A DNA stretch of 64,000 nt from Candidatus Fermentibacteraceae bacterium (GTDB lineage: Bacteria > Fermentibacterota > Fermentibacteria > Fermentibacterales > JCC-6). The stretch is from assembly GCA_016744855.1 (NCBI GenBank), contig JADGDO010000010.1:62001-126000 (forward strand), given 5' to 3'. Shown here piece after piece: positions 1 through 64,000 of the stretch. The notes under the pieces were generated by a model. That model saw only the letters and a program-made list of their open reading frames with translations, was not told the origin of the DNA and ran no database searches. Both the position numbers and the translations under genes were made by a program. The stretch's first letter is position 1; every line of letters begins with the position of its first letter.

Positions 1-920
1 CTGCAGCAGTTACAGACGTAAAATAGAGCATGTGGGTCAAGAGGTGGAACCTCGAAATTGTTAAGTGTTCCTGCTCCGGATGAGGGGGCTCCTGTATGAA
101 AACTACTTCCCCACGGGCTGGAGTGAGAGATCAAATGCACCCATTCATATCCATAAAGCAACTCTTCCTTGAAATCATCAGCATTGGTTCCAACGGGATC
201 ATCTTTCCGGGTAACATCATCATACAGATTATCGAGAGCACCAGTTAATCCGCTGAAAGCTTCTTCGTAAGCAAGTGCTCGGTCAGGCAGAGAAAGTGCT
301 CCGATTCTGTACGCATGATTCTTCGCAAAATAGTTATTGAGAAGTTCAACTGAAGAGCCGAAGGAAAGGTAGGTAGGCGTAAGCCTTCCCAACCAGATTT
401 CTGGTTCTCCACTGCTGTACGAATTGAAAAGACCGTCACTGTCCGGGTCACTCCAAGTTCCGTTCATATCCATTAGATACATGTCTATAGGATACTCTCC
501 ATATCCGTTTTCTATCCAACCAGTAGGAATGTCTCCAATGGCAATGGCTCCTGCGAGACCAGTGGATGAGTATTCAGCTTGAAGGTCTGCCCTGATATCA
601 GAAGCGGTTCCTCCCTCAATCTGCCAAACAATAACGGTGTATCCCTCTGCTTCAAGATCACTCTGAAAAGTGGTAAGGGAAGAAGAGATTCCAGTGTAAA
701 CCGCATTATCCACAAGTAGAACAACCCTATCTCCATCAGTACTCGGTGCAATTGGTGCATAAGCAACATTCATCGAATATGATCCTCTGTCTCTCTCGAC
801 TGAAATTCTGGAGGAGGATGGTTGCCTATCCCGGCTGTCCATGTATTGAATTGGAATACCTTCAGGTACTGCAAGTGCAGCAGAGGCAGCAAATATCGCA
901 AACAGAAACCCGATTCTCAT
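1..920 (-). CDS. Secreted C25 (gingipain-like) cysteine peptidase, N-terminal part, cut by the window edge
   Basis: The reading frame starts at ATG 918-920 and stays open to base 1, so only the first ~306 residues are present. A signal peptide is visible (MRIGFLFAIFAASAALA). Then comes a gingipain/caspase-like alpha-beta segment: VVLLVDNAVYTG, a region with GAIAIGDIPTGW, and the putative catalytic pair, His in HLISHSSPWGS and Cys in FYVCNCC just before the edge. This order is that of family C25 peptidases, which are exported and often carried by type IX secretion; the C-terminal part that would show a sorting tail lies outside. The start codon is 2 bases after the hutH stop, with a GGAAG ribosome site inside hutH, so the two are translationally coupled. 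Family assignment is from motifs only. Confidence 0.72.
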   Translation of the reverse strand, partial: MRIGFLFAIFAASAALAVPEGIPIQYMDSRDRQPSSSRISVERDRGSYSMNVAYAPIAPSTDGDRVVLLVDNAVYTGISSSLTTFQSDLEAEGYTVIVWQIEGGTASDIRADLQAEYSSTGLAGAIAIGDIPTGWIENGYGEYPIDMYLMDMNGTWSDPDSDGLFNSYSSGEPEIWLGRLTPTYLSFGSSVELLNNYFAKNHAYRIGALSLPDRALAYEEAFSGLTGALDNLYDDVTRKDDPVGTNADDFKEELLYGYEWVHLISHSSPWGSSFHTGAPSSGAGTLNNFEVPPLDPHALFYVCNCC

Positions 921-922
921 TG

Positions 923-2455
923 CTATTCACTTCCTTCAAGAGATCCGACTATCTCTTCTACAGCATCCAGGAGTTCACCAGTTCTCACAACTTCGCTCAT
1001 CTCATTGTGATCAGGGTAGAGAGGGCGATCTTCTCCAAGGTGATCAACATGCTTTCTTATCACGTCACGGGCTGCCTGAACTCCGGTTCCGCACTTGTGG
1101 TTTCTGAAATCAAGAGCCTGAGCAGCTGCTATCATTTCGATCCCTAAAACACCGCAGGCATTTTCAAGAATCTGACAGTTTTTCAGGGATGTATTCATAC
1201 CCATACTAACAAAATCTTCCTGATCAGCAGCTGCAGGAATAGAAGCTACCGCCGCTGGTGTACAAAGAATTCTCTGCTCTGCAATGAGCATTCCAGCTGT
1301 GTACTGGCTGAGCATGTGTCCGCTGTACAAACCTGGTTTCTCTGCAAGGAACGGAGGCAGACCAACAGATAATGCCGGATTAAGAAGTCTGTTAAGTCGT
1401 CTCTCACTGAGAACGGACACCATTGTTATTGAAGTTCCAGCCATTTCCATCGGGAGAGAAACAGGTGTGCCCTGGAAATTTGCTCCTGTAAGCACCTTGT
1501 CTTCCTCGGGGAAGAAAAGCGGATTGTCTCCCACACCATTCAACTCTATTTCAACCTGGCTCCTGGCATATGCAATTGCATCATGAGCCGCCCCGATAAC
1601 CTGGGGAGTAGAGCGCATGGAATAGGCATCCTGTACTTTTTGAGGTGTTTTGCCAGTGCTGAGATCGCTTCCTGCAATACACTTCCTGATTGCTCGTGCG
1701 CTTCTGAGTGAACCGGAGAATCCCCTGACCTTGTGAACATCGTCCTCGTAGGGGGTCAAATTTGCATAAAGGGCTTCAAGACTCATAGCGGCTGTAATCT
1801 CTGCCTGCTTAAGCCATCTGTTCATATCGTAAATATTGAGCGCTGAAATAGCAGTAAGCAGATTTGAGCCATTTATAAGGGCCAGACCATCGCGTGCCTG
1901 AAGCTCCAGCGGCTTGAGCCCGGCAAGAGCAAGAGCCTCAGTTCCGGGGTATCTCTCGCCTTTGTAGAAGGCTTCGCCCTCTCCCATAACCACGAGCGCT
2001 ATCATGCTCATTGGGGCAAGATCACCGCAGGCTCCAACTGAGCCTTTTTCGCAGACGACAGGAGTAACTCCTGCATTAAGCATTGAAATGAGCATTCTTG
2101 TCATTTCAATACGAACAGCGCTGTGTCCGTTGCTGTGTACATTTGCTCTTCCCAGCATAGCTCCGCGTACATGCTCAATGGGGGCAGGCTTTCCAATACC
2201 GGCTGAATGGTTGTAAATCAGATACTTCTGAAATGAGAGAACCTCATCATCCTTCAGTTTCGTCTCGGAGAATTCACCAATGCCGGTATTGATCCCGTAC
2301 ATGGTCTCACCTGCTGCAATTTTTCTCTCTACCATTTTTCTGCAGCGTAAAATTCGCTCTTCAGCAGCACTGTCGAGTTCAACTTTTTCGTTGTTACGGG
2401 CAACCGCAACAACCTTTTCAATTGTAAGACTCTTTCCGGTAAGAATAACAGACAT
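923..2455 (-). CDS. hutH: Histidine ammonia-lyase family enzyme with Ala-Cys-Gly MIO triplet
   Basis: 510 residues, the usual histidase length. The enzyme would deaminate L-histidine to trans-urocanate (first step of histidine breakdown) using the self-made MIO cofactor. The active-site Tyr loop YGINTGIGEF (Tyr53) and the MIO region GSVGACGDLAPMS are clear. The cofactor triplet is Ala142-Cys143-Gly144 rather than Ala-Ser-Gly, and the residue after LAPMS is Met instead of the usual His. Downstream FRNHKCGTGVQAAR and the NPLFF and QEDFVSMG segments fit the family. No hutU, hutI or hutG is in the window, so substrate (His versus another aromatic amino acid) is not settled. ATG start with GGAGGA ribosome site; a -10-like TATAAT lies at 2469-2474. 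It probably forms a two-gene operon with the C25 peptidase. Confidence 0.9.
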   Translation of the reverse strand: MSVILTGKSLTIEKVVAVARNNEKVELDSAAEERILRCRKMVERKIAAGETMYGINTGIGEFSETKLKDDEVLSFQKYLIYNHSAGIGKPAPIEHVRGAMLGRANVHSNGHSAVRIEMTRMLISMLNAGVTPVVCEKGSVGACGDLAPMSMIALVVMGEGEAFYKGERYPGTEALALAGLKPLELQARDGLALINGSNLLTAISALNIYDMNRWLKQAEITAAMSLEALYANLTPYEDDVHKVRGFSGSLRSARAIRKCIAGSDLSTGKTPQKVQDAYSMRSTPQVIGAAHDAIAYARSQVEIELNGVGDNPLFFPEEDKVLTGANFQGTPVSLPMEMAGTSITMVSVLSERRLNRLLNPALSVGLPPFLAEKPGLYSGHMLSQYTAGMLIAEQRILCTPAAVASIPAAADQEDFVSMGMNTSLKNCQILENACGVLGIEMIAAAQALDFRNHKCGTGVQAARDVIRKHVDHLGEDRPLYPDHNEMSEVVRTGELLDAVEEIVGSLEGSE

Positions 2456-2567
2456 AAAATCCTCCAGTATTATAGAATTTGTAAAATCGGGGTGTTCTGA
2501 TAATACTAAAGAACGCGACTCAGAGTAACCTCATTCAGTAAGTCTAAAGGTTACATTAGTACAGGTT

Positions 2568-3314
2568 CTACTCCCATTTGAAGAATTTCACCGATACAAA
2601 CAAGCCAGCTAGAATGAACCCTGACAGCACAGCAATGTGCACCGGAGAATCCCATATATGCTCACCCAACCACACTTTCTGCATAAGACTTATCGCATGT
2701 GTAAGGGGGAATACCTGGGAAACATCTTGCAGGAACTGTGGAAGCATCGACCTTGGCAGAGTAGCTCCCGAGAGAAAGAGCATAGGAAAGTACATTGTGT
2801 TTGCCAGAACAACGCCGCTTCTGGCTGTCGGTGCCAAGCTTGCTGGAATAAAACCTAGGGCGGCTATGCTGGCTGAAGAGAGAAGGAAAGCAAGAATAAA
2901 CTCAAAAATATTTCCAAAGAATTGAAGGTTGAAGAGCAGGTAACCGGCAATAAGCAGAAGAATCACCCCGGCAACAGTAACAGCAAATACAGAAACAAGC
3001 TGTCCCACAAGGATGGCGAAGGGAGATACCGGTGTGGCTCTGAACCGCTTCAAAATCCCCTTTTCTCTATAGGTAGCCATGGTTACAGTTAGTGACATAA
3101 AAAAGCCTGTTGCCATTACCATTCCCATATATCCACCGACCGAGAAATCCAGATAACCAAAAAATTCACCGGGAAAGGGATCGTTACCCCAAATACTGCT
3201 GAACAAGAGCATCATTAAAAGTGGAAATATCAACGTAAAAAAGAAAGCAGAAGGTTCACGAATAAAGAGAAGCATCTCTGCTTTAATGATTTCAGTAAAT
3301 GAGTTCTTCTTCAT
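2568..3314 (-). CDS. ABC-2 type transporter permease
   Basis: 248 residues with about six hydrophobic segments typical of the ABC-2 (DrrB/NodJ-like) permeases that pair with a single ATPase to export drugs, lipids or polysaccharide. The central stretch LKRFRATPVSP is the conserved cytoplasmic motif of this family, and the C-terminal half contains PLTHAISLMQKVWLG. The ATG overlaps the stop codon of the ATPase gene by one base (TGATG), so the two are translationally coupled and surely form one transporter. Substrate unknown. The 110-bp gap to hutH holds no strong terminator that I can see. Confidence 0.88.
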   Translation of the reverse strand: MKKNSFTEIIKAEMLLFIREPSAFFFTLIFPLLMMLLFSSIWGNDPFPGEFFGYLDFSVGGYMGMVMATGFFMSLTVTMATYREKGILKRFRATPVSPFAILVGQLVSVFAVTVAGVILLLIAGYLLFNLQFFGNIFEFILAFLLSSASIAALGFIPASLAPTARSGVVLANTMYFPMLFLSGATLPRSMLPQFLQDVSQVFPLTHAISLMQKVWLGEHIWDSPVHIAVLSGFILAGLFVSVKFFKWE

Positions 3315-4246
3315 CAGTCTCTCACCTCACGGCCTGTGATGTTAAGGAATACGTCCTCGAGATCAGGGGCTTCGATTCTGAAAGAATCAAGCCCATTGTC
3401 AGCAGAATCCAAACCCTTAACAATCTCTACAATTGCAGAACGTATGCTTACCTCAAGAGAGCATGAGTCATTCTCACGCTGAACTGATTCAACACCGGGG
3501 ATCCCGGAAAGGAACTGATGATCAAAGTCTTCTTCAACATCAAAAAGAACACGGGTATGCCCACCATGGGACAAAATCAAGTTTGCAGGAGAATCAAGAG
3601 CTGCAATCTTTCCCCGGTCAATAACAGCTACCCTGTCGCAGAGCTTTTCGGCTTCGTCCATATAGTGAGTGGAAAGAACAATGGTCCTCCCCTGCTCGCG
3701 CAGACTTTTTACTAGTTTCCAGATTGATCTTCTAGCCTGCGGGTCGAGTCCCGACGTCAGCTCATCCAAAAAGAGCACATCCGGATTCCCTATTAGAGCC
3801 ATTGCAACAAAAAATCGCTTTTTCTGGCCTCCGGAGAGCGTCGAAAAATAAGCATCCTTTTTTTCCCACAAGTTTAGCTGAGTAAGAAGCTCTTTGTAAT
3901 CGAGTACATCCTCATAGAAAGAAGAGAAAAGCAGCATTGCCTCTTTGAGTTTCAATCTGTCAGGTATTTCTGATTCCTGTTGCTGCAAACCGATACGCTG
4001 CTTCAGTAATGCTGAGTCGTTCGTAGGATGAAGACCCAGAACATTCACAAGCCCATTGTCGGGGCTGCGCATTCCAGCAATACACTCAATTGTGGTTGTT
4101 TTACCGGCTCCGTTGGGCCCGACAATACCAAAGATCTCACCACGTTTAACGGTAAAGGAAATTCCATCCACAGCCTTAACATCTTTGTAATGTTTGGCAA
4201 GATCTTGAACAGTTACGACAGTTTCACCCAAAATATCTCCAATCAC
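3314..4246 (-). CDS. ABC transporter ATP-binding protein (DrrA/CcmA type)
   Basis: 310 residues. Walker A GPNGAGKTTT near residue 43, signature LSGGQKKR near 140, Walker B VLFLDEL and the switch His in LSTHYMDEAE are all present, so it should hydrolyse ATP. The C-terminal ~90 residues end in DLEDVFLNITGREV, a tail characteristic of ABC-2 exporter ATPases. The start is taken as GTG at 4244-4246 because the frame has no nearer ATG; the ribosome site is weak. It is the first gene of the ATPase-permease pair. Confidence 0.9.
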   Translation of the reverse strand: MIGDILGETVVTVQDLAKHYKDVKAVDGISFTVKRGEIFGIVGPNGAGKTTTIECIAGMRSPDNGLVNVLGLHPTNDSALLKQRIGLQQQESEIPDRLKLKEAMLLFSSFYEDVLDYKELLTQLNLWEKKDAYFSTLSGGQKKRFFVAMALIGNPDVLFLDELTSGLDPQARRSIWKLVKSLREQGRTIVLSTHYMDEAEKLCDRVAVIDRGKIAALDSPANLILSHGGHTRVLFDVEEDFDHQFLSGIPGVESVQRENDSCSLEVSIRSAIVEIVKGLDSADNGLDSFRIEAPDLEDVFLNITGREVRD

Positions 4247-4345
4247 CTGTTCCGACTAGAGTAAAAGAAAAGAGGGTAAGCTCTTGTGAAATACAAAACT
4301 TCCTCAACGATCTGCTTGATGTGAAAACCCCCCGATTTTAAATAC

Positions 4346-4522
4346 CAGGAGGTTATTATAGCAGTAACTGATGCTGATACAAAAAAACAGGAGAAAAGAG
4401 CCTCATTCCGTCAGCAGAAACCTGAAACTCTAGCTGAAACCTTCGCCATTGGGCAGACAAATATAAATACCGGATGTAATACTCTGTATATCAACATTGC
4501 CGACTCCTCAAGAACTTCATAA
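4346..4522 (+). pseudogene. Decayed TSCPD-domain fragment resembling the C-terminus of B12-dependent ribonucleotide reductase
   Basis: An open stretch without a start codon encodes KPETLAETFAIGQTNINTG followed by CNTLYINI, ending in TAA at 4520-4522. In NrdJ and related TSCPD proteins the equivalent core reads roughly RPET..(10 residues)..KTGCGNLYVTINEDE, so the match is to the start of that domain; the expected EVFxxxGKSGG continuation is absent in this frame. I infer a gene remnant. The identification rests on a short motif recognised from memory, so confidence is low. The rest of the 4247-4752 gap holds only the antitoxin promoter and operator described separately. Confidence 0.3.
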
Positions 4523-4701
4523 GAGGTATCGGGTATAGAAGTACTTCAGAACAAGGTCCCGATACTCCGGGCCCACCGTAACCCTCCCCATTATGAGGAC
4601 AATCCAAAAGAGGAGAAGGAATTCTACGCATTCGCTTTGGTACCCCGTAGCGTATGCTTTTGGAACTATCTGGCACTTGCTAGAATTCCATGATGTAGTA
4701 T

Positions 4702-4734
4702 ATTGTATTACAAAGGCATACACATGAATACAAT
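4702..4734. promoter_or_regulatory. Inverted-repeat operator upstream of the RHH/RelE module
   Basis: ATTGTATT at 4702-4709 is the exact reverse complement of AATACAAT at 4727-4734, with 17 bases between. It lies just upstream of the antitoxin start (4753) and overlaps a possible -10 (TATATT around 4699-4704). Ribbon-helix-helix antitoxins normally bind paired sites like this to repress their own operon; that function is inferred. Confidence 0.5.
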
Positions 4735-4752
4735 TTGGCAGGGGGGCGTTGA

Positions 4753-4971
4753 ATGAGTACTGCTATTTCTGTAAGACTGCCTGAGTTTCTTGCTCAAGAG
4801 TTAGGTGAGATTGCAAAAGAAACCGACCGATCCAGATCTTATTTGATTCAAAAGGCTATAGAAGCCTACCTAGATGATCTTGCAGATTTGCAAGTATCTA
4901 TGGATAGACTTCATGATACAACTGATGCTGTAACATCTCTTGAAGACATGAGAGCTGATCTTGGCCTTTAG
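4753..4971 (+). CDS. Ribbon-helix-helix antitoxin (RelB/CopG-like)
   Basis: 72 residues. The N-terminus MSTAISVRLPEFLAQELGEI followed by AKETDRSRSYLIQKAIEAYL is a ribbon-helix-helix DNA-binding fold: a short beta strand, then two helices. The acidic C-terminal tail (SLEDMRADLGL) is of the type that wraps around and blocks a RelE/ParE toxin. ATG start with an AGGGGGG ribosome site. The toxin gene begins inside its last codons. It would neutralise the toxin and repress the operon through the inverted repeat just upstream. Confidence 0.85.
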   Translation: MSTAISVRLPEFLAQELGEIAKETDRSRSYLIQKAIEAYLDDLADLQVSMDRLHDTTDAVTSLEDMRADLGL

Positions 4972-5215
4972 AATAACATTCAAAAAGTCGGTTAGCCGAG
5001 ACCTCAAAAAGCTCGACATCACAGAAGCTGATCGAATCCTCACTAAAATATCTGAAGAACTCTCCGAGAAAGCAGAATTTATGCCTGAACTGAAGGGAAG
5101 ATTCGCTGGCCTAAGAAAGTACCGTGTAGGTGAGTACCGAATCATTTTCACAATACTTAACGATTCCATATTAATCACCAGAATTAGGCGTAGAAAAGAA
5201 GTTTACAAAAACTGA
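4961..5215 (+). CDS. RelE/ParE-family toxin
   Basis: 84 residues from a TTG start at 4961 that overlaps the antitoxin gene by 11 bases. The protein is basic and has the RelE/ParE core: FKKSVSRDLKKLD, LKGRFAGLRKYRVGEYRIIF and the C-terminal ITRIRRRKEVYK with the Arg/Lys-rich active region. RelE toxins cut mRNA in the ribosome A site, ParE toxins poison gyrase; the LRKYRVGEYRIIF pattern with a terminal RRKEVY is more RelE-like. The last part of the gene is repeated almost exactly at 8192-8319. Confidence 0.85.
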   Translation: MAFRITFKKSVSRDLKKLDITEADRILTKISEELSEKAEFMPELKGRFAGLRKYRVGEYRIIFTILNDSILITRIRRRKEVYKN

Positions 5216-5232
5216 TTTAATTCTGGCACCCC
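5105..5232. repeat. 128-bp direct repeat, copy 1 (toxin 3' end)
   Basis: These 128 bases, covering the last ~37 codons of the RelE-like toxin plus 17 bases downstream, recur at 8192-8319 in the same orientation with two substitutions that I can see. The copies lie about 3.1 kb apart and bracket the FG-GAP protein gene. Near identity extending past the stop codon points to a recent duplication or conversion rather than two independently acquired toxins. Confidence 0.9.
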
Positions 5233-5504
5233 TTATGATTTCTAGTTGGAACGGATTTCTTTCCTAGACAGGAAAGCTCCACGAGCTCGGTAAAACCCTT
5301 GCAACATGATGATGGAGCGATTTTTCATGTGCTTTTTAGAAGTCCTTCTTGTAACGATATAGATGCCTTGGTACAGTAGAACTAAGAGAATAGTTAGATT
5401 TAGAATATAGTATCCACTAGTTTTTGACACCCTTGTCAAGCGTCAATTACTTTTTTCTTTCAGCGACAATTAAAATTCCCTATTTTTCTTTGTCTTTTTT
5501 GCCA

Positions 5505-5537
5505 CCCATTAGAGAGGGTGTAACCCTAGCTAATGGG
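5505..5537 (+). other. Intergenic hairpin in the 5216-5749 gap
   Basis: CCCATTAG at 5505-5512 pairs perfectly with CTAATGGG at 5530-5537, and the loop contains a second small pair (AGGGT with ACCCT). About 165 bases later a strong plus-strand terminator appears with no protein gene between. The pair may delimit a small RNA on the plus strand; otherwise I see no gene in 5216-5749. Confidence 0.4.
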
Positions 5538-5700
5538 CGCTAAGTTCTTTTCTTTACTGGTAACATTTTGATGAGGCAACCACACAATATTAGTAACAAA
5601 GATGTGAGGCAATGCTCTTAGGCTTCTCCCCTCTTTTTCTTTGATTCTTCCAGTCTGAAACTTGGTAGATTTAAATCCAGTATCACGCTGCAATGAAGGA

Positions 5701-5728
5701 GCCTGCCGAACGGGCAGGCCCCTTTTTT
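5701..5728 (+). terminator. Rho-independent terminator, plus strand
   Basis: GCCTGCC (5701-5707), loop of 5, GGCAGGC (5713-5719), then CCC and six T. Classic intrinsic terminator reading on the plus strand. The nearest plus-strand protein gene ends almost 500 bases upstream (toxin, 5215), so it may end that transcript or an unannotated RNA. Confidence 0.75.
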
Positions 5729-5749
5729 CAAAGGATAAGATGATCTGGA

Positions 5750-7576
5750 CTAGTCCACAACAGCGAACATCTGTATACCGGTATACCCTTCTGTCTGCAT
5801 TCTGCAGAAATAGATTCCGTTATTCAATTCACCAAGCCCGACGCTGTGAGTGCCAGCAATCCGTGTACCTCTGCTGCTCAGCACAATTCTCCCTGAAGCA
5901 TCGTAAACATCAATGGAGACCTGTGCGGATTCAGGCAGCAAAACTGAAACACTTGCAAATCCTGAAACCGGATTGGGTGATACCGGCAAAAGAGCAGCTG
6001 AAACAACCGGCTCGCTACTTTCGTTTTCAGTGGCTGTATACTCCATATAAGAAAGGGAAATATCTTCGACTTTAGGTGTTGCGAGGGAGTCTCCACTGAG
6101 TAGAAGTCTGTATTGAACATACCTTGTGGTATCTTCTAATATCTCGGAAAGAGATATTCCTGATGTATAGACAATATCAGACCACTCTCCCATACTGGAG
6201 AAGTCAGAAGAACTTCTTAGCTGAACACCCACAGAAGTTCCCGCAGGTTCAACAGTACTCCATGTGGCGGTATCCCATTCTGGTAAAATATCAAGGTCCA
6301 GTATGGAGGATTCAATAGTCCCTTCAGGAAGGTGCCCCGTTATTTTCCACCAGGCATACTCGTGTTCTACCTCGCTGGATGCCACAATATCTTCACTACC
6401 GTCACCATCAATATCAGCTGTACAAACAGCGACTGCACATGCAAAATCGTCAGCAACTACATGCTCAGTCCAGGTTGTACCGGTTCCATCAGTGTTTTCC
6501 CACCAGATAACTTTATCCACTCCAGCAGCCGCTACCAAAACATCACACCAGCCGTCACCATTAATATCTGTCAAACAGGAGGCCAATGGTGTTAGACAAC
6601 CACTGTGAATAACATGCTGAGTCCAACTTAAGCCACTCCCGGCTGTGTTCTCCCACCATACAAGGTCACTCATTAACGGAGATGCTCCCAAAACATCAGC
6701 ATCCCCATCACCATCAATATCCTCTAAGCAAGCGGACAATGCACCCTGGAATGTGTCATCTATTGTATGCACTACCCAGCTCGTTCCTATACCATCAGTG
6801 TTCTCATACCAGCCAACTCCATAACCATATTGTGTAACTGCCAGGACATCAGCATCCCCGTCACCGTCAATATCGTTTGATACTACGGAATAATATTCAC
6901 AGAAATATTCATCTATTGAATGCTCTACCCAGTTTATCCCCATTCCATCAACATTCTCCCACCAGGAGACACAATACCCATAATATTCACATGCCAAAAT
7001 ATCAGCATCTCCATCACCGTCAATATCCGGTGAAGAAAGAGAGTAATGACAGCTAGTTGAGCTATCTACTGTATGCTTTGTCCAATTTGAACCAGTCCCG
7101 TCAGCATTCTCATACCAGAGAATGCCATAGAGATAAGTTCCAACGATAACATCCACATCTCCATCAGAGTCAAAATCTACAGAATAAACTGATTCCACAT
7201 AAGTCAAATCGCCATCGATAACATGTTCTGTCCAGGATGATCCTGTACCATCAGTGTTCTCACACCAGAATAGGCCATCACCCAGCACGTCCCCTCCTAA
7301 AATATCTATATCTCCATCACCATCAACATCGGCACAGTTAATGGAATAGGGGTTTTCATTGGCTTCAGTCACAAAATACGCAACCGGTGTAATGGGGCTA
7401 GCTGTTAACTGAACCATACCATCACCGCAATGAATGCCATCATCAGCACTCCAGAATGAATCATTCCAGACGCTTACAGGTCCTTGTACTCCTGAATCAC
7501 CACACCAGTCAGTTTGAGAAACGGAAAAAGCAAAGGAAATGGAAACCCAAAAAAGTATCAAGGAAATTTTTAACAT
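5750..7576 (-). CDS. Secreted FG-GAP/VCBS repeat protein with Por-type sorting tail
   Basis: 608 residues. A signal peptide (MLKISLILFWVSISFAFS) is followed by at least seven tandem FG-GAP/VCBS units of about 45-50 residues with the calcium-binding signature DIDGDGDADVL or close variants and an intervening VWWENTDGTGTTWTEHVI segment, which together should build a beta-propeller. Residues ~400-520 are a beta-rich domain (GTSVGVQLRSSSD). The last ~75 residues (NPVSGFASVSVLLP, VSIDVYDASGRIV, NNGIYFCRM) are a type IX secretion (Por) C-terminal sorting domain. It is therefore probably exported and surface-attached or released. No binding target can be deduced. ATG start with AGGG ribosome site. 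Confidence 0.85.
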   Translation of the reverse strand: MLKISLILFWVSISFAFSVSQTDWCGDSGVQGPVSVWNDSFWSADDGIHCGDGMVQLTASPITPVAYFVTEANENPYSINCADVDGDGDIDILGGDVLGDGLFWCENTDGTGSSWTEHVIDGDLTYVESVYSVDFDSDGDVDVIVGTYLYGILWYENADGTGSNWTKHTVDSSTSCHYSLSSPDIDGDGDADILACEYYGYCVSWWENVDGMGINWVEHSIDEYFCEYYSVVSNDIDGDGDADVLAVTQYGYGVGWYENTDGIGTSWVVHTIDDTFQGALSACLEDIDGDGDADVLGASPLMSDLVWWENTAGSGLSWTQHVIHSGCLTPLASCLTDINGDGWCDVLVAAAGVDKVIWWENTDGTGTTWTEHVVADDFACAVAVCTADIDGDGSEDIVASSEVEHEYAWWKITGHLPEGTIESSILDLDILPEWDTATWSTVEPAGTSVGVQLRSSSDFSSMGEWSDIVYTSGISLSEILEDTTRYVQYRLLLSGDSLATPKVEDISLSYMEYTATENESSEPVVSAALLPVSPNPVSGFASVSVLLPESAQVSIDVYDASGRIVLSSRGTRIAGTHSVGLGELNNGIYFCRMQTEGYTGIQMFAVVD

Positions 7577-7920
7577 AATATTACCCTACTTTACATAATA
7601 ATTAATAATGACTGTTTTTTTGTGATAGTTTGTTTCAGCTTTTTAGTACAATTCCCACCTCTCTTCTTGTCTGCCGGCATCTCTCCGTATTTCACAAACT
7701 GCTTAAGAAGTTGAAGGTGGCATCGTTACACTTGCAATTCACTTTGTACATCAATCGTATTGCTAAATCAATTCGTCAATTCAGGCTGATAAAGCTATCT
7801 AATGCATCTCACTTCTTACAATGTAACAGAAGCATAATCAATGCCATTATTCATGCTACAGATAATCCCTGCAATAAAGGGCTATTAGGAATACACTAGC
7901 ATCCACTCATCAAATCTTTC

Positions 7921-8034
7921 TCATTCCCTTTGCAAATTACATAGCACCGCTTCAAAATTAGCATCTTCGGTGAAAATTCCACCAAAAACATCTCTGATTT
8001 CCATGCGGTCCTCTTCTAAATCCCAAGAGGACAC
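7921..8034 (-). pseudogene. Possible short coding remnant
   Basis: A GTG-initiated frame of 37 residues (with DLEEDRMEIRDVFGG and EDANFEAVLCNL) has protein-like composition and stays open further upstream without a start. I do not recognise it. It sits between the FG-GAP gene and the broken toxin copy, in a region (7577-8077) that otherwise shows no convincing gene. It may be a fragment of a deleted gene. Confidence 0.2.
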
Positions 8035-8077
8035 TGATATGGTTTGACTAGTCAAGGGTATTGCAACATTGTGAGAA

Positions 8078-8302
8078 ATGCTGTTTAAAGATCAAAGAAT
8101 AATCGATATAACAGAATCTGACCAAATCTTAACTGAAATATCTGAGGAACCCTCTAAAAACATAATCTTTGCTCAACTGAAGGGAAATTCCGCTGGCCTA
8201 AGAAAGTACCGTGTAGGTGAGTACCGAATCATTTTCACAATACTTAACGATTCCATATTTATCACCAGAATTAGGCGTAGGAAAGAAGTTTACAAAAACT
8301 GA
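8078..8302 (+). pseudogene. Degenerate second copy of the RelE-like toxin, no antitoxin
   Basis: 74 codons. The C-terminal 37 residues are almost identical to the intact toxin (GLRKYRVGEYRIIF, ITRIRRRKEVYKN), but the N-terminal part is diverged and shortened (the FKKSVSRDLKKLD segment is lost) and no antitoxin gene precedes it. The 3' portion belongs to the 128-bp repeat. A free active toxin would be harmful, so this is most likely inactive. If it is expressed, the antitoxin at 4753 might still recognise it. Confidence 0.65.
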
Positions 8303-8319
8303 TTTAATTCTGGCACCCC
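8192..8319. repeat. 128-bp direct repeat, copy 2
   Basis: Second copy of the repeat described at 5105-5232, same orientation. Recombination between the copies would delete the FG-GAP gene. Confidence 0.9.
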
Positions 8320-8334
8320 GAATCGAATTAGAAC

Positions 8335-8562
8335 TTACAGACTAACAAGTGAATTGGATGTGAGTATGGCTATTAGGGTGCGCTTCTCAGGAAGGTTTTT
8401 TGATTGTTTCGGCAGTTGCTCTAGATCAGTGATTGAATCTGTGGTTTCCGAGATATGGTAAGTTGTTTCGATGCGGAAATCAAATGAAAAGCCATCTATA
8501 CCACCGAACACCATCACACAAAGCATGAGGAGACCGGCAGCATAGAAGGCCAATAATTTCAT
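8335..8562 (-). CDS. Small single-pass membrane or secreted protein, unknown
   Basis: 75 residues: a hydrophobic N-terminal segment (LLAFYAAGLLMLCVMVFGG) followed by a polar tail. It starts 6 bases after the upstream membrane-protein gene ends, with an AGGAAAA ribosome site, so it is the third gene of the PadR operon. No family recognised. It could be an exported accessory of the HAAS-domain protein. Confidence 0.5.
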   Translation of the reverse strand: MKLLAFYAAGLLMLCVMVFGGIDGFSFDFRIETTYHISETTDSITDLEQLPKQSKNLPEKRTLIAILTSNSLVSL

Positions 8563-8567
8563 TTTTC

Positions 8568-9443
8568 CTAACCTACAAGCATGATTTTAGCAAAGCGGCC
8601 ATGGAAATCTCCAAGAACTTTCGCCATGTGAAGAGTAAGTACTATCAGTATCCCACCAATTCCAACTACTAGTGGCATTGCATAAAAGGGGATCCATACC
8701 ACATGCTGATTAACGCTGACGTGACCCAGCTGCTGAAGAATTGGGGCACCAATGAAGGACAATGCAACACTGAAGAGTGTAACAATCAATGTGAAATAGG
8801 TAATGCCGAGAGGCATGAGAAGAAGCATATAAATCATTGTAGTCCAGGTATTTCTGGCTGTCAAGATGATTCTGAACTTCTCCAGCCAGTTTTCTCCCTC
8901 TCCGGGTGTAACCGCTCTTCTGGGCATTCTAACCCCGAGCATAGCCTCCACCATTCTTCCCTCGACAAAGCCCAATCCTCTAATTGAAAGAAGAAAGAGA
9001 AGTGAAATTGGAATACCAACAATCAGAACAAGAAGCCCTAAGGAAAGTGATAGACCTGTTACAGCCCATGTAAAATAGACAACTCCTGTTGCCGAGCAGA
9101 GAATTAAATAAAGCAAAGATGCCCAGGCTTTTGGCTCAGCAACAATTTCGCAGAACCCCAGGAAGCCTCCACTTCTTTTCTTCGGTGAACAGGCAAATAC
9201 CGGTGTTGTTATTTCTTCAATATCTGAATACTGCTCAAGTATTTCATCTGTAGACCCGTACTTCTCAATTATTGATGAAACAATTACTTCACTTGGGGTA
9301 TCCGGGTTCTCTTCTGTTTCAAATTGGAGAGCCGCTGTCAGGTGGTCTTCGGCATTTGAAAGGGCATCCTGTATCGTAGATTTATCTAATTCAGAAAGAG
9401 TATCTCTTAGATTATCCAGGTATTTTTCGATATGCTTATTCAT
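8568..9443 (-). CDS. HAAS/DUF1700-type multi-pass membrane protein
   Basis: 291 residues from ATG 9441-9443, preferred over an upstream TTG because GGGGGTG lies just ahead. Residues ~1-75 are a helical domain (HIEKYLDNLRDTLSEL, SIIEKYGSTDEILEQY) of the HAAS/DUF1700 kind, which is regularly encoded next to PadR regulators. The remainder has about five hydrophobic segments forming a membrane domain. The gene overlaps the PadR gene by 8 bases. HAAS proteins act as signal-coupling partners of PadR systems; the precise role here is unknown. Confidence 0.7.
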   Translation of the reverse strand: MNKHIEKYLDNLRDTLSELDKSTIQDALSNAEDHLTAALQFETEENPDTPSEVIVSSIIEKYGSTDEILEQYSDIEEITTPVFACSPKKRSGGFLGFCEIVAEPKAWASLLYLILCSATGVVYFTWAVTGLSLSLGLLVLIVGIPISLLFLLSIRGLGFVEGRMVEAMLGVRMPRRAVTPGEGENWLEKFRIILTARNTWTTMIYMLLLMPLGITYFTLIVTLFSVALSFIGAPILQQLGHVSVNQHVVWIPFYAMPLVVGIGGILIVLTLHMAKVLGDFHGRFAKIMLVG

Positions 9444-9804
9444 GGATTTCACCCCCAAGGATTCTATTTATGAGACTACTTGTTTCCCTCCACAAAGCAC
9501 TCCACCTGATCAGAGCTTCCCGACCTTGATCAGTGATAGAGTAATACCTTCGAGGCGGTCCGGAAACAGATGGCTCAACCTTACTGCTTAAAAGTTCATT
9601 TTTCTCAAGGGATTTGAGCACAGGATATAGGGCTCCCTGCTTAATGAGCTGGAAATCCTCATTTTCTCCCGACATTTCCTTGGCAATTCTGTAGCCATAC
9701 ATGGGCTTGTTTTCTTCAGCAAGAATTGCCAGTAATGCAAGAGAGGTAATACCTGAACTGAGCTCCCTGCTGAACTTTCTGTCCACAGTCTTGCTCGTGT
9801 TCAT
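9436..9804 (-). CDS. PadR-family transcriptional regulator
   Basis: 122 residues with a winged helix: SSGITSLALLAILAEENKP, MYGYRIAKEM, LIKQGALYPVLKSLEKNELL and PRRYYSITDQGREALIRW are the standard PadR blocks. PadR proteins repress nearby genes until a ligand or envelope stress relieves them. First gene of a three-gene operon with two membrane proteins. A perfect palindrome overlaps its promoter, so autoregulation is likely. Confidence 0.88.
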   Translation of the reverse strand: MNTSKTVDRKFSRELSSGITSLALLAILAEENKPMYGYRIAKEMSGENEDFQLIKQGALYPVLKSLEKNELLSSKVEPSVSGPPRRYYSITDQGREALIRWSALWRETSSLINRILGGEIHE

Positions 9805-9859
9805 TTGATCTTCCTTTCACAAGAGAAATTGGTGGTATCACTTAACTAATCTCTATTGA

Positions 9860-9889
9860 ATACTACTACACCCTTAACACTAGTGTCAA
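9860..9889 (-). promoter_or_regulatory. PadR operon promoter with overlapping palindrome
   Basis: On the minus strand TTGACA (9884-9889) is followed after 18 bases by TAGTAT (9860-9865), a reasonable sigma-70 promoter 55 bases from the PadR start. The 10-bp perfect palindrome ACACTAGTGT (9877-9886) overlaps the -35 element and is a good candidate for the PadR operator. Prediction from sequence only. Confidence 0.5.
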
Positions 9890-10012
9890 ATCAACACTAC
9901 TCTTAATTGCCATATACACAGAAAGTGTCCCCTTAGAGCAGGAGAACACTCCATCGGATAATCTCTGAAACGGGGCTTGACCTTCGGCGAATTGAGTACA
10001 ATGTAAAGGGAG

Positions 10013-12937
10013 TTGGTGCTGAATCCATTCCCACTGAAAGGCCAAAGTTTGCGTGTGAACAAATCACATTCACAATTCGCAGATCTTCTGAGAAATTCAG
10101 AGGGCAATTTGTCATCGTTACTTTCACTATTCGAAAACACAATAATTTTCCTTTTCGACAACGAAGGTCGTTTTACTTTCGGTAATACTGATACCAAGGC
10201 CAGACTTCTAGTTGGCCCTGATCAATTCATTGGAAAATCGGTCTCAGAAATATTGCCTGAATCAATTTCTCTCCAATTTGCTAAAGCATTTGAAAAGAAC
10301 CTTTTAGGTGAAATTGAGGAGTTCAGTTACAAGCTTGAACTTGGCACACATACTGGATGGTTCAAAGCTGTTTGCTCACCTGTCTTCCGAGATGGTAATT
10401 TTAATGGAACACTGGCTGTTGTTCAGGAAGAAACTAAGGAGAAAGAGTCGACAGAATCACTGAGAAAAAGCGAGGAAAACTACAGAACCCTTGTGGAGAT
10501 GGCAACAATTGCCATTGTGATCGTCAGTGATGGAAAATTAGCATACGTCAATCCACTGACCTGTGAAATATCCGGTTTCACTTCTGAGCAGTTAATTAAT
10601 AAGGATTTTTCCGATTTTATAGCACCATCCGAGAGAGAACGGGTGTTGAGAATTCATTCCGCAAGAATGTCAAACAAAGATGCTCCACTCTCATATGAAA
10701 CAAAATTTGTCAAACGGGATGGAAGCATTCTTGAGGTCGAGGTCAATCTTCGCAAAGTGGATTATCAGGGAAACCCCTCTGTTCAGGCTCTGATAGGAGA
10801 TATCAGCACCAGAAAACAGCTTGAGAGGGAAAGATTGTCTATTCAAAAGACCCTTGAGGACAAAGTAGCCGAAAGAACGAGTGAGCTTGAAAAGTACCGT
10901 GAGGATCTTCAGGACATTGTAGACGAAAAAACAATCAGACTTAGAAACACAATCAGTTTGCTAAGGATTGAGATAGAAGAAAGAAACACAGCGGAACAGA
11001 GAGCAGAGCATCTAAAGCAGATTCTCAAAGCAATACGAAGTATCAACTTTCTGATTACAAAGGAAACCGACGCTCAAGCACTTATCGATGGCGCATGCAA
11101 AGAACTGGTTGAAGCCAGAGGTTACAAGGACACATGGATTTTCGTGCTAAACCGTGATGGACCCTGTATGACAGCCTCAGAGACAAGACAAGATGAGAAT
11201 CTTGAACCTCTGAAAGAAAATCTCATGCAGGGGCTTTACACACCATGTATCAATGAAACGCTTGTCACATCAAAACCATGGATATCTGACAAACAAAGAA
11301 GTATTTGTTCAGATTGCCCCATGAGGCCAGATTCTGAGAATGACAGATTTATTATGTCTTGCAGGCTTGAATGCCATGGAAAAGTATTCGGTGCTCTTAC
11401 TGTAACGAGCCTCGGTTCAGTACCACCAGACAGCGAAGAAGTGGGATTATTCTCAGAGGTTTGTGATGATATAGCTTTCGCCTTGGACAGCATTGAACAC
11501 GAGAAAGAAAGAGGACTTGCCGCGAAGGCTTTATTAGAAAGTGAATACCGGTACAAGGCACTCTTTGAAAACTCAGGAATGGGTATACTTTTCCTGGAGG
11601 AAGATTTAATTCTAGACTGTAATGCTAAGGCAGCAAATATTTTCCAGTGTGAGCAAAATGAACTCACCGGAATGAAGCCTTACGATCTCTCTCCAGAGAA
11701 ACAACCCGATGGGTGCATCTCTGCTGAGAGGGCTTCAGAAATTATCCAGGAGGCAATAAACGGGAAAGCTCAGTTTTTCAGGTGGGTCCACACCAGAGCA
11801 AATGGAGAGCATTTTCCGGCAGAAATAAGTTTGAATGCTGTCAAAATTGCTGGAAAAAACTTCATACAGGCAACAGTTAGCGATATTACATCCAGGGAGA
11901 AAACCGAAAGAGCTCTTCTTGCTAGTGAGAAAAACTACAGAACACTGTCCAACAATGTTCCAGTCGGTATTTTCAGAAGCGATCCTGTAGGTCATGGGTC
12001 TCTTCTGGCGGTAAACCCTATGATGGCAACAATGTTCGGGTACGACACTCAGGATGACCTTATTCAGCAAAAGCCGCAACTTCTCTTTGATAAACCAGAG
12101 TCCAGAATCTCTTTTCTGGAAATGCTAAACTCAGTTGGTATCGTTGAGAACTTCGAAGTTCCGATGTGTAGAAAAGATGGATCTGAATTCTGGGCATCAA
12201 TCTCAGCAAGATACCTTAAGCAGAATAATGAAGAGCAAACGAGCATGATCGATGGCATTATTAAAGATATTTCTGAAAGAAAACGGCATGAGGAAACTCT
12301 TCGCAGAAGTCTCGACAGCCTCAAAGAAGCAGTGGAAGGAACAGTTTCAGCAATGAGTCTTCTTGTAGAAATGAAGGACCCGTATACCGCTGGACACCAG
12401 AAAGGCGTCGCACTCCTCGCAACTGCTATAGGTCGCGAGATGGGCCTGGACGATGATACTATTGACTGTCTGAGAATTGCCAGCACTCTGCACGATCTTG
12501 GAAAGCTGAATGTTCCGCTGGAAATACTTAATAAACCGGGTCCTCTTAACAATTTTGAGATGGATTTCCTAAGAACTCATCCAGGTGCCGGTTATGACAT
12601 TCTGAAAGCTGTTGAATTCCCCTGGCCTATAGCCGAAGTTATCTACCAGCACCATGAAAGACAAGATGGTTCCGGCTATCCCAGAGGTCTCAAAGGTGAT
12701 GAAATAATGATTGAAGCAAGCATTATAGCCGTTGCAGATGTTGTTGAAGCGGTAGCCTCAAGAAGACCATACAGAGCAAGCAGAGGTATTGATGTTGCGC
12801 TTGAAGTAGTGTTAGAAGGAGCGGACACTCACTTCAGCAGAGAAGTAGTCGAATGCTGCCTGAAACTCTTCAGAGAAAAAGAATTTGCCTTGATCGATCA
12901 TGACAAGACAAATTCTCAAAACAATTTCGTTATTTAA
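10013..12937 (+). CDS. Multi-sensor PAS/GAF protein with HD-GYP output domain
   Basis: 974 residues, TTG start behind AAAGGGA (GTG at 10016 is the alternative). Order: PAS at about 20-135, PAS at 150-265 (ENYRTLVEMATIAIVIVSDG), coiled coil 270-335, GAF about 345-500 with a CSDCPM cysteine pair, PAS 505-630, PAS 635-755, then HD-GYP from ~765 to 960. The output domain has intact STLHDLGKLNVP and HHERQDGSGYPRGL motifs, so it should hydrolyse cyclic-di-GMP. No transmembrane segment is apparent, so it is probably a cytoplasmic sensor that lowers c-di-GMP in response to several inputs. It converges on the FKBP gene with 15 bases between. Confidence 0.88.
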   Translation: MVLNPFPLKGQSLRVNKSHSQFADLLRNSEGNLSSLLSLFENTIIFLFDNEGRFTFGNTDTKARLLVGPDQFIGKSVSEILPESISLQFAKAFEKNLLGEIEEFSYKLELGTHTGWFKAVCSPVFRDGNFNGTLAVVQEETKEKESTESLRKSEENYRTLVEMATIAIVIVSDGKLAYVNPLTCEISGFTSEQLINKDFSDFIAPSERERVLRIHSARMSNKDAPLSYETKFVKRDGSILEVEVNLRKVDYQGNPSVQALIGDISTRKQLERERLSIQKTLEDKVAERTSELEKYREDLQDIVDEKTIRLRNTISLLRIEIEERNTAEQRAEHLKQILKAIRSINFLITKETDAQALIDGACKELVEARGYKDTWIFVLNRDGPCMTASETRQDENLEPLKENLMQGLYTPCINETLVTSKPWISDKQRSICSDCPMRPDSENDRFIMSCRLECHGKVFGALTVTSLGSVPPDSEEVGLFSEVCDDIAFALDSIEHEKERGLAAKALLESEYRYKALFENSGMGILFLEEDLILDCNAKAANIFQCEQNELTGMKPYDLSPEKQPDGCISAERASEIIQEAINGKAQFFRWVHTRANGEHFPAEISLNAVKIAGKNFIQATVSDITSREKTERALLASEKNYRTLSNNVPVGIFRSDPVGHGSLLAVNPMMATMFGYDTQDDLIQQKPQLLFDKPESRISFLEMLNSVGIVENFEVPMCRKDGSEFWASISARYLKQNNEEQTSMIDGIIKDISERKRHEETLRRSLDSLKEAVEGTVSAMSLLVEMKDPYTAGHQKGVALLATAIGREMGLDDDTIDCLRIASTLHDLGKLNVPLEILNKPGPLNNFEMDFLRTHPGAGYDILKAVEFPWPIAEVIYQHHERQDGSGYPRGLKGDEIMIEASIIAVADVVEAVASRRPYRASRGIDVALEVVLEGADTHFSREVVECCLKLFREKEFALIDHDKTNSQNNFVI

Positions 12938-12952
12938 CTACAGATATTATCT

Positions 12953-13393
12953 CTACTCGTCAGAATCAGCCTTTACAGAAACAATGTTTATGTCGAAGTA
13001 GAGCGTTTCTCCTGCCAGAGGGTGATTTCTGTCAACAGTAATCTCTTCATCTTTAACTGACTTCACTGTGATAATCTGACTGTTTCCATTCTCATCCTGT
13101 GCTTCAAACTGCATTCCCGGTTTTATGTCATCAATACCGGTAAATGCTTCTCTTTTGAGAACGGCAAACAGGGCTGGATTAACTTCACCATAACCTTCTT
13201 CAGGCTTCACTTCGACGCTAAATTCTTCTCCGGCAGATTTTCCTGCAAGATCCTTTTCAAGCCCGGGAATAATTGCCCCGGTTCCATACTTGAATACAAG
13301 AGGCTCACCATCGGTTGAAGCATTTATAACTTCACCGGTTTTGTTCTTTAAACTGTAATGCATCGAAACAATGTTTCCATCTTTGATTATCAT
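12953..13393 (-). CDS. FKBP-type peptidyl-prolyl isomerase, SlyD-like
   Basis: 146 residues from ATG 13391-13393 (AGGGGAT ribosome site). The FKBP core (SMHYSLKNKTGEVINAS, PLVFKYGTGAIIPGLEK) is interrupted by the insert-in-flap domain PEEGYGEVNPALFAVLKREA, then closes with VDRNHPLAGETLYFDINIV. This is the SlyD architecture, a chaperone and proline isomerase of the cytoplasm. The C-terminus lacks the His-rich metal tail of E. coli SlyD. A longer GTG/TTG start is possible but would add an unlikely leader. Confidence 0.9.
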   Translation of the reverse strand: MIIKDGNIVSMHYSLKNKTGEVINASTDGEPLVFKYGTGAIIPGLEKDLAGKSAGEEFSVEVKPEEGYGEVNPALFAVLKREAFTGIDDIKPGMQFEAQDENGNSQIITVKSVKDEEITVDRNHPLAGETLYFDINIVSVKADSDE

Positions 13394-13565
13394 GATATCC
13401 CCTGATTTCTTTGAGAAAAAGCTTGGCTTTCCACTTTCTAGCAACAAATTTCGCCGGAATATAATCCAATCAATTGATTTATCGAAATTCGCGTATTTTT
13501 TTTTGAGAAATACATCATGGGTAGGTAGAAAACAGTCTACAGGCTAGAAATTCGAAGACTCAATA

Positions 13566-13970
13566 TCAACTCTCGTGATAGAAGATATAGCAGATTATTC
13601 TGTCTGGTTCCTGCTGGTATCCAACGGTCATTACTGACCCACTATTTAAAGGAACTGTTCCACCTGTAAAAATTCTGTTACGTGTATCCCACCAGTGGGG
13701 CAAATCTTCACTCTGATAGAAAGTGGCCTGGCCATCCAGCGAATCCGACGGTACATAAGCTGTCTGGAAAATCATCAGGGGGTCGGAAACATCTGCTTCG
13801 AACTTGAACCAAATGGCATCATCAATGCCGGAACCAATCAATTTCAATCCCACTGGCTCAATAACTACATCTTCACGAATATGAAAAAGCGTTCTACAAC
13901 TGTTGAGCTGCTCCTGAGTAAGATCAGTTGTCACAAGGTCCTCACCAAAATCCAAGCAGGACAATGTCAT
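13566..13970 (-). CDS. Putative lipoprotein with an unclear 5' end
   Basis: The first in-frame ATG (13968-13970) gives 134 residues starting MTLSCLDFGED, i.e. it begins within a lipobox. The frame continues upstream as IRYFFIPVILYL, a fitting signal peptide, but no in-frame start is found before a TGA. An ATG overlapping the stop of the upstream gene (MKAGEL) would supply the start if one base were slipped. So either the gene carries an indel or translation starts unusually. The mature part (DAIWFKFEADV, FQTAYVPSDSL) is not a family I know. Probably cotranscribed with the lipoprotein upstream. Confidence 0.5.
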   Translation of the reverse strand: MTLSCLDFGEDLVTTDLTQEQLNSCRTLFHIREDVVIEPVGLKLIGSGIDDAIWFKFEADVSDPLMIFQTAYVPSDSLDGQATFYQSEDLPHWWDTRNRIFTGGTVPLNSGSVMTVGYQQEPDRIICYIFYHES

Positions 13971-14022
13971 AAGGTAAAGTATTACTGGAATAAAGAAGTA
14001 TCTGATTAGAGTTCACCCGCTT

Positions 14023-14394
14023 TCATTTAATAGTGAATTCATCGCTAGTTCCGTAGAATCCCTGATCATCATGGATAACTATACGAAAACTGTCACCATT
14101 TCCGGCACCCTCCAAATCGATATCACAAACAAATTCTCCAGGAGCTTTGTCTCTCCAGGAAAAGATCTCCATAACCGATTCACCATTCCTGTATAGCTCA
14201 CACCTGATATTATTGCCGGGTATTGCTGCCCACCTGATAATCCTGTTTTCAGGGCTTGTTGAAGACCATATGGAATTTTCAGAGGGGCTGCTGACCAGTA
14301 CCCACATCTCCCATGGACCTGTAAGTTCCTGGTTTTCGCTGCATCCTAATGAAACAAGGATAGCTAGTGCCGAGAGAAAACACAGCACTTTCAT
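14023..14394 (-). CDS. Small lipoprotein of unknown function
   Basis: 123 residues from ATG 14392-14394, preceded by AGGAG. The signal MKVLCFLSALAILVSLGC ends in a lipobox (SLGC), so it is lipidated. The mature part looks like one immunoglobulin-like beta sandwich (WVLVSSPSENSIWSS, CELYRNGESVMEI, SFRIVIHDDQG). Unknown function; likely in an operon with the downstream lipoprotein. Confidence 0.65.
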   Translation of the reverse strand: MKVLCFLSALAILVSLGCSENQELTGPWEMWVLVSSPSENSIWSSTSPENRIIRWAAIPGNNIRCELYRNGESVMEIFSWRDKAPGEFVCDIDLEGAGNGDSFRIVIHDDQGFYGTSDEFTIK

Positions 14395-14625
14395 TTGATT
14401 AACTCCTCGCACCCCTCCGTGTTTGAAATTACGCGGTGAGTATGCGTGATTCTTAATTCCCTGTCAATTAGGTACATTATTCTGCCTGTAATGCCCATTC
14501 AGGTGGCAATCTCAATATATCTGCTGCTTTTGACTGCACCAATAAATAGAATTTCAGAAAGAATTTGAATATGATATGACTATTCTCAGGCTTATGTTAC
14601 AGTGAAACTCTGAGAAAGGAGAAAA

Positions 14626-15291
14626 ATGAACACCTTGTTGTTTTTTGACATAAACGGGACCCTTATCAAGAGGGATGAGAGAACAGATCTCCCCTACTCC
14701 AATGCTGTGAATGCTTTTCTTGGAACAGAGAACGCCATGAAGGGGGTTGATACATCTGCACGCTCTGACAAAGACGTTTTCATGGAGGTACTGAAGAGGC
14801 ACAAAATGGATTTCAACCAGCGCAAATGGGAAGAATTCCTGATCTTATACACATCTGAACTTAAGCGTTTTGCAGGCACTGATGTCTGGCGGACAAATGC
14901 CGATGCAGTACCTTTCGTCAGAGCTTTGCACGATGCAGGCTACACAATGGCGCTTATAAGCGGAGAACTTTCCATTGGGGCCGAATTCAAGCTGAAAAAG
15001 ATTGGGATATGGAATTGCTTCCAGGCTGGTGGGTTCGGTGAGGATGGTCTTAAAAGATTCGACATCGCAGACAGTGCACTGTCCAGAGTAATGGCAATGA
15101 ACAACCTGCCATTCGATTCTATCTATGTAATAGGAGACACAGTTCTGGACATTCAAACCGCAAGGCACCTGGGCGCGAAAAGCATAGCAATTACCACGGG
15201 TTCCCATTCCAGGGTAAAGCTTCTATCAGAAGAACCGGATTACTGCATAGACATGTTCAGTGAATTGAAAGATCTTCTTCTGAGTGAATAA
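14626..15291 (+). CDS. HAD-superfamily hydrolase with Asp-x-Asn motif I
   Basis: 221 residues. Motif I is FFDINGTL: the nucleophile Asp is present but the second, acid/base Asp of phosphatases is Asn. Motif II is ALISG, and motif IV is VIGDTVLDIQTAR. The cap is the small helical C1 type seen in phosphoglycolate phosphatase and haloacid dehalogenase relatives. Loss of the second Asp is usual in dehalogenases and phosphonatases and often slows phosphatases, so the reaction cannot be assumed. ATG with GAAAGGAG ribosome site. Single gene, convergent to tRNA-Arg. Confidence 0.78.
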   Translation: MNTLLFFDINGTLIKRDERTDLPYSNAVNAFLGTENAMKGVDTSARSDKDVFMEVLKRHKMDFNQRKWEEFLILYTSELKRFAGTDVWRTNADAVPFVRALHDAGYTMALISGELSIGAEFKLKKIGIWNCFQAGGFGEDGLKRFDIADSALSRVMAMNNLPFDSIYVIGDTVLDIQTARHLGAKSIAITTGSHSRVKLLSEEPDYCIDMFSELKDLLLSE

Positions 15292-15311
15292 GACCGTTGA
15301 TAGCCTATCCA

Positions 15312-15388
<77 letters not shown>

Positions 15389-15431
15389 ACTGGATAACGA
15401 GAGGCAAGTATGCAGTTTTCAACCCGATTCG

Positions 15432-16538
15432 TCAAACCCCTTTAAGAAGGTCTGCTGCAACAAGAGCAAGGTGATCTGCAAAAAGCATGCCCTTTTCATC
15501 AGGGATGAGCAGATTCCCCTTCCGGGTAACAAGACCGGTGGAAACAATATCAGAGGGATCCAGCTGGAAACCGAACTCTTCAATTAGTGAAAGGTCAACC
15601 CCGTTAACATTCCTGAAACCAAGGGCCAGCACCTCATGTGCTGCATTCTCAGCAGTGAGTTCCTCTGCGGATTCCTCGGGTGTCACTCCATTTAGAACTG
15701 CGGACTCGTATTCAGGGATACTGCTTAAATTCCAGCTTCTTTTCTTGTTCTTAAAAGAATGTGCAGATGGTCCGATTCCAACGTATGGTGTTCTGTTCCA
15801 ATATGATGAATTGTGCAGAGATCTATATTTGTCCCCCAGTGCATAACTGGAAACTTCATAGTGAATGTAACCTTTTTCCGTAAGCATATCATGCAGTTGA
15901 TTATACATATCTACACACTGATCTTCTGATGCTTTCTCTCCCTTGTCCCCCATGGGAGTTCCCGCTTCAAGGGTAAGCTCGTAGGCAGAAATGTGTTGGG
16001 GCATGAAGGTAAGAGTATTTAAAATATCACTTTTCTGATCTTCAAGTGACTGACCGGGAAGACCATACATGAGGTCCATGCTGATGTTTTTGAAACCTGT
16101 TTTTCGTATAAGATTGAGGGTATCCATCGCTTCTTGCGAAGTATGCCGTCTTCCAAGAAGCTGTAGATTGCTGTCGTTAAAACTCTGCACACCGACACTG
16201 ATTCTGTTAAAGCCAGCGAGCCTCAATGAAGAGTAGTCTATGGCATCAAGAACAGCAGGGTTGGTCTCTATCGTTACTTCCCTGAGATTCGGATTCTGAA
16301 CCATTCCTATTAATCTCATCCAGAATTCAGGCGGTAAAAGAGTAGGAGTACCACCACCTGCATAAAATGTCTGGAATTTCATCTCTTGTTCGTCAATTCT
16401 CTGTATCAGTTCGGTAGAAAGAGCAGTGCACATACCTGAGGTATCCTCGGGTATACAAACTGAATTAAACGAGCAGTATGAACACTTCTTTACACAGAAG
16501 GGCACATGTATGTAAAGCCCTACTCCGTCGTTTGCCAC
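15432..16538 (-). CDS. hemW: Radical SAM heme chaperone HemW-like protein
   Basis: 368 residues from GTG 16536-16538, chosen because GAGGA precedes it and the family starts just before GLYIHVPFC. Radical SAM cluster CVKKCSYC, then GGGTPTLLP, ISVGVQSFNDSNLQLLGRRH, MDLMYGLPGQ and VGIGPSAHS are all HemW/HemN landmarks. HemW carries heme and is not itself a coproporphyrinogen dehydrogenase; the length and the short N-terminus favour HemW. It overlaps the VOC gene by 19 bases and is the last protein gene of the lepA operon, an arrangement (lepA with hemW) common in bacteria. Confidence 0.88.
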   Translation of the reverse strand: MANDGVGLYIHVPFCVKKCSYCSFNSVCIPEDTSGMCTALSTELIQRIDEQEMKFQTFYAGGGTPTLLPPEFWMRLIGMVQNPNLREVTIETNPAVLDAIDYSSLRLAGFNRISVGVQSFNDSNLQLLGRRHTSQEAMDTLNLIRKTGFKNISMDLMYGLPGQSLEDQKSDILNTLTFMPQHISAYELTLEAGTPMGDKGEKASEDQCVDMYNQLHDMLTEKGYIHYEVSSYALGDKYRSLHNSSYWNRTPYVGIGPSAHSFKNKKRSWNLSSIPEYESAVLNGVTPEESAEELTAENAAHEVLALGFRNVNGVDLSLIEEFGFQLDPSDIVSTGLVTRKGNLLIPDEKGMLFADHLALVAADLLKGV

Positions 16539-16897
16539 AGAGGGTCCTCGAATCTCTGAATTTCTACGGTGTACCCGGACGGATCTCTGACAAAACAATT
16601 GTAAATCCCATACTCGGGAGTTGGTGCAGGTTTCCTGATAACCTCATATCCAGCCTTTTCCACACGCGTAAACCATTCATCAACATCATCAGTAACAAGA
16701 GTGATTGTTACACCCTCACGCTGATTGTTTTCCCGCCTTGAACAGAAACCAATGAATGCTTCTTCCGCTATTCTGTAAATCCTGCATCCTCCCTGATCAA
16801 GAACCATGGGAAGCTGAAGAACCTCAGTATAAAAAACATGAGACTCATCCATGTTCTCGGTATAGCAGAAGGTAATCATTGAGTTGAATGGTTTCAT
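16520..16897 (-). CDS. VOC-superfamily (glyoxalase/bleomycin-resistance fold) protein
   Basis: 125 residues. One vicinal-oxygen-chelate module: ITFCYTENMDESHVFYTEVL at the front and YGIYNCFVRDPSGYTVEIQRF at the end, with the terminal Glu of VEIQRF as probable metal ligand. Substrate unknown; the family includes lyases, dioxygenases and drug-binding proteins. The start lies 2 bases after the lipoprotein gene, and the end overlaps hemW. Confidence 0.8.
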   Translation of the reverse strand: MKPFNSMITFCYTENMDESHVFYTEVLQLPMVLDQGGCRIYRIAEEAFIGFCSRRENNQREGVTITLVTDDVDEWFTRVEKAGYEVIRKPAPTPEYGIYNCFVRDPSGYTVEIQRFEDPLWQTTE

Positions 16898-16899
16898 TT

Positions 16900-17340
16900 C
16901 TACTGCGGTCCTTTTGCAGTCCAGCTACCGCCAATTTCATCGTATCCACTGTGCCCACCTGAAAGATGGTACTCTACCGAAGAATCCCATATGCCTGTAA
17001 GACTGTCACCGGTGTTAAAAGTACCGCTGAAAGAGAATACATACTTGAGAGTGTCATTATCAACAGAATCTGCCCAGCTGAATGTTGAATCAGAAGCAAC
17101 TGTTATTGATTGACAAAGCCAGGTGCGAGTATCAGTCGTGTCTGCGTACTCATAGGCTGTAGAGATGGTCCAGTTTGAAATAGCAGGATGATCAAGGGTA
17201 AATGTGATAGGAATTTCAGTTGCCGTTTCACCGGTCCAGCTGCCGTTATTCCATCCTGTTGGAGCAGATGGAGAATCACTGTCACCACAAGCCATTACTG
17301 CGAGTAAAACAAGGCTGCAAAAAACAAAAGTCTTCTTCAT
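16900..17340 (-). CDS. Lipoprotein of unknown function
   Basis: 146 residues, ATG with AGGAGAG. Signal peptide with lipobox VMAC, followed by a Ser/Thr/Asp-rich beta protein (NGSWTGETATEIPITF, FSFSGTFNTGDSLTGIWD, GGSWTAKGP) that looks like a small beta-barrel. It sits between lepA and the VOC gene with gaps of 8 and 2 bases, so it belongs to that operon, an unusual position for an envelope protein. Confidence 0.65.
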   Translation of the reverse strand: MKKTFVFCSLVLLAVMACGDSDSPSAPTGWNNGSWTGETATEIPITFTLDHPAISNWTISTAYEYADTTDTRTWLCQSITVASDSTFSWADSVDNDTLKYVFSFSGTFNTGDSLTGIWDSSVEYHLSGGHSGYDEIGGSWTAKGPQ

Positions 17341-17348
17341 TATCTCTC

Positions 17349-19142
17349 CTAGTCTCTTTTAAGTACCGCTAAAAATGCCTTCTGTGGTATCATGACTCTA
17401 CCAACCATTTTCATTCTCTTCTTTCCGGCTTTCTGCTTATCCAGAAGTTTTCTCTTCCTGGAGATATCACCACCGTAGCATTTTGCAGTAACATCTTTTC
17501 TTAGAGCGCTGATGGTAGTTCTGGCAATAATTGCACCACCGATTGTTCCCTGAATTGGAATCTTGAACTGCTGCTTAGGTATTGCCTCTTTGAGGTTCTC
17601 GCAGGCGTTCTTCGCCCATGCTTGTGCTCTGTCTCTGTGAACAAGCATCGAGAGTGCATCAACCGGTTCTCCGTTTACAAGAATGTCAACCTTGGCAAGA
17701 TTTCCCGGCTGATATTCAGAAGTCTCGTAATCGAAGCTACCGTATCCCTGCGTGACGGATTTGAGTTTGTCATAGAAGTCATACACGATTTCAGCAAGAG
17801 GCATATCTACCTTAATCTCGACTCGCTTTGCACCCACGTATGTATTTGTGTAATTCTGACCTCTTCTGCCAAGAAGCAGTGTTGTAACAGGGCCGATGTA
17901 TTTGTCCGGCATTATCACAGAAGCCTTGATGTATGGTTCTTCAGTCAGCTCAATGCGTGAAGGGTCTGGGTAGAGATTCGGATTGTCTATGTACACGACC
18001 TGACCGTTAGTAAGACTAACTCTGTAAAGCACCGTAGGAGCTGTAAGAACCAGGCTCATGCCGAATTCTCTCTCAAGCCTCTCCTGGACAACCTCCAGAT
18101 GAAGTAGTCCGAGGAAACCGCACCTGAAGCCGAAACCCAGTCCCACTGAATTCACTTTTTCAAACACGAGCGAGGCATCATTCAATTTAAGTTTGTCCAT
18201 GGCGAGAGCGAGATCATTGTAGTCCTCGCTTGAGATAGGGAACAGACTAGAGAAAACAACAGGTTTCGCCTGCGAAAATCCATCTAGCATCTCTGGAGCA
18301 GGGCTCAGCTTTGTTGTAACTGTTTCACCGCTTCTTACATCACTGACACTCTTTATACCTGCTATCAGATAACCAACATCTCCATTATTCAGCAATTTGC
18401 ATTTCTCTCTCTGAATACCGAGATGCCCAATCTCTTCGATACGATACTCGTTGCCCTGAGACATAAGAAGAATATCCTGATCACTCCTCATAACTCCATC
18501 CACAACTCTGAAGTAGGCTATGACGCCTCTATAGGGGTCAAAAATGCTATCAAACACTCTTGCCCTCAGGGGGGCGTCCGGATCTCCTGAAGGTGCGGGA
18601 ATTCTCTCCATTATTGCGTTAAGAAGTTCATCAACACCCTCACCGGTTTTTGCACTCACCATAATCGCACCGTAGGGATCAAGACCAAGCTCATTCTCAA
18701 TCTCGTACAGAGTCTCGTCAATATTTGCCGATGGAAGATCAATTTTGTTCACAACGGGAATTATTTCCAGATCCTGTTCCATCGCTTTATAAAGGTTAGC
18801 TACTGTTTGTGCTTCAACTCCCTGGGCGGCGTCAACAACCAGAAGAGCTCCTTCGCAGGAAGCAAGTGCCCGACTGACTTCGTAACTGAAATCAACATGA
18901 CCGGGTGTATCTATCAGGTTCAACTGGAATTTTTCACCTGCTTTGTTTTCCCGATACATTGTAACTGCAGTGCTTTTTATGGTGATGCCGCGCTCACGTT
19001 CGATGTCCATAGAATCAAGCATCTGATTGTGGAATTCTCTATCAGTCACCGAGTTGGTGGCCTGTAGAAGCCTGTCAGCAAGCGTTGATTTGCCATGATC
19101 AATGTGCGCGATAATACAAAAATTTCGGATATTTTTTAGCAA
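17349..19142 (-). CDS. lepA: Elongation factor 4 (LepA), ribosome back-translocase
   Basis: 597 residues from TTG 19140-19142, chosen since GGAGGA lies 6 bases ahead and the family starts right before KNIRNFCIIAHIDHGKST. G motifs AHIDHGKST, DTPGH and NKIDLP are intact; the C-terminus has the EF4-specific GGDISRKRKLLDKQKAGKK segment. A membrane-associated GTPase that back-translocates stalled ribosomes. First gene of an operon with a lipoprotein, VOC protein, hemW and perhaps tRNA-Arg. Divergent from the acetyltransferase gene across 76 bases. Confidence 0.96.
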   Translation of the reverse strand: MLKNIRNFCIIAHIDHGKSTLADRLLQATNSVTDREFHNQMLDSMDIERERGITIKSTAVTMYRENKAGEKFQLNLIDTPGHVDFSYEVSRALASCEGALLVVDAAQGVEAQTVANLYKAMEQDLEIIPVVNKIDLPSANIDETLYEIENELGLDPYGAIMVSAKTGEGVDELLNAIMERIPAPSGDPDAPLRARVFDSIFDPYRGVIAYFRVVDGVMRSDQDILLMSQGNEYRIEEIGHLGIQREKCKLLNNGDVGYLIAGIKSVSDVRSGETVTTKLSPAPEMLDGFSQAKPVVFSSLFPISSEDYNDLALAMDKLKLNDASLVFEKVNSVGLGFGFRCGFLGLLHLEVVQERLEREFGMSLVLTAPTVLYRVSLTNGQVVYIDNPNLYPDPSRIELTEEPYIKASVIMPDKYIGPVTTLLLGRRGQNYTNTYVGAKRVEIKVDMPLAEIVYDFYDKLKSVTQGYGSFDYETSEYQPGNLAKVDILVNGEPVDALSMLVHRDRAQAWAKNACENLKEAIPKQQFKIPIQGTIGGAIIARTTISALRKDVTAKCYGGDISRKRKLLDKQKAGKKRMKMVGRVMIPQKAFLAVLKRD

Positions 19143-19218
19143 GTTTTTCCTCCTGTGTTGTGTGTAATATGTTTGGTATTCGGTTGTCATTCCAAACTGC
19201 TTCAAAAGGGGGAAAGAA

Positions 19219-19731
19219 ATGCCCATTTTCAAGAAGGATAAAAAGAGCAAAGAAAAGCCTCAGGTAACCCCTGAGAATCCAAGGCAGATTATCAATAACT
19301 GCAAAATCGGTGAAGGAACCAAAGTCTGGAACTTCGTGAACATCTACGGATGTGAAATCGGAAGAGACAGCATGGTGGGATGCTTCTGTGAAATCCAAAA
19401 AGGTGTCAAGATCGGTGATCGTACCCGTATCCAGAGTCACACATTTATCTGTGAACTCGTTGAGATCGGAAGCGACTGCTTTATCGGTCATGGTGTCATG
19501 TTCATTAATGATGTTTATCCACCACAACCTGATCCGTCAGAGTGGAAGAAGACAGTAATTGAAGACGGAGCAAGTATTGGTTCAAATGCGACTATCCTTC
19601 CAGTTAAGATAGGGAAAGGTGCTATCATCGGTGCTGGTGCTGTTGTAACAAAAGATGTTCCTGCAGGAGCAGTAGTTGCCGGTAATCCGGCAAGTTTCAT
19701 CAGATACCGTGATGGCATGAAAGGGGAGTAA
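19219..19731 (+). CDS. Hexapeptide-repeat acyltransferase (WbpD/WlbB-like)
   Basis: 170 residues forming a left-handed beta helix: NNCKIGEGTKVWNFVNIYGC, EIGRDSMVGCFCEIQKGVKI, GDRTRIQSHTFICE, then GSDCFIGHGVMFINDVYP and the closing PVKIGKGAIIGAGAVVTKDV with GNPASFIRYR. The pattern with an N-terminal Lys-rich leader resembles UDP-sugar N-acetyltransferases that make diacetamido sugars for surface glycans; the precise substrate is a guess. ATG with GGGGGAAAG. Six bases upstream of the glucan phosphorylase gene, probably cotranscribed. Confidence 0.8.
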   Translation: MPIFKKDKKSKEKPQVTPENPRQIINNCKIGEGTKVWNFVNIYGCEIGRDSMVGCFCEIQKGVKIGDRTRIQSHTFICELVEIGSDCFIGHGVMFINDVYPPQPDPSEWKKTVIEDGASIGSNATILPVKIGKGAIIGAGAVVTKDVPAGAVVAGNPASFIRYRDGMKGE

Positions 19732-19737
19732 CTTCTT

Positions 19738-22284
19738 TTGAGATCAAGGATATACAGAGTAGTCCCCAGAATTCCAGAAAAACTCAGTGAACTTAAGAAA
19801 GTAACTGAGAATGCCTGGTGGAGCTGGAACAAAAAAGCTATCGACCTATTCCGTTCTATGGATCAGGACCTGTGGGAAAAAACAGACCACAACCCAACAC
19901 TGCTTCTCGGTAGAATCAGTCAATCCAGAATGGAAGAATTATCAGAAGATCCGGTGTTTCTATCCGCTTTAGACAAGGTTTCCAGCATGATGAAAGAGTA
20001 TCTTGCAAGACCGACCTGGTTTAGCAAACATCACTCTGATGCTCTTGGTCAGGGGGAGGTTATCGCCTACTTCTCTGCGGAATTCGGTCTTCATGAAAGC
20101 CTTCCAATCTACTCCGGTGGTCTCGGGGTACTTGCCGGTGATACTCTAAAAAGCACCAGCGACCTTGGTCTTCCTATCGTAGGAATTTCAATGCTCTACA
20201 GGCTCGGTTACTTCAACCAATACTTGAACAGTGATGGCTGGCAACAGGAAAGCTATTCTGTAAATGATTACTCGAATATGCCCGTAGAGAGAGTTCGCGA
20301 CCAAAGCGGTAACGCTATCACAATTGTTGTTCCAATGGGCGACAACAGGGTTCATGCGGCCATCTGGGAGATAAAGGTTGGGCGAGTCAGGCTTCTCCTC
20401 CTTGATACAAATCTTCCGGAGAACAATCCTTCAAACCGCGAAATAACAAGCCAGCTCTACGGTGGAGACAAGGAAATGCGGATTCGCCAGGAAATTCTCC
20501 TCGGCGCTGGAGGCATAATGGCCCTGAGGGCAATGGGGCTAACACCGGTTGTCAGACACATAAACGAAGGGCATTCCGGATTTCTTATCGTTGAAATGAT
20601 AGCACACTACATTGAAACGGGTCTCTCCTTCGCAGAAGCCAGAGAAATGGTTACAGCCGGAAATGTATTCACAACACACACACCCGTTCCGGCTGGTAAT
20701 GAGGAGTTTGATCATAGTCTTGTTCTGCAGTACCTCCGCCCCTATCTGGACAGGATTGGTTTGAACAATCAGGCATTCCTTAAATTCGGTAACCACTCTT
20801 CTTCAGAAAACTTCTCGATGACAGTCTTTGCCCTCAATTTCTCAAGAAAAGCAAATGGTGTAAGCAAGTTGCACGGTGAAGTCTCCAGAAACATCTGGAG
20901 AACTGTATGGCCAAGATTACCTGAAACTGAAATCCCGGTAGGTCACGTAACAAACGGGGTTCATGAAAACACATGGGTTTCGGGTGAAATACGAAGGCTT
21001 CTCGATAGATATGTTGGAAACACCTCCCCCCAGAATCCAGATCAGGAAAATTTCTGGAAAAAGATAGCAAGAATACCTGATTCTGAATTGTGGCAGGCAC
21101 ACGAAAGACTCAGAGCCCGTCTAGTTGGTTATGCAAGAGTGCAATGGAGCAACCAGCTCGAGAGCATGGGAATCAGAGGTCTTCCACAGCAGAACATGCC
21201 GGTGCTTAACCCGGATACACTTACAATTGGTTTTGCTCGAAGATTTGCAACATACAAAAGAGCCTCACTGCTTCTCAGTGATCTCGACCGTTTATCAGAT
21301 CTTCTAAACAACACCACTAGGCCAGTTCAGGTAATCTTTGCCGGCAAAGCACATCCACATGACAACGGTGGCAAGGACCTGATAAGAGAAATATTCCACG
21401 CTTCTCTGAACAAGAACCTTTACGGTAAGTTGGTTTACCTCTCAGATTACAATATGGACATGGCCAGGTACATGGTGCAGGGCGTTGACATTTGGCTGAA
21501 TACTCCAAGAATTCCCATGGAAGCAAGTGGAACAAGCGGTATGAAGGCAGCCATGAACGGTGTACCTCATTGCAGCGTACTTGATGGATGGTGGGCAGAG
21601 GGTTACCGCGCGGACAGAGGCTGGGCCATCGGCAACGGGGAGACTTACAAAGACCCTGCTGTTCAGGACAGAATTGAAGCCAAAGCGCTGTACGACCTCC
21701 TTGAAAATATGATAACTCCTCTCTTCCATGAAAGAGGAAGCGGTGGAATTCCTGTGGGCTGGACTGCTATGATGAAGCAATCCATGTACATGGCACTATC
21801 TGAGTTCAACACAAACAGAATGGTTGCCGAGTACACTAATAACTACTACATGCCTGCACTGAGTTTCTCCAGAACCCTTGGTGTTAACAACATGGAGGGG
21901 GCCAAAGAACTTGCCAACTGGAAAGAAGCTGTTCGGGAAAAATGGCATGGAATCGCAATAGAAGGAGTCGATCCAGAAGAAACCAATGAGACACTTACTG
22001 TTGGTGACAAAATTGAAGTAACCGCAAGGTTAAGGGCACCTGGGCTCAGTGCAGATGATCTCTCTGTAGAAACACAATTCGGTGAAGCCTCAGGTGACAA
22101 CTGGCTCTCGGGAAGAACCTCAACGGTCCTTCAATTCACTCACGAGGAGAATGGTGTTCTATTCTTTAAGGGTTCTATTTCATGTACCGAAGCGGGAAAA
22201 TTTGGTTTTACTGTAAGAGTATTACCAGCACATCCCAAATATGGCAGGGTTGTTGAACCGGGTCTTGTTCACTGGTGGGAATAG
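19738..22284 (+). CDS. glgP: Alpha-glucan (glycogen) phosphorylase
   Basis: 848 residues, TTG start behind GGGGAG. N-terminal DUF3417-like segment (VTENAWWSWNKKAIDLFRSM), then the phosphorylase core: HINEGHSGFL, VTAGNVFTTHTPVPAGNEEF, VGHVTNGVHENTWV, FARRFATYKRA, and the pyridoxal-phosphate site EASGTSGMKAAMNG whose Lys binds PLP. It releases glucose-1-phosphate from storage glucan. The short, DUF3417-bearing type is that of Thermotoga-like alpha-glucan phosphorylases, longer at the C-terminus by a beta domain. It converges with, and overlaps by 16 bases, the lipoprotein gene at 22269. Confidence 0.94.
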   Translation: MRSRIYRVVPRIPEKLSELKKVTENAWWSWNKKAIDLFRSMDQDLWEKTDHNPTLLLGRISQSRMEELSEDPVFLSALDKVSSMMKEYLARPTWFSKHHSDALGQGEVIAYFSAEFGLHESLPIYSGGLGVLAGDTLKSTSDLGLPIVGISMLYRLGYFNQYLNSDGWQQESYSVNDYSNMPVERVRDQSGNAITIVVPMGDNRVHAAIWEIKVGRVRLLLLDTNLPENNPSNREITSQLYGGDKEMRIRQEILLGAGGIMALRAMGLTPVVRHINEGHSGFLIVEMIAHYIETGLSFAEAREMVTAGNVFTTHTPVPAGNEEFDHSLVLQYLRPYLDRIGLNNQAFLKFGNHSSSENFSMTVFALNFSRKANGVSKLHGEVSRNIWRTVWPRLPETEIPVGHVTNGVHENTWVSGEIRRLLDRYVGNTSPQNPDQENFWKKIARIPDSELWQAHERLRARLVGYARVQWSNQLESMGIRGLPQQNMPVLNPDTLTIGFARRFATYKRASLLLSDLDRLSDLLNNTTRPVQVIFAGKAHPHDNGGKDLIREIFHASLNKNLYGKLVYLSDYNMDMARYMVQGVDIWLNTPRIPMEASGTSGMKAAMNGVPHCSVLDGWWAEGYRADRGWAIGNGETYKDPAVQDRIEAKALYDLLENMITPLFHERGSGGIPVGWTAMMKQSMYMALSEFNTNRMVAEYTNNYYMPALSFSRTLGVNNMEGAKELANWKEAVREKWHGIAIEGVDPEETNETLTVGDKIEVTARLRAPGLSADDLSVETQFGEASGDNWLSGRTSTVLQFTHEENGVLFFKGSISCTEAGKFGFTVRVLPAHPKYGRVVEPGLVHWWE

Positions 22285-23297
22285 ATATAAACTCTTCCTG
22301 CATTTTTAGATAATACGATAATGGTCTGGCCGTCTTGAGTAGAGAAGGCCAGATCAGCTGACTGTAAGCAGAAGAGAGATGGAGCGAATACTAAATTCTG
22401 CGAGTTGAGAATAGAAATTCTGTTATCAGTTCTCCTCGGAGCAATCACAACATCAGTTCCAGGGACAATATCGCACTCCCTGTAGGGATTAATTGAGCTT
22501 ATCTCATCAATCAACTCACGGTTGTTGCCATCATAAAGAAATACTTTGGGATCGATCGAGTACTGATTGAATACGACAATGTTTCCACTGTTGTTATAAA
22601 TAAATGGCCCTGACCTTTCGGTAAGGTGCAGAGTATCAATCAGTTCCATAGTATTGACATCTATCTCAAGAAGATAGTTTTTACTGGAATTGCTCACCAG
22701 CAGTTTCTGGCCATCTGTAGATATTGCAGACCTGGTTATTGGCCATTCAGTGGCAAACTCACCCAAAATTGAACCAGTAGAAACATCTATTTTTCTCACC
22801 AACCACTCCGGTCCTAAAAAAGACACTACCAGACTGGAGTTTCCTTCAGCAAGAAACATATCTGAAATGATTGACTCAGAATCATATATCAATTCAGGAG
22901 CTTGGTCCGGCAGCTGAACTCTAAAGATGCTGCCCTCGCTGATATTCTCAATGAAGACAATGCCGGATACGCTGTTGAGAACGAACTTGCCCGGTCTGAA
23001 ATTGAGATGGAGAGTATCCTTGGTAACTGGAAAAGGAGTCAAGTCGAGATAGTTATCCTCTAGAGAAAATGATTCGAGAATATCAGCTTCCGTGTCAAGA
23101 ATGTATACCCTTCCATCAATCGTAAACCCACCTGAAATCAAACTGGATATTACGGCATAACCAGTGAGTGTTGATGGGTATTCAGGGTTAACATACTGTG
23201 CCATACCTGCCGGGCTAACAGAGTCTGTGCAGGCAACCAAGAGAAGAAGTACAGCAAGAATGAATGTAAGCAAACTAAAATTCATTTTCATACACAT
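22269..23297 (-). CDS. Paralogous propeller lipoprotein 3 of 3
   Basis: 342 residues from ATG 23295-23297 (GGAAGGG ribosome site). Signal peptide ends in a lipobox (LLVAC), followed by the family mark DSVSPAGMAQYVNPEYPSTL. The remainder has repeated beta strands such as IFRVQLPDQAPELIYDSESI and LLEIDVNTMELIDTLHL, like a YVTN/WD-type beta-propeller. It overlaps the upstream paralogue by about 23 bases. Third in a tandem of three; aligned over its full length with its neighbour (INPYRECDIVPGTDVVIAPR vs INPYKTCFLMPGTDVVLAPR). Function unknown; divergent TonB receptor nearby suggests a cell-surface role. Confidence 0.78.
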   Translation of the reverse strand: MCMKMNFSLLTFILAVLLLLVACTDSVSPAGMAQYVNPEYPSTLTGYAVISSLISGGFTIDGRVYILDTEADILESFSLEDNYLDLTPFPVTKDTLHLNFRPGKFVLNSVSGIVFIENISEGSIFRVQLPDQAPELIYDSESIISDMFLAEGNSSLVVSFLGPEWLVRKIDVSTGSILGEFATEWPITRSAISTDGQKLLVSNSSKNYLLEIDVNTMELIDTLHLTERSGPFIYNNSGNIVVFNQYSIDPKVFLYDGNNRELIDEISSINPYRECDIVPGTDVVIAPRRTDNRISILNSQNLVFAPSLFCLQSADLAFSTQDGQTIIVLSKNAGRVYIYSHQ

Positions 23298-24309
23298 ACG
23301 CCCTTCCAAGCGACTTGCAGAAAACTAAAATATTCTGGTTGGATGGAGATGAAATTGCAAGATCTGGATAGGAAAAGCAAAACATGGATGGAGCAAATAT
23401 CATGTTCTCAGTGTTCAAAACTGAAACCCTGTTATCTGATCTTCTAGGGGCAAGGACTACATCGGTTCCCGGCATAAGAAAGCAGGTCTTGTATGGGTTA
23501 ATGGTCCGAATATAGTTTAGAACTGATTTGCTCTGGCCATCTATCAGATATGCGCTGGGACGAATAGTGTATTGATTGAATACTACGATGTTTCCACTGG
23601 TGTTATAAAGGAAGGGGCCGATCCTCTCAGGCATCGGAATAGAATCCACCTTCTCAAAAGAGTTAGCATCTATCTCAATCAGGTATTTCATGGATGAATT
23701 ACTCAATAGCAATCTGTTATCATCAACAGAAATTGCAGCTCTGGTAATTGGCCAGCTTGCCGAAAACTCATTTTCTACAGCTCCTGTATTTGCATTGATT
23801 TTTTTCACTGCCCATTCCGGGCCGAGAAGGCAAATGATAATTGAAGCTCCATTTTCAACAGAGAAAATGCTTGTAATAATTGACTCATTTTCATAGAGCA
23901 ACCTGGGTGGTTCAGTAGTAGTTATGTCCATGACATATAGATCATTAGAGACACTATGTGAAAGATAAAGAGATGCAGATGACTCATCAAAACAACTGAA
24001 TCCGGGAGAGATTCCTAACTGCAATGTATCTTTATGAACAAGGCTGTCCGGATCTTCAAGGTTGGGATCTGATACAGAAAAAGAGATAGCTGCCTGATTC
24101 GTTTTATCGAGAACAAAGACTCTTTCCTGATAGTAAAAAACTCCGGAAAACTGTGAATTGATTGCTGCATAGCCGAAAAGGCTGGATGGATACTCCGGAT
24201 TTTCATACTCTGCAAGCCCTGCTGGCTCGAGTGAGTCTACACAGCCGGCACAAATCAAAATAGAGAACAAAACAGACAAGACAACAATGCTATGTAAATG
24301 CTTAACCAT
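23275..24309 (-). CDS. Paralogous propeller lipoprotein 2 of 3
   Basis: 344 residues. Signal with lipobox LICAGC, then DSLEPAGLAEYENPEYPSSL. Same beta-repeat organisation as its neighbours, including RLLLSNSSMKYLIEIDANSF, NTSGNIVVFNQYTI and RRSDNRVSVLNTENMIFAPS. Starts one base after the first paralogue ends, so the three genes form one transcript. Closest in sequence to the third copy, suggesting that duplication was the later of two. Confidence 0.8.
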   Translation of the reverse strand: MVKHLHSIVVLSVLFSILICAGCVDSLEPAGLAEYENPEYPSSLFGYAAINSQFSGVFYYQERVFVLDKTNQAAISFSVSDPNLEDPDSLVHKDTLQLGISPGFSCFDESSASLYLSHSVSNDLYVMDITTTEPPRLLYENESIITSIFSVENGASIIICLLGPEWAVKKINANTGAVENEFSASWPITRAAISVDDNRLLLSNSSMKYLIEIDANSFEKVDSIPMPERIGPFLYNTSGNIVVFNQYTIRPSAYLIDGQSKSVLNYIRTINPYKTCFLMPGTDVVLAPRRSDNRVSVLNTENMIFAPSMFCFSYPDLAISSPSNQNILVFCKSLGRAYVYENEF

Positions 24310-24310
24310 G

Positions 24311-25333
24311 TTATTCTCCTTTTATAAAAACAAAAGCATGCCCCGGGGTGGTTCTTGCTGTTATTGTAATAATATAGTCTCGATCTTGAGAAACACAAAT
24401 TGCTCCGATTCTATTGGACTGCGGAATTGAATTTGCGAAAATCATGTTGTCCATATTAAGCACAGAGACTCTTTCATCCTGGTTTCTGGGCAAAAGCAAT
24501 GTGTTGGTACCGGGAATTCTCTGAGATACCAGATATGAATTCAAAGGTCTTGAAGAATACTCCAATCTTCCCGTCTCCGAACTAACCCTGACCATGTATG
24601 GCCTGCTGGAAGCAGCATCGAGTGCGACAATGCTTCTGGAATCAGACGAGAAAGACATTGTTCCGATTCGCATCGGTAAACTAAGTGTATCCATTGGAGA
24701 AAGGTCATCAGTATCGAAGAGATATATCTCGTTTCTGCCTGAATTTGCAACAGCAACAATTTTATCGTCAGGGGAAAGTGCCAGTCGCAAAACAGGCCAA
24801 TCTATAGAAACACTGGAAATCTGCTCCCAGGTGGTAGTGGAAACAGACTCAAGCTGCCAGGGAATGCCTGAAGACCCGAGATACAGTGTCTCTCCGTCAG
24901 AGGAAAGCTGGATTGTTTTTATTGATGAATCGCTGGTGTAGACTTTTTTCCATCTCAGTGTTTCAGTATTGACTGAGTAGAGATCATTATAGTTGTGATG
25001 GGTAACATATATCTCATTTCCGGCGAGGGGAGAAACCAATAGACCGGGAGAAAAATCGACTTGGAGTGTGTCACATACATTGGGATTCACAAGTGCTTCA
25101 GAAACATCCTTGTACCAGATTCTCTGGTTCACCGGTTCAGATATCCAGACAGTGGAGCTGCCATTGGAAAAAACAGCTGCAAACGGATCCTCACCGCAAT
25201 AAAAATACCCCTTAAGCAAGTCTGAATAAGGTGGATTCTCGTATTCTGAGGAACCCGCAGGGCTCGTTGCAGTGCAACCGATTGCACACAACATAAAGCA
25301 GACAATAAGTAAGAATATACCCCAGAATTTCAA
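24311..25333 (-). CDS. Paralogous propeller lipoprotein 1 of 3
   Basis: 340 residues from a TTG start (GAGGTAG upstream). Signal with lipobox CAIGC, then TSPAGSSEYENPPYSDLLKG. More diverged than the other two, but keeps VSVLNMDNMIFANS, the PGTNTLLLPRNQDERVSVLN equivalent and a clear propeller-like repeat (LALSPDDKIVAVANSGRNEI). First gene of the triplet and divergent from the TonB-dependent receptor, whose start is only 64 bases away, so a shared regulatory region is likely. Confidence 0.8.
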   Translation of the reverse strand: MKFWGIFLLIVCFMLCAIGCTATSPAGSSEYENPPYSDLLKGYFYCGEDPFAAVFSNGSSTVWISEPVNQRIWYKDVSEALVNPNVCDTLQVDFSPGLLVSPLAGNEIYVTHHNYNDLYSVNTETLRWKKVYTSDSSIKTIQLSSDGETLYLGSSGIPWQLESVSTTTWEQISSVSIDWPVLRLALSPDDKIVAVANSGRNEIYLFDTDDLSPMDTLSLPMRIGTMSFSSDSRSIVALDAASSRPYMVRVSSETGRLEYSSRPLNSYLVSQRIPGTNTLLLPRNQDERVSVLNMDNMIFANSIPQSNRIGAICVSQDRDYIITITARTTPGHAFVFIKGE

Positions 25334-25397
25334 AGACTACCTCTTTTCATCAATTAAAGCAATATATTGGAACAAACAATCTGAGGGGAGCTCCATC

Positions 25398-27971
25398 GTG
25401 AGAAATTTTGCCACCTGTATTCTCTTTATCACTATATCCGCTTTCGCCGGCACCACAGGAAGAATAGCAGGAGTTGTATATGACACCGAACGGAACCCGG
25501 TGGTGGGATCTACAGTTATCATTGTAGGAACTGACTTTGGTACAATGACAGATTCCAACGGTGAATACCTTATTCACAACCTGAATCCGGGTACATACAA
25601 TCTTCAGGCAAGAATGGTAGGAAAATCAGAGCAAACCATTGAAGGAATACAAGTCTCTGCAGATCTTACAACCAGAATCGATTTCGAGCTCAACAACACA
25701 GCCTCAGGGAATACAGTAATCACTGTTACAGACCAGCGGGGATTAATAGTGTTTGATGAGACATCCTCCATAAACATAATTGACAGCAGTGATATTGAAG
25801 CAATGCCGGTGACCTCGATCAGGGATATAATCGCCCTGAGTTCCGGTGGTGTTTCGTCGGGAAGCGATTTTCACATGCGCGGAGGTCGTTCCGGAGAAAT
25901 CATTTACATGGTTGATGGAATAGTCATGAATGATCCGGCCACTAACCTCTTCTCGATGGAAATACCTCTTTCAGCAGTATCGGAGATTTCAATTACCTCC
26001 GGAGGTTTCAGCGCTGAATACGGTGGCGCTCAGTCAGGAGTGGTCAACATTATTACAAGAGATGCGACAGATCGTTTCATGGCTTCCTTGAACGGTGGAG
26101 GAGGAGCATTTTCTGAAACGGGAGATGCAAGCCTGAACACGATGGAACACTCTGTGTGGGAAAATCAGATATACCATGGTAACGCCTTTAAGGGTGAGGG
26201 TGCAGTCGGTGGTCCGACATTCCTTCCAGGAGAAAGCGGCTTCTTCCTCACGGGTTCTTATAACAGAAGCGGTTTCAATCATGCCGACAGCAGGGGCTAC
26301 TGGGACAACAGTACAATCGAAACCATGAGTGGAACTGCAAAGTTATCCTGGAAACCCGATCCAATGACCAGAATTGTAACCAATTTCTACCTGTCAAATG
26401 GTGAAAAGGGCTGGCGTGACTGGCTCTGGTCAAGAACTGTTGATCACTATGTTAATGATGGCGACACACTTTACTACTCGCGAGAGAATGAAATGGCTCT
26501 TCCTGTTAGGGAGCAAGGCAGATTTTCTCCAGGCATTTCGGTAACGCATTCATTCAATCAGAAGAGTTTCATCGAATTCAAATTGAATCTTTATCACACT
26601 GAAGAAACCCATGGGATCACAGACTCTACCGGTAACTTGATAGGAAGCAATTTCTTGATTGAAGACTGGCTGGAGTATGAGGCACCATTCAGATTTGAAG
26701 ACAGGGATCATTTCTTTAGAAGTGGCCATATTGACTGGATCAGACACGATTCGGAGACAGATGTTATTACCTTCAGAACCGACTACACAAACCAGATGAA
26801 TGCCAACAACCAGCTTAAATTCGGTTACGAGGGTAGATTCTTTGACACCGAGGGCTGGGATATCTATTCTCCTCCAGGATACACTGTTACATATTCTTCA
26901 TGGGAAGGATCTCCAAAATTCCATGGAATCTATGCACAGGATAGAATTGAATACACTGCCGGCTTGATTGCCAATATCGGAGCACGAATAGATGTAATTG
27001 ACCCCAACGTGGAGGATGCTGAAAGCAAATTCAAATTCAGCCCCAGACTTGGAGTTTCGCATCCCATTTCCGATCGTGACATGATAAGAGCAAGCTATGG
27101 ACACTACTATCAGGTCCCAGGTCTAAGCATGATGTACTACGAGAACCAATCCAGTTCCTCATCCTCAGGTGATCCTCTCTCGGGAAACCCTGATCTTGAT
27201 CCGGAAGAGACTGTTGCATACGAACTGGGCATAAAACACATGTTTGATCCCTATACGATTCTTGAATTTGTAGCCTACAACAAAACAATTACCGGTCTGG
27301 TATCAACCGATCTTCAGGAAACTACAGAAGAATACTGGCAGTATGTGAATAGTGATGGTACAGGAACTGTCTGGGGAACAGAATTGGGTCTTCTCAGAAG
27401 ATCATCCAGGTACTTCTCTTTTGCAGCTAACTATTCATACAGCGTTGCAAAGGGCAGGGAATCATCCCCAACAGAGAACTACTCTTACGGCTGGGGAAGT
27501 CAGTATCCGGTTCCCAATGATGATGTATATCTTGATTGGGATCAGAGACATACAGCAAATGCTTCAGCAGGAATGATGATTGAACGGGGAGACTCTTTCC
27601 TCAATCAATCCTGGCTGGAAGGATTCGGTTTCCGTGTTAACACAAGCTACGGAAGCGGTATTCCGTATGACAACGCAGCGCACGACACACATCCATTCTT
27701 CAGGAATCAAAAGAGATATCCGTGGAGAATGAATACTGACCTGAGAGTGGAGAAAAGATTCTGGCTGGGTGGTTCTACTTTGAATGTTTACGTGGATGTG
27801 TACAATCTCTTCAACAGACAAAATCTGGACCACATATACAATGTCGCGTGGTATGATGCTGATCAGGACGGAGATGGCGAGCCGGATCACATTGCCGGAG
27901 GTCCAGCAGGTAACCCCAATGCATATTCACCAGCAAGACATTTCTTCTTTGGGGCCGATATCAGGTGGTAG
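25398..27971 (+). CDS. TonB-dependent outer-membrane receptor with carboxypeptidase-regulatory domain
   Basis: 857 residues from GTG 25398-25400, chosen because GAGGGGAG precedes it and a signal peptide (NFATCILFITISAFAG) follows. Order: a carboxypeptidase regulatory-like beta sandwich (GRIAGVVYDTERNPVVGST to DFELNN, ~20-105), a plug domain (~120-235: SSGGVSSGSDFHMRGGRSGE, YMVDGIVMNDPA, SAEYGGAQSGVVNIITRD) and a beta-barrel ending in FFFGADIRW, an aromatic final residue typical of outer-membrane barrels. Imports a substrate or senses it with TonB energy. No SusD-like gene follows; instead three lipoproteins lie divergently. It overlaps the convergent HEAT protein by 11 bases. Confidence 0.9.
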   Translation: MRNFATCILFITISAFAGTTGRIAGVVYDTERNPVVGSTVIIVGTDFGTMTDSNGEYLIHNLNPGTYNLQARMVGKSEQTIEGIQVSADLTTRIDFELNNTASGNTVITVTDQRGLIVFDETSSINIIDSSDIEAMPVTSIRDIIALSSGGVSSGSDFHMRGGRSGEIIYMVDGIVMNDPATNLFSMEIPLSAVSEISITSGGFSAEYGGAQSGVVNIITRDATDRFMASLNGGGGAFSETGDASLNTMEHSVWENQIYHGNAFKGEGAVGGPTFLPGESGFFLTGSYNRSGFNHADSRGYWDNSTIETMSGTAKLSWKPDPMTRIVTNFYLSNGEKGWRDWLWSRTVDHYVNDGDTLYYSRENEMALPVREQGRFSPGISVTHSFNQKSFIEFKLNLYHTEETHGITDSTGNLIGSNFLIEDWLEYEAPFRFEDRDHFFRSGHIDWIRHDSETDVITFRTDYTNQMNANNQLKFGYEGRFFDTEGWDIYSPPGYTVTYSSWEGSPKFHGIYAQDRIEYTAGLIANIGARIDVIDPNVEDAESKFKFSPRLGVSHPISDRDMIRASYGHYYQVPGLSMMYYENQSSSSSSGDPLSGNPDLDPEETVAYELGIKHMFDPYTILEFVAYNKTITGLVSTDLQETTEEYWQYVNSDGTGTVWGTELGLLRRSSRYFSFAANYSYSVAKGRESSPTENYSYGWGSQYPVPNDDVYLDWDQRHTANASAGMMIERGDSFLNQSWLEGFGFRVNTSYGSGIPYDNAAHDTHPFFRNQKRYPWRMNTDLRVEKRFWLGGSTLNVYVDVYNLFNRQNLDHIYNVAWYDADQDGDGEPDHIAGGPAGNPNAYSPARHFFFGADIRW

Positions 27972-30588
27972 AAAGATCTGGTTTAATCTGAGCCGATCTT
28001 ATCATATCGATTGCTGCTGAAACAGAAACCAGCACACTCTCCGGGACGGAGGCTCTTTTGAGTTTCCCCCCGGAGTTTTTTTCCAGATAACTCTTGAGAG
28101 CATGAATTTCCTCAGTTTTTCCTGATCGGATAAGAATTGCAAGGCCATCCTGCATCAGATCCTCATTATCAAAAGGTACTCCTCGGATGTGAGAGAAGGC
28201 AGAGCGGAAGTGCCGCTTAACAGCAGGATCATCATGCACCTTTACCAGAAAGCGCATAAGTGTTTTTCTTGCAGAAGGCAGTGTATGCATCAACCTCAAC
28301 ATCGCCGGGATAAGACCCCTGTCTGCAGTCTGAGCCTTGGCAAGAACATCAATTGCAACTGCTGTAACATCGGGGGAAGGATCTCCAATCATGTTTGCTG
28401 CATATGACAATGCTCTTTTTTCTGAGACCTTCATCAGAGAGACAAGAGCCTGTCTTCGAACTCTGTCATCTGAATCATCACAAAGCCTCTCAAGAACAGT
28501 CTGCGACCGCTGAGACCCGAGATCACCTAAAAGCGAAACAAGATTCCTAATAATGTACCAGTCCTGAGAGGCAAATCTTCCTGTCTCTCCATCCCTGACA
28601 GATAGGCCACCACGTTCCAACTCATCAATTCTGTTATGAAACATCAGTAGATACCCGGTTCCAAACCTTCGGAGCACAGAGTAAACCCTGGCTCTTACAT
28701 CACGTTTTCTTTCAAGGAATAGATCAACCAGACGCATACCCAAATTCCTGAACATAACCTGAGCAGTAATGTTCTCTGCGGCCTGATACCTGCTTTCGTC
28801 AGAATCCATAAAGGCAGCAAGAATAACATCGGCAGCCTCTGGAGTATCAATCCTTCTGAATGCCTCAGAAAGTCCTCTGCGCAGGGCGCTAGCGTGTGCA
28901 GGAGTATCAACGGTAAGCATCCTGCAATCTGAGATTGATGAAACAAGTTCAGAAGCTGATGTTAATCTTCCTGTAGCAATCAGTCTTTCACAAACAGAGC
29001 CAAGAAGAATGATCGATGCAAACAGTGAATCAGGTTGTAAAGAGCCCTGCAGAAGAAGACCTCTGACATTGTCTGTTACATGCATTACTGTGTGTGTCTT
29101 GCCTCTTTCGGCTCCTATACAGGCAAGCTGATTCAATTTATCAAGAGCATCAAGAATTCGATCCTGCACCTCGCTGTTTAAGTCCTCAAGATTTTTGTCG
29201 ATAATTTTTCTCAAGGATCCCCAGGCCAGGGTTTTTTGCAACTCTCTGCTTACCAGAATACCTCGTTCCAGAATTTCAGGATCCAGTGTAGCAACAAAAT
29301 CAGCTAACATGGATCTGTATTTTCCAGAACCAGAAGCGGTTTCTTCAAGGATTCGAGTGAGGGCTTCTCCAAGTTGCTGAGTTGGAATATCCTGAATGGA
29401 ATCACCCTTTTGCAGCCTGTCTATGAGTTCTCTGAAAATTAAGTCTTCAAGTGTACTGTCTACGGAGCCAGTTACAACTTCAGAAACAAGTTTTCCATCC
29501 CTCGCCACAAGAGCATACCTGAACTCATCGACCGATACACTGTCGATACCTCTTGTTCGACACATTTCATTTAAACCGCCGCGCTCTCTTATCTGCGCAG
29601 CTTTCCTGTTAAGAAGTTCAACGAAACTGAAGAGGTTTTCCGAATCGAGACCGGCCTGGAATGAGATGCTGTTTACTCTTCTTTCCGTAAGGTGACTAAG
29701 GAAATTCTGAGTAGATTTTGTTTTGGATTTGACCTTTACGTTATTCAGCATCAGCTCTCCGCCGAGAATAGTAATTGCTACCATACCGGCTTCGCTGTCT
29801 GAAAAGGCTCCAAGAAGCTCAATGAATGATTTAAGGGCTGGTTCAATAGAAGGATGATCTGCTGGATACATACTGACAGTTCGAAGAAGGAGGCTGAATC
29901 TTGTAACCAGATTCTGTGAAAGCCTGGCCAATGCAAGAGGAGATAATGTACTAGCACCTGTTTTTACATATGCCTTGATATTGGCACCTGAAACAAGCCT
30001 GGAGCAACTATCCGGATCAATGTGGTAATTCCAGCTCTTATCTCGTTCTCTGGTGAAATCCAGCTCTTCCAGAACCTCTTCCATCTTCTTCCATACACCG
30101 GAGGGCCAATGATCAGGCCCGGTTCGCAGGGTTTGCAAATCATCAGAATCGTTCCCACACAAACTGACTAGTATGGAAGATCCTGATAAAGAACCCGAAG
30201 CTCGGCCGACATCACGGGCATCCTGCCATGCAAGACATGCTACTTCAAGAAGAAGAGAGCATCTAGCGAGAAAGTTCTGTCTCTGATCCCTGTTTAAGGA
30301 TTCAATACTCTTCCAAATTGTTATCATATCCGGGCATGAATGCTTAGTTGCAATAAGCAACTGTTCGTAAGTCATTCCTATTATTTTGTCTGATAAGTCG
30401 CTTATATTTACGATCGAGTAGAAAGCGAGGCAATGTGCAGGCGATACAAGAGCATTACGATCTAATTCTACGAATAAATCAACAGCATCGTGCCCTTCAG
30501 GCATTTTATTCTGAAATTCTTGAATACGCGCGTCATAATCAGGTGCAGATGCCAACGCATCTACAATATTTTTAACGATTACTTTCAA
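27961..30588 (-). CDS. Large HEAT-repeat protein
   Basis: 875 residues from TTG 30586-30588 (GAGGGGGAT ribosome site). No signal peptide or membrane segment. The middle (~230-350) has LARLSQNLVTRFSLLLRTVS followed by MYPADHPSIEPALKSFIELL and a LGGELMLNNV motif, a module that I associate with sensory HEAT or HD-GYP proteins. The C-terminal third has clear HEAT repeats (LGDLGSQRSQTVLERLCDD, DRVRRQALVSLMKVSEK, SPDVTAVAIDVLAKAQ). Probably a cytoplasmic protein-interaction scaffold. Partners unknown. Single-gene transcript, by spacing. Confidence 0.78.
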   Translation of the reverse strand: MKVIVKNIVDALASAPDYDARIQEFQNKMPEGHDAVDLFVELDRNALVSPAHCLAFYSIVNISDLSDKIIGMTYEQLLIATKHSCPDMITIWKSIESLNRDQRQNFLARCSLLLEVACLAWQDARDVGRASGSLSGSSILVSLCGNDSDDLQTLRTGPDHWPSGVWKKMEEVLEELDFTRERDKSWNYHIDPDSCSRLVSGANIKAYVKTGASTLSPLALARLSQNLVTRFSLLLRTVSMYPADHPSIEPALKSFIELLGAFSDSEAGMVAITILGGELMLNNVKVKSKTKSTQNFLSHLTERRVNSISFQAGLDSENLFSFVELLNRKAAQIRERGGLNEMCRTRGIDSVSVDEFRYALVARDGKLVSEVVTGSVDSTLEDLIFRELIDRLQKGDSIQDIPTQQLGEALTRILEETASGSGKYRSMLADFVATLDPEILERGILVSRELQKTLAWGSLRKIIDKNLEDLNSEVQDRILDALDKLNQLACIGAERGKTHTVMHVTDNVRGLLLQGSLQPDSLFASIILLGSVCERLIATGRLTSASELVSSISDCRMLTVDTPAHASALRRGLSEAFRRIDTPEAADVILAAFMDSDESRYQAAENITAQVMFRNLGMRLVDLFLERKRDVRARVYSVLRRFGTGYLLMFHNRIDELERGGLSVRDGETGRFASQDWYIIRNLVSLLGDLGSQRSQTVLERLCDDSDDRVRRQALVSLMKVSEKRALSYAANMIGDPSPDVTAVAIDVLAKAQTADRGLIPAMLRLMHTLPSARKTLMRFLVKVHDDPAVKRHFRSAFSHIRGVPFDNEDLMQDGLAILIRSGKTEEIHALKSYLEKNSGGKLKRASVPESVLVSVSAAIDMIRSAQIKPDLSTT

Positions 30589-30685
30589 ATTATCCCCCTC
30601 TTTGACTGTAATGCCAAGTGGAGGATATACTCAAATCAGGAGAGCTTGACAATTACTGAAAATTTGTAATCTTATGAGTGTCAGT

Positions 30686-30782
30686 GGGAGCGCAAGGGAG
30701 CTGGTGTTCCTCTCGGACTTCAAATCCGACGTCGGGTGCTAGAACCACCCTGGGTGGGTTCGATTCCCACACGTTCCCGCCA
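30686..30782 (+). tRNA. selC: tRNA-Sec (anticodon TCA, selC)
   Basis: 97 bases with encoded CCA, too long for an ordinary tRNA. Acceptor GGGAGCG pairs with CGTTCCC (one G-T) and extends towards the 8 pairs typical of bacterial tRNA-Sec; D arm GGGAGCTGGTGTTCC; anticodon stem CGGA/TCCG closes the loop CTTCAAA with anticodon TCA; a long variable arm (about 20 bases, GTCGGGTGCTAGAACCACCC) precedes the T arm GTGGGTTCGATTCCCAC. The cell therefore can decode UGA as selenocysteine. selA, selB and selD are not in the window. The 3' end takes part in a large inverted repeat. Confidence 0.95.
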
Positions 30783-30812
30783 TTTAATTTTGTTCCAAAA
30801 TTAAATGGCGGG
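30776..30812 (+). repeat. 16-bp perfect inverted repeat spanning the 3' end of tRNA-Sec
   Basis: Bases 30776-30791 (which include the tRNA acceptor CCC, discriminator and CCA) are the exact reverse complement of 30797-30812, with loop GTTCC. In RNA this hairpin would compete with the tRNA acceptor stem. There is no run of T after it, so it is not a standard terminator. Confidence 0.85.
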
Positions 30813-30843
30813 GAGGATACTAACGTTCCTTACCCGCGCCCTG
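30809..30843 (+). repeat. 35-bp direct repeat, copy 1, hairpin-forming
   Basis: Begins inside the right arm of the tRNA-Sec trailer hairpin. Can fold as CGGG(G)AGGA, loop TACTAACGT, TCCT(TA)CCCG. Identical to copy 2. Confidence 0.85.
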
Positions 30844-30874
30844 AACATCACTGACATTCATCCATTATTAATAA

Positions 30875-30909
30875 CGGGGAGGATACTAACGTTCCTTACC
30901 CGCGCCCTG
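30875..30909 (+). repeat. 35-bp direct repeat, copy 2, hairpin-forming
   Basis: Exact copy of 30809-30843, 31 bases further on. The rest of the 30783-31052 gap has no gene that I can see. Confidence 0.85.
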
Positions 30910-31052
30910 CAATCTCATCAAGACACATATCCAAAAAAAGTGGTGGAAACCTAGAGCCTGTTTTGATTATCTATGTAATGAAAAGCAGTTGACACTTGCT
31001 CCAGGACGAATACCTACTTATAGTTTGCAATAAACTAGCATAGTGGGTTTTC

Positions 31053-31518
31053 GTGAATAGAATTATTATTGACTGCTCAGTGCTTTACTGCTTACTTTTT
31101 CATCCTGTATTACCAGTCCGGAAGATCATCCTTACGAATACAGAAGTGAACAATGGGAAAAACTCTTAGTGCTGATATTGATCAAATATTATATCATGGT
31201 TTCAGAAAAGACACCAAGTCAATTCTTCAGCCATATGAGGAGTCTTCAGAAGTCGACTTCTATCTCCTGAATTCTCCGGAGATGCTGGATTCTCTCTTTA
31301 TTGAGGTTAATTACCCAGGAATAGAAGCTCTATTTCCTGAAGACGTTGTACTTCTTCTATTTACGAGAACTGATAAATTCGGCAATGAGCTAACAGACAA
31401 TGTCTTTTTCTTCAATGACAACATACTAAATGTTGATCTAAAATTTAAGGAATGGGAAGGTCTGTTTGAGCCCGGTGTATGGAATTTTGTCTTCCCTGTG
31501 GGAATAACGTTCAAATAG
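31053..31518 (+). pseudogene. Lipoprotein gene broken by two apparent frameshifts
   Basis: Three frames must be joined to give a normal lipoprotein: GTG 31053 starts NRIII; a shifted frame continues LLSALLLTFSSCITSPEDHP (lipobox SSC) to YEYRSEQWEK; then, at the run of five A in GGGAAAAACTC (about 31153-31163), a -1 shift leads into TLSADIDQILYHGF and the rest, ending at 31518. The last frame alone can start at ATG 31153 and encodes 121 residues (FYLLNSPEMLDSLFIEVNYP, VFFFNDNILNVDLKFKEW). I read it as a decayed or frameshift-dependent lipoprotein gene; sequencing error in homopolymers is the plain alternative. Confidence 0.55.
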
Positions 31519-31521
31519 AAT

Positions 31522-32262
31522 TTACTCAGGGCTAGCTAAGTGATCCAGAACCATCTGGGCAAGGGTGTATCCGAAGATACCGGGCATTGTAATAAGGCTT
31601 GGAAGGGTGTTGCGCACCCTGCCTCTGGTTTCCAGTCTTGGTTCAGCAGTATCAGGTGGAAGAGGCTTTACGGGCTCTTCCGTGGACCAGACACAAGAGA
31701 TACCAGAGGTAATACCCCGTTTCTTGAGAAACTTTCTCATCATTTTGGCAAGGGGGCATTTGGTTGTTGCACTGATGTCTCCGGTTAGTATTTTGGAAGA
31801 ATCATTTTTGCCTGCAGCACCCATGCTACTGAATACAGGGATTTTATTTTCCACACAGTACTGAAGAAGCTGGGTTTTGGGATTTACGCTGTCGATAGCA
31901 TCAATCAGAACGGTTGAATTTCTCATGGAACCGGGGACATTGAGAGTTTCTTCACTGATAAAGAGGTTTACAGGTATGCATTCAGTGTCAGGGCAAAGTA
32001 AGGTCAAGGCCTCAGAGAGAGCTTCGGACTTTGATTTACCAATACAATTCTCTCCCACCAGAGAATTTCTATTTAAGCTTGAGGCTGAGATAGTGTCAAA
32101 GTCAACCAGAACAAGGCTGCCAATTCCCGATCGGGCAAGCGCTGAAGCGCAGTGGCTGCCAACACCACCTAGACCGGCGATAAGAACCCTTGCCTTACGT
32201 ATTTTTTTGAAAGAGTCATCGTCGTAGAAATTCACAACTCTTTTGAATCTCTCGTTTAGCAT
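31522..32262 (-). CDS. tcdA: tRNA threonylcarbamoyladenosine dehydratase (TcdA/CsdL-like)
   Basis: 246 residues of the ThiF/E1 fold: nucleotide site VLIAGLGGVGSHCASALARS, VDFDTISASSLNRN, IDAIDSVNPK, and SCVWSTEEPVKP, a segment typical of TcdA rather than ThiF or MoeB. The enzyme uses ATP to cyclise t6A at position 37 of tRNAs that read ANN codons. The ATG overlaps the end of tatD by 7 bases. Lacks the CxxC zinc pairs of ThiF/MoeB, as expected for TcdA. Confidence 0.85.
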   Translation of the reverse strand: MLNERFKRVVNFYDDDSFKKIRKARVLIAGLGGVGSHCASALARSGIGSLVLVDFDTISASSLNRNSLVGENCIGKSKSEALSEALTLLCPDTECIPVNLFISEETLNVPGSMRNSTVLIDAIDSVNPKTQLLQYCVENKIPVFSSMGAAGKNDSSKILTGDISATTKCPLAKMMRKFLKKRGITSGISCVWSTEEPVKPLPPDTAEPRLETRGRVRNTLPSLITMPGIFGYTLAQMVLDHLASPE

Positions 32263-33011
32263 TCATCTCCGAACAATTGAATCGAATTACTCCAGGCGGA
32301 AGATTTAATCTCCTCGAAATCTACTTCACGGAGATCAGCCATAACCTGAGCTATTTTTGCGATGTGACCGGGTTCAGATTGACCAGTTGGTACACCTGCC
32401 AAGCCGATAGAAGGAGAATCTGTTTCAAGAAGAAAACGATTTGAAGGGATTTGGGTAGCGCTCTGTCTGGCTTTTTTACATCCTGCTCTTGTAATTGCTC
32501 CTCCAAAAGAGATGTGAAGACCAATCTGCAGAAACCGATCCATTAGTTGTGAACCTCTGGACCAGCCGTGAACAGTTCCCCGAACAGGAAATCTCGTTAG
32601 TAGTTCAAGCATTTCCTCAAAAGCATTCCTGCAGTGAAGAAGAACAGGAATATCCATTTCTGAAGCAAGCTCCAGCTGCTTCTGGAATACTGTAAGCTGT
32701 CTCTGCCTGGAAACTTCAATTTTCCAGTCTAATCCGATCTCTCCTATTGCAATAGCATTTGAAGAAATGATTTTCGATTTCAGTTCTTCCACATCGACAC
32801 CATCTTCGGCCCACCAGGGATGAACACCGAGGGCGCAGCTTATCCCGGGAAGAAAAGACAGCTCTGTGCAAACATCCCAGTTATCTTCAGATACTGCAGG
32901 AACAAGGAGCCGCTCAACACCAATAGAGAAAGCTCTCTCCAAGACACCACCTGTGTCCCTGGAGAGAGGTTCCATATTCAGGTGGCAATGGGTATCGAAT
33001 AGACCTGCCAT
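32256..33011 (-). CDS. tatD: TatD-family metal-dependent deoxyribonuclease
   Basis: 251 residues from ATG 33009-33011, one base after the upstream stop. Metal-binding motifs are complete: FDTHCHL, GEIGLDW, LLHCRNAFEEML, VHGWSRG and LLETDSP. TatD enzymes trim DNA (and act in DNA repair or D-amino-acid tRNA recycling in relatives). In an operon YitT-tatD-tcdA with overlapping ends. Confidence 0.9.
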   Translation of the reverse strand: MAGLFDTHCHLNMEPLSRDTGGVLERAFSIGVERLLVPAVSEDNWDVCTELSFLPGISCALGVHPWWAEDGVDVEELKSKIISSNAIAIGEIGLDWKIEVSRQRQLTVFQKQLELASEMDIPVLLHCRNAFEEMLELLTRFPVRGTVHGWSRGSQLMDRFLQIGLHISFGGAITRAGCKKARQSATQIPSNRFLLETDSPSIGLAGVPTGQSEPGHIAKIAQVMADLREVDFEEIKSSAWSNSIQLFGDEC

Positions 33012-33012
33012 A

Positions 33013-33957
33013 TCAGAAAGAGAGTGTTCTCTTTTTGAAACCATATCCCATCACATCATAAGCATCGTGGAGAACAATGAAAGCATCCGGGTCAATCTCT
33101 CTTACAAGACGGTGAAGCACCATAACCTGTCTTCTGTGAACACAGACGTAGATGACATCCTGCTGCTTCCTCTTGTAACCGCCTTCTGCCTTCAAAAATG
33201 TCACACCGCGGTTAAGCTTATCAAAAATAGCATCCCTTACCTCGTCTGGCTTTGCTGTAATAACCATGCAAGCCTTTACATAGGGTAAACCCTCTGCGGC
33301 TAGATCAGTCATTTTTGTTGTCAGGAAGAGGTTAAGATAGGCCCAAATTAGTAATTTTGGATCAGAGAAAACAACACCCACAAGAACGATGATAAGACTT
33401 TCCACCATCCAGTATCCAGTACTGATGCTGACTCCAGTATATTTTTTCAGAATTGCAACTGGAATATCCGTTCCACCGGTGGAACCTCTGAATTTAAAGA
33501 TAAACCCGAGGCCTATACCGAGAAGAGTTGAACCTGCAATGGAGGCAAGAAGGATATCCATTTCGGAAGAACCACTAAGAAATACTGACATTCTCGGCAC
33601 TTCACCGGCTGCAGCAAGGTTGTAAACATGCCTGGCCCCACCGGGAATCCAGCTAAGATGAGTCGGATCAAACACCCAACACATCAAGTTTGAAAGCATC
33701 ATTCCGATAAAACTGCGAATTCCAAACTGTTTTCCAACAAAAATGTAACCGACGATGAAGAGCGGTATGTTAAAACCGAACATCCACACGCTTTCAGATA
33801 CACCGGTTAGATGTGTAAGAATCTGAGCTAAACCACCTACACCACCCGGTGATATTCTAAATGGGAAAAGAAACCAGGAATAGGCAATACCAAAAAGAAT
33901 GGATCCTGCCAATATACCCATGTAATCTCTGGCTCTATAACTTGTTTTTAACTTCAT
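33013..33957 (-). CDS. YitT-family membrane protein (DUF161 plus DUF2179)
   Basis: 314 residues from ATG 33955-33957 (AAGGGAC ribosome site). Five to six transmembrane helices with the family marks FPFRISPGGVGGLAQIL, NIPLFIVGYIFVGKQFGIRS and FKFRGSTGGTDIPVAILKKY, then a soluble C-terminal DUF2179 domain (GVTFLKAEGGYKRKQQDVIY, EIDPDAFIVLHDAYDVMGYG). Transport role suspected in the family but unproved. First gene of the operon with tatD and tcdA. An inverted repeat CGATAT-C-ATATCG (33995-34007) lies 38 bases upstream of the start and could be its operator. Confidence 0.88.
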   Translation of the reverse strand: MKLKTSYRARDYMGILAGSILFGIAYSWFLFPFRISPGGVGGLAQILTHLTGVSESVWMFGFNIPLFIVGYIFVGKQFGIRSFIGMMLSNLMCWVFDPTHLSWIPGGARHVYNLAAAGEVPRMSVFLSGSSEMDILLASIAGSTLLGIGLGFIFKFRGSTGGTDIPVAILKKYTGVSISTGYWMVESLIIVLVGVVFSDPKLLIWAYLNLFLTTKMTDLAAEGLPYVKACMVITAKPDEVRDAIFDKLNRGVTFLKAEGGYKRKQQDVIYVCVHRRQVMVLHRLVREIDPDAFIVLHDAYDVMGYGFKKRTLSF

Positions 33958-34066
33958 TTCCGTCCCTTCACCGGGCACTTGTATTTCAACAACCCGATAT
34001 CATATCGATTTGTTAACGCTACCCTTTATGGGTACGTTAACGCTACTGTATAGAAAGCTGAGTAAG

Positions 34067-35605
34067 CTACTCCCACTCAATAGTTCCCGGAGGCTTTGAA
34101 CTGATATCGTAAACAATTCTACTCACTCCGTTAACTCTATTTACAATTCTGCTGGACACAGCAGCCATATGGGCAGGGTCCATTTTATACCAGTCGGCTG
34201 TCATTCCATCTGTGCTTGTTACTGCACGAAGAGCAACTACTCGGTCATAGGTTCTTTCGTCTCCCATGACCCCTACAGTTCTGATAGGAAGGAGCACACT
34301 GAAAGCCTGCCAAATCTCATCGTAAAGATTCTCTTCGCGGAGGTAGTCGATAAAGACTCGGTCAACTCTTTGAAGAAGATTGCGGTCTTCCAGGGTAATC
34401 GGTCCAAGAATTCTTACAGCGAGACCAGGGCCGGGGAATGGATGCCTGGAAACCATCCAGTTTGATAATCCCAGTTCCCGTCCCAGTTCTCGGACTTCAT
34501 CTTTGAAAAGCTCTCTCAAGGGTTCAAGAAGTCGCAGGTTCATCCGCTCTGGAAGTCCTCCAACATTGTGATGGCTTTTTATGGTAGCGCTTGGTCCTTT
34601 GAAACTTACGCTCTCAATAACGTCTGGATAGAGGGTACCCTGAGCGAGATGAGTTACTCCCGGAATTGAATTAGCAGCTTCCTCAAAAAGCTCTATGAAA
34701 ACTCTTCCTATAATCTTTCGTTTTTTCTCCGGATCAGAAACTCCGGCAAGCTCACTTAAGAAGCGATCCTCACCGTCCACCGTGATAAGGTCCATGCCAA
34801 AGTGCTCGCCAAAGGTTTTTTGAACCTCTTCTCTCTCTCCGGCACGGAGAAGACCATTGTCTACAAAAATAGGCACAAATCTATCCGGAACCGCACGGTG
34901 TAGCAGAGCAGCCACTACTGAAGAGTCCACTCCCCCGGAGAGACCAAGTATCACCTTGCCATTTTCTCCAAGTTCCTCACGTATGTATTCTATTGCTCTC
35001 GTTGAGAAAAATTTCATATCCCAGTTGGCTTCAAGACTGGAAATGTTGAACAGGAAGTTCTCCAGAATGTCCAACCCGAAAACTGTATGATTCACCTCTG
35101 GATGAAATTGAACTCCATACCTTTTAAGTTCGATATTTTCCATTGCAGCAACTGGCAGGAGATCTGTAGATGCTGTAACGGTGTAACCTTCAGGAACCTC
35201 TGTAACCCTATCCCCATGACTCATCCATGCCTGCTGGCCGGATTCAATATCAGCAAAAAGATTGCTTTCCAGTGTATTCAGGAATGCAGGTCCGTATTCC
35301 CTGTGATGTCCGCCCTCTACCCTGCCACCGGTACGATATGCAATCAACTGCATTCCATAACAGATTCCTAGGACAGGTAAAGATGTGCTAAAAACCTCTG
35401 CTGGAGGCATCGGGCTATCATCACCATAAACGCTGTACGGGCTTCCTGCCAGAATAATTGCACCCGGTGCTAACTTTGTAACTTCAGACCATTCACAGTT
35501 CCCCGGAAGCATCTCACAGTAAACACCGAGTTCTCTTACCCTGCGAGCGATAAGCTGAGTGTACTGACTTCCAAAATCGAGTATTGCAACGCCACCTTTA
35601 ATCAT
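34067..35605 (-). CDS. guaA: GMP synthase (glutamine-hydrolysing)
   Basis: 512 residues. N-terminal glutamine amidotransferase with the Cys of LGICYGMQLI and the His/Glu of VQFHPEVNHT; ATP-pyrophosphatase loop LGLSGGVDSSV; C-terminal dimerisation domain ending RIVYDISSKPPGTIEWE. Converts XMP to GMP. Third gene of a pyrG-purF-guaA cluster on the minus strand, all glutamine-dependent amidotransferases; 12 bases separate it from purF. The 109-bp gap downstream holds two copies of GTTAACGCTAC (34012-34022, 34036-34046). Confidence 0.97.
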   Translation of the reverse strand: MIKGGVAILDFGSQYTQLIARRVRELGVYCEMLPGNCEWSEVTKLAPGAIILAGSPYSVYGDDSPMPPAEVFSTSLPVLGICYGMQLIAYRTGGRVEGGHHREYGPAFLNTLESNLFADIESGQQAWMSHGDRVTEVPEGYTVTASTDLLPVAAMENIELKRYGVQFHPEVNHTVFGLDILENFLFNISSLEANWDMKFFSTRAIEYIREELGENGKVILGLSGGVDSSVVAALLHRAVPDRFVPIFVDNGLLRAGEREEVQKTFGEHFGMDLITVDGEDRFLSELAGVSDPEKKRKIIGRVFIELFEEAANSIPGVTHLAQGTLYPDVIESVSFKGPSATIKSHHNVGGLPERMNLRLLEPLRELFKDEVRELGRELGLSNWMVSRHPFPGPGLAVRILGPITLEDRNLLQRVDRVFIDYLREENLYDEIWQAFSVLLPIRTVGVMGDERTYDRVVALRAVTSTDGMTADWYKMDPAHMAAVSSRIVNRVNGVSRIVYDISSKPPGTIEWE

Positions 35606-35617
35606 CTCTGTCCCCTC

Positions 35618-37063
35618 TCAGCGAATTGATCCGCTAACCGGTGGAGGCACCGGGTAATCACCCGTAAAACAGGCAGCACAATAGTTTTCTGGTTTGTGGG
35701 CTGAGACACAACCCAGCATTCCTTCTACGGAAAGGTATCCAAGACTGTCAAGATTAAGAATTTCTCTTATCTCTTCAACAGAATACTTGTTTGCTATAAG
35801 TGTATTTTCCTCCGGAAAATCAATTCCGAAGTAACAGGCGTACATGTGAGGTGGGCAACTTATTCTCATGTGCACCTCGAGAGCCCCAGCCTCTCTTAAC
35901 GCTTTTATTCGGGCTTTGCTCGTTGTTCCGCGTACAATACTGTCTTCAACCACACAAACCCTTTTACCCTTGATTGCCTCAGGGATTGGTTGAAGTTTTC
36001 GCATAACCATCGCGGCTCTTGTAGCATGTCCCGGATCTATGAATGTGCGCCCTACATAATGATTCCTGGTAAATCCCATATCAAGAGGTAAGCCGAGCTC
36101 ACGGGCAAAGCCCATAGCTGCAAACATTCCGCTGTCAGGCACGGGCATCACCATATCACAATCAGCAGGGTATTCACGTGCAAGCTGTCTACCCATTTTA
36201 ATTCTTACCTCGTAAACACTGTCTCCAAAGACATAACTGCCCGGTCTTGCAAAATAGACATGTTCAAATATGCATTGTGCATAGCGGGTGTTGCGTTCGG
36301 GGAAAAGCTCCTGTTCCCTGCCGGGGATAGAGGAGATAGGCTCACAGGTTGTGTTTTCGCCGTCGACAGGAAAGAAAAGCATCTCTCCTGGATAAATTTC
36401 CCTTACATACTCTGCATCGGTAACAGGGAAAGCAATAGTTTCACTTGCTACTATCCAGCCCCCACCCCGTATTTTTCCGAGACTGAGAGGTCTGAACCCC
36501 TTTGAATCCCTTATTACATACATTCCCTGTGGAACAAGAAGTAACAGACAGAAAGCACCTTCAAGCTTTGAAATAGCCAGTTGAAGGCATTTCTCTATGT
36601 TGTAATCGGTATCTTCAAGTTCTCTGCTCATAAGATGGAGAACAATTTCTGTATCAGTGTTGGTCTGAAAGATGTGCCCTTTGCGCTGTAGACTCCGTCT
36701 TATCACACCTGCGTTGCTGATGGTACCATTGTGAGCAATTGCCACCGGAATATCAGCCATTCTAACTAATATCGGCTGTGCATTAAGCACGGATGAGCCA
36801 CCAAAAGTACCGTATCTGACGTGTCCAATTCCACCAATAACCTCACTGGACATCATTTCGGATGGAATATCGAGCATGAGATCAGATACAAGACCGTTTT
36901 TCTTGTGCAGCTGAATTTCTTTGTTCTTATCAAGAGTAGCTATACCGGATGCTTCCTGGCCTCGATGCTGCTGGGCAAACAAGCCCTCAGCTACCAGTGC
37001 GGTAATTGATTTCTCTGCTCCGATAACACCGCATAAACCGCAATACTCACCTATTTGTTTCAT
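35618..37063 (-). CDS. purF: Amidophosphoribosyltransferase
   Basis: 481 residues. A ten-residue propeptide precedes Cys11 in LCGVIG, the likely N-terminal nucleophile after cleavage. Then FAQQHRGQEASG, HVRYGTFG, IAHNGTISN, the PRPP loop RVCVVEDSIVRGTTSK and the C-terminal YCAACFTGDYP. The last motif and the other conserved Cys match the 4Fe-4S, propeptide-bearing (Bacillus-type) enzyme. First committed step of purine synthesis. The start overlaps pyrG by 4 bases. Confidence 0.96.
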   Translation of the reverse strand: MKQIGEYCGLCGVIGAEKSITALVAEGLFAQQHRGQEASGIATLDKNKEIQLHKKNGLVSDLMLDIPSEMMSSEVIGGIGHVRYGTFGGSSVLNAQPILVRMADIPVAIAHNGTISNAGVIRRSLQRKGHIFQTNTDTEIVLHLMSRELEDTDYNIEKCLQLAISKLEGAFCLLLLVPQGMYVIRDSKGFRPLSLGKIRGGGWIVASETIAFPVTDAEYVREIYPGEMLFFPVDGENTTCEPISSIPGREQELFPERNTRYAQCIFEHVYFARPGSYVFGDSVYEVRIKMGRQLAREYPADCDMVMPVPDSGMFAAMGFARELGLPLDMGFTRNHYVGRTFIDPGHATRAAMVMRKLQPIPEAIKGKRVCVVEDSIVRGTTSKARIKALREAGALEVHMRISCPPHMYACYFGIDFPEENTLIANKYSVEEIREILNLDSLGYLSVEGMLGCVSAHKPENYCAACFTGDYPVPPPVSGSIR

Positions 37064-38676
37064 TTTCGCTTCCCCCGGAAAGCCGCTTCAACAAACGACC
37101 TGAAAAGTGGATGAGGATTAAGTGGACGGCTCTTGAATTCCGGATGGAATTGAACAGCAACAAACCACTTGTGATCAGGTCTTTCCACCACTTCAACAAG
37201 ACTCTTGTCGGGTGACAAACCTGTTAAAACCAATCCTGCTTCATCAAGTATTTCTCTGTACTCATTATTAAATTCAAAACGGTGCCTATGTCTTTCGGAA
37301 ACCTCAGAAACCCCGTACGCTTCCCTAGCTTTTGAACCGTCTTTCAAAACGCAGGGAAAAGCGCCAAGCCGCATGGTTCCACCCTTATTAACTACATTCT
37401 TCTGTTCATCCATAAGCGATATCACGGGATGAGGGGTATCCTCATCGAATTCAAGACTGTTTGCATCTGATAATCCCGCAACATTTCTTGCTGCATCAAT
37501 AGCAACACACTGCATCCCAAGACAAATACCAAAAAATGGAATATTGTTTTCCCGGGCATACTTGACTGCCTCGATCTTACCATCAAGTCCTCTGTAACCG
37601 AATCCACCCGGAACAAGTATTCCGTCAACTCCATCAAAATACTCTGAAAGGTCTCCGGTTTGCAGGTCCTCGGCTTCAATACATTCAATTTTCAGATCAA
37701 GCTTCTGATCAACTGCTCCGTGTGATAATGCCTCAAAAACGCTCTTGTAGGCATCACGAAGAGCCATGTACTTTCCAACAACTGCAATTCTAACCTCACC
37801 GCAGTCAGGATTAATTGCACGGGATACCATGGCTTCCCACTCTGTAAGATCAAGCTGATTTTCAGGCAGGTTGAATTTCTTAAGAATAAGAGAATCCAGG
37901 CCCTGTTTTGCAAGTTCTACTGGAACCTCGTATATGGAATCCGATACATCTCTCTCTTCAATAACGGCTGTTCTTGGAACACTGCAGAAAAGAGAAAGCT
38001 TCTTGAAATGTTCCTCCTCCATAGGTACCTCTGTTCGACAAATCAAGACATCTGGGATGATACCGATGGAGCGCATTATGCTGGCAGACTGCTGTGCAGG
38101 TTTGGTTTTTAACTCACCCGAAGCATTCAGGAAAGGAAGAAGAGTGAGATGTAAAAATACAGCCTTCTCCGGACCAAGCTCTACTCTTAACTGCCTCAAA
38201 GCTTCAAGGAAAGGGCTGGATTCTATATCACCCGCTGTTCCACCAATTTCAGTAATAACAATGTCTGCACCGGAATCGCTACAGGACAAAATTGCATTCT
38301 TTATCTCGTCAGTAACGTGTGGAACAACTTGAACAGTACCTCCCAGGTAGCCTCCCATTCGTTCTCTTTGAATTACAGCTGAGTAAATGCGTCCGGTAGT
38401 GTAATTGCTTTGTTTGGTGCAGGTGACGTTGGCAAAACGTTCATAATGTCCGAGATCAAGATCCGTTTCGGCACCGTCTTCTGTTACATACACTTCACCG
38501 TGCTGATAAGGAGACATAGTACCGGGATCAACATTCAGATAAGGGTCTAACTTCTGTAGAAATACATTGTAGCCTCTCTGTTTAAGAAGCAGCGCAACTG
38601 AAGCTGCGGTAATTCCTTTCCCAAGAGATGAGACCACACCCCCGGTAATAAACAGATGTTTCACCGATTCACCCAT
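37060..38676 (-). CDS. pyrG: CTP synthase
   Basis: 538 residues. Synthetase domain FITGGVVSSLGKGITAASVA, KLDPYLNVDPGTMSPYQHGE; linker; amidotransferase domain with FGICLGMQCVAI (nucleophile Cys) and AVQFHPEFKSRP. Makes CTP from UTP with glutamine. First gene of the pyrG-purF-guaA operon, preceded by an 85-bp gap. GGAAGGAATTGCG before the ATG supplies the ribosome site. Confidence 0.97.
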   Translation of the reverse strand: MGESVKHLFITGGVVSSLGKGITAASVALLLKQRGYNVFLQKLDPYLNVDPGTMSPYQHGEVYVTEDGAETDLDLGHYERFANVTCTKQSNYTTGRIYSAVIQRERMGGYLGGTVQVVPHVTDEIKNAILSCSDSGADIVITEIGGTAGDIESSPFLEALRQLRVELGPEKAVFLHLTLLPFLNASGELKTKPAQQSASIMRSIGIIPDVLICRTEVPMEEEHFKKLSLFCSVPRTAVIEERDVSDSIYEVPVELAKQGLDSLILKKFNLPENQLDLTEWEAMVSRAINPDCGEVRIAVVGKYMALRDAYKSVFEALSHGAVDQKLDLKIECIEAEDLQTGDLSEYFDGVDGILVPGGFGYRGLDGKIEAVKYARENNIPFFGICLGMQCVAIDAARNVAGLSDANSLEFDEDTPHPVISLMDEQKNVVNKGGTMRLGAFPCVLKDGSKAREAYGVSEVSERHRHRFEFNNEYREILDEAGLVLTGLSPDKSLVEVVERPDHKWFVAVQFHPEFKSRPLNPHPLFRSFVEAAFRGKRK

Positions 38677-38761
38677 CGCAATTCCTTCCTTGAATATTTG
38701 TAGGAAAACAAAGGAAGAATATACGCAATAATTGAATGTCCTATTTAGATTAGAATCAATT

Positions 38762-39775
38762 TCAGGCTTCGATAACCTCGGGTATGGATAGAAATGCTTC
38801 CACCAGTGCAGGATCGAACTGGGTGGAACTGTTCAGTCGCAGTTCTTTTCTGGCCTCTTCAGAATGAAGGGCATCTCGGTATGGTCTGGAAGTTGTCATC
38901 GCGCTGAAGGCGTCACAAATAGCAAGGATTCTCCCCATAAGAGGAATTTCCTCCCCCTTTAACCCGTCTGGATAACCGGTACCATCAAACCTTTCATGAT
39001 GGTGCTTTGCTCCTTCTACAACAGCTGCAAGTGCTGGAAGTGGAGCTAATATCTGTGCTGCTTTCATTGGATGACTCTTCATTACATCATATTCGTTTCC
39101 AGTAAGAAATTCTTTCTTCATCAAAATGTTTTCCGGTACTCCGATCTTACCAATGTCATGAAGTTTGCCGGCAATTCTTGCGGTCTGAACATTCTTTTCA
39201 TCCAAACCGATTTTTCTTGAAAGAAGAACGGCAAAATCAGCGACCTGCTCTGAATGCTCGAATGTATATCCATCCCTTGCACCAATTGCAGCAGCGAATC
39301 CGTCGATTGCTGACATAAATAATTGCTGATTTAACTCGATTTCTTTTATGTAACTTTCGACCAGGCTGTTATATGAATCAGAAACAGCGAATGAAGAAAG
39401 GAGAGCATCTACAAGCTGTTCTTTCCTGAAAGGTTTATGGATTACATGTTGCACACCCTTTGAGAGGGCAAAGCGGACATCGTCAGAAGTCACAAACCCT
39501 GAAACCAAAATAAATGGAGAGTGTATGTGCTCACCACGGCACCAGGCGAGAAAATCGATCCCTGTTTCATCTCCAGGCAGAGCTACGTCACTGATGATCA
39601 GATCAACGTTAAAGCTCTTCAAACAACTGCGAGCTTTTTCAATGGAATCAACGCAAATTACAACAACTTTAAGATCTGAAAGGTAACCCTTAATTACATT
39701 CCTGATGGCTTCCTCATCGTCCACCACCAAAACTGTTTTGCCTCTGATTCTTTCTTGATCTATAGCGTTTATCAA
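38762..39775 (-). CDS. Response regulator with HD-GYP phosphodiesterase output
   Basis: 337 residues. Receiver domain 1-130 (TVLVVDDEEAIRNVI, phospho-acceptor Asp in IISDVALPG, Lys in VIHKPF) followed by HD-GYP: GKLHDIGKIGVPENIL, HHERFDGTGYPDGLKG and AICDAFSAMTTSRPYR are intact. Should hydrolyse cyclic-di-GMP when phosphorylated. No histidine kinase in the window. It is the second complete HD-GYP protein here, while no GGDEF synthase is seen. Confidence 0.92.
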   Translation of the reverse strand: MINAIDQERIRGKTVLVVDDEEAIRNVIKGYLSDLKVVVICVDSIEKARSCLKSFNVDLIISDVALPGDETGIDFLAWCRGEHIHSPFILVSGFVTSDDVRFALSKGVQHVIHKPFRKEQLVDALLSSFAVSDSYNSLVESYIKEIELNQQLFMSAIDGFAAAIGARDGYTFEHSEQVADFAVLLSRKIGLDEKNVQTARIAGKLHDIGKIGVPENILMKKEFLTGNEYDVMKSHPMKAAQILAPLPALAAVVEGAKHHHERFDGTGYPDGLKGEEIPLMGRILAICDAFSAMTTSRPYRDALHSEEARKELRLNSSTQFDPALVEAFLSIPEVIEA

Positions 39776-39863
39776 TGTAACTCACTCCCTACGCCATAAT
39801 ATAGAAGAATTGCATAGGATGGGTATGCTTGTTTTTTGATTATTAAACATCTGAGAGATATAC

Positions 39864-40586
39864 TCAGATTCTCGACATAATTTCTATAGCTCTTTCAATA
39901 TCAGAAGCAGAAGTCTCAATTCCAGAAGCAGGTAGAACGGCTGCAACTGATTCGGGGTAAGATATTTCCCTGGAAAATGAACCATGGATCTGAGTGCAGG
40001 AGGTATACTTTACAATTGCGGCAACGTTTTCTGAGTTGATGCCTGAGCCGGGTAGAATTTCAATCAAGTCTCCGTATTTCTTTACAAGATCTCTGATTAT
40101 ATCTTTCCCGGCGAGTGCCGTTTTTTGCCCACCCGAAGTCAGAATCCTATCAACACCAGAATCTGCAAGTGATGAAGCAGCCTGTAAAAGTTCAGGAATA
40201 AGATCAAAAGCTCTGTGAAAAACAAATTCCTTACCGTCGGAGAGCCTGCGGAGTTCGAGTATAAACCGCTGATCAATAGCCCCATCAGAAGTAAGTGCTC
40301 CAAAAGCTATTCCAGCCGCCCCTCTCGAAAGAAAGAAATCAGCATCTCTCAGTATGGCCAACTTTTCCTTTGCAGAATAGACGAAGTCTCCAGGGCGGGG
40401 TCTAACCATTGCAATAACAGGGATACCCACGTTTTCTACAGTTATTGTCAGTGAACCAGGTGAGGGTGAGAGTCCACCCAGTTCAATAGCGGAATTCAGT
40501 TCAATTCTGTCAGCTCCGGCTTCATATGCTTTAACAGAATCAGAGACAGAACCGGTACAAACCTCGATAAGTGCTCTACTTTTCAC
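39864..40586 (-). CDS. cutC: CutC family protein
   Basis: 240 residues, TIM-barrel. Family blocks EVCTGSVSDSVKAYEAGADRIELN, GLSPSPGSL, VIAMVRPRPGDFVYS, FGALTSDGAID, FHRAFDL and LTSGGQKTAL are all recognisable. CutC was first tied to copper tolerance, but the enzymatic role is not established. The start overlaps the end of the EamA gene by one base, so they are cotranscribed. Confidence 0.9.
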   Translation of the reverse strand: MKSRALIEVCTGSVSDSVKAYEAGADRIELNSAIELGGLSPSPGSLTITVENVGIPVIAMVRPRPGDFVYSAKEKLAILRDADFFLSRGAAGIAFGALTSDGAIDQRFILELRRLSDGKEFVFHRAFDLIPELLQAASSLADSGVDRILTSGGQKTALAGKDIIRDLVKKYGDLIEILPGSGINSENVAAIVKYTSCTQIHGSFSREISYPESVAAVLPASGIETSASDIERAIEIMSRI

Positions 40587-41467
40587 TAGGGTAGACTCCG
40601 TTCCCTGCGTGCTTTTTTCTCAATGAAAATTCCAACTACCACAAGAATAAGACCGAGAACTGTTGAATAGGCTATTTTTTCTCCAACAACAATCCATATC
40701 GGAATAAGTGCAAGAAATGGTGTCAGGAAAATAAATCCGCTAATCACCGCTGTAGATGATGCCCATTTCAGTGCAGTGTTCCACATTAAATACGTAAGAC
40801 CCATTTCAAGAATACCGATATAGAAAATCCAGGGCAGAATGGCTGTATCAATACTGAGATTCTCTCCGCGCAGTATCCCGAAGACCAACAGATAGATTGA
40901 TCCCGAAACAAAACTGCAGAACAATACAGCAATTGTCTCTCCACTGTTGCGTGTGTTGAGCACCCAGTAAAGTGCCCAAATCAAAGTACTAATGAAAGCC
41001 AGAAGCAGTGGCACCATGGCTATTTCAAATGAATTTCGGCCCATAAGCGCAAGCAGAACAACGCCAGCAAAGCTGACAATGATTCCGAAAAAACCTTGAA
41101 GATTCAACTTCTGGCCGAGTAGGGGAATAGAAAAAAGAACTAGTATTACGGGCCATAAATAGTTTATAACCATTGCAATCTGAGCAGGCAGTCCATGATA
41201 GGCGTTGAGAAGAACAAGATAGTAGAGAAAAGGATTCAAGAAGCCCAGGTATAAACCGGACAACAGATTTGAACGGGTAATCCTTTTCTTCCTTATTGCA
41301 AGCGCTAAGCCGAAAACAACAGTCGAGATTACAGACCCGCAAAACACAACAAGCCAAGGTGATCCGTAGAGCAATGCCTTTTTAAACACAGTAGCAGCAC
41401 CGGACCAGAAGAGAACTGAAATAAGAGCGAGTATGACCGCTGATCTGTTAGATTTTGCCAGTTTCAT
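40586..41467 (-). CDS. EamA/DMT-family transporter
   Basis: 293 residues from ATG 41465-41467, with GGAGGAAC ahead; two upstream ATGs are alternatives. Ten predicted membrane helices in two EamA repeats (VLFWSGAATVFKKALLYGSP; LAFISTLIWALYWVLNTRNS). The family exports amino acids, metabolites or drugs; substrate unknown. Coupled to cutC. Confidence 0.85.
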   Translation of the reverse strand: MKLAKSNRSAVILALISVLFWSGAATVFKKALLYGSPWLVVFCGSVISTVVFGLALAIRKKRITRSNLLSGLYLGFLNPFLYYLVLLNAYHGLPAQIAMVINYLWPVILVLFSIPLLGQKLNLQGFFGIIVSFAGVVLLALMGRNSFEIAMVPLLLAFISTLIWALYWVLNTRNSGETIAVLFCSFVSGSIYLLVFGILRGENLSIDTAILPWIFYIGILEMGLTYLMWNTALKWASSTAVISGFIFLTPFLALIPIWIVVGEKIAYSTVLGLILVVVGIFIEKKARRERSLP

Positions 41468-41620
41468 CTGTTCCTCCATTACCGTTCCTTTGCAGGAGGG
41501 CAACATAAACAGAATTCTTCACACTTGCCAGCAATTAGAACATCAAGCAGAGCCAACCGTCTGCATAAAATTACATGCAGAAAATTCGGAAACTGCTATT
41601 TGGTTGAGATTAAATAGGAT

Positions 41621-41667
41621 ACGCAATATATAGATATTCTGAACAATCTCTACACTATATGTTGTGG
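41621..41667 (+). promoter_or_regulatory. Tandem NrdR boxes upstream of the nrdD operon
   Basis: ACGCAATATATAGATA (41621-41636) and ACACTATATGTTGTGG (41652-41667) both match the NrdR-box consensus acaCwAtATaTwGtgt, the second very closely, and lie 31 bases apart start to start, the three-turn spacing expected of paired NrdR sites. They sit 100-150 bases ahead of nrdD. NrdR represses ribonucleotide reductase genes when dATP is high. The nrdR gene itself is not in the window. Confidence 0.75.
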
Positions 41668-41769
41668 TGATCTAAGTTGCACATACCATACGAGTTTGTT
41701 ATTGTCGCCACATAGGAAATCGTACAAAAAAGGGATGCTTTTTAGCAATGTGAGGGGTGTTACTGTCTT

Positions 41770-43884
41770 ATGGACTGGCTAGTCAGAAAACGCAGCGGCA
41801 AAGTTGTTTCTTACAGAAAATCTAGAATTGATAATGCTATCGACAGAGCACTGAAAGCATCAGGTACTGAAGGCTCCAGCAGGGAGATGGCCGACCAGGT
41901 AGAGGCCAGCCTGTATATGAATTTTTTCAAGATGGGTTCAATCCCCACAATCGAGCAGATACAGAATTGCATAGAAGAAACCCTTATGCTGAGAAAGTAT
42001 ACAGCAGCAGCAAGAAGTTTCATTCTCTACAGAGAAAAAAGAAGTGAAGCTCGTGATCTCTCTGCCATATTCAAAGGTATGGATTCACTTGTATCCGACT
42101 ACATTGGCAGGCAGGACTGGCGGGTAAACGAAAACTCGAATATGAATTACAGCCTTCAGGGCTTGAATTTCTATCTTTCCAGTTCAATCACGGCTCGCTA
42201 CTGGCTCTCAAAGATTTATACACCGCGAATTAAAGAATTTCAGGACAGCGGTGATATGCACATCCATGATCTGGGCATACTGGGTCCATACTGTGTCGGC
42301 TGGGATCTCATGGAGCTATTGCAGGGTGGGTTCCTGGGTGCCAGAGGAAAGATAGAGTCAAAACCTGCCTCACACCTCAGAACAGCACTCGGGCAGATTG
42401 TCAACTTCTTCTATACGCTCCAGGGCGAAGCAGCCGGAGCCCAGGCATTCAGCAACTTTGACACTCTCCTGGCTCCTTTCATAAGATTTGATAACCTCTC
42501 ATACAAAGAGGTTAAGCAGTGCATGCAGGAATTCCTTTTCAATGTTAACATTCCTACCAGAGTTGGTTTTCAGACACCATTTACCAACATAACCATGGAT
42601 CTGCGTGTTCCTTCAACACACAAAGATCTTCATGTGATAATCGGCGGGGAAGAAAAGGAAGAGACATACTCTGATTTCCAGAACGAGATGAATATCCTGA
42701 ACCGTGCTTTCTGTGAGTTAATGATGAAGGGTGATGCCAAAGGAAGAATCTTCACATTCCCGATTCCAACCTACAATCTGACTTCTGATTTCGACTGGGA
42801 AGATGATGAACTTCAGCCCCTCTGGGAAATGACAGGCAAGTATGGTATTCCATATTTCAGTAACTTCGTAAACTCGGATATGAACCCAGAGGATGCCAGG
42901 TCAATGTGCTGCAGGCTTCGTCTGGACAACCGTGAACTCAAAGCCAGAGGTGGCGGTCTTTTCGGATCAAATCCTCTCACCGGTTCTATCGGAGTTGTTA
43001 CAGTTAATATTCCAAGAATTGCAATGGTAACAGCTGGAGATAAAGATGCATTCTTCCAGAGGCTGGGTTCTGTCATGGAATCCGCCAGAGAATCTCTCGA
43101 GCTGAAAAGAAAGTTTGTTGAAGAACTGACAGACAGAGGGCTCTACCCTTACACCCGTTATTACCTGAGACATGTGAAGGAAGAAGCCGGTACTTTCTGG
43201 GCGAACCATTTCAGCACAATTGGTCTTATTGGAATGAACGAAGGTGCATTAAACTTCATGGGAAAAGGCATTGCAACTCCCGAAGGCAAAGAATGGTCTT
43301 TGGAAGTGCTTGATTTCATGAGGAGCAAACTTACAGAATTCCAGATTGAGACAGAGCACCTTTACAACCTTGAAGCCTCTCCCGCCGAGGGTGCCAGTTA
43401 CCGTCTTGCAAACAAAGATAAAACTGAATTCCCCGAGGCCGCACATCAGGGTATGTCAAACCCCTACTACTCCAACTCGGTTCATCTTCCGGTGAATACA
43501 CAGTTGGATATCTACAACCTGCTTAAGCATCAGGATGATCTTCAAACCAAGTTTACCGGTGGTACAGTGGTTCATATCTTCATAGGAGAAGCAATAACAG
43601 ACTGGCGCATGGTAAGAACACTGGCAAAGAAAATAGTTACAAATTTCAAACTCCCATATTTCAGTTTCACTCCCACCTTCAGTATCTGCCCCGTGCACGG
43701 ATACATCGCTGGAGAACACTTCCAGTGCCCATACCCGCACTCAGATGAGGAAATAGACAAATTTGGAGAGGTGGTAGAAATGTGTGACCATCTTCCTGAA
43801 GGCAGCTACAGAAGTGTAACAGAAAAAGTGGATAACGAGCAACAATCTCTCTTCCTTAACATAGAAAAGGTGGATATCAAATGA
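41770..43884 (+). CDS. nrdD: Class III anaerobic ribonucleotide reductase, catalytic part lacking the glycyl-radical domain
   Basis: 704 residues. N-terminal ATP-cone (residues ~3-92, VRKRSGKVVSYRKSRIDNAI), then the ten-stranded barrel with MHIHDLGILGPYCVGWDL, NIPTRVGFQTPFTN, the RSMCCRLRLDN cysteines and FSICPVHGYIAGEHFQCPYP near residue 640. The last segment is the start of the C-terminal zinc region, but instead of the second CxxC and glycyl-radical loop the protein continues 45 residues and stops at TGA 43882-43884. The missing RVVGYYRP segment is encoded by the next gene in another frame. Reduces NTPs to dNTPs without oxygen once activated by NrdG. GAGGGGTG ribosome site. Confidence 0.93.
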   Translation: MDWLVRKRSGKVVSYRKSRIDNAIDRALKASGTEGSSREMADQVEASLYMNFFKMGSIPTIEQIQNCIEETLMLRKYTAAARSFILYREKRSEARDLSAIFKGMDSLVSDYIGRQDWRVNENSNMNYSLQGLNFYLSSSITARYWLSKIYTPRIKEFQDSGDMHIHDLGILGPYCVGWDLMELLQGGFLGARGKIESKPASHLRTALGQIVNFFYTLQGEAAGAQAFSNFDTLLAPFIRFDNLSYKEVKQCMQEFLFNVNIPTRVGFQTPFTNITMDLRVPSTHKDLHVIIGGEEKEETYSDFQNEMNILNRAFCELMMKGDAKGRIFTFPIPTYNLTSDFDWEDDELQPLWEMTGKYGIPYFSNFVNSDMNPEDARSMCCRLRLDNRELKARGGGLFGSNPLTGSIGVVTVNIPRIAMVTAGDKDAFFQRLGSVMESARESLELKRKFVEELTDRGLYPYTRYYLRHVKEEAGTFWANHFSTIGLIGMNEGALNFMGKGIATPEGKEWSLEVLDFMRSKLTEFQIETEHLYNLEASPAEGASYRLANKDKTEFPEAAHQGMSNPYYSNSVHLPVNTQLDIYNLLKHQDDLQTKFTGGTVVHIFIGEAITDWRMVRTLAKKIVTNFKLPYFSFTPTFSICPVHGYIAGEHFQCPYPHSDEEIDKFGEVVEMCDHLPEGSYRSVTEKVDNEQQSLFLNIEKVDIK

Positions 43885-44030
43885 GCACAGAAACAGCCGT
43901 AAAGGCAATCAAGGCTGAAGTTTACTCACGGGTAGTTGGTTATTATCGCCCCGTTCAGGACTGGAACAGAGGCAAGCAGGAAGAGTTTTCACAGAGAGAA
44001 TATGTAGATCTGAAAGTAGATAAGGATTAA
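43881..44030 (+). CDS. Stand-alone glycyl-radical domain of class III ribonucleotide reductase
   Basis: 49 residues from ATG 43881-43883, which overlaps the nrdD stop (ATGA); AAAGGTGG lies 8 bases ahead. The peptide contains KAEVYSRVVGYYRPVQDWNR and GKQEEFSQREYVDL, which is the C-terminal glycyl-radical loop of NrdD enzymes; the radical Gly would be Gly20. The domain normally ends the ~700-residue NrdD chain. Here it is a separate polypeptide that must bind the large subunit to place its Gly next to the active-site Cys. NrdG follows 3 bases later. Too short for most gene finders. Confidence 0.85.
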   Translation: MSTETAVKAIKAEVYSRVVGYYRPVQDWNRGKQEEFSQREYVDLKVDKD

Positions 44031-44033
44031 CAA

Positions 44034-44735
44034 TTGATTCGATCAATACAGGGCACAAGCCTGATTGATTATCCCGGCAGAATTTGTTCAGTTATTTTTA
44101 CTGCCGGATGTAATCTTGCTTGCCCATTCTGCCACAATCCGGAGCTGGTTAATGTCGATCTTCTGGATGGTGAGTTCAATCTCTCTCACGATGCGATTTT
44201 AAATGAACTGACTGAGCGAGCGGGATTTATTGATGCTGTGGTGCTTACCGGTGGTGAACCCCTGTTGTATGAAAGCAGCATTGACCTTCTCCGTCGGATA
44301 AAAGAAGAGACTTCGCTTGCTGTGAAGCTTGATACAAACGGAACTTTCCCTGACAGGCTGGAAAAAGCCCTGCCATATACAGACTTTGTGGCAATGGATC
44401 TGAAAGCTAGCCCGGAGAACTACATCTTCGCTACAGGAGGCCGATCCGGCTTCACTTTAGTCAGGGAAAGCGCACAGATTCTTTTGAATCAATCTCAGGT
44501 TGATTATGAATTCCGTTCAACAATGGTTCCCGGAGTCATAAACAAGCAGGATGTTATCAATCTTGTTAATGAATTCAAACCGGCAAGAATAAAAAGGTAT
44601 GCTATTCAGATGTTCCGTTCAGAGAAAACACTCTCATCGGAATTAACCGGAATGTCTTCTTATCCGGCTGGATACCTTGAAGCACTTGCAGCAGAACTGG
44701 TTGATCTGGTTGATGATGTTCAGCTCAGAATTTAA
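44034..44735 (+). CDS. nrdG: Anaerobic ribonucleotide reductase activating protein (radical SAM)
   Basis: 233 residues, TTG start with AAGGA ahead. Radical SAM cluster motif AGCNLACPFCHNPEL, then VVLTGGEPLLYESSIDLLRR and KLDTNGTFPDRL. It abstracts a hydrogen from the glycyl-radical Gly, here on the separate 49-residue peptide. Long form (NrdG2-like, 230+ residues) rather than the 155-residue E. coli type. Convergent with the ThiF-like gene, overlapping by 4 bases. Confidence 0.92.
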   Translation: MIRSIQGTSLIDYPGRICSVIFTAGCNLACPFCHNPELVNVDLLDGEFNLSHDAILNELTERAGFIDAVVLTGGEPLLYESSIDLLRRIKEETSLAVKLDTNGTFPDRLEKALPYTDFVAMDLKASPENYIFATGGRSGFTLVRESAQILLNQSQVDYEFRSTMVPGVINKQDVINLVNEFKPARIKRYAIQMFRSEKTLSSELTGMSSYPAGYLEALAAELVDLVDDVQLRI

Positions 44736-45493
44736 TCCAGACTGATTTTTATTGATCCGGTAGAATCTGCTCCCTTTAGAGAACTGACGATTCCCCTTAT
44801 TGTGTTTTCAACCATTTTGGATGGGAAACCGATCAGGGGAATTTTTCTGCCGTTACACATAAGCGAAACTCCTCCGGGTGCACAACCGGCGCAGGTGGAA
44901 CACTTACTGCCTGTATAATGAGCTTGAATCTCAGAAACCATCGCTGCTGCTACTGCCATAACTCTTGCGGAAAATGTTCCCAGCTCAAGTGAAGAATTAT
45001 GATCACCCACAACAGATAGTTTTCCGGTTCTCTCTGTGCGGATTTCGCTATGAGGACCAACGCCGGCAATACCGGAACAACCTATAACAAGCTTGCCAGT
45101 GTAGATAGACGACCACTCTTCTATAAGAAATGCTTTTGTTTCAGAGCTGTCAACAGCTTCAATAAGAACATCACAGTCTTTGTAGATTTCACAGGCATTT
45201 TCAGGAGTTAGTTTTATGTTGTGTTTTTCAACATCAATAGAGTCATTAATTCTCAAGAGGCTTTGAACCAGAGCGTCTACCTTGAAAGAACCAACCTGGT
45301 CAGTGAAAAAGAATTGTCTGTTGAGATTCTGAATTTCAACCTTGTCGAAATCGGCTATCACCATTGATGAAACCCCTGCTCTAGCCAATAGCATAGCAAC
45401 GTTTGAACCAATCCCACCAGCACCGGCGATGCCAATCTTCAGACTTGAAAAAATCTCAACCAAACCATCAGGACAATCTTTAAACATTTTCAT
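44732..45493 (-). CDS. ThiF/E1-like adenylyltransferase with Cys-rich C-terminal extension
   Basis: 253 residues, ATG with AGAGGTTG. ATP site IGIAGAGGIGSNVAMLLARA, FDKVEIQNLNRQFF, LIEAVDSSETKAFL and SGIAGVGPHSEI are those of the ThiF family 2 proteins, which adenylate a small sulfur carrier. After residue ~195 comes CSTCAGCAPGGVSLMC, which could bind zinc or an iron-sulfur cluster, then CNGRKIPLIGFPSKMVENTI and RGIVSSLKG. I recall a similar short NGKxIPLNPF domain appended to other sulfur or cofactor proteins such as MobB-like ones, but cannot verify it. A ThiS-like carrier is encoded at 53732-53929. Confidence 0.8.
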   Translation of the reverse strand: MKMFKDCPDGLVEIFSSLKIGIAGAGGIGSNVAMLLARAGVSSMVIADFDKVEIQNLNRQFFFTDQVGSFKVDALVQSLLRINDSIDVEKHNIKLTPENACEIYKDCDVLIEAVDSSETKAFLIEEWSSIYTGKLVIGCSGIAGVGPHSEIRTERTGKLSVVGDHNSSLELGTFSARVMAVAAAMVSEIQAHYTGSKCSTCAGCAPGGVSLMCNGRKIPLIGFPSKMVENTIRGIVSSLKGADSTGSIKISLD

Positions 45494-45607
45494 ATCAACC
45501 TCTTATAAACTTCTTAATGCACTGGATTTGTCGAACCACTCACTCTGCAGTCTTTAATATATCCGGGCTTCTTAAACAAAAACAGCAAATCAATACAAGC
45601 TGTGCCC

Positions 45608-46417
45608 TTAGTTCTCTGTTCTTACGAGGCGGAATCCGGAGTTAAATGTGCCATCTGCTGCGTGGCATGAGTTGCGCTCAGCAGAACGGCAGTTGAGAAT
45701 GCCATTTACAAAACTTCCACCCCTGAGAACTCGGTGAAAACTGTACATTTCTTCCTCTGTAGCCCCCCGAGCGGTTCCATCAGAGGGAGCATTGTCATAG
45801 CTGGTGAAAAATCCGTCCTCGCACCATTCCCAGAGACTTCCGCTCATGTCATACAATCCCCAACCGTTGGGGTACTTGTCCCCTGCCGGTAAAATCTCTG
45901 CGTCGTCAGCTAGATCGTAAACAACAAAAAGATCCGCTTCGGCCGGGGAAGCAGATTCTCCCCAGAAAAAACGAGTATCAGAACCTGCCCTACAGGCATA
46001 CTCCCACTCAGACTCGCTTGGCAATCTGTAAGTGTACCTTGGATCGAGAATGTTAACCTGTTCTATAAAATCTTGAGCCTGATTCCAACTGACAAAATTA
46101 ACAGGTGTATCAGGTTTGCCATCCCGCTCATCACCCGTTACCTCATTCCACATTCCGGTGGTAACTTCAGTTGTCATCATCTCAAAGCTTTCTATATCAA
46201 CAGAATGAGTAGGGCCCTCATCACTGTTTCTTCCCTCTTCGGAAGCTGGAGAGCCCATCATAAAGCTGCCGAAAGGAATGTATTCAAACTCCATTCCACT
46301 TACCGGTGAAAGGTAAGCAAAATCGGCTTCAACTTCAGGAGCGGGTGAAAACATCTTGATTCCTGCTAGAAGTAGATAGACAGGCCATAGTTTTGGTTGA
46401 AGAAGCAGCATAATCAT
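45608..46417 (-). CDS. FGE/SUMF1-fold protein, catalytic cysteine absent
   Basis: 269 residues with an N-terminal membrane anchor or signal (LLQPKLWPVYLLLAGI). The formylglycine-generating-enzyme fold is clear: FEYIPFGSFMMGSP, TPVNFVSWNQAQDFIEQV, YRLPSESEWEYACRAG, GLYDMSGSLWEWCEDGF, HRVLRGGSFVNG and SAERN..GFRLVR. The active site of true FGE is RCAxR; here it reads CRSAERN, so the key Cys is a Ser. It is therefore more likely a binding or structural SUMF1-like protein than a sulfatase activator. The start overlaps the end of the DUF2164 gene by 4 bases. Confidence 0.82.
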   Translation of the reverse strand: MIMLLLQPKLWPVYLLLAGIKMFSPAPEVEADFAYLSPVSGMEFEYIPFGSFMMGSPASEEGRNSDEGPTHSVDIESFEMMTTEVTTGMWNEVTGDERDGKPDTPVNFVSWNQAQDFIEQVNILDPRYTYRLPSESEWEYACRAGSDTRFFWGESASPAEADLFVVYDLADDAEILPAGDKYPNGWGLYDMSGSLWEWCEDGFFTSYDNAPSDGTARGATEEEMYSFHRVLRGGSFVNGILNCRSAERNSCHAADGTFNSGFRLVRTEN

Positions 46418-46698
46418 TTGGTTCCTCCATGCTCTGTATTCGGTTCCCTCTGCTCTTTGGCGAACAGGGTTGCCTCCATATCCTCTAGTCTTTCCGTTAG
46501 GAAAGACCTTGCATCATAGATAGCACTGTTGTAAATCACGGGAGAGAGTTTGGCAAGAAACATGTCCAGAATCATCCCCGCTCTGAACTCAGATAACTCC
46601 AGCTCAAATTCCTCATCAAAGAACTCAGAGATGCCGCGGATCAGAGCATTCCGATGCTCTATTGATAACTCGACATCACCAGGCAATCTTCTATCCAT
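46414..46698 (-). CDS. DUF2164-family protein
   Basis: 94 residues from ATG 46696-46698 (GGGAGGGTG ahead). LIRGISEFFDEEFELELSEF, AGMILDMFLAKLSPVIYN and AIYDARSFL follow the DUF2164 pattern (cytoplasmic helical protein, no known function). Cotranscribed with the FGE-fold gene. Confidence 0.72.
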   Translation of the reverse strand: MDRRLPGDVELSIEHRNALIRGISEFFDEEFELELSEFRAGMILDMFLAKLSPVIYNSAIYDARSFLTERLEDMEATLFAKEQREPNTEHGGTK

Positions 46699-46776
46699 CA
46701 CACCCTCCCGAAATAACATTTACATCAATTGTTCTATAAAACATAACAGCAAACAAGAGAACTGATCTTATTTCAG

Positions 46777-47919
46777 TTACAGCTCGAGTATGTAAATCTG
46801 CTGATAGAGTTCAGGATTGATGGAGTAGGCAATCATACCCTGTTCATCAATATTGAAGTCCCAGAAAACAGCATCATCTCCCGCATCAGGTACAGTGGCT
46901 GTGAAGAGCAATTCACCATTGAAATCATAAACATCGAATACCGGCTGATGAATGGTACCGCGCCTTACCCAGATTCTTTCTTCTCCATCAACTTCTATCT
47001 CACTGATTGAATTTCTGTATGGAGCCGGGTCATAATCAAGAGCAACACCACTCGCTCCGAGACTCTCAAGGTATGCAATTACATATACCTCTTCGTCCTC
47101 TATCTCCTCAGGAGTTTTCTCTACTCTCTCAGCATCTTTCTCTATCTCGACAAACAACTCACCCTCAGCAGTAAAGCCCTGTACAAGGTACTCTTCACTG
47201 GTAAGCTCTGCCATAAATACATTCCCACTTCTGTCAGCTGTGAAAACATGTCCCATGATAGTGTTTTCCAGCAGGGCGGTAAGGTTCTGAGGATCGAAGG
47301 GGAACTCGTATTCCCAGTATTTTACAACAGGTTCTTCAGTTTCCTCGTAACGGCCGATGAATGTGGTAACGCTCAGCTCTCCACTCTCGTCTGGGCCAAC
47401 CTCGAGTCTGATTGCCACATAGGCATTGCTGTCCGCTCCGATGGTGTTCATCGGTGGATTGTTGTAAAACGGTGTGACAATACCGAGCCATTCACCTTCG
47501 GGTGTAAACGCATGCATTCCACCACTGAAGGGAGACTCTACAAAAATCCTTCCGTCGCCCACAACAGTCATAGACATAGGATTCCTGACTTCACCGGGAC
47601 CATCACCCTCGTTTGAGATCTGCCTGATAAACTCACCACTCGGGCTGAAAACTCTAACGCAACAGGCGGAGCGGTCGAGAACAAGGATGTTTCCGTCAAG
47701 ATCATGATCGATCTGCTGGACAGCTCCTAGTACATAGTTACTGTCACCCAACTCAACACCGATAGTTCCGACAATACTCATTTCAAGGATATCGCCATCC
47801 GAATCTATTGAAATTTGATCAGTTTCTGAAGTATCAGGAGTATCCGATGCTTCCTCACCGCATCCCGTCAGAAAAAACACAGACAGTGCTACAGGTAACA
47901 ATTTTCTAAAAATGCTCAT
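46777..47919 (-). CDS. Six-bladed beta-propeller lipoprotein
   Basis: 380 residues. Signal MSIFRKLLPVALSVFFLTGC with lipobox LTGC. The mature protein shows NHL-like repeats (QIDHDLDGNILVLDRSACCV, RVFSPSGEFIRQISNEGDGP, GEVRNPMSMTVVGDGRIFV), the pattern of the 6-bladed propeller lipoproteins common in Bacteroidetes-related bacteria. Probably outer-membrane bound and ligand binding. Divergent from the ABC transporter at 48365. Confidence 0.8.
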   Translation of the reverse strand: MSIFRKLLPVALSVFFLTGCGEEASDTPDTSETDQISIDSDGDILEMSIVGTIGVELGDSNYVLGAVQQIDHDLDGNILVLDRSACCVRVFSPSGEFIRQISNEGDGPGEVRNPMSMTVVGDGRIFVESPFSGGMHAFTPEGEWLGIVTPFYNNPPMNTIGADSNAYVAIRLEVGPDESGELSVTTFIGRYEETEEPVVKYWEYEFPFDPQNLTALLENTIMGHVFTADRSGNVFMAELTSEEYLVQGFTAEGELFVEIEKDAERVEKTPEEIEDEEVYVIAYLESLGASGVALDYDPAPYRNSISEIEVDGEERIWVRRGTIHQPVFDVYDFNGELLFTATVPDAGDDAVFWDFNIDEQGMIAYSINPELYQQIYILEL

Positions 47920-48197
47920 TTCTCTTCCTTCCTTTGTTTATCTCACATGCTCTTTCAGCAGTTAACTTAAAATTATCCAAAAATGTAAAGAAATTGGCAA
48001 TTTTTTTATTCCCATAAGAATCAAGACAAAAGGAAGGACTCAAAAGTTACAAAAACTAACTGTTGAACCTGCCTATCTGGTTCTCACATACTTGTTCGTC
48101 AATACTCATCAACAATTATATATTCAGTTTTCAGAATGTCAAAAAAAAAGGAAAAATATTTACTTATTCTTTAGCAATTTGCATGATTATGTTACCT

Positions 48198-48285
48198 TTT
48201 GCACAGGGGAACACTAGGAGTGCAAACTGAAGCAACCACCTGTGGATAATCTTATGTGAATCGCTGGAATCAGCCGCATAAGATT
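48198..48285 (+). promoter_or_regulatory. Two hairpins in the leader of the ABC transporter operon
   Basis: TTTGCAC (48198-48204) pairs with GTGCAAA (48220-48226), and AATCTTATG (48248-48256) pairs with CATAAGATT (48277-48285), the latter followed by a T-rich stretch. They lie 80-170 bases before the GTG of the ATPase gene. They might form an attenuator or protein-binding leader. The rest of 47920-48364 is AT-rich with no gene that I can see. Confidence 0.4.
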
Positions 48286-48364
48286 CGTAATTATTTTATT
48301 GTTATTTGTATATTTTGCTTGATTCGATTATCTTTTTGAATCAAATCTACAGGGAGGGATTCAA

Positions 48365-49297
48365 GTGGCAGAGAACTGTATCAGAGTGCAAAATCTTCTG
48401 AAATCGTACAAAGACTTAACAGCCGTCAACAACATCAGTTTCGATGTTCGCAAGGGAGAGATTCTAGGAATTCTCGGGCCGAACGGTTCCGGTAAAACGA
48501 CCACACTTAAATCTATACTCGGTCTTATTGAATTCGATAGTGGATCTGTAGAGGTAAACAATCTTTCTATAAAAAAACAGAGAAATGATATTCTGAAGAG
48601 TGTAGGCGCCGTGCTGGAAGGGGCTAGAAACATCTACTGGCATCTCACCCCAATGGAAAACCTTGCTTATTTTGCAGGAATTAGAGGTCTCTCTAAAAGA
48701 GATATTGCAGAGAGAGCAGAGTACCTGCTGGACAGCCTTAAACTCTCGGATGTTGCAAACAAAGAAGTGAGACAGTTCTCAGCAGGTATGAAGCAGAAAT
48801 GCGCTCTGGCCTGCTCGTTCATACACGACCCCTCTATTCTTCTTCTTGATGAACCGACTCTTGGGCTTGATGTTGAGATTACAAGAACCATAATGACTTG
48901 GCTTCGGCATGTGGTTGAAAAAGAAGGCAAGACCATCGTTATTACATCACACAACATGGATTTTGTAGAGTCTATCTGTGAAAGAATTCTGATCATACGC
49001 AAGGGAGAAATAGTCTCCCATGAAACAGTAAAGTCACTCAAGGAAAAATTCTCCAAAAAGCATTTCCTGATTGATCTTGCTGAAGAGCCACAGTCTACTC
49101 TCATGGATAGGATTTCAACCCTGGGAGAAGCAAGTTTGTCGGACAAAACCCTGCGAATTGAACTGAAAACAGTGGAAAGCCTGATCCCTCTGATGAAGGC
49201 AATTGAAGAATCCGGTGTAAGAATGTTGAACTTCCGCACCGTAGAAAATGACCTGGAAGACATCTTCCTAGAAGTGATAAAGGAGGGCAAGCAATGA
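48365..49297 (+). CDS. ABC transporter ATP-binding protein
   Basis: 310 residues, GTG start with GGGAGGGA. Walker A LGPNGSGKTTT, signature FSAGMKQKCALA, Walker B SILLLDEPTLGLD and ITSHNMDFVE are complete. The C-terminal ~80 residues (FLIDLAEEPQ to NDLEDIFLEVIKEGK) are the usual extension of ABC-2 exporters. Pairs with the permease that overlaps its last 4 bases. Substrate unknown. Confidence 0.9.
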   Translation: MAENCIRVQNLLKSYKDLTAVNNISFDVRKGEILGILGPNGSGKTTTLKSILGLIEFDSGSVEVNNLSIKKQRNDILKSVGAVLEGARNIYWHLTPMENLAYFAGIRGLSKRDIAERAEYLLDSLKLSDVANKEVRQFSAGMKQKCALACSFIHDPSILLLDEPTLGLDVEITRTIMTWLRHVVEKEGKTIVITSHNMDFVESICERILIIRKGEIVSHETVKSLKEKFSKKHFLIDLAEEPQSTLMDRISTLGEASLSDKTLRIELKTVESLIPLMKAIEESGVRMLNFRTVENDLEDIFLEVIKEGKQ

Positions 49298-50058
49298 AAT
49301 TGCTAACAATGCTCGCTGTAGAAGGAAAGATGATGCTCTGGAGTCTTAAAAGGTACATGTTCAACACAGTGGCTATGGTCGCTGTAATGTTCCTGATATT
49401 CATGGGGATGTTCTGGGGGATTAAGACAATCGGTGGTTCCGGTGTAACAGGTGAATCCCTGGACAGTATGCTGGTCGGATACATCCTCTGGGTAAGCGCC
49501 ATGCTTGCCCTCGGCAATACCGGTACTGAAATTCTGAGTGAATCTCAGAGGGGTACTTTAGAGCAGCTCTATCTATCTCCTCTGGGGGCTCACAAAATCT
49601 TCTTCTTCAGAGCTCTGGTCAACATTGTATTCAATTTCATAATCATTACAATAATGCTCTACCTGTCTATGGCCGCAACTGGAAGGTGGATGAATGTAAA
49701 TCTTCTCTACCTCTATCTAATGGTTCTGATATCAACGCTGTCTCTGGTCGGAGTCAGCTTCATGATGGGCGGTCTCGGCCTTATTCACAAGAAAATCAGT
49801 TCTGTAAACGGAATACTTTCTTTCGGCCTTATCGGCCTGATGCTGCTGCCGACATACCCTTTAACACCATACGCATTCCTGCCTTTCATCGCAGGTGCTG
49901 CGGCTGTGCGTAATTCAATAGTACTGGGTACTTCTTTCCCGATTTGGTGGTACCTGTTCATTACAGCAAACAGCTTGTTTTACATGATTATAGGATTGAT
50001 CATTTTCAAGAAGATGGAAGCAAAAGCCAAACGGCTTAACAAGATGAATCAGTACTAG
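49294..50058 (+). CDS. ABC-2 type transporter permease
   Basis: 254 residues with six hydrophobic segments. GTEILSESQRGTLEQLYLSP is the conserved cytoplasmic loop of ABC-2 permeases, and LSLVGVSFMMGGLGLIHKKI follows. The ATG overlaps the ATPase stop (translational coupling). Transcription ends at the hairpin at 50074-50098. Confidence 0.87.
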   Translation: MKLLTMLAVEGKMMLWSLKRYMFNTVAMVAVMFLIFMGMFWGIKTIGGSGVTGESLDSMLVGYILWVSAMLALGNTGTEILSESQRGTLEQLYLSPLGAHKIFFFRALVNIVFNFIIITIMLYLSMAATGRWMNVNLLYLYLMVLISTLSLVGVSFMMGGLGLIHKKISSVNGILSFGLIGLMLLPTYPLTPYAFLPFIAGAAAVRNSIVLGTSFPIWWYLFITANSLFYMIIGLIIFKKMEAKAKRLNKMNQY

Positions 50059-50073
50059 AAGTGTACAAAGTTT

Positions 50074-50108
50074 ATCCCCCCATATTGCATGGGGGGATTA
50101 TTTATTAC
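50074..50108. terminator. Bidirectional rho-independent terminator
   Basis: ATCCCCCCAT (50074-50083), loop ATTGC, ATGGGGGGAT (50089-50098): ten perfect pairs, followed by TATTTATTA on the plus strand; on the minus strand AAACTTTGTAC follows. It separates the ABC operon from the convergent cupin gene. Confidence 0.88.
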
Positions 50109-50447
50109 TTACAGCTTCGGAATCGAGCAGAGGAATACGAGTGGTTCATTGCCTGTATTCACAAAACCGTGTTCCTCGTTGGGCAGAACAAGAACAGCAC
50201 ATCCTGCTGAAATGTGACTTTGACCATCGCTGTGTCTTGCAATACCGGTTCCCGAAAGCACATAAACTTCGTGCTCCCAGTTATGGGTGTGGAAGGGAGT
50301 TTTTCCACCGGCTTCAAGGGTGAATTGCCTCATTACAAAGTTGGGAGCGCCATCTTTCTCTCCGATTAGCACTCTTTTCTTTACTGCAACCGCACCTTCA
50401 ACCTCAACTGCCTGATTGCTTACTTCTGTATAGTGTTTGACAATCAT
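50109..50447 (-). CDS. Small cupin-domain protein
   Basis: 112 residues, ATG with GGAGGAAAG. Cupin motif 1 TPFHTHNWEHEVYVLSGTG (two His, Glu) and motif 2 PNEEHGFVNTG (His) supply the metal ligands of a single-domain cupin. Members are metal-dependent isomerases, dioxygenases or sensors. Twelve bases downstream of the OsmC-like gene, same operon. Confidence 0.85.
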   Translation of the reverse strand: MIVKHYTEVSNQAVEVEGAVAVKKRVLIGEKDGAPNFVMRQFTLEAGGKTPFHTHNWEHEVYVLSGTGIARHSDGQSHISAGCAVLVLPNEEHGFVNTGNEPLVFLCSIPKL

Positions 50448-50459
50448 CTTTCCTCCAGT

Positions 50460-50870
50460 CTACTCAACCTCGGATTGCGTCAGAACCTGAGTCACAAAAT
50501 TGGGCATTGCTTTTTCAACATGTCTTGCAACTGCACACTGTTCTGCAGATCTGACAAGAGCGTTGTGATACTTCTGTGGAAATGAATCCGGAACAATAAT
50601 GTTAATTCTGAATTTGCCAATCAATCTCTGCTCTGGATCAACTTCGGGTGAGATGGAAAGTGAAATACCTTCAGTATCAAGCCCGCGATGCTGGCAGAAT
50701 GAAAGAACAAATATCCCGGCGCAGGTTCCCATTGATGCAAGAAAGAGTGTAAAAGGTTCCGGTTCGGATCCTTCTCCACCACTTTGAACTCCCTGATCGG
50801 TCTTAATCGTGAAGCCGCCAATTTCTGCATCAACTCTTTTCCCGCCGGGAAATACTACTTTGAAATCCAT
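50460..50870 (-). CDS. OsmC/YhfA-family protein
   Basis: 136 residues from ATG 50868-50870 (AGGAGTG ahead). PEPFTLFLASMGTCAGIFVL carries the first Cys, and SAEQCAVARHV the second; the pair is the peroxidase-type redox centre of the OsmC family. May reduce organic hydroperoxides. Cotranscribed with the cupin. Confidence 0.85.
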   Translation of the reverse strand: MDFKVVFPGGKRVDAEIGGFTIKTDQGVQSGGEGSEPEPFTLFLASMGTCAGIFVLSFCQHRGLDTEGISLSISPEVDPEQRLIGKFRINIIVPDSFPQKYHNALVRSAEQCAVARHVEKAMPNFVTQVLTQSEVE

Positions 50871-50953
50871 CTTATGCACTCCTGTCTGCTCGAGAACCAT
50901 AGAGGTTTTTTACTAATACTGACTTACCTTGAAGTGCAGTATACAAACTCTAA

Positions 50954-51220
50954 TTACATTAGTTCCCTAGCAAAAAGAAGAACGATAACAAGCACAACAA
51001 CACCAACGGCACCAAGAATAGAAAGTGTTCTTTTTCTCTTTATCGTGGACTGAAAATCATCCGGGAATTCAGCAAGAGGTATCTTGCCGCAATTGGGGCA
51101 GCTGTAAGAAGCTGCTGAATTGACTATAAGCATTCCGATAAGACCGGCATGCCTTCCCACATTACTTGTGCTGGACTTCTGTACCTGCTGCTCGTGACAT
51201 CTGGGGCAATGCTGTTCCAT
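50954..51220 (-). CDS. Zinc-ribbon membrane protein
   Basis: 88 residues. Two Cys pairs, CPRC (residues 5-8) and CPNC (about 42-45), can form a zinc ribbon; a C-terminal hydrophobic helix (ILGAVGVVVLVIVLLF) anchors it. No known function. ATG with AAAAGGAA ahead. Confidence 0.65.
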   Translation of the reverse strand: MEQHCPRCHEQQVQKSSTSNVGRHAGLIGMLIVNSAASYSCPNCGKIPLAEFPDDFQSTIKRKRTLSILGAVGVVVLVIVLLFARELM

Positions 51221-51254
51221 TGTAATTCCTTTTCTTTACTCGAGTGATAATTTC

Positions 51255-51293
51255 CAGATAAAATACAAGGGGGTGACCATACAGGCCACCCCC
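51255..51293 (-). terminator. Terminator after the VIT/vWA gene
   Basis: GGGGGTG (51269-51275) pairs with CACCCCC (51287-51293), with an inner CC/GG; read on the minus strand the hairpin is followed by TTGTATTTTATC. It lies 18 bases after the stop of the gene at 51311. Confidence 0.75.
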
Positions 51294-51310
51294 GACAAGG
51301 AGTAGAACTT

Positions 51311-53644
51311 CTAGATCAGAATAACTATTGTTGATGTTCCCCTTGAAGCACCATCAATTGTTTCTCCGACAAGGTAATCCTCGATAAACTCAACTATGAC
51401 ATCACTCTCAACAGTGTCTTCAATTACATCGATTCCTGTAATCAACCCTGCACTGTTCACTTCAATCTCGAATTCGATCTCTCCGCTAGCAAAGATGATT
51501 CCTTCTGAATTAAGTCCAACAAGCATTTCAAGAACCAAAGTTCTGAATACAGAAGGTCTTGCTCCGAGATAATCACTTATGCTTGTCAGAGTTGCATAGT
51601 AAACCTGAGTATAAGCTATTGAACAATCCTCAGAATCTTCAGCCTCCAATTCCTCACATGCAGCCATTTCAGTTGACTGTATGTACCCAACACTACCACC
51701 CGCACCCCCAGCGAATGATGCAGTTGAGGCTGGTGCTGGCATATTTCCGTGGAAAACACCGGTTGAACCGGATGTTGTACGGGCATTGGTTCCGAAGATA
51801 CCATCGTAGCTAACTCCTTCAGGCATGTTCACAGGTATACCGATAAACTCGGGATTACTACCGTCTGCCCGTTCATAGGTATCAACTGCAACAAATGCTG
51901 TTTGTTCACACAAAACACGGTAATCAAGTGAAACTCCAATGATCTGTTCGATAAGACCGTCTGAAGGTTTTCCCTGATAACCGGAATCAAGTACAAGACG
52001 ATTCAGGTGGTGGATTTTCTCTCTTGCCCAGAGTCTGTCTGCAGCCTCTGATCCCCCCCTGGAAACAAGTCTTACATTCATTGATCTTTCCCAGCTTCTA
52101 CCATTCAGAGTTCCGCTTATGGTTATCTCATCTCTACCGGAGTCACCATAACGGCCGACAACCACGAGGGGTTCACCATCGTATAAATCTCTAATCTCTC
52201 TGGGATAGACTTCTGTCACGTCCAAGTTTCCCCAGTCAATATTGATACCCACAAGGTAGGGGTTGTTAATTTTGTTGTAAATATCTTCGACTGCACTCTT
52301 AGGATCCTGGTCAAGCCCTACATAAGTGGCATAACCTCTGCCCTCTTCAGCAAGTCCTTCAATGAGATACCTGTTAACACTGGATCCAACACCAATACTG
52401 AAAAGCCTGGTGTTTTCTCCGAGTGTGTTCTTAAGTTCGGAAAGAATTTCGGTTTCATTTCCGATATATCCATCAGTAAGGAAGACGATGTAGCGCATTC
52501 TTTCCCGATCCTCCGGGTATCCTATGCAGGCTCTGACTCCCTCAATCATCATTGTTCCACCCATGCCGGACATTGCGTTGATGTAGTCAATACCTCTGTT
52601 TACGTTTGCAGCTGTATTTCGCATGGGCTCCGCGCTCATCGAGCTGGCTGTCTCTGAGAATTTCATTATCTGGAAGGTATCATCTGGATTCATTCCGGAA
52701 ACAAACTGTCTTACTGTCTCTTTAGCTACATCCATAGGCTGCCCGTACATTGAGCCTGAATTGTCGACAACAAAAAAGATTTCCTTCGGAGCAATATCAC
52801 CAGGATCAACATTGGCATCCGGTTCAAGCATCAGCATGAAGTGCCCACCAAGATCTCCGTTATGAGAGACAACTCCTGCTCCAATATCATTGCCTGCAGT
52901 AGTGTATGAAAAAACAAAATCTCTGTTTGGTATCTCGTTCTCACGGCTCAGCTCGACAAACAATCTGTCATCATCCTGTATTTCATTACTGGTCGCATGA
53001 TTAAGAGATTCGAATTCGCGAATTGGAAAACCGGGATCAAGTGTCAACGTGAGTTCGATATCATATCCGCTTCGTGTATCCTCAGGTACGATGTCCGGTG
53101 TTATTCTGTCGGCGTCAGCAACTCCGTTCGGAATAAAGCGCGGACCAACAACCATGGGGTAAACTACTTCCCAAGTGCCATCATTGTAAGATACTGGTGC
53201 TGCGTACATTATCTCTATGATGATATCGTCACCCGGCATGATGTTACCGACTGTCTGTGTGAATACATTGGGTCTTTCCTGTTCAAGCAAGGCTGCTGTC
53301 TGCCCCTGGCTTATCGCCGCCTGATAAATCCTCTGAGCCTCAGCTCTTTCATTGATCTCGCCTTCAATTCTTCTGTCACCAATCTCCATGTCCATGCTGT
53401 AAACAGCTCCGCTTTCGGGCAGCGGGAATACATAGACTGTTTCAATCGGATTGGTATAGGGATTACCGTAAACCTGTCTTACGGTAACCAGCTGAATTGA
53501 TCCATCAACTGTGATATGAGCTTCTGTGTGCTCCAGTGGAAGGTCTGATACAATTCCCTCCTCATTCATTACAATCATTCTGGAATAATCATCTGCCGGC
53601 ATAATCATAAGAAGCATGCTCAAACCGAGTACTGCACTAATCAT
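51311..53644 (-). CDS. Secreted or membrane VIT-vWA domain protein with TonB-like C-terminal domain
   Basis: 777 residues. Signal MISAVLGLSMLLMIMPADD, then a VIT domain (~30-160: VDGSIQLVTVRQVYGNPYTN, IETVYVFPLPESGAVYSMDM), then a von Willebrand A domain (~285-460) whose MIDAS DNSGSMYG and later FLTDGYIGNE are complete for metal-mediated ligand binding. Residues ~660-777 (CEELEAEDSEDCSIAYTQVY; EFEIEVNSAGLITGIDVIED) resemble the AgmX/TonB-like C-terminal module that joins envelope complexes. The protein resembles inter-alpha-trypsin-inhibitor heavy chains. Role in adhesion or envelope is inferred. Confidence 0.85.
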   Translation of the reverse strand: MISAVLGLSMLLMIMPADDYSRMIVMNEEGIVSDLPLEHTEAHITVDGSIQLVTVRQVYGNPYTNPIETVYVFPLPESGAVYSMDMEIGDRRIEGEINERAEAQRIYQAAISQGQTAALLEQERPNVFTQTVGNIMPGDDIIIEIMYAAPVSYNDGTWEVVYPMVVGPRFIPNGVADADRITPDIVPEDTRSGYDIELTLTLDPGFPIREFESLNHATSNEIQDDDRLFVELSRENEIPNRDFVFSYTTAGNDIGAGVVSHNGDLGGHFMLMLEPDANVDPGDIAPKEIFFVVDNSGSMYGQPMDVAKETVRQFVSGMNPDDTFQIMKFSETASSMSAEPMRNTAANVNRGIDYINAMSGMGGTMMIEGVRACIGYPEDRERMRYIVFLTDGYIGNETEILSELKNTLGENTRLFSIGVGSSVNRYLIEGLAEEGRGYATYVGLDQDPKSAVEDIYNKINNPYLVGINIDWGNLDVTEVYPREIRDLYDGEPLVVVGRYGDSGRDEITISGTLNGRSWERSMNVRLVSRGGSEAADRLWAREKIHHLNRLVLDSGYQGKPSDGLIEQIIGVSLDYRVLCEQTAFVAVDTYERADGSNPEFIGIPVNMPEGVSYDGIFGTNARTTSGSTGVFHGNMPAPASTASFAGGAGGSVGYIQSTEMAACEELEAEDSEDCSIAYTQVYYATLTSISDYLGARPSVFRTLVLEMLVGLNSEGIIFASGEIEFEIEVNSAGLITGIDVIEDTVESDVIVEFIEDYLVGETIDGASRGTSTIVILI

Positions 53645-53731
53645 CTTTTTCTCCTTTCAAGAGTTGTGACATTTGTGATGATGTTACACCGCCACGGGTG
53701 ATATATTCCCATGGCACAGAAAGGACTTTAA

Positions 53732-53929
53732 ATGATAACTGTGAATGGTGAAACAATGAGCTGGCAAGAGGGAATGACAATAAGAGACATACTCACCGCC
53801 AGAAACTATACATTCAGAATGCTTGTTACAAAGGTGGATGGCGTTCTGGTAAAGCGATCTGATTATGAAACCACCACTGTCCAGGACGAATCTGATGTAA
53901 AAGTGATACATCTGATTTCAGGTGGCTGA
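53732..53929 (+). CDS. ThiS/MoaD-like sulfur-carrier protein
   Basis: 65 residues. Beta-grasp signature MITVNGETMSWQEGMTIRDI at the start and DVKVIHLISGG at the end. The C-terminal Gly-Gly is the site of adenylation and thiocarboxylation in ThiS proteins. No thiG or moaE lies nearby; the only E1-type partners in the window are the ThiF-like protein at 44732-45493 and TcdA. ATG with AAAGGAC. Followed after 2 bases by the EamA gene. Confidence 0.82.
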   Translation: MITVNGETMSWQEGMTIRDILTARNYTFRMLVTKVDGVLVKRSDYETTTVQDESDVKVIHLISGG

Positions 53930-53931
53930 GA

Positions 53932-54801
53932 ATGACTCAGACCGGATCCAGGTCGGCAAGGTTCTTGTTATTGCTGACAGCGATAATTTGGGGATTGGCA
54001 TTCGTTGCTCAGAGAGCTGGCATGGAGCATCTCGGACCGATGGTGTTCAACACAATAAGGTTCGGCCTCGGCTCGTTGATACTTTTTCCCATTTTCAGAA
54101 AACATCTGAGTCGCACCTACATTAAACAGGCCGTGTTTGCGGGATCAATTCTTTTTGCTGGGGCTGCCCTTCAGCAATGGGGAGTTGTTTACACAACAGC
54201 CAGCAAAGCAGGTTTCATAACCGGTCTCTATATTGTTTTCGTACCCCTTCTTGGCCTTCTTACCGGGCATACCGAGGGCAAAAAGCTATGGGGCGGCATA
54301 ATCCTTGCTCTTCTGGGTTTGTGGCTCTTAAGCTTCTCAGGAGGATTCCAGTCGGTAAATCCCGGAGACCTACTCGTACTGGCCGGTGCAGTCATGTGGG
54401 CTCTTCATGTAAGGCTTATCGGAAAATATGCCAATCGCTATCATGCCGGCGGTTTTGCAGTTGTTCAATTCACAACGGTTACAATTCTCAGTGCTCTTGC
54501 AGCACTCGCAGCAGGAGAATCCTGGAGCTCAATAGATGCAGCCTGGCTACCTCTCGCGTACAGCGGCTTTCTATCTGTTGGAATAGCGTTCACAATACAA
54601 ATTTTTGCCCAGAAAAAGGTAAAACCCTCACCAGCTGCATTGATAATGAGCCTCGAAGCAGTCTTCGCAGCGCTTGGTGGATGCATTGTACTGCATGAAA
54701 CCCTCAGTTCTGCAGAGCTTACAGGTGCTGCCCTTATGTTTGCTGGAATGATTGTTGCGCAACTACCTGACAAAAAACTTGACAATCCAGTTTCCATTTA
54801 A
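53932..54801 (+). CDS. EamA/DMT-family transporter
   Basis: 289 residues with ten membrane helices in two EamA repeats (LLLTAIIWGLAFVAQRAGME; LVLAGAVMWALHVRLIGKYA) and the closing LEAVFAALGGCIVLHETLSS. It exports small metabolites; substrate unknown. Start 2 bases after the ThiS-like gene, and the glycosyltransferase follows after 12 bases. Confidence 0.87.
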   Translation: MTQTGSRSARFLLLLTAIIWGLAFVAQRAGMEHLGPMVFNTIRFGLGSLILFPIFRKHLSRTYIKQAVFAGSILFAGAALQQWGVVYTTASKAGFITGLYIVFVPLLGLLTGHTEGKKLWGGIILALLGLWLLSFSGGFQSVNPGDLLVLAGAVMWALHVRLIGKYANRYHAGGFAVVQFTTVTILSALAALAAGESWSSIDAAWLPLAYSGFLSVGIAFTIQIFAQKKVKPSPAALIMSLEAVFAALGGCIVLHETLSSAELTGAALMFAGMIVAQLPDKKLDNPVSI

Positions 54802-54813
54802 GCTATTTGTACT

Positions 54814-55917
54814 ATGGCAAAAATAATTTACAGTTTATCCGGAGAAGGATCAGGGCATTCCTCGCGTTCGCGTGAGATGATCACTCACCTTCTAAAAATG
54901 GGACATAGAGTTAAGGTAGCCAGTTACAACAGGGGTTACACCAATCTAAAAGATGATTTCGATGTACTGGAAATCGAAGGATTCTCGATTGTCAGTGAGG
55001 ACAACAAGGTATCAATCGGTAAAACCTTTGCTCAGAATTTCAATACAATTTGGGACAGATATGAAGCAATCACGATTCTCAAGAAAAAATACTTCAGGGA
55101 ATTCAAGCCTGATTGCGTGATAACCGATTTTGAGCCGATGGCAGCTTACCTGGCCAACGAACTGGATGTGCCTCTGATCACAATCGATAATCAACACCGC
55201 ATGCGCTACATGGACTTTCCCTGTCCGATGGAATGGAAAGCTGAAGCGGTATTTATCGAAAACCTGATAAGAGCGATGATCCCCCGCCCCTGTATTTCCC
55301 TGGTAACAACTTTCTATTTTGGTGAGAAACGCAATAACAGAACCTTTTTGTTCCCACCGATTCTCAGACAGTCAGTTATTGAAGCAAACACTTCTGTGGG
55401 AGATTACATTCTGGTCTATGCAACGCAGGAATACGATACTTTGATCGAATACTTGAAAACCTATAAGAGAGAAAACTTTATTGTTTATGGTTTCAACACA
55501 GATAAAATCGAAGGAACTCTTACCTTTAAATCGTTCAGCCGGGAAGGATTCCTGGATGATCTGGCAGGTTGCAAAGCGGTAATTGCAACTGCTGGCTTCA
55601 CATTAATGACGGAATCTTTCTACCTTAGAAAACCATTTCTTGCTTTGCCCATGAAAGGGCAATTTGAGCAAGTCTTAAATGGGTTAATGCTCGACGAATT
55701 GAAATATGGCAAATGTGCACTGGACCTCGCGAGAGATAACATCTCAGCTTTCCTCTACGATATTCCCGAGTATGCGGAAAACCTGAAAGCATATGAGCAC
55801 AAAGATAACAGTGCAATTACTGAAATGCTGGACATGATTCTCGCAGACGATTGCAAGGTTCTACTGGAATTTCATGAGAAACGCAGAACAATTTTTCATA
55901 TTGATGAAAAGCAATGA
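54814..55917 (+). CDS. Glycosyltransferase of the MJ1255/VC2487 type
   Basis: 367 residues. GT-B fold: MAKIIYSLSGEGSGHSSRSR at the N-terminus (nucleotide-sugar acceptor side), DCVITDFEPMAAYLANELDV and the donor-binding C-terminal GCKAVIATAGFTLMTESFYL with RKPFLALPMKGQFEQVLNG. The family is a UDP-glycosyltransferase group related to MurG. Specific sugar and acceptor are unknown. Cotranscribed with the EamA gene by spacing. Confidence 0.83.
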   Translation: MAKIIYSLSGEGSGHSSRSREMITHLLKMGHRVKVASYNRGYTNLKDDFDVLEIEGFSIVSEDNKVSIGKTFAQNFNTIWDRYEAITILKKKYFREFKPDCVITDFEPMAAYLANELDVPLITIDNQHRMRYMDFPCPMEWKAEAVFIENLIRAMIPRPCISLVTTFYFGEKRNNRTFLFPPILRQSVIEANTSVGDYILVYATQEYDTLIEYLKTYKRENFIVYGFNTDKIEGTLTFKSFSREGFLDDLAGCKAVIATAGFTLMTESFYLRKPFLALPMKGQFEQVLNGLMLDELKYGKCALDLARDNISAFLYDIPEYAENLKAYEHKDNSAITEMLDMILADDCKVLLEFHEKRRTIFHIDEKQ

Positions 55918-55931
55918 AAGACCCTTGTATA

Positions 55932-56264
55932 TCAGTAAATACAGGCATCCAGCAATGCCTGAGCTTCGGCAAGCAGATCAGGTGAAGCCTTTTCAATAAA
56001 CCTCACATTTCTGCTGCGGAAATCTATAGATTTAATCTGCTCTAACATAACAAACCCAGTTAGGTTTTCTGAATGAACGGGTATGTGAAAAGGGTAATTC
56101 CGAAACGTTCTTGTTAAAGGGCATACAAAGGCCAATCCTGTTTTCTGATTGAATAGATTCTTGCTGATAACCAGTGCCGGTCTCCGGCCGGCCTGCTCAT
56201 GACCTGATTGAGGATTAAAAGAAACTGCAACAAAATCTCCCTGCTGTGGAATGTAGGCAGCCAT
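55932..56264 (-). CDS. mazF: MazF-family endoribonuclease toxin
   Basis: 110 residues from ATG 56262-56264, which overlaps the mazE stop by one base. PQQGDFVAVSFNPQSGHEQA, GRRPALVISKNLFNQ and VCPLTRTFRNYPFHIPV are MazF/PemK landmarks; GFVMLEQIKSIDFRSR closes the core. Cleaves mRNA when freed from MazE. Confidence 0.9.
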   Translation of the reverse strand: MAAYIPQQGDFVAVSFNPQSGHEQAGRRPALVISKNLFNQKTGLAFVCPLTRTFRNYPFHIPVHSENLTGFVMLEQIKSIDFRSRNVRFIEKASPDLLAEAQALLDACIY

Positions 56265-56512
56265 CACCACTCCTCATTGCCTTCGGGTTTTCCCCAGTCT
56301 GTTTCTTTGACAATGTAATCTGCAGGAATTTCAGCGACAAGATTCTCTATACAGTACTTCCCTCTGATTCTCCTCACGGGAGTAATCAGAATAGTTCCGT
56401 CATCCACTCTGATGCTGACTTCATCTTCCACCGTAAGATCGGCCTTTTCTAGTATGCTCTTGGGAAGTCGTAATCCCTGGCTGTTTCCCCATTTCTGAAT
56501 TCTGGTGTTCAT
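56264..56512 (-). CDS. mazE: MazE-family antitoxin (AbrB fold)
   Basis: 82 residues from ATG 56510-56512 (GGAGG six bases ahead; TTG at 56518 is less likely). The swapped-hairpin DNA-binding segment MNTRIQKWGNSQGLRLPKSI is diagnostic of MazE. The acidic C-terminus (DWGKPEGNEEW) binds MazF. A direct repeat overlaps its promoter. Confidence 0.9.
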   Translation of the reverse strand: MNTRIQKWGNSQGLRLPKSILEKADLTVEDEVSIRVDDGTILITPVRRIRGKYCIENLVAEIPADYIVKETDWGKPEGNEEW

Positions 56513-56523
56513 ATCCAACCTCC

Positions 56524-56564
56524 ATGTATAGCCTATGTATAGCCCAGTTGGTTCTGAGTGTCAA
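56524..56564 (-). promoter_or_regulatory. mazEF promoter with direct-repeat operator
   Basis: Minus strand: TTGACA (56559-56564), 17 bases, TATACA (56536-56541). Two identical 10-mers, GGCTATACAT, lie 11 bases apart (56524-56533 and 56535-56544) across the -10 element, as expected for an autoregulated toxin-antitoxin operon. Confidence 0.7.
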
Positions 56565-56625
56565 AGGTCAACTTCCTATATATTTCTTACATGGTCAGAT
56601 CACCTGCAATGAAAGAGAAACCAAT

Positions 56626-57075
56626 ATGTTTAACCTCCTGTTAATTTCACTTACTGCATTTCCGGTAGCAGTCCCGGACATCATTGATGTTTTTTACAAG
56701 GAGATGCCACCATCTCAGCAGACACTTGAAATGGTCAACACAATTCTATCTGAATTCACTGACGAGTATGAGATTGCATACCACCTGATCACTGACGCAT
56801 CTTCTTCAGAGCTGATCCAGCTGTACAGTCTGCCAGACACCCACTTTCCTTTTGCCATAGCGGTTAACGGCAGATACACGGCAACTATAGATGGTGAAGA
56901 TGTATTCTTTGTTCACTTCCCTCTTTTCATGCACGGTATAGGCAGGCATGAGGGCAACTGGTCTATGGATAATCTCCGACAGGTACTTACTGACAATTCG
57001 CTTCTGAATGATCAGAACACGTTGCCAATTCTAACAGAGACTGATGAATCAACTGAATGCCTGGGTGAAGAGTAG
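56626..57075 (+). CDS. Putative exported protein, possibly thioredoxin-like fold
   Basis: 149 residues from ATG 56626-56628, chosen because it begins a short signal peptide (MFNLLLISLTAFPVAVP). The alternation of strands and helices (VFYKEMPPSQQTLEMVNTIL, EYEIAYHLITD, HFPFAIAVNGRYTATIDGED) suggests a thioredoxin-like fold, but there is no CxxC, so no redox activity is implied. The gene stands alone between mazEF and the convergent dehydrogenase. Confidence 0.5.
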   Translation: MFNLLLISLTAFPVAVPDIIDVFYKEMPPSQQTLEMVNTILSEFTDEYEIAYHLITDASSSELIQLYSLPDTHFPFAIAVNGRYTATIDGEDVFFVHFPLFMHGIGRHEGNWSMDNLRQVLTDNSLLNDQNTLPILTETDESTECLGEE

Positions 57076-57092
57076 ACGACCCAGCCTTTTTA

Positions 57093-57142
57093 TAATAAAC
57101 CCCTTCTCTGTAAACCAATTACGAAGAAGGGGCTTATTTATT
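57093..57142. terminator. Bidirectional terminator
   Basis: CCCCTTCT (57100-57107) pairs with AGAAGGGG (57125-57132) across a 17-base loop, with CTTATTTATT on the plus side and TTTATTATAAAAA on the minus side. It serves both the exported-protein gene and the dehydrogenase gene. Confidence 0.75.
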
Positions 57143-57152
57143 GTTCGGAAAA

Positions 57153-58778
57153 TTATCCCAGGAAGGGGTAGCGGTAGTCACGAGGTGGACTAAAAGTCTC
57201 TTTTACTGTGCGGGGTGTTACCCAGCGCAGAAGGTTAAGATGACTTCCGGCTTTGTCGTTGGTTCCGGAACCACGACCGCCACCGAACGGCTGCTGACCT
57301 ACAACAGCGCCTGTAGGTTTGTCATTGATGTAGAAGTTACCAGCTGCGTAACCAAGGTTATCGAGTGCGTAGGCAATCTCACCGCGATCTTTTGCAAACA
57401 CAGCACCGGTAAGTGCGTACGGTGATGTTTTCTCACATATTGAAATCGCCTCGGCAATTTTCTCATCATCATAGAGCCATACTGCAAGAACCGGTCCAAA
57501 CAGCTCTTCAATCATCAACTCGTGCTCAGGTGAATCGACCTTAATAATGGTAGGTTCTATGTAGTAACCCATTGTTTTGTCATACTTTCCACCGCATACA
57601 ATATCGGATTCACTGGACTTAGCTGCTCTGTCTATGAATGGTGTAATGTTGTCGAAAGAGGATTCATCTATAACTGCATTCACAAAATTACTGTAATCTC
57701 TCACATCACCCATCTTCATCGAACCGGTAATCTCTTTCAGCTGCTCTTCAATATCAGGCCACAGACTTTTAGGAATGTAGGCTCGTGAGGCCGCACTGCA
57801 CTTCTGTCCCTGATACTCGAAAGCTCCCCGTGCGAGAGCAACTGCAACCTCAGTGGTATCAGCCGAAGGATATGCGAATACGAAGTTCTTACCACCTGTT
57901 TCACCAACGAGTCTTGGGTATGAGGTGTAGTTGCCCAGATTCTCAGCAGCCTTGCGCCACAACCAATTGAATGTGCGAGTTGATCCAGTGAAGTGTATTC
58001 CAGCCATACTCTTCTGGCTAAGTACTGTTTCACCACAGACACTACCTCTGGAAGGCACAAAGTTGATAACACCCTCAGGCAAACCGGCCTCAGTCAGGAT
58101 CTCCATCAGATACCAGTTGGAAAGAACAGATGTAGTCGCTGGTTTCCATACAACAGTATTCCCCATAAGCGCAGGTGCAGTCGGTAGATTCGCAGCAATC
58201 GCGGTGAAGTTGAATGGTGTTACTGCAAATACAAACCCCTCAAGAGGTCTGTACTGCAGACGGTTCATCTGATCCATACCCGACGTCGGCTGACCGGCAT
58301 AAACATTAGATGCAAAGGTTGCATTCATTCGAAGAAAATCAATGGTTTCAGCAGCTGAATCTATTTCCGCCTGGAAAGCATTTTTGCTCTGTCCGAGCAT
58401 TGTAGCGGCATTTAGCTTGTATCTGTACTTATCACTTATGAGATGGGCTGCTTTCTTAAATACCGAAGCCCTCTCAATCCAGGGAACTCTCATCCAATCC
58501 TGCTGAGCTTTCGCGGCTGCATCACAGGCTTCCTTAATTTCTTCAGCACCAACCCTGTGGAATTTTGCCAGAATATGACCGTGTTCATGCGGCATTCTGA
58601 CATCAACAAGATCATTTGTTCTGATTTCCTTGCCACCAATTATGGCAGGGATATCAACCACAGTACTGGACTGACGAATCAGTTCTTTTGACAGTTCATC
58701 TCTTTCAACACTTCCCGGTGCATAAGAGAGAACTTTTTCATTTTGGGGCTTCTCAATCGAGAAATTGACATTGTTCAT
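57153..58778 (-). CDS. 1-pyrroline-5-carboxylate dehydrogenase
   Basis: 541 residues, ATG with GGAGGATG. Aldehyde dehydrogenase fold: FAVTPFNFTAIAANLPTAPA, HFTGSTRTFNWLWRKAAENL, general base Glu in VGETGGKNF, nucleophile Cys in GQKCSAASRAYI and FGGGRGSGTNDKAG. The last motif and the length place it in the ALDH4A1-type P5C dehydrogenases, the second step of proline breakdown to glutamate. No proline dehydrogenase is present in the window. Confidence 0.93.
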   Translation of the reverse strand: MNNVNFSIEKPQNEKVLSYAPGSVERDELSKELIRQSSTVVDIPAIIGGKEIRTNDLVDVRMPHEHGHILAKFHRVGAEEIKEACDAAAKAQQDWMRVPWIERASVFKKAAHLISDKYRYKLNAATMLGQSKNAFQAEIDSAAETIDFLRMNATFASNVYAGQPTSGMDQMNRLQYRPLEGFVFAVTPFNFTAIAANLPTAPALMGNTVVWKPATTSVLSNWYLMEILTEAGLPEGVINFVPSRGSVCGETVLSQKSMAGIHFTGSTRTFNWLWRKAAENLGNYTSYPRLVGETGGKNFVFAYPSADTTEVAVALARGAFEYQGQKCSAASRAYIPKSLWPDIEEQLKEITGSMKMGDVRDYSNFVNAVIDESSFDNITPFIDRAAKSSESDIVCGGKYDKTMGYYIEPTIIKVDSPEHELMIEELFGPVLAVWLYDDEKIAEAISICEKTSPYALTGAVFAKDRGEIAYALDNLGYAAGNFYINDKPTGAVVGQQPFGGGRGSGTNDKAGSHLNLLRWVTPRTVKETFSPPRDYRYPFLG

Positions 58779-58805
58779 AACATCCTCCAGATATAGAAAA
58801 GAGTG

Positions 58806-58837
58806 CGTTATGATAATACAACATAACGAAACGTCAA
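58806..58837 (-). promoter_or_regulatory. Promoter of the P5C dehydrogenase gene with overlapping inverted repeat
   Basis: Minus strand: TTGACG (58832-58837), 16 bases, TATCAT (58810-58815), 30 bases before the start. CGTTATG (58806-58812) and CATAACG (58822-58828), perfect 7-bp arms with a 9-base spacer, overlap the spacer and -10 and look like a repressor site. In the rest of 58840-59237 I see no convincing gene. Confidence 0.5.
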
Positions 58838-59237
58838 TGAGAGTAACGTTCGTGCTGATTAAAGCCCCTAACTACACAATATCAAAACTTTCAAAACACT
58901 CACCGACCAAGCCGACTGCACAGCTGTAACACTTGCCCCACAGACACTTGTGCCGACACAATTCGCTTATCTGATATATGGTTGGAAATGGGCATCTCCT
59001 GGACTTGTACGCATCTGATCATGTTGATCTCGTAGTAGCAAATCACGTTCTTTATGTTGCCTGGAGAGAGCACTTTCAGATGTCGAGTACCTCCAGTGAA
59101 CTCGTTTTCGAATCGTCTTGCAACCCCTCTTTAGGCCTTGCTGCTTTAGGTGGTGAAAAGGTGCTTGTCATGCACTGATGGGTAAATCCAGACTCTTTCT
59201 GGAATAGAGTGTGCAACACCGTGAAAAAACGGTTATC

Positions 59238-60569
59238 TCAGAGGATAAGCTCCGGTATCTTGTGTGCTGCATACAGAGGAAGGTAAAGAACTCCGTCTCC
59301 TTCAGAAAAATTCCATGCTCCAAGCTTGATTGAAACATCCGGGTTATACTTACTTCTGAAAACAGAGAGAGATTTCGACCTGGTATTTCTGCCGGATTTC
59401 ACTTCTACTGGTACCGAGCTTGAACTACCGTCAAGCAGAAATTCAATTTCTGAGTTTCTTTCAACCCAGCAATGCAGTTTCCTAAGACCATTTGCAACAA
59501 GCTCTTGTGCTACTGCGTTTTCAGCAACCCAGCCTTTGTAAAAACCAGGGTTGAAAACTCTGGTTTCCTTGAGTGGTATCCCTGCCATATATCTTAAAAT
59601 GGCAGTATCGTGAACGAAAAGTTTGAAAAGGGATTGCTTTTTCCAGACAGAAACGGGGGTTTCACCCCGGTTAATAACAGGTACCAGATTTACCATTCGA
59701 GCCTTCTGGAGCCAGGAAATAGGCCCCTCGAGATCTCTGAAGCTCTTTTTTCCCGGAATAACCCCTTTGAATCGAAAACGATTTGCATTTCCGTCAAAGT
59801 CTCTTCCCAGTTGAGATGGGAGACTGGTCCACACTTTTTCTATATGGAGGGCGTTTGTCTTCCCTGAATGTTTTGCGATGTCTGAAATCCAGCCATCCAC
59901 CAGATGCTCCTGTACTGCACGAACTGCGTTGTATGCAGCCCATTCGCCATTCTGGACCGTATTAATGTATACCTCAACAGCTTCGGGCATACCACCTACT
60001 GCTAGGTAATGTCCGTAAATCTGCCATATTCGGTTGTGAACTGTGTCGGAGAGAGGCTTGCGTACAGAAGCAGTATCAAGAAAATGTAATGCTTGCTCTT
60101 CTCCGGTAGCAGATAGGAATTCTTTAAAATCCAGCGGGTCTACATTTATGATATTAACTTTCCCCACTGGAAATGGTTCTTGTGATAAATGTACACCAAG
60201 CAATGAACCGGCAGCTGCAATGAAAGAGCCAGGCATAAATTCGCAGAAATATTTTAAAGCAGTAATTGCTTGGGGACATGCTTGGATCTCATCAAGAATA
60301 AGCAATTCTCTGCTTAAATCAATGGTAGTTCCGGCGATGAATTCCAACTCCTGCAGAATGTGTTTAGGATCCAGATTCCCCGACATAAATGCCTCACAGG
60401 AGGTGCGGTTCATTTTCAGATCAAAATAGTGTGTTGCAGGGAAGGAGGAGGCGAAGAGTTGTTTGAGAAGATAGGTTTTTCCGGACTGTCTGATTCCCCT
60501 GAGAAGCAGCGGCTTCCTGTTCGGATTCTCTAACCATCCCTGTAATTCGTGTTCTACTTTGCGTTTCAT
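59238..60569 (-). CDS. AAA ATPase with DUF4143 domain
   Basis: 443 residues. Walker A LLRGIRQSGKTYLLKQLF, Walker B LLILDEIQACPQAI, sensor region FIAAAGSLLGVHLSQ, then the C-terminal DUF4143 domain (VLRYMAGIPL, GWVAENAVAQELVANG, IEFLLDGSSSSVPVEVKSG). The last segment resembles a PD-(D/E)xK nuclease-like core (E-(L)-D-VEVKSG). Common as a solitary mobile or accessory gene; cellular role unknown. It has a strong promoter directly against its start codon. Confidence 0.87.
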   Translation of the reverse strand: MKRKVEHELQGWLENPNRKPLLLRGIRQSGKTYLLKQLFASSFPATHYFDLKMNRTSCEAFMSGNLDPKHILQELEFIAGTTIDLSRELLILDEIQACPQAITALKYFCEFMPGSFIAAAGSLLGVHLSQEPFPVGKVNIINVDPLDFKEFLSATGEEQALHFLDTASVRKPLSDTVHNRIWQIYGHYLAVGGMPEAVEVYINTVQNGEWAAYNAVRAVQEHLVDGWISDIAKHSGKTNALHIEKVWTSLPSQLGRDFDGNANRFRFKGVIPGKKSFRDLEGPISWLQKARMVNLVPVINRGETPVSVWKKQSLFKLFVHDTAILRYMAGIPLKETRVFNPGFYKGWVAENAVAQELVANGLRKLHCWVERNSEIEFLLDGSSSSVPVEVKSGRNTRSKSLSVFRSKYNPDVSIKLGAWNFSEGDGVLYLPLYAAHKIPELIL

Positions 60570-60575
60570 GGTTTG

Positions 60576-60604
60576 ATTATGTCACTTCCCAGTACTTATG
60601 TCAA
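60576..60604 (-). promoter_or_regulatory. Strong sigma-70 promoter giving a nearly leaderless transcript
   Basis: Minus strand: TTGACA (60599-60604), exactly 17 bases, CATAAT (60576-60581), then CAAACC and the ATG. Transcription should start at or within a base or two of the ATG, and no ribosome site is present. This supports the chosen start codon. Confidence 0.75.
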
Positions 60605-60624
60605 CTGAAAATGTGTATACCATA

Positions 60625-60678
60625 CAACTTTTTGCAGGCAAAAAAGTGACAATCTAGCAACTTTTTGCAGGCAAAAAA
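60625..60678. promoter_or_regulatory. Two identical palindromic 21-mers upstream of the DUF4143 ATPase gene
   Basis: CAACTTTTTGCAGGCAAAAAA occurs at 60625-60645 and 60658-60678, 33 bases apart start to start. Each contains the dyad TTTTTGC-AG-GCAAAAA. Same face of the helix, 56-110 bases upstream of the ATPase start. Candidate operator for an unknown regulator. Confidence 0.65.
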
Positions 60679-60769
60679 TCCCAAAAAGCTTACCAATTCC
60701 GGCTTCAGTTTAAATGAAATTGGGAAAGAAACTGATTTTCTTCATATGACATTCAATGTCATCAGGCTT

Positions 60770-62017
60770 TCAATTCAGGACAACAACTTTACCACACTCA
60801 AAAATTCCTGTTTCACTGGTACATTTAACCAAATAGGCTCCGGCAGGAAAGTCTGACACATCAACAGCCCTGACGGATTCCCCCGCCGGGAGGACTTCGT
60901 CCAATACCCGGGAAGGGGAGCGTCCATCAGTCGAGTAGATATCAACTCTACACTTGCCGGGTTCATCCATAGCAAAACTCAGAACACATAAGTCTGTTAC
61001 AGGGCTCTGAACGGAAGAGAGAAATCCACCTGTCTGAGGGGTTTCAACACCCTGAGGTGGGTCTGCAAGATAGAGTCTGATATCACCATTGAAGTCTCCT
61101 GAAAGAATATCAAGCGCACCGTCATTGTTCCAGTCGAACAGACAGATATTGTGATGGTAATTGTAGATCAACTCTTCTCCGCCGTACAGCTGGACCGGGT
61201 CAGCAAGCACCGGTGCATCATTGGTACCGATATTTCTGTAAAAGTATACCCAACCCCAGTTAGGGCCGTCAGAAACCCCGTCAAAAGGACCGGTGTCACA
61301 GGCAGCCAACACAAGATCAACCAGGCCATCAGCATCCAGGTCACCCATCTGTGGAGCTGAGCGCCACTTCTGAATTATGCCTGATGTGCTGGACATTGCA
61401 GTGTATCCTGAGAAAGAAGGTAATCCAGTGGATCCTGTGTTTGGGTAGAGTCTTATGCTGCCGCCGTTGTAAAACTCTCTTCCGGCAAGAAGATCAATGA
61501 GGCCGTCCCCGTTCCAGTCGTACAAAGCAGGACAAGAGATAAACCCTACATCAATCTGGCTTCCATTGCTCTTTATATTAGGCATACTCTGAAGGCTGCC
61601 ATCGGCCAGTCTTTCATAATAATAGATAGTACCGCATCCCCCACCGAATATCAGATCCATCATGCCGTCATTATTCCAGTCCACAACCTGTGGATTAGGT
61701 GTTGCAGCGTGTCCTCAAGTACTGTAAACCTCAATGTCGGTTTCATTTGCCTGCAGATAGGTGTAGTCAATAAATGAAGGAGCACCCGGTTCTCCCTGAT
61801 TAAGGTAGAGGCGGAAATGACCGTAGCAGGGATCCCCCATACCGTATGGGTCAGGGTTGGGATTAACATCGAACCCTTCTGATACAATAAGATCAGGAAG
61901 ACCGTCTGCATCCCAGTCTGCAATAACCGGTGAGGCCAGGTTTTCGACAGACTCAATAATTACCGGAGCTTCAAAGGTGGGTATCGTCAGTAAACAGAAA
62001 AGGATAGGCGAGATCAT
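60770..62017 (-). CDS. Secreted FG-GAP repeat protein with in-frame TGA (candidate selenoprotein)
   Basis: ATG 62015-62017 (GAGAGGGG ahead) starts a signal peptide (MISPILFCLLTIPTFEA) and an FG-GAP unit (IADWDADGLPDLIVSEG). After VYST the frame meets TGA at 61715-61717 and continues without shift as GHAATPNPQVVDWNNDG, then MMDLIFGGGCGTIYYYERL and more FG-GAP units, to a Por-like C-terminal tail (CRVDIYSTDGRSPSRVL, FPAGAYLVKC). Both halves together give a coherent 415-residue protein. A hairpin of bacterial SECIS type lies 21-35 bases after the TGA, and the window carries tRNA-Sec. So either Sec is inserted or this is a nonsense-mutated gene. Confidence 0.7.
61680..61694 (-). promoter_or_regulatory. 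Candidate bacterial SECIS hairpin
   Basis: Read on the minus strand: TCCACA-GGT-TGTGGA, six perfect pairs with a GGU loop whose first G is 27 bases after the TGA. Known bacterial SECIS elements have a loop with G in the first two positions 16-37 bases after UGA, like the AGGUCU loop of E. coli fdhF. Confidence 0.55.
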
Positions 62018-62194
62018 AGAGCATTCCCCTCTCAACGAGCAAAGCCGGCGGGAAGCTTCACTTCTGTGATGTACCAGACAGGAATGTATCCTGCAGATGG
62101 TTTCTTGAAACATAAGGAATCTTACGCAGGAATCAACCCTTTGGCAAAACAGGTTGCACTGTAATGAGTTCCACTGAGCAGAAAGAAACCGGAA

Positions 62195-63640
62195 TCACAT
62201 GCTTCTAAGAGCAATAGCGACTCCAGCACCGTACTTGGGATCTGCCTTCGCGAAGTGGGCTACCATCTTCTCCTGAAGTTCGAACGGTACTTTGTGCAAA
62301 CTGCCTGCAATGTTCCTGCACAACCTTCTCTGGTGTTCGGTGTCCAGAAGTCTGAAGAGGTTCCCTGGTTGGATATAATCGTCATCAACTCCGCGTTTCT
62401 GTTCAAAACGATCTGCAGTACCGGATAGCTTCATTGGTGGTTCATTGTAACTCGGATCTTCAACCGGACCACCGGTGGAATTGGGCTCGTAATTGGGATC
62501 TCCGCCCCCGTTGTCATCAAACCGCATTGCCCCGTCTCGCTGATAGGTGTTGTTTACAGCTGCAGCATGTGGACAGTTAACAGGCAATCTTTCAAAATTC
62601 ACTCCAAGGCGGTATCGACTGGCGTCAGCATAGGCGAAAATACGCGCCTGCAGCATTTTGTCCGGTGAGAATGAGATACCAGGTACAACATTTGCAGGTG
62701 AAAAGGCGGACTGCTCTACCTCTGCGAAGTAATTAGCTGGATTACGGTTCAATTCCAGAATTCCAACCTCCATCAGTGGATAGTCACTGTGAGGCCAGAC
62801 CTTGGTCAAATCAAAGGGGTTCCAGTTGTAGTTTTCAGCTTCAACTTCAGGCATAACCTGAATTGAGAATGTCCAGGTGGGATATTCGCCACGTTCTATG
62901 GATTCGAACAATTCCACAGTGTGGTAATCCGGATTCTCTCCAGAAATTCTTGTAGCTTCACTCGGTGGCAAACACTGAATTCCCTGTCTGGTTTTGAAGT
63001 GGAACTTCACCCAGAATCTCTCGTTTTTTGAATTGATAAAACTGTATGTATGGCTTCCGTAACCGTTCATGTATGGAATACCCTTGGGAATACCCCGGTC
63101 AGAGAAAAGAATGGTTACCTGATGAAGAGACTCCGGTACTTTGGACCAGAAATCCCACTGGGCATAGTCCCTTTTGGCATTGGTTTGAGGGTCACGTTTC
63201 TGGGTATGAATAAAATCAGGAAACTTCATAGCATCCCTGATGAAGAAAACAGGTGTGTTGTTACCAACCATATCCCAGTTTCCCTCTTCAGTATAGAATT
63301 TAAGAGCAAAACCACGAACATCACGAACAGTATCAGCAGAGCCCTTTTCTCCGGCAACGGTTGAGAAGCGGCCAAACATATCCGTTTTCTTCCCTATCTC
63401 TGAGAAGATTTTTGCTTTTGTGTACTTTGTAATGTCTTCTGTTACGGTGAATACCCCATGAGCTCCTGCCGCTTTGGCGTGTACAATACGCTCTGGAATC
63501 CGTTCACGGTTGAAATGAGCAAGTTTTTCAAGCAGGTAGTGATCCTGAAGTAAGGTTGGACCTCGTTCTCCGGCAGTGAGTGATGTCTGGTTGTCAGGAA
63601 CGGGGATTCCAGCTGCAGTGGTTAGTTTCTTCCGGTCCAC
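62195..63640 (-). CDS. katA: Heme catalase (small-subunit, clade 3 type)
   Basis: 481 residues from GTG 63638-63640 (AAAGGAG ahead). Distal His54 in [14 protein letters not shown], Asn in [14 protein letters not shown] (about 127), and the proximal heme Tyr in [14 protein letters not shown] are present. No large-subunit C-terminal domain. Converts hydrogen peroxide to oxygen and water in the cytoplasm, useful to an anaerobe with a glycyl-radical enzyme exposed to oxygen. Confidence 0.95.
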
Positions 63641-63799
63641 AATATGACTCCTTTTCTGTTTGTTCTCTCCACGCTGAAACTGAATAGCTGAAGCTGCTGC
63701 ATCCCATTCTACCTCCCTCCGCAGTTGTGTCTCTTTACAGATAAACCATAATCATCTGTCCAACATAACAACATTCGTCGTAAGACGCACCTGCCCTTA

Positions 63800-63817
63800 T
63801 GTTTGTAGGCACAAACA
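63800..63817. promoter_or_regulatory. Inverted repeat upstream of catalase
   Basis: TGTTTGT-AGGC-ACAAACA, perfect 7-bp arms, 160 bases ahead of the catalase start. A second repeat, AAAGTTC (63941-63947) with GAACTTT (63956-63962), lies beyond. No gene is visible in 63641-64000. Confidence 0.35.
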
Positions 63818-64000
63818 ACAGCAAACGATTCAAAGGAACCAGGGAATGCACTTGCAAACAATAGCACTCAGAACGCTTTTATGAAACAGTACTGACAGCC
63901 ATACTCTTCACCGTTCATGTTTATATCCATAAGATGTATAAAAGTTCGAATGCTGGAACTTTCATTACTTGATTGCGCCAATAACCAGAAGAGTATATAT

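Follow-up and report, generated by a model that had tools for sequence, protein, structure and literature searches.

A predicted selenoprotein family on an exported five-bladed FG-GAP propeller in Fermentibacterota, Planctomycetota and other bacteria

A UGA codon within the reading frame of an FG-GAP protein

Does a lone UGA in the middle of a gene for an FG-GAP repeat protein encode selenocysteine (Sec), or does it mark a broken gene? The question is raised by the minus strand of a 64,000-nt stretch of a Candidatus Fermentibacteraceae genome (hereafter the window), where the frame running from the ATG at 62015–62017 to the TGA at 60770–60772 contains a sole internal stop, the TGA at 61715–61717. 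A first-pass annotation made from the sequence alone had described the reading as continuous across this codon with FG-GAP repeats on either side; the coordinates proved exact, and Pfam agrees, PF13517 (FG-GAP_3) matching the window protein with 82.1 bits (cut-off 26.9) and covering both sides of the TGA. The gene (60770–62017, minus strand) would thus encode 415 residues with Sec at position 101 (context EVYST-U-GHAATPNPQVVDWN), in the order signal-peptide-like start, five-bladed FG-GAP propeller and C-terminal domain resembling those of type IX sorting. This assignment is based on the frame, the domains, nine paralogues in the genome and an AlphaFold model (pLDDT 87.5). A putative ribosome-binding region (GAGAGGGG; 62018–62033, minus strand), recognized from the sequence itself, precedes the start codon. 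Ordinary gene calling splits this and every other copy of the family, as the list of open reading frames (ORFs) stops at the UGA and resumes after it.

The gene immediately upstream, read in the same direction, encodes a catalase (62195–63640, minus strand; Pfam 647 bits), and just downstream is a gene for an AAA_14/DUF4143 ATPase (59238–60569, minus strand). Two small overlapping genes at 55932–56518 (minus strand) resemble, by eye, a MazF/PemK-type toxin and an AbrB-type antitoxin. Inspection by eye of the ORFs flanking 13 family loci revealed no recurrent neighbour or operon partner, and nothing that would name a substrate.

The UGA recurs at one column in paralogues and across phyla

The window genome (3.24 Mb in 107 contigs, 94.85% complete), which is related to Candidatus Fermentibacterota, encodes nine paralogues of the FG-GAP protein, i.e. 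the window copy and eight further full-length copies. Each contains exactly one in-frame TGA, and the TGA column is invariant in their alignment. Seven paralogues share the Sec context G-U-C-T-G-A-T-[NS]-P-Q, one reads H-C-U-P-K-T-G-A-R-N-P-Q, and the window copy S-T-U-G-H-A-A-T-P-N-P-Q. More generally, most relatives have the order U-C and some carry a Cys before the Sec, the window type, without either adjacent Cys, being in the minority. Of the proposal that VYST-U-GHAAT is a Sec site, the Sec reading therefore stands, while the glycine following it is not general, most relatives being U-C.

Of 42 genomes belonging to the same order, 36 contain family copies, and nearly every copy has a single TGA. 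In a first set of 170 distinct aligned copies, 124 had TGA at the column (130 when copies aligned with TGA as the next codon are counted). A second set of 50 copies came from a sample of 294 Planctomycetota genomes that was searched later with a second profile; 47 of these had TGA and three had Cys at the column, and TGA copies were present in 78 genomes of the sample. In total, 167 distinct TGA copies were read. Besides Fermentibacterota and Planctomycetota, they were located in WOR-3, Verrucomicrobiota, Lentisphaerota, Armatimonadota, Fibrobacterota and Nitrospirota bins, the relatives named in GTDB including Candidatus Sabulitectum, Candidatus Aegiribacteria, other Fermentibacteria, WOR-3, Chitinivibrionales, Planctomycetota, Verrucomicrobiota, Lentisphaerae, Chthonomonas and a Nitrospiraceae bin. 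Many of these relatives are metagenome bins, and individual placements, such as the 'Desulfuromonas sp. SDB' and 'Bacillota' records, could reflect faulty binning. As several TGA copies reside on single-contig assemblies or megabase contigs (e.g. genome G300 and locus L063), assembly error cannot be the general explanation. Three copies (L207, L243 and L244) contained two TGAs; a second Sec was considered for these and rejected, since the extra TGA falls past the last propeller strand and represents the true stop.

The first-pass annotation had left a simple nonsense mutation possible, and a single TGA in one gene, be it a mutation or a sequencing error in a decaying gene, would indeed look alike. 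A broken copy does exist in the family: one member of the window subfamily (L113, minus strand; G023:C34:12668-13372) has suffered a mid-gene deletion and is probably decaying. However, recurrence of the TGA at one column in so many distinct sequences, some of them on single or megabase contigs, is not what a mutation or error predicts. Nor is selection relaxed after the codon, a result that annotation had named as one that would refute the Sec reading: the median dN/dS was 0.13 downstream of the TGA (91 pairs of family members, maximum 0.26) and 0.17 upstream. The window copy and its orthologue in genome G028 are 70% identical before and 66% identical after the TGA, with unchanged residues around the Sec. 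Together with the near-universal presence of selA in TGA-bearing Planctomycetota genomes (see below), recurrence and purifying selection leave a decaying gene a negligible probability, and we reject it.

A SECIS hairpin follows the UGA and is conserved beyond the protein code

Bacterial SECIS elements are modelled as a stem of 4–16 bp with a loop of 3–9 nt, a G in the first two loop positions, a spacing of 16–37 nt and a minimum free energy of at most −7.5 (PMC13188914). A hairpin with its loop 27–29 bases past the TGA had been noticed in the window, and it is present as described: TCCACA-GGT-TGTGGA (61680–61694, minus strand) begins its stem 20 nt after the TGA, leaves 26 nt between the TGA and its 3-nt loop, and has a G first in that loop. 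With 6 bp, the loop GGU, the 26-nt spacing and −8.9 kcal/mol, this apical hairpin satisfies the model. Compared with chance, the single hairpin is modest (z −1.5); 15 of 200 shuffled versions of the 58-nt stretch fold equally well, and 4% of synonymous recodings of the window peptide yield a hairpin as strong. In isolation it is weak evidence; what lifts it far beyond chance is its conservation in the family.

This conservation takes several forms. A hairpin of at least five pairs that fits the published model was found in 128 of the 130 TGA copies tested. Codon choice at the hairpin is frozen, as assessed in 99 copies having P-Q-[AV]-[VA]-D after the Sec: Asn is encoded by AAT in 82/82 cases (background 0.41), Ser by AGT in 11/11 (0.12), Pro by CCA in 91/99 (0.13), Val by GTG in 96/96 (0.26) and Gln by CAG in 99/99 (0.83). 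The wobble base of the Pro codon covaries with the middle base of the codon lying three codons downstream (CCA-GTG in 105 copies, CCG-GCG in 12, CCG-GTG in six and CCC-GTG in two). Finally, relative to synonymous recodings drawn from each gene's own codon usage, folding energy reached a mean z of −1.89 in TGA copies vs. −0.11 in non-TGA homologues. Related copies are not independent, so that these counts overstate the number of events, yet the pattern recurs across phyla. As judged from codon usage and covariation, the SECIS hairpin is held by selection beyond the protein code.

WOR-3 copies (L033, L034 and L035) have another stem, GTCGCA-GTT-TGCGAC, over another peptide (TVAVCDW), in the same geometry. 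The apical core of the Fermentibacterota hairpins, CAGGYTG (i.e. CAGG[CT]TG), is also contained in the SECIS elements of both selD genes of the window genome.

The machinery for selenocysteine is present and co-occurs with the UGA

A complete tRNA-Sec gene 31 kb away had been called from the window, and ARAGORN places a 97-nt tRNA-Sec(UCA) at 30686–30782 on the plus strand. Absence of selA, selB or selD from the genome had been named as a refutation of the Sec reading; all three are present. Here, selA adjoins selB, and one of two selD genes (L245, G000:C85:30587-31507 +; L246, G000:C10:33589-34512 -) lies beside the pair. Both selD genes carry an in-frame UGA of their own at the canonical site (CAGUAGK).

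Across the Planctomycetota sample, selA scored over the cut-off in 76 of the 78 genomes with TGA copies (97%), compared to 190/294 overall and 114/216 among the remaining genomes (Fisher test of TGA vs. remaining genomes, p = 4e-15). An independent set of loci gave 33/34 (one a fragment) vs. 3/16 (p = 2e-8). Neither test was corrected for shared ancestry. TGA copies without a visible selA occurred in G105 (one Verrucomicrobia bin), G357 and G318, bins that may be incomplete.

Cysteine and other residues replace selenocysteine at the column

Homologues showing neither Cys nor TGA at the Sec column would likewise have counted against the first-pass reading. Alongside the TGA copies counted above, Cys (TGC or TGT) was found there in homologues from Planctomycetota, Bacteroidota and Verrucomicrobiota, namely in L092 (Verrucomicrobia), L093 and L103 (both Bacteroidota), L202, L225 and L226. 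The last two belong to complete-looking single-contig Planctomycetota genomes of 7.8 and 8.3 Mb, respectively, in which selA has only weak matches (E about 1e-12, well short of the cut-off); neither copy retains the hairpin.

Other residues are tolerated as well. In remoter relatives from Verrucomicrobiota and Planctomycetota (L039, L047, L050, L059, L067 and L191), Gly-Cys replaces Sec-Cys; judged by these replacements, Sec is not essential to every member of the family. In a tandem copy (L147; G024:C35:13819-15021 -), TGA-TGC (Sec-Cys) is replaced by GAA-ACC (Glu-Thr) with the hairpin intact; this copy may represent a natural, perhaps recent, loss of Sec. A quick tree of 71 members required seven changes among Sec, Cys, Gly and Glu, their direction being undetermined because the root is not fixed. 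Members with Sec fall in both halves of this tree; Cys was gained or retained at several points, the Gly-Cys members make up one or two groups, and the Glu of the tandem copy is a recent change.

These exchanges also bear on whether the UGA could be translated as something other than Sec, be it through a code reassigned to Trp or Gly or through programmed readthrough driven by the hairpin. Hairpins can promote readthrough, and Gly does stand at the column in remote homologues. However, the usual substitute in close homologues is Cys rather than Trp, selA-lacking genomes included, each gene has one TGA only, and the true terminator is TGA in 48 of 124 family genes, so that UGA is not reassigned. 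Moreover, the tRNA-Sec is the only tRNA with a UCA anticodon found within the window, and the hairpin shares its core with the one in selD, which encodes a known selenoprotein. Translation as another residue is very improbable on these grounds. Code reassignment, like a nonsense mutation, was rejected on the basis of the recurring column, the conservation of the hairpin, and selection and stop usage.

Incorporation of Sec at the family UGA is near certain so far as sequence evidence goes; evidence from selenium or from a peptide spanning the site is lacking. For the window gene itself, Sec insertion at UGA 61715–61717 in an exported propeller is very likely. The ribosome would read this UGA as Sec, directed by recognition of the hairpin by SelB, and the chain would run on to the true stop.

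Predicted fold and export of the propeller

The AlphaFold model of the window protein, computed on 36 family members (pTM 0.75), comprises a five-repeat propeller, whose DxDxDG loops are at residues 34, 113, 167, 226 and 295, and after it a small beta domain. Sec101 is modelled in the loop ahead of strand 110–112, the entry to blade 2. A planctomycete member (L063; pLDDT 91.4, pTM 0.87) was predicted to adopt the same propeller, with a helical hairpin before the last strand and without a tail. VIA-align matched residues 10–324 to five-bladed glycosidases (Z 19, rmsd 3.4, 260 residues), and CRTAC1, integrin alpha, ITFG2 and the Psathyrella lectin ranked high in Foldseek. The top VIA folds were not taken as an indication of glycosidase function, identity being about 8–14%. 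Once exported and folded, the protein would hold its Sec in the loop that leads into the innermost strand of the second blade, on the side that bears the central pocket in propeller enzymes. That the loop faces the pocket is inferred from the general layout of propellers and the topology of the model, not from measured coordinates.

Export is supported by the signal-peptide-like starts that occur in all parts of the family. The first-pass annotation had suggested secretion by a type IX route, a suggestion that is only partly supported. In its favour, SprA of the window genome scored well over its cut-off (416.7 vs. 200 bits) and paralogue tails pass theirs, e.g. that of L011 for TIGR04183 (39.7 vs. 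23 bits). On the other hand, the Por_Secre_tail-like domain of the window copy (60773–61030, minus strand; about residues 330–415) is sub-threshold (PF18962, 4.6e-4; 20.9 bits with a cut-off of 27, and 19.7 bits for TIGR04183), as is the PorU-like protein with 405.9 bits (cut-off 420). The window genome encodes at least four large PorU-like proteins, including L250 (G000:C30:124806-127877 -) and L251 (G000:C107:30254-33328 +), all of them short of the curated cut-off; the type IX sortases in Fermentibacterota seem divergent and multiplied. C-terminal type IX tails are present in Fermentibacterota and WOR-3 members and absent from those of Planctomycetota, which end in the propeller strand GxVWLYLRK. 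Type IX export of the window protein is plausible, the route being inferred.

Possible roles of the selenocysteine site

In most members, the adjacent Cys would allow a Sec-Cys selenenylsulfide to form. The window subfamily is without this Cys; Cys64, in a MGDPCYGHF loop (codon at 61826–61828, minus strand) that is identical in the two closest orthologues, is a possible resolving residue there and may substitute for it, a role that is inferred. We propose that the site is a selenol/thiol redox centre outside the cell, located at the propeller mouth; the function is inferred, and we give it about an even chance.

Sec-Cys and Cys-Cys pairs, when vicinal, are known ligands of soft metals. The main rival accepts Sec insertion and assigns the site to binding of soft metals or metalloids (mercury, arsenic, copper), or of selenium, for scavenging or detoxification instead of redox catalysis. 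Propeller loops make good binding platforms, and up to nine paralogues would suit a binding role. Several selenoproteins with a CU motif, i.e. SaoL, MbdU and HgcA, are linked to metals (table of PMC13188914). The strict keeping of Sec over Cys rather suggests chemistry, and no metal-resistance genes were noticed by eye among the ORFs beside the 13 loci. Metal binding is thus possible, though we doubt it.

Alternatively, Sec might be inserted for a structural or adhesive role, e.g. with a selenenylsulfide stiffening the binding loop in a propeller that resembles a lectin or an integrin. The closest Foldseek folds, among them integrin alpha, CRTAC1 and the Psathyrella lectin, would fit such a role, as would the existence of Gly-Cys relatives. 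But a disulfide would do equally well, and costly Sec is seldom retained for structure alone, so that this role appears unlikely.

Returning to the redox reading, a hitherto undescribed family of extracellular selenoenzymes that spans multiple phyla and is built on a five-bladed FG-GAP propeller, with the Sec-Cys pair doing redox chemistry outside the cell, is a proposal for which we see the case as evenly balanced. If it is true, then in genomes with nine paralogues the family may be a main reason why such bacteria keep their selenocysteine machinery. Carried by dozens of Fermentibacterota and Planctomycetota genomes, the family is far larger than could be seen from the window alone. With it, one can test why Sec is retained in these phyla and whether it serves chemistry outside the cell; its natural Sec, Cys, Gly and Glu forms and SECIS variants provide ready-made test material.

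Comparison with known selenoproteins and propellers

An inventory of prokaryotic selenoproteins from 2026 lists 119 families, most characterized selenoproteins being thioredoxin-like, and has no FG-GAP, VCBS or propeller entry among them (PMC13188914). Neither is an FG-GAP, VCBS or propeller family among the nine new families of deep-Sep (PMC12013277). Eight family members had no match to the selenoprotein models of NCBIfam 20.0, and a literature search combining selenoproteins with FG-GAP, VCBS or type IX secretion returned nothing relevant. The earlier impression that an exported propeller selenoprotein had not been described is upheld within these sources, although an earlier listing cannot be excluded. 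The known selenoproteome apparently gains a large family whose fold and cellular location are both new to it.

The mechanism of Sec insertion is ordinary; what appears new is the protein family, its fold, its extracellular place and its copy number. With catalogued bacterial selenoproteins it shares the in-frame UGA, the SECIS element right after it, the Cys homologues and the co-occurrence with selA, whereas no propeller family is found among them. Like the CU selenoproteins (SaoL, HgcA, MbdU and KCU-star), it combines adjacent Cys and Sec residues between which a selenenylsulfide is possible, but the order is usually reversed (U-C), the fold unrelated and the location extracytoplasmic. Type IX cargo (PF18962, TIGR04183) is resembled by the Fermentibacterota and WOR-3 members in their C-terminal domain, with SprA encoded in the genome, while the window copy remains under the curated cut-offs. 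Five-bladed glycosidases (GH62, GH43 and GH32) match the whole fold at the low identity given above, but are without FG-GAP repeats. With FG-GAP/VCBS proteins (PF13517; integrin alpha, CRTAC1, Psathyrella lectin), the family has in common the DxDxDG repeats, the propeller and export; it differs from integrins in having five repeats, or blades, instead of seven, and from FG-GAP/VCBS proteins in bearing Sec (or Cys) and, next to it, a further Cys where repeat 2 begins.
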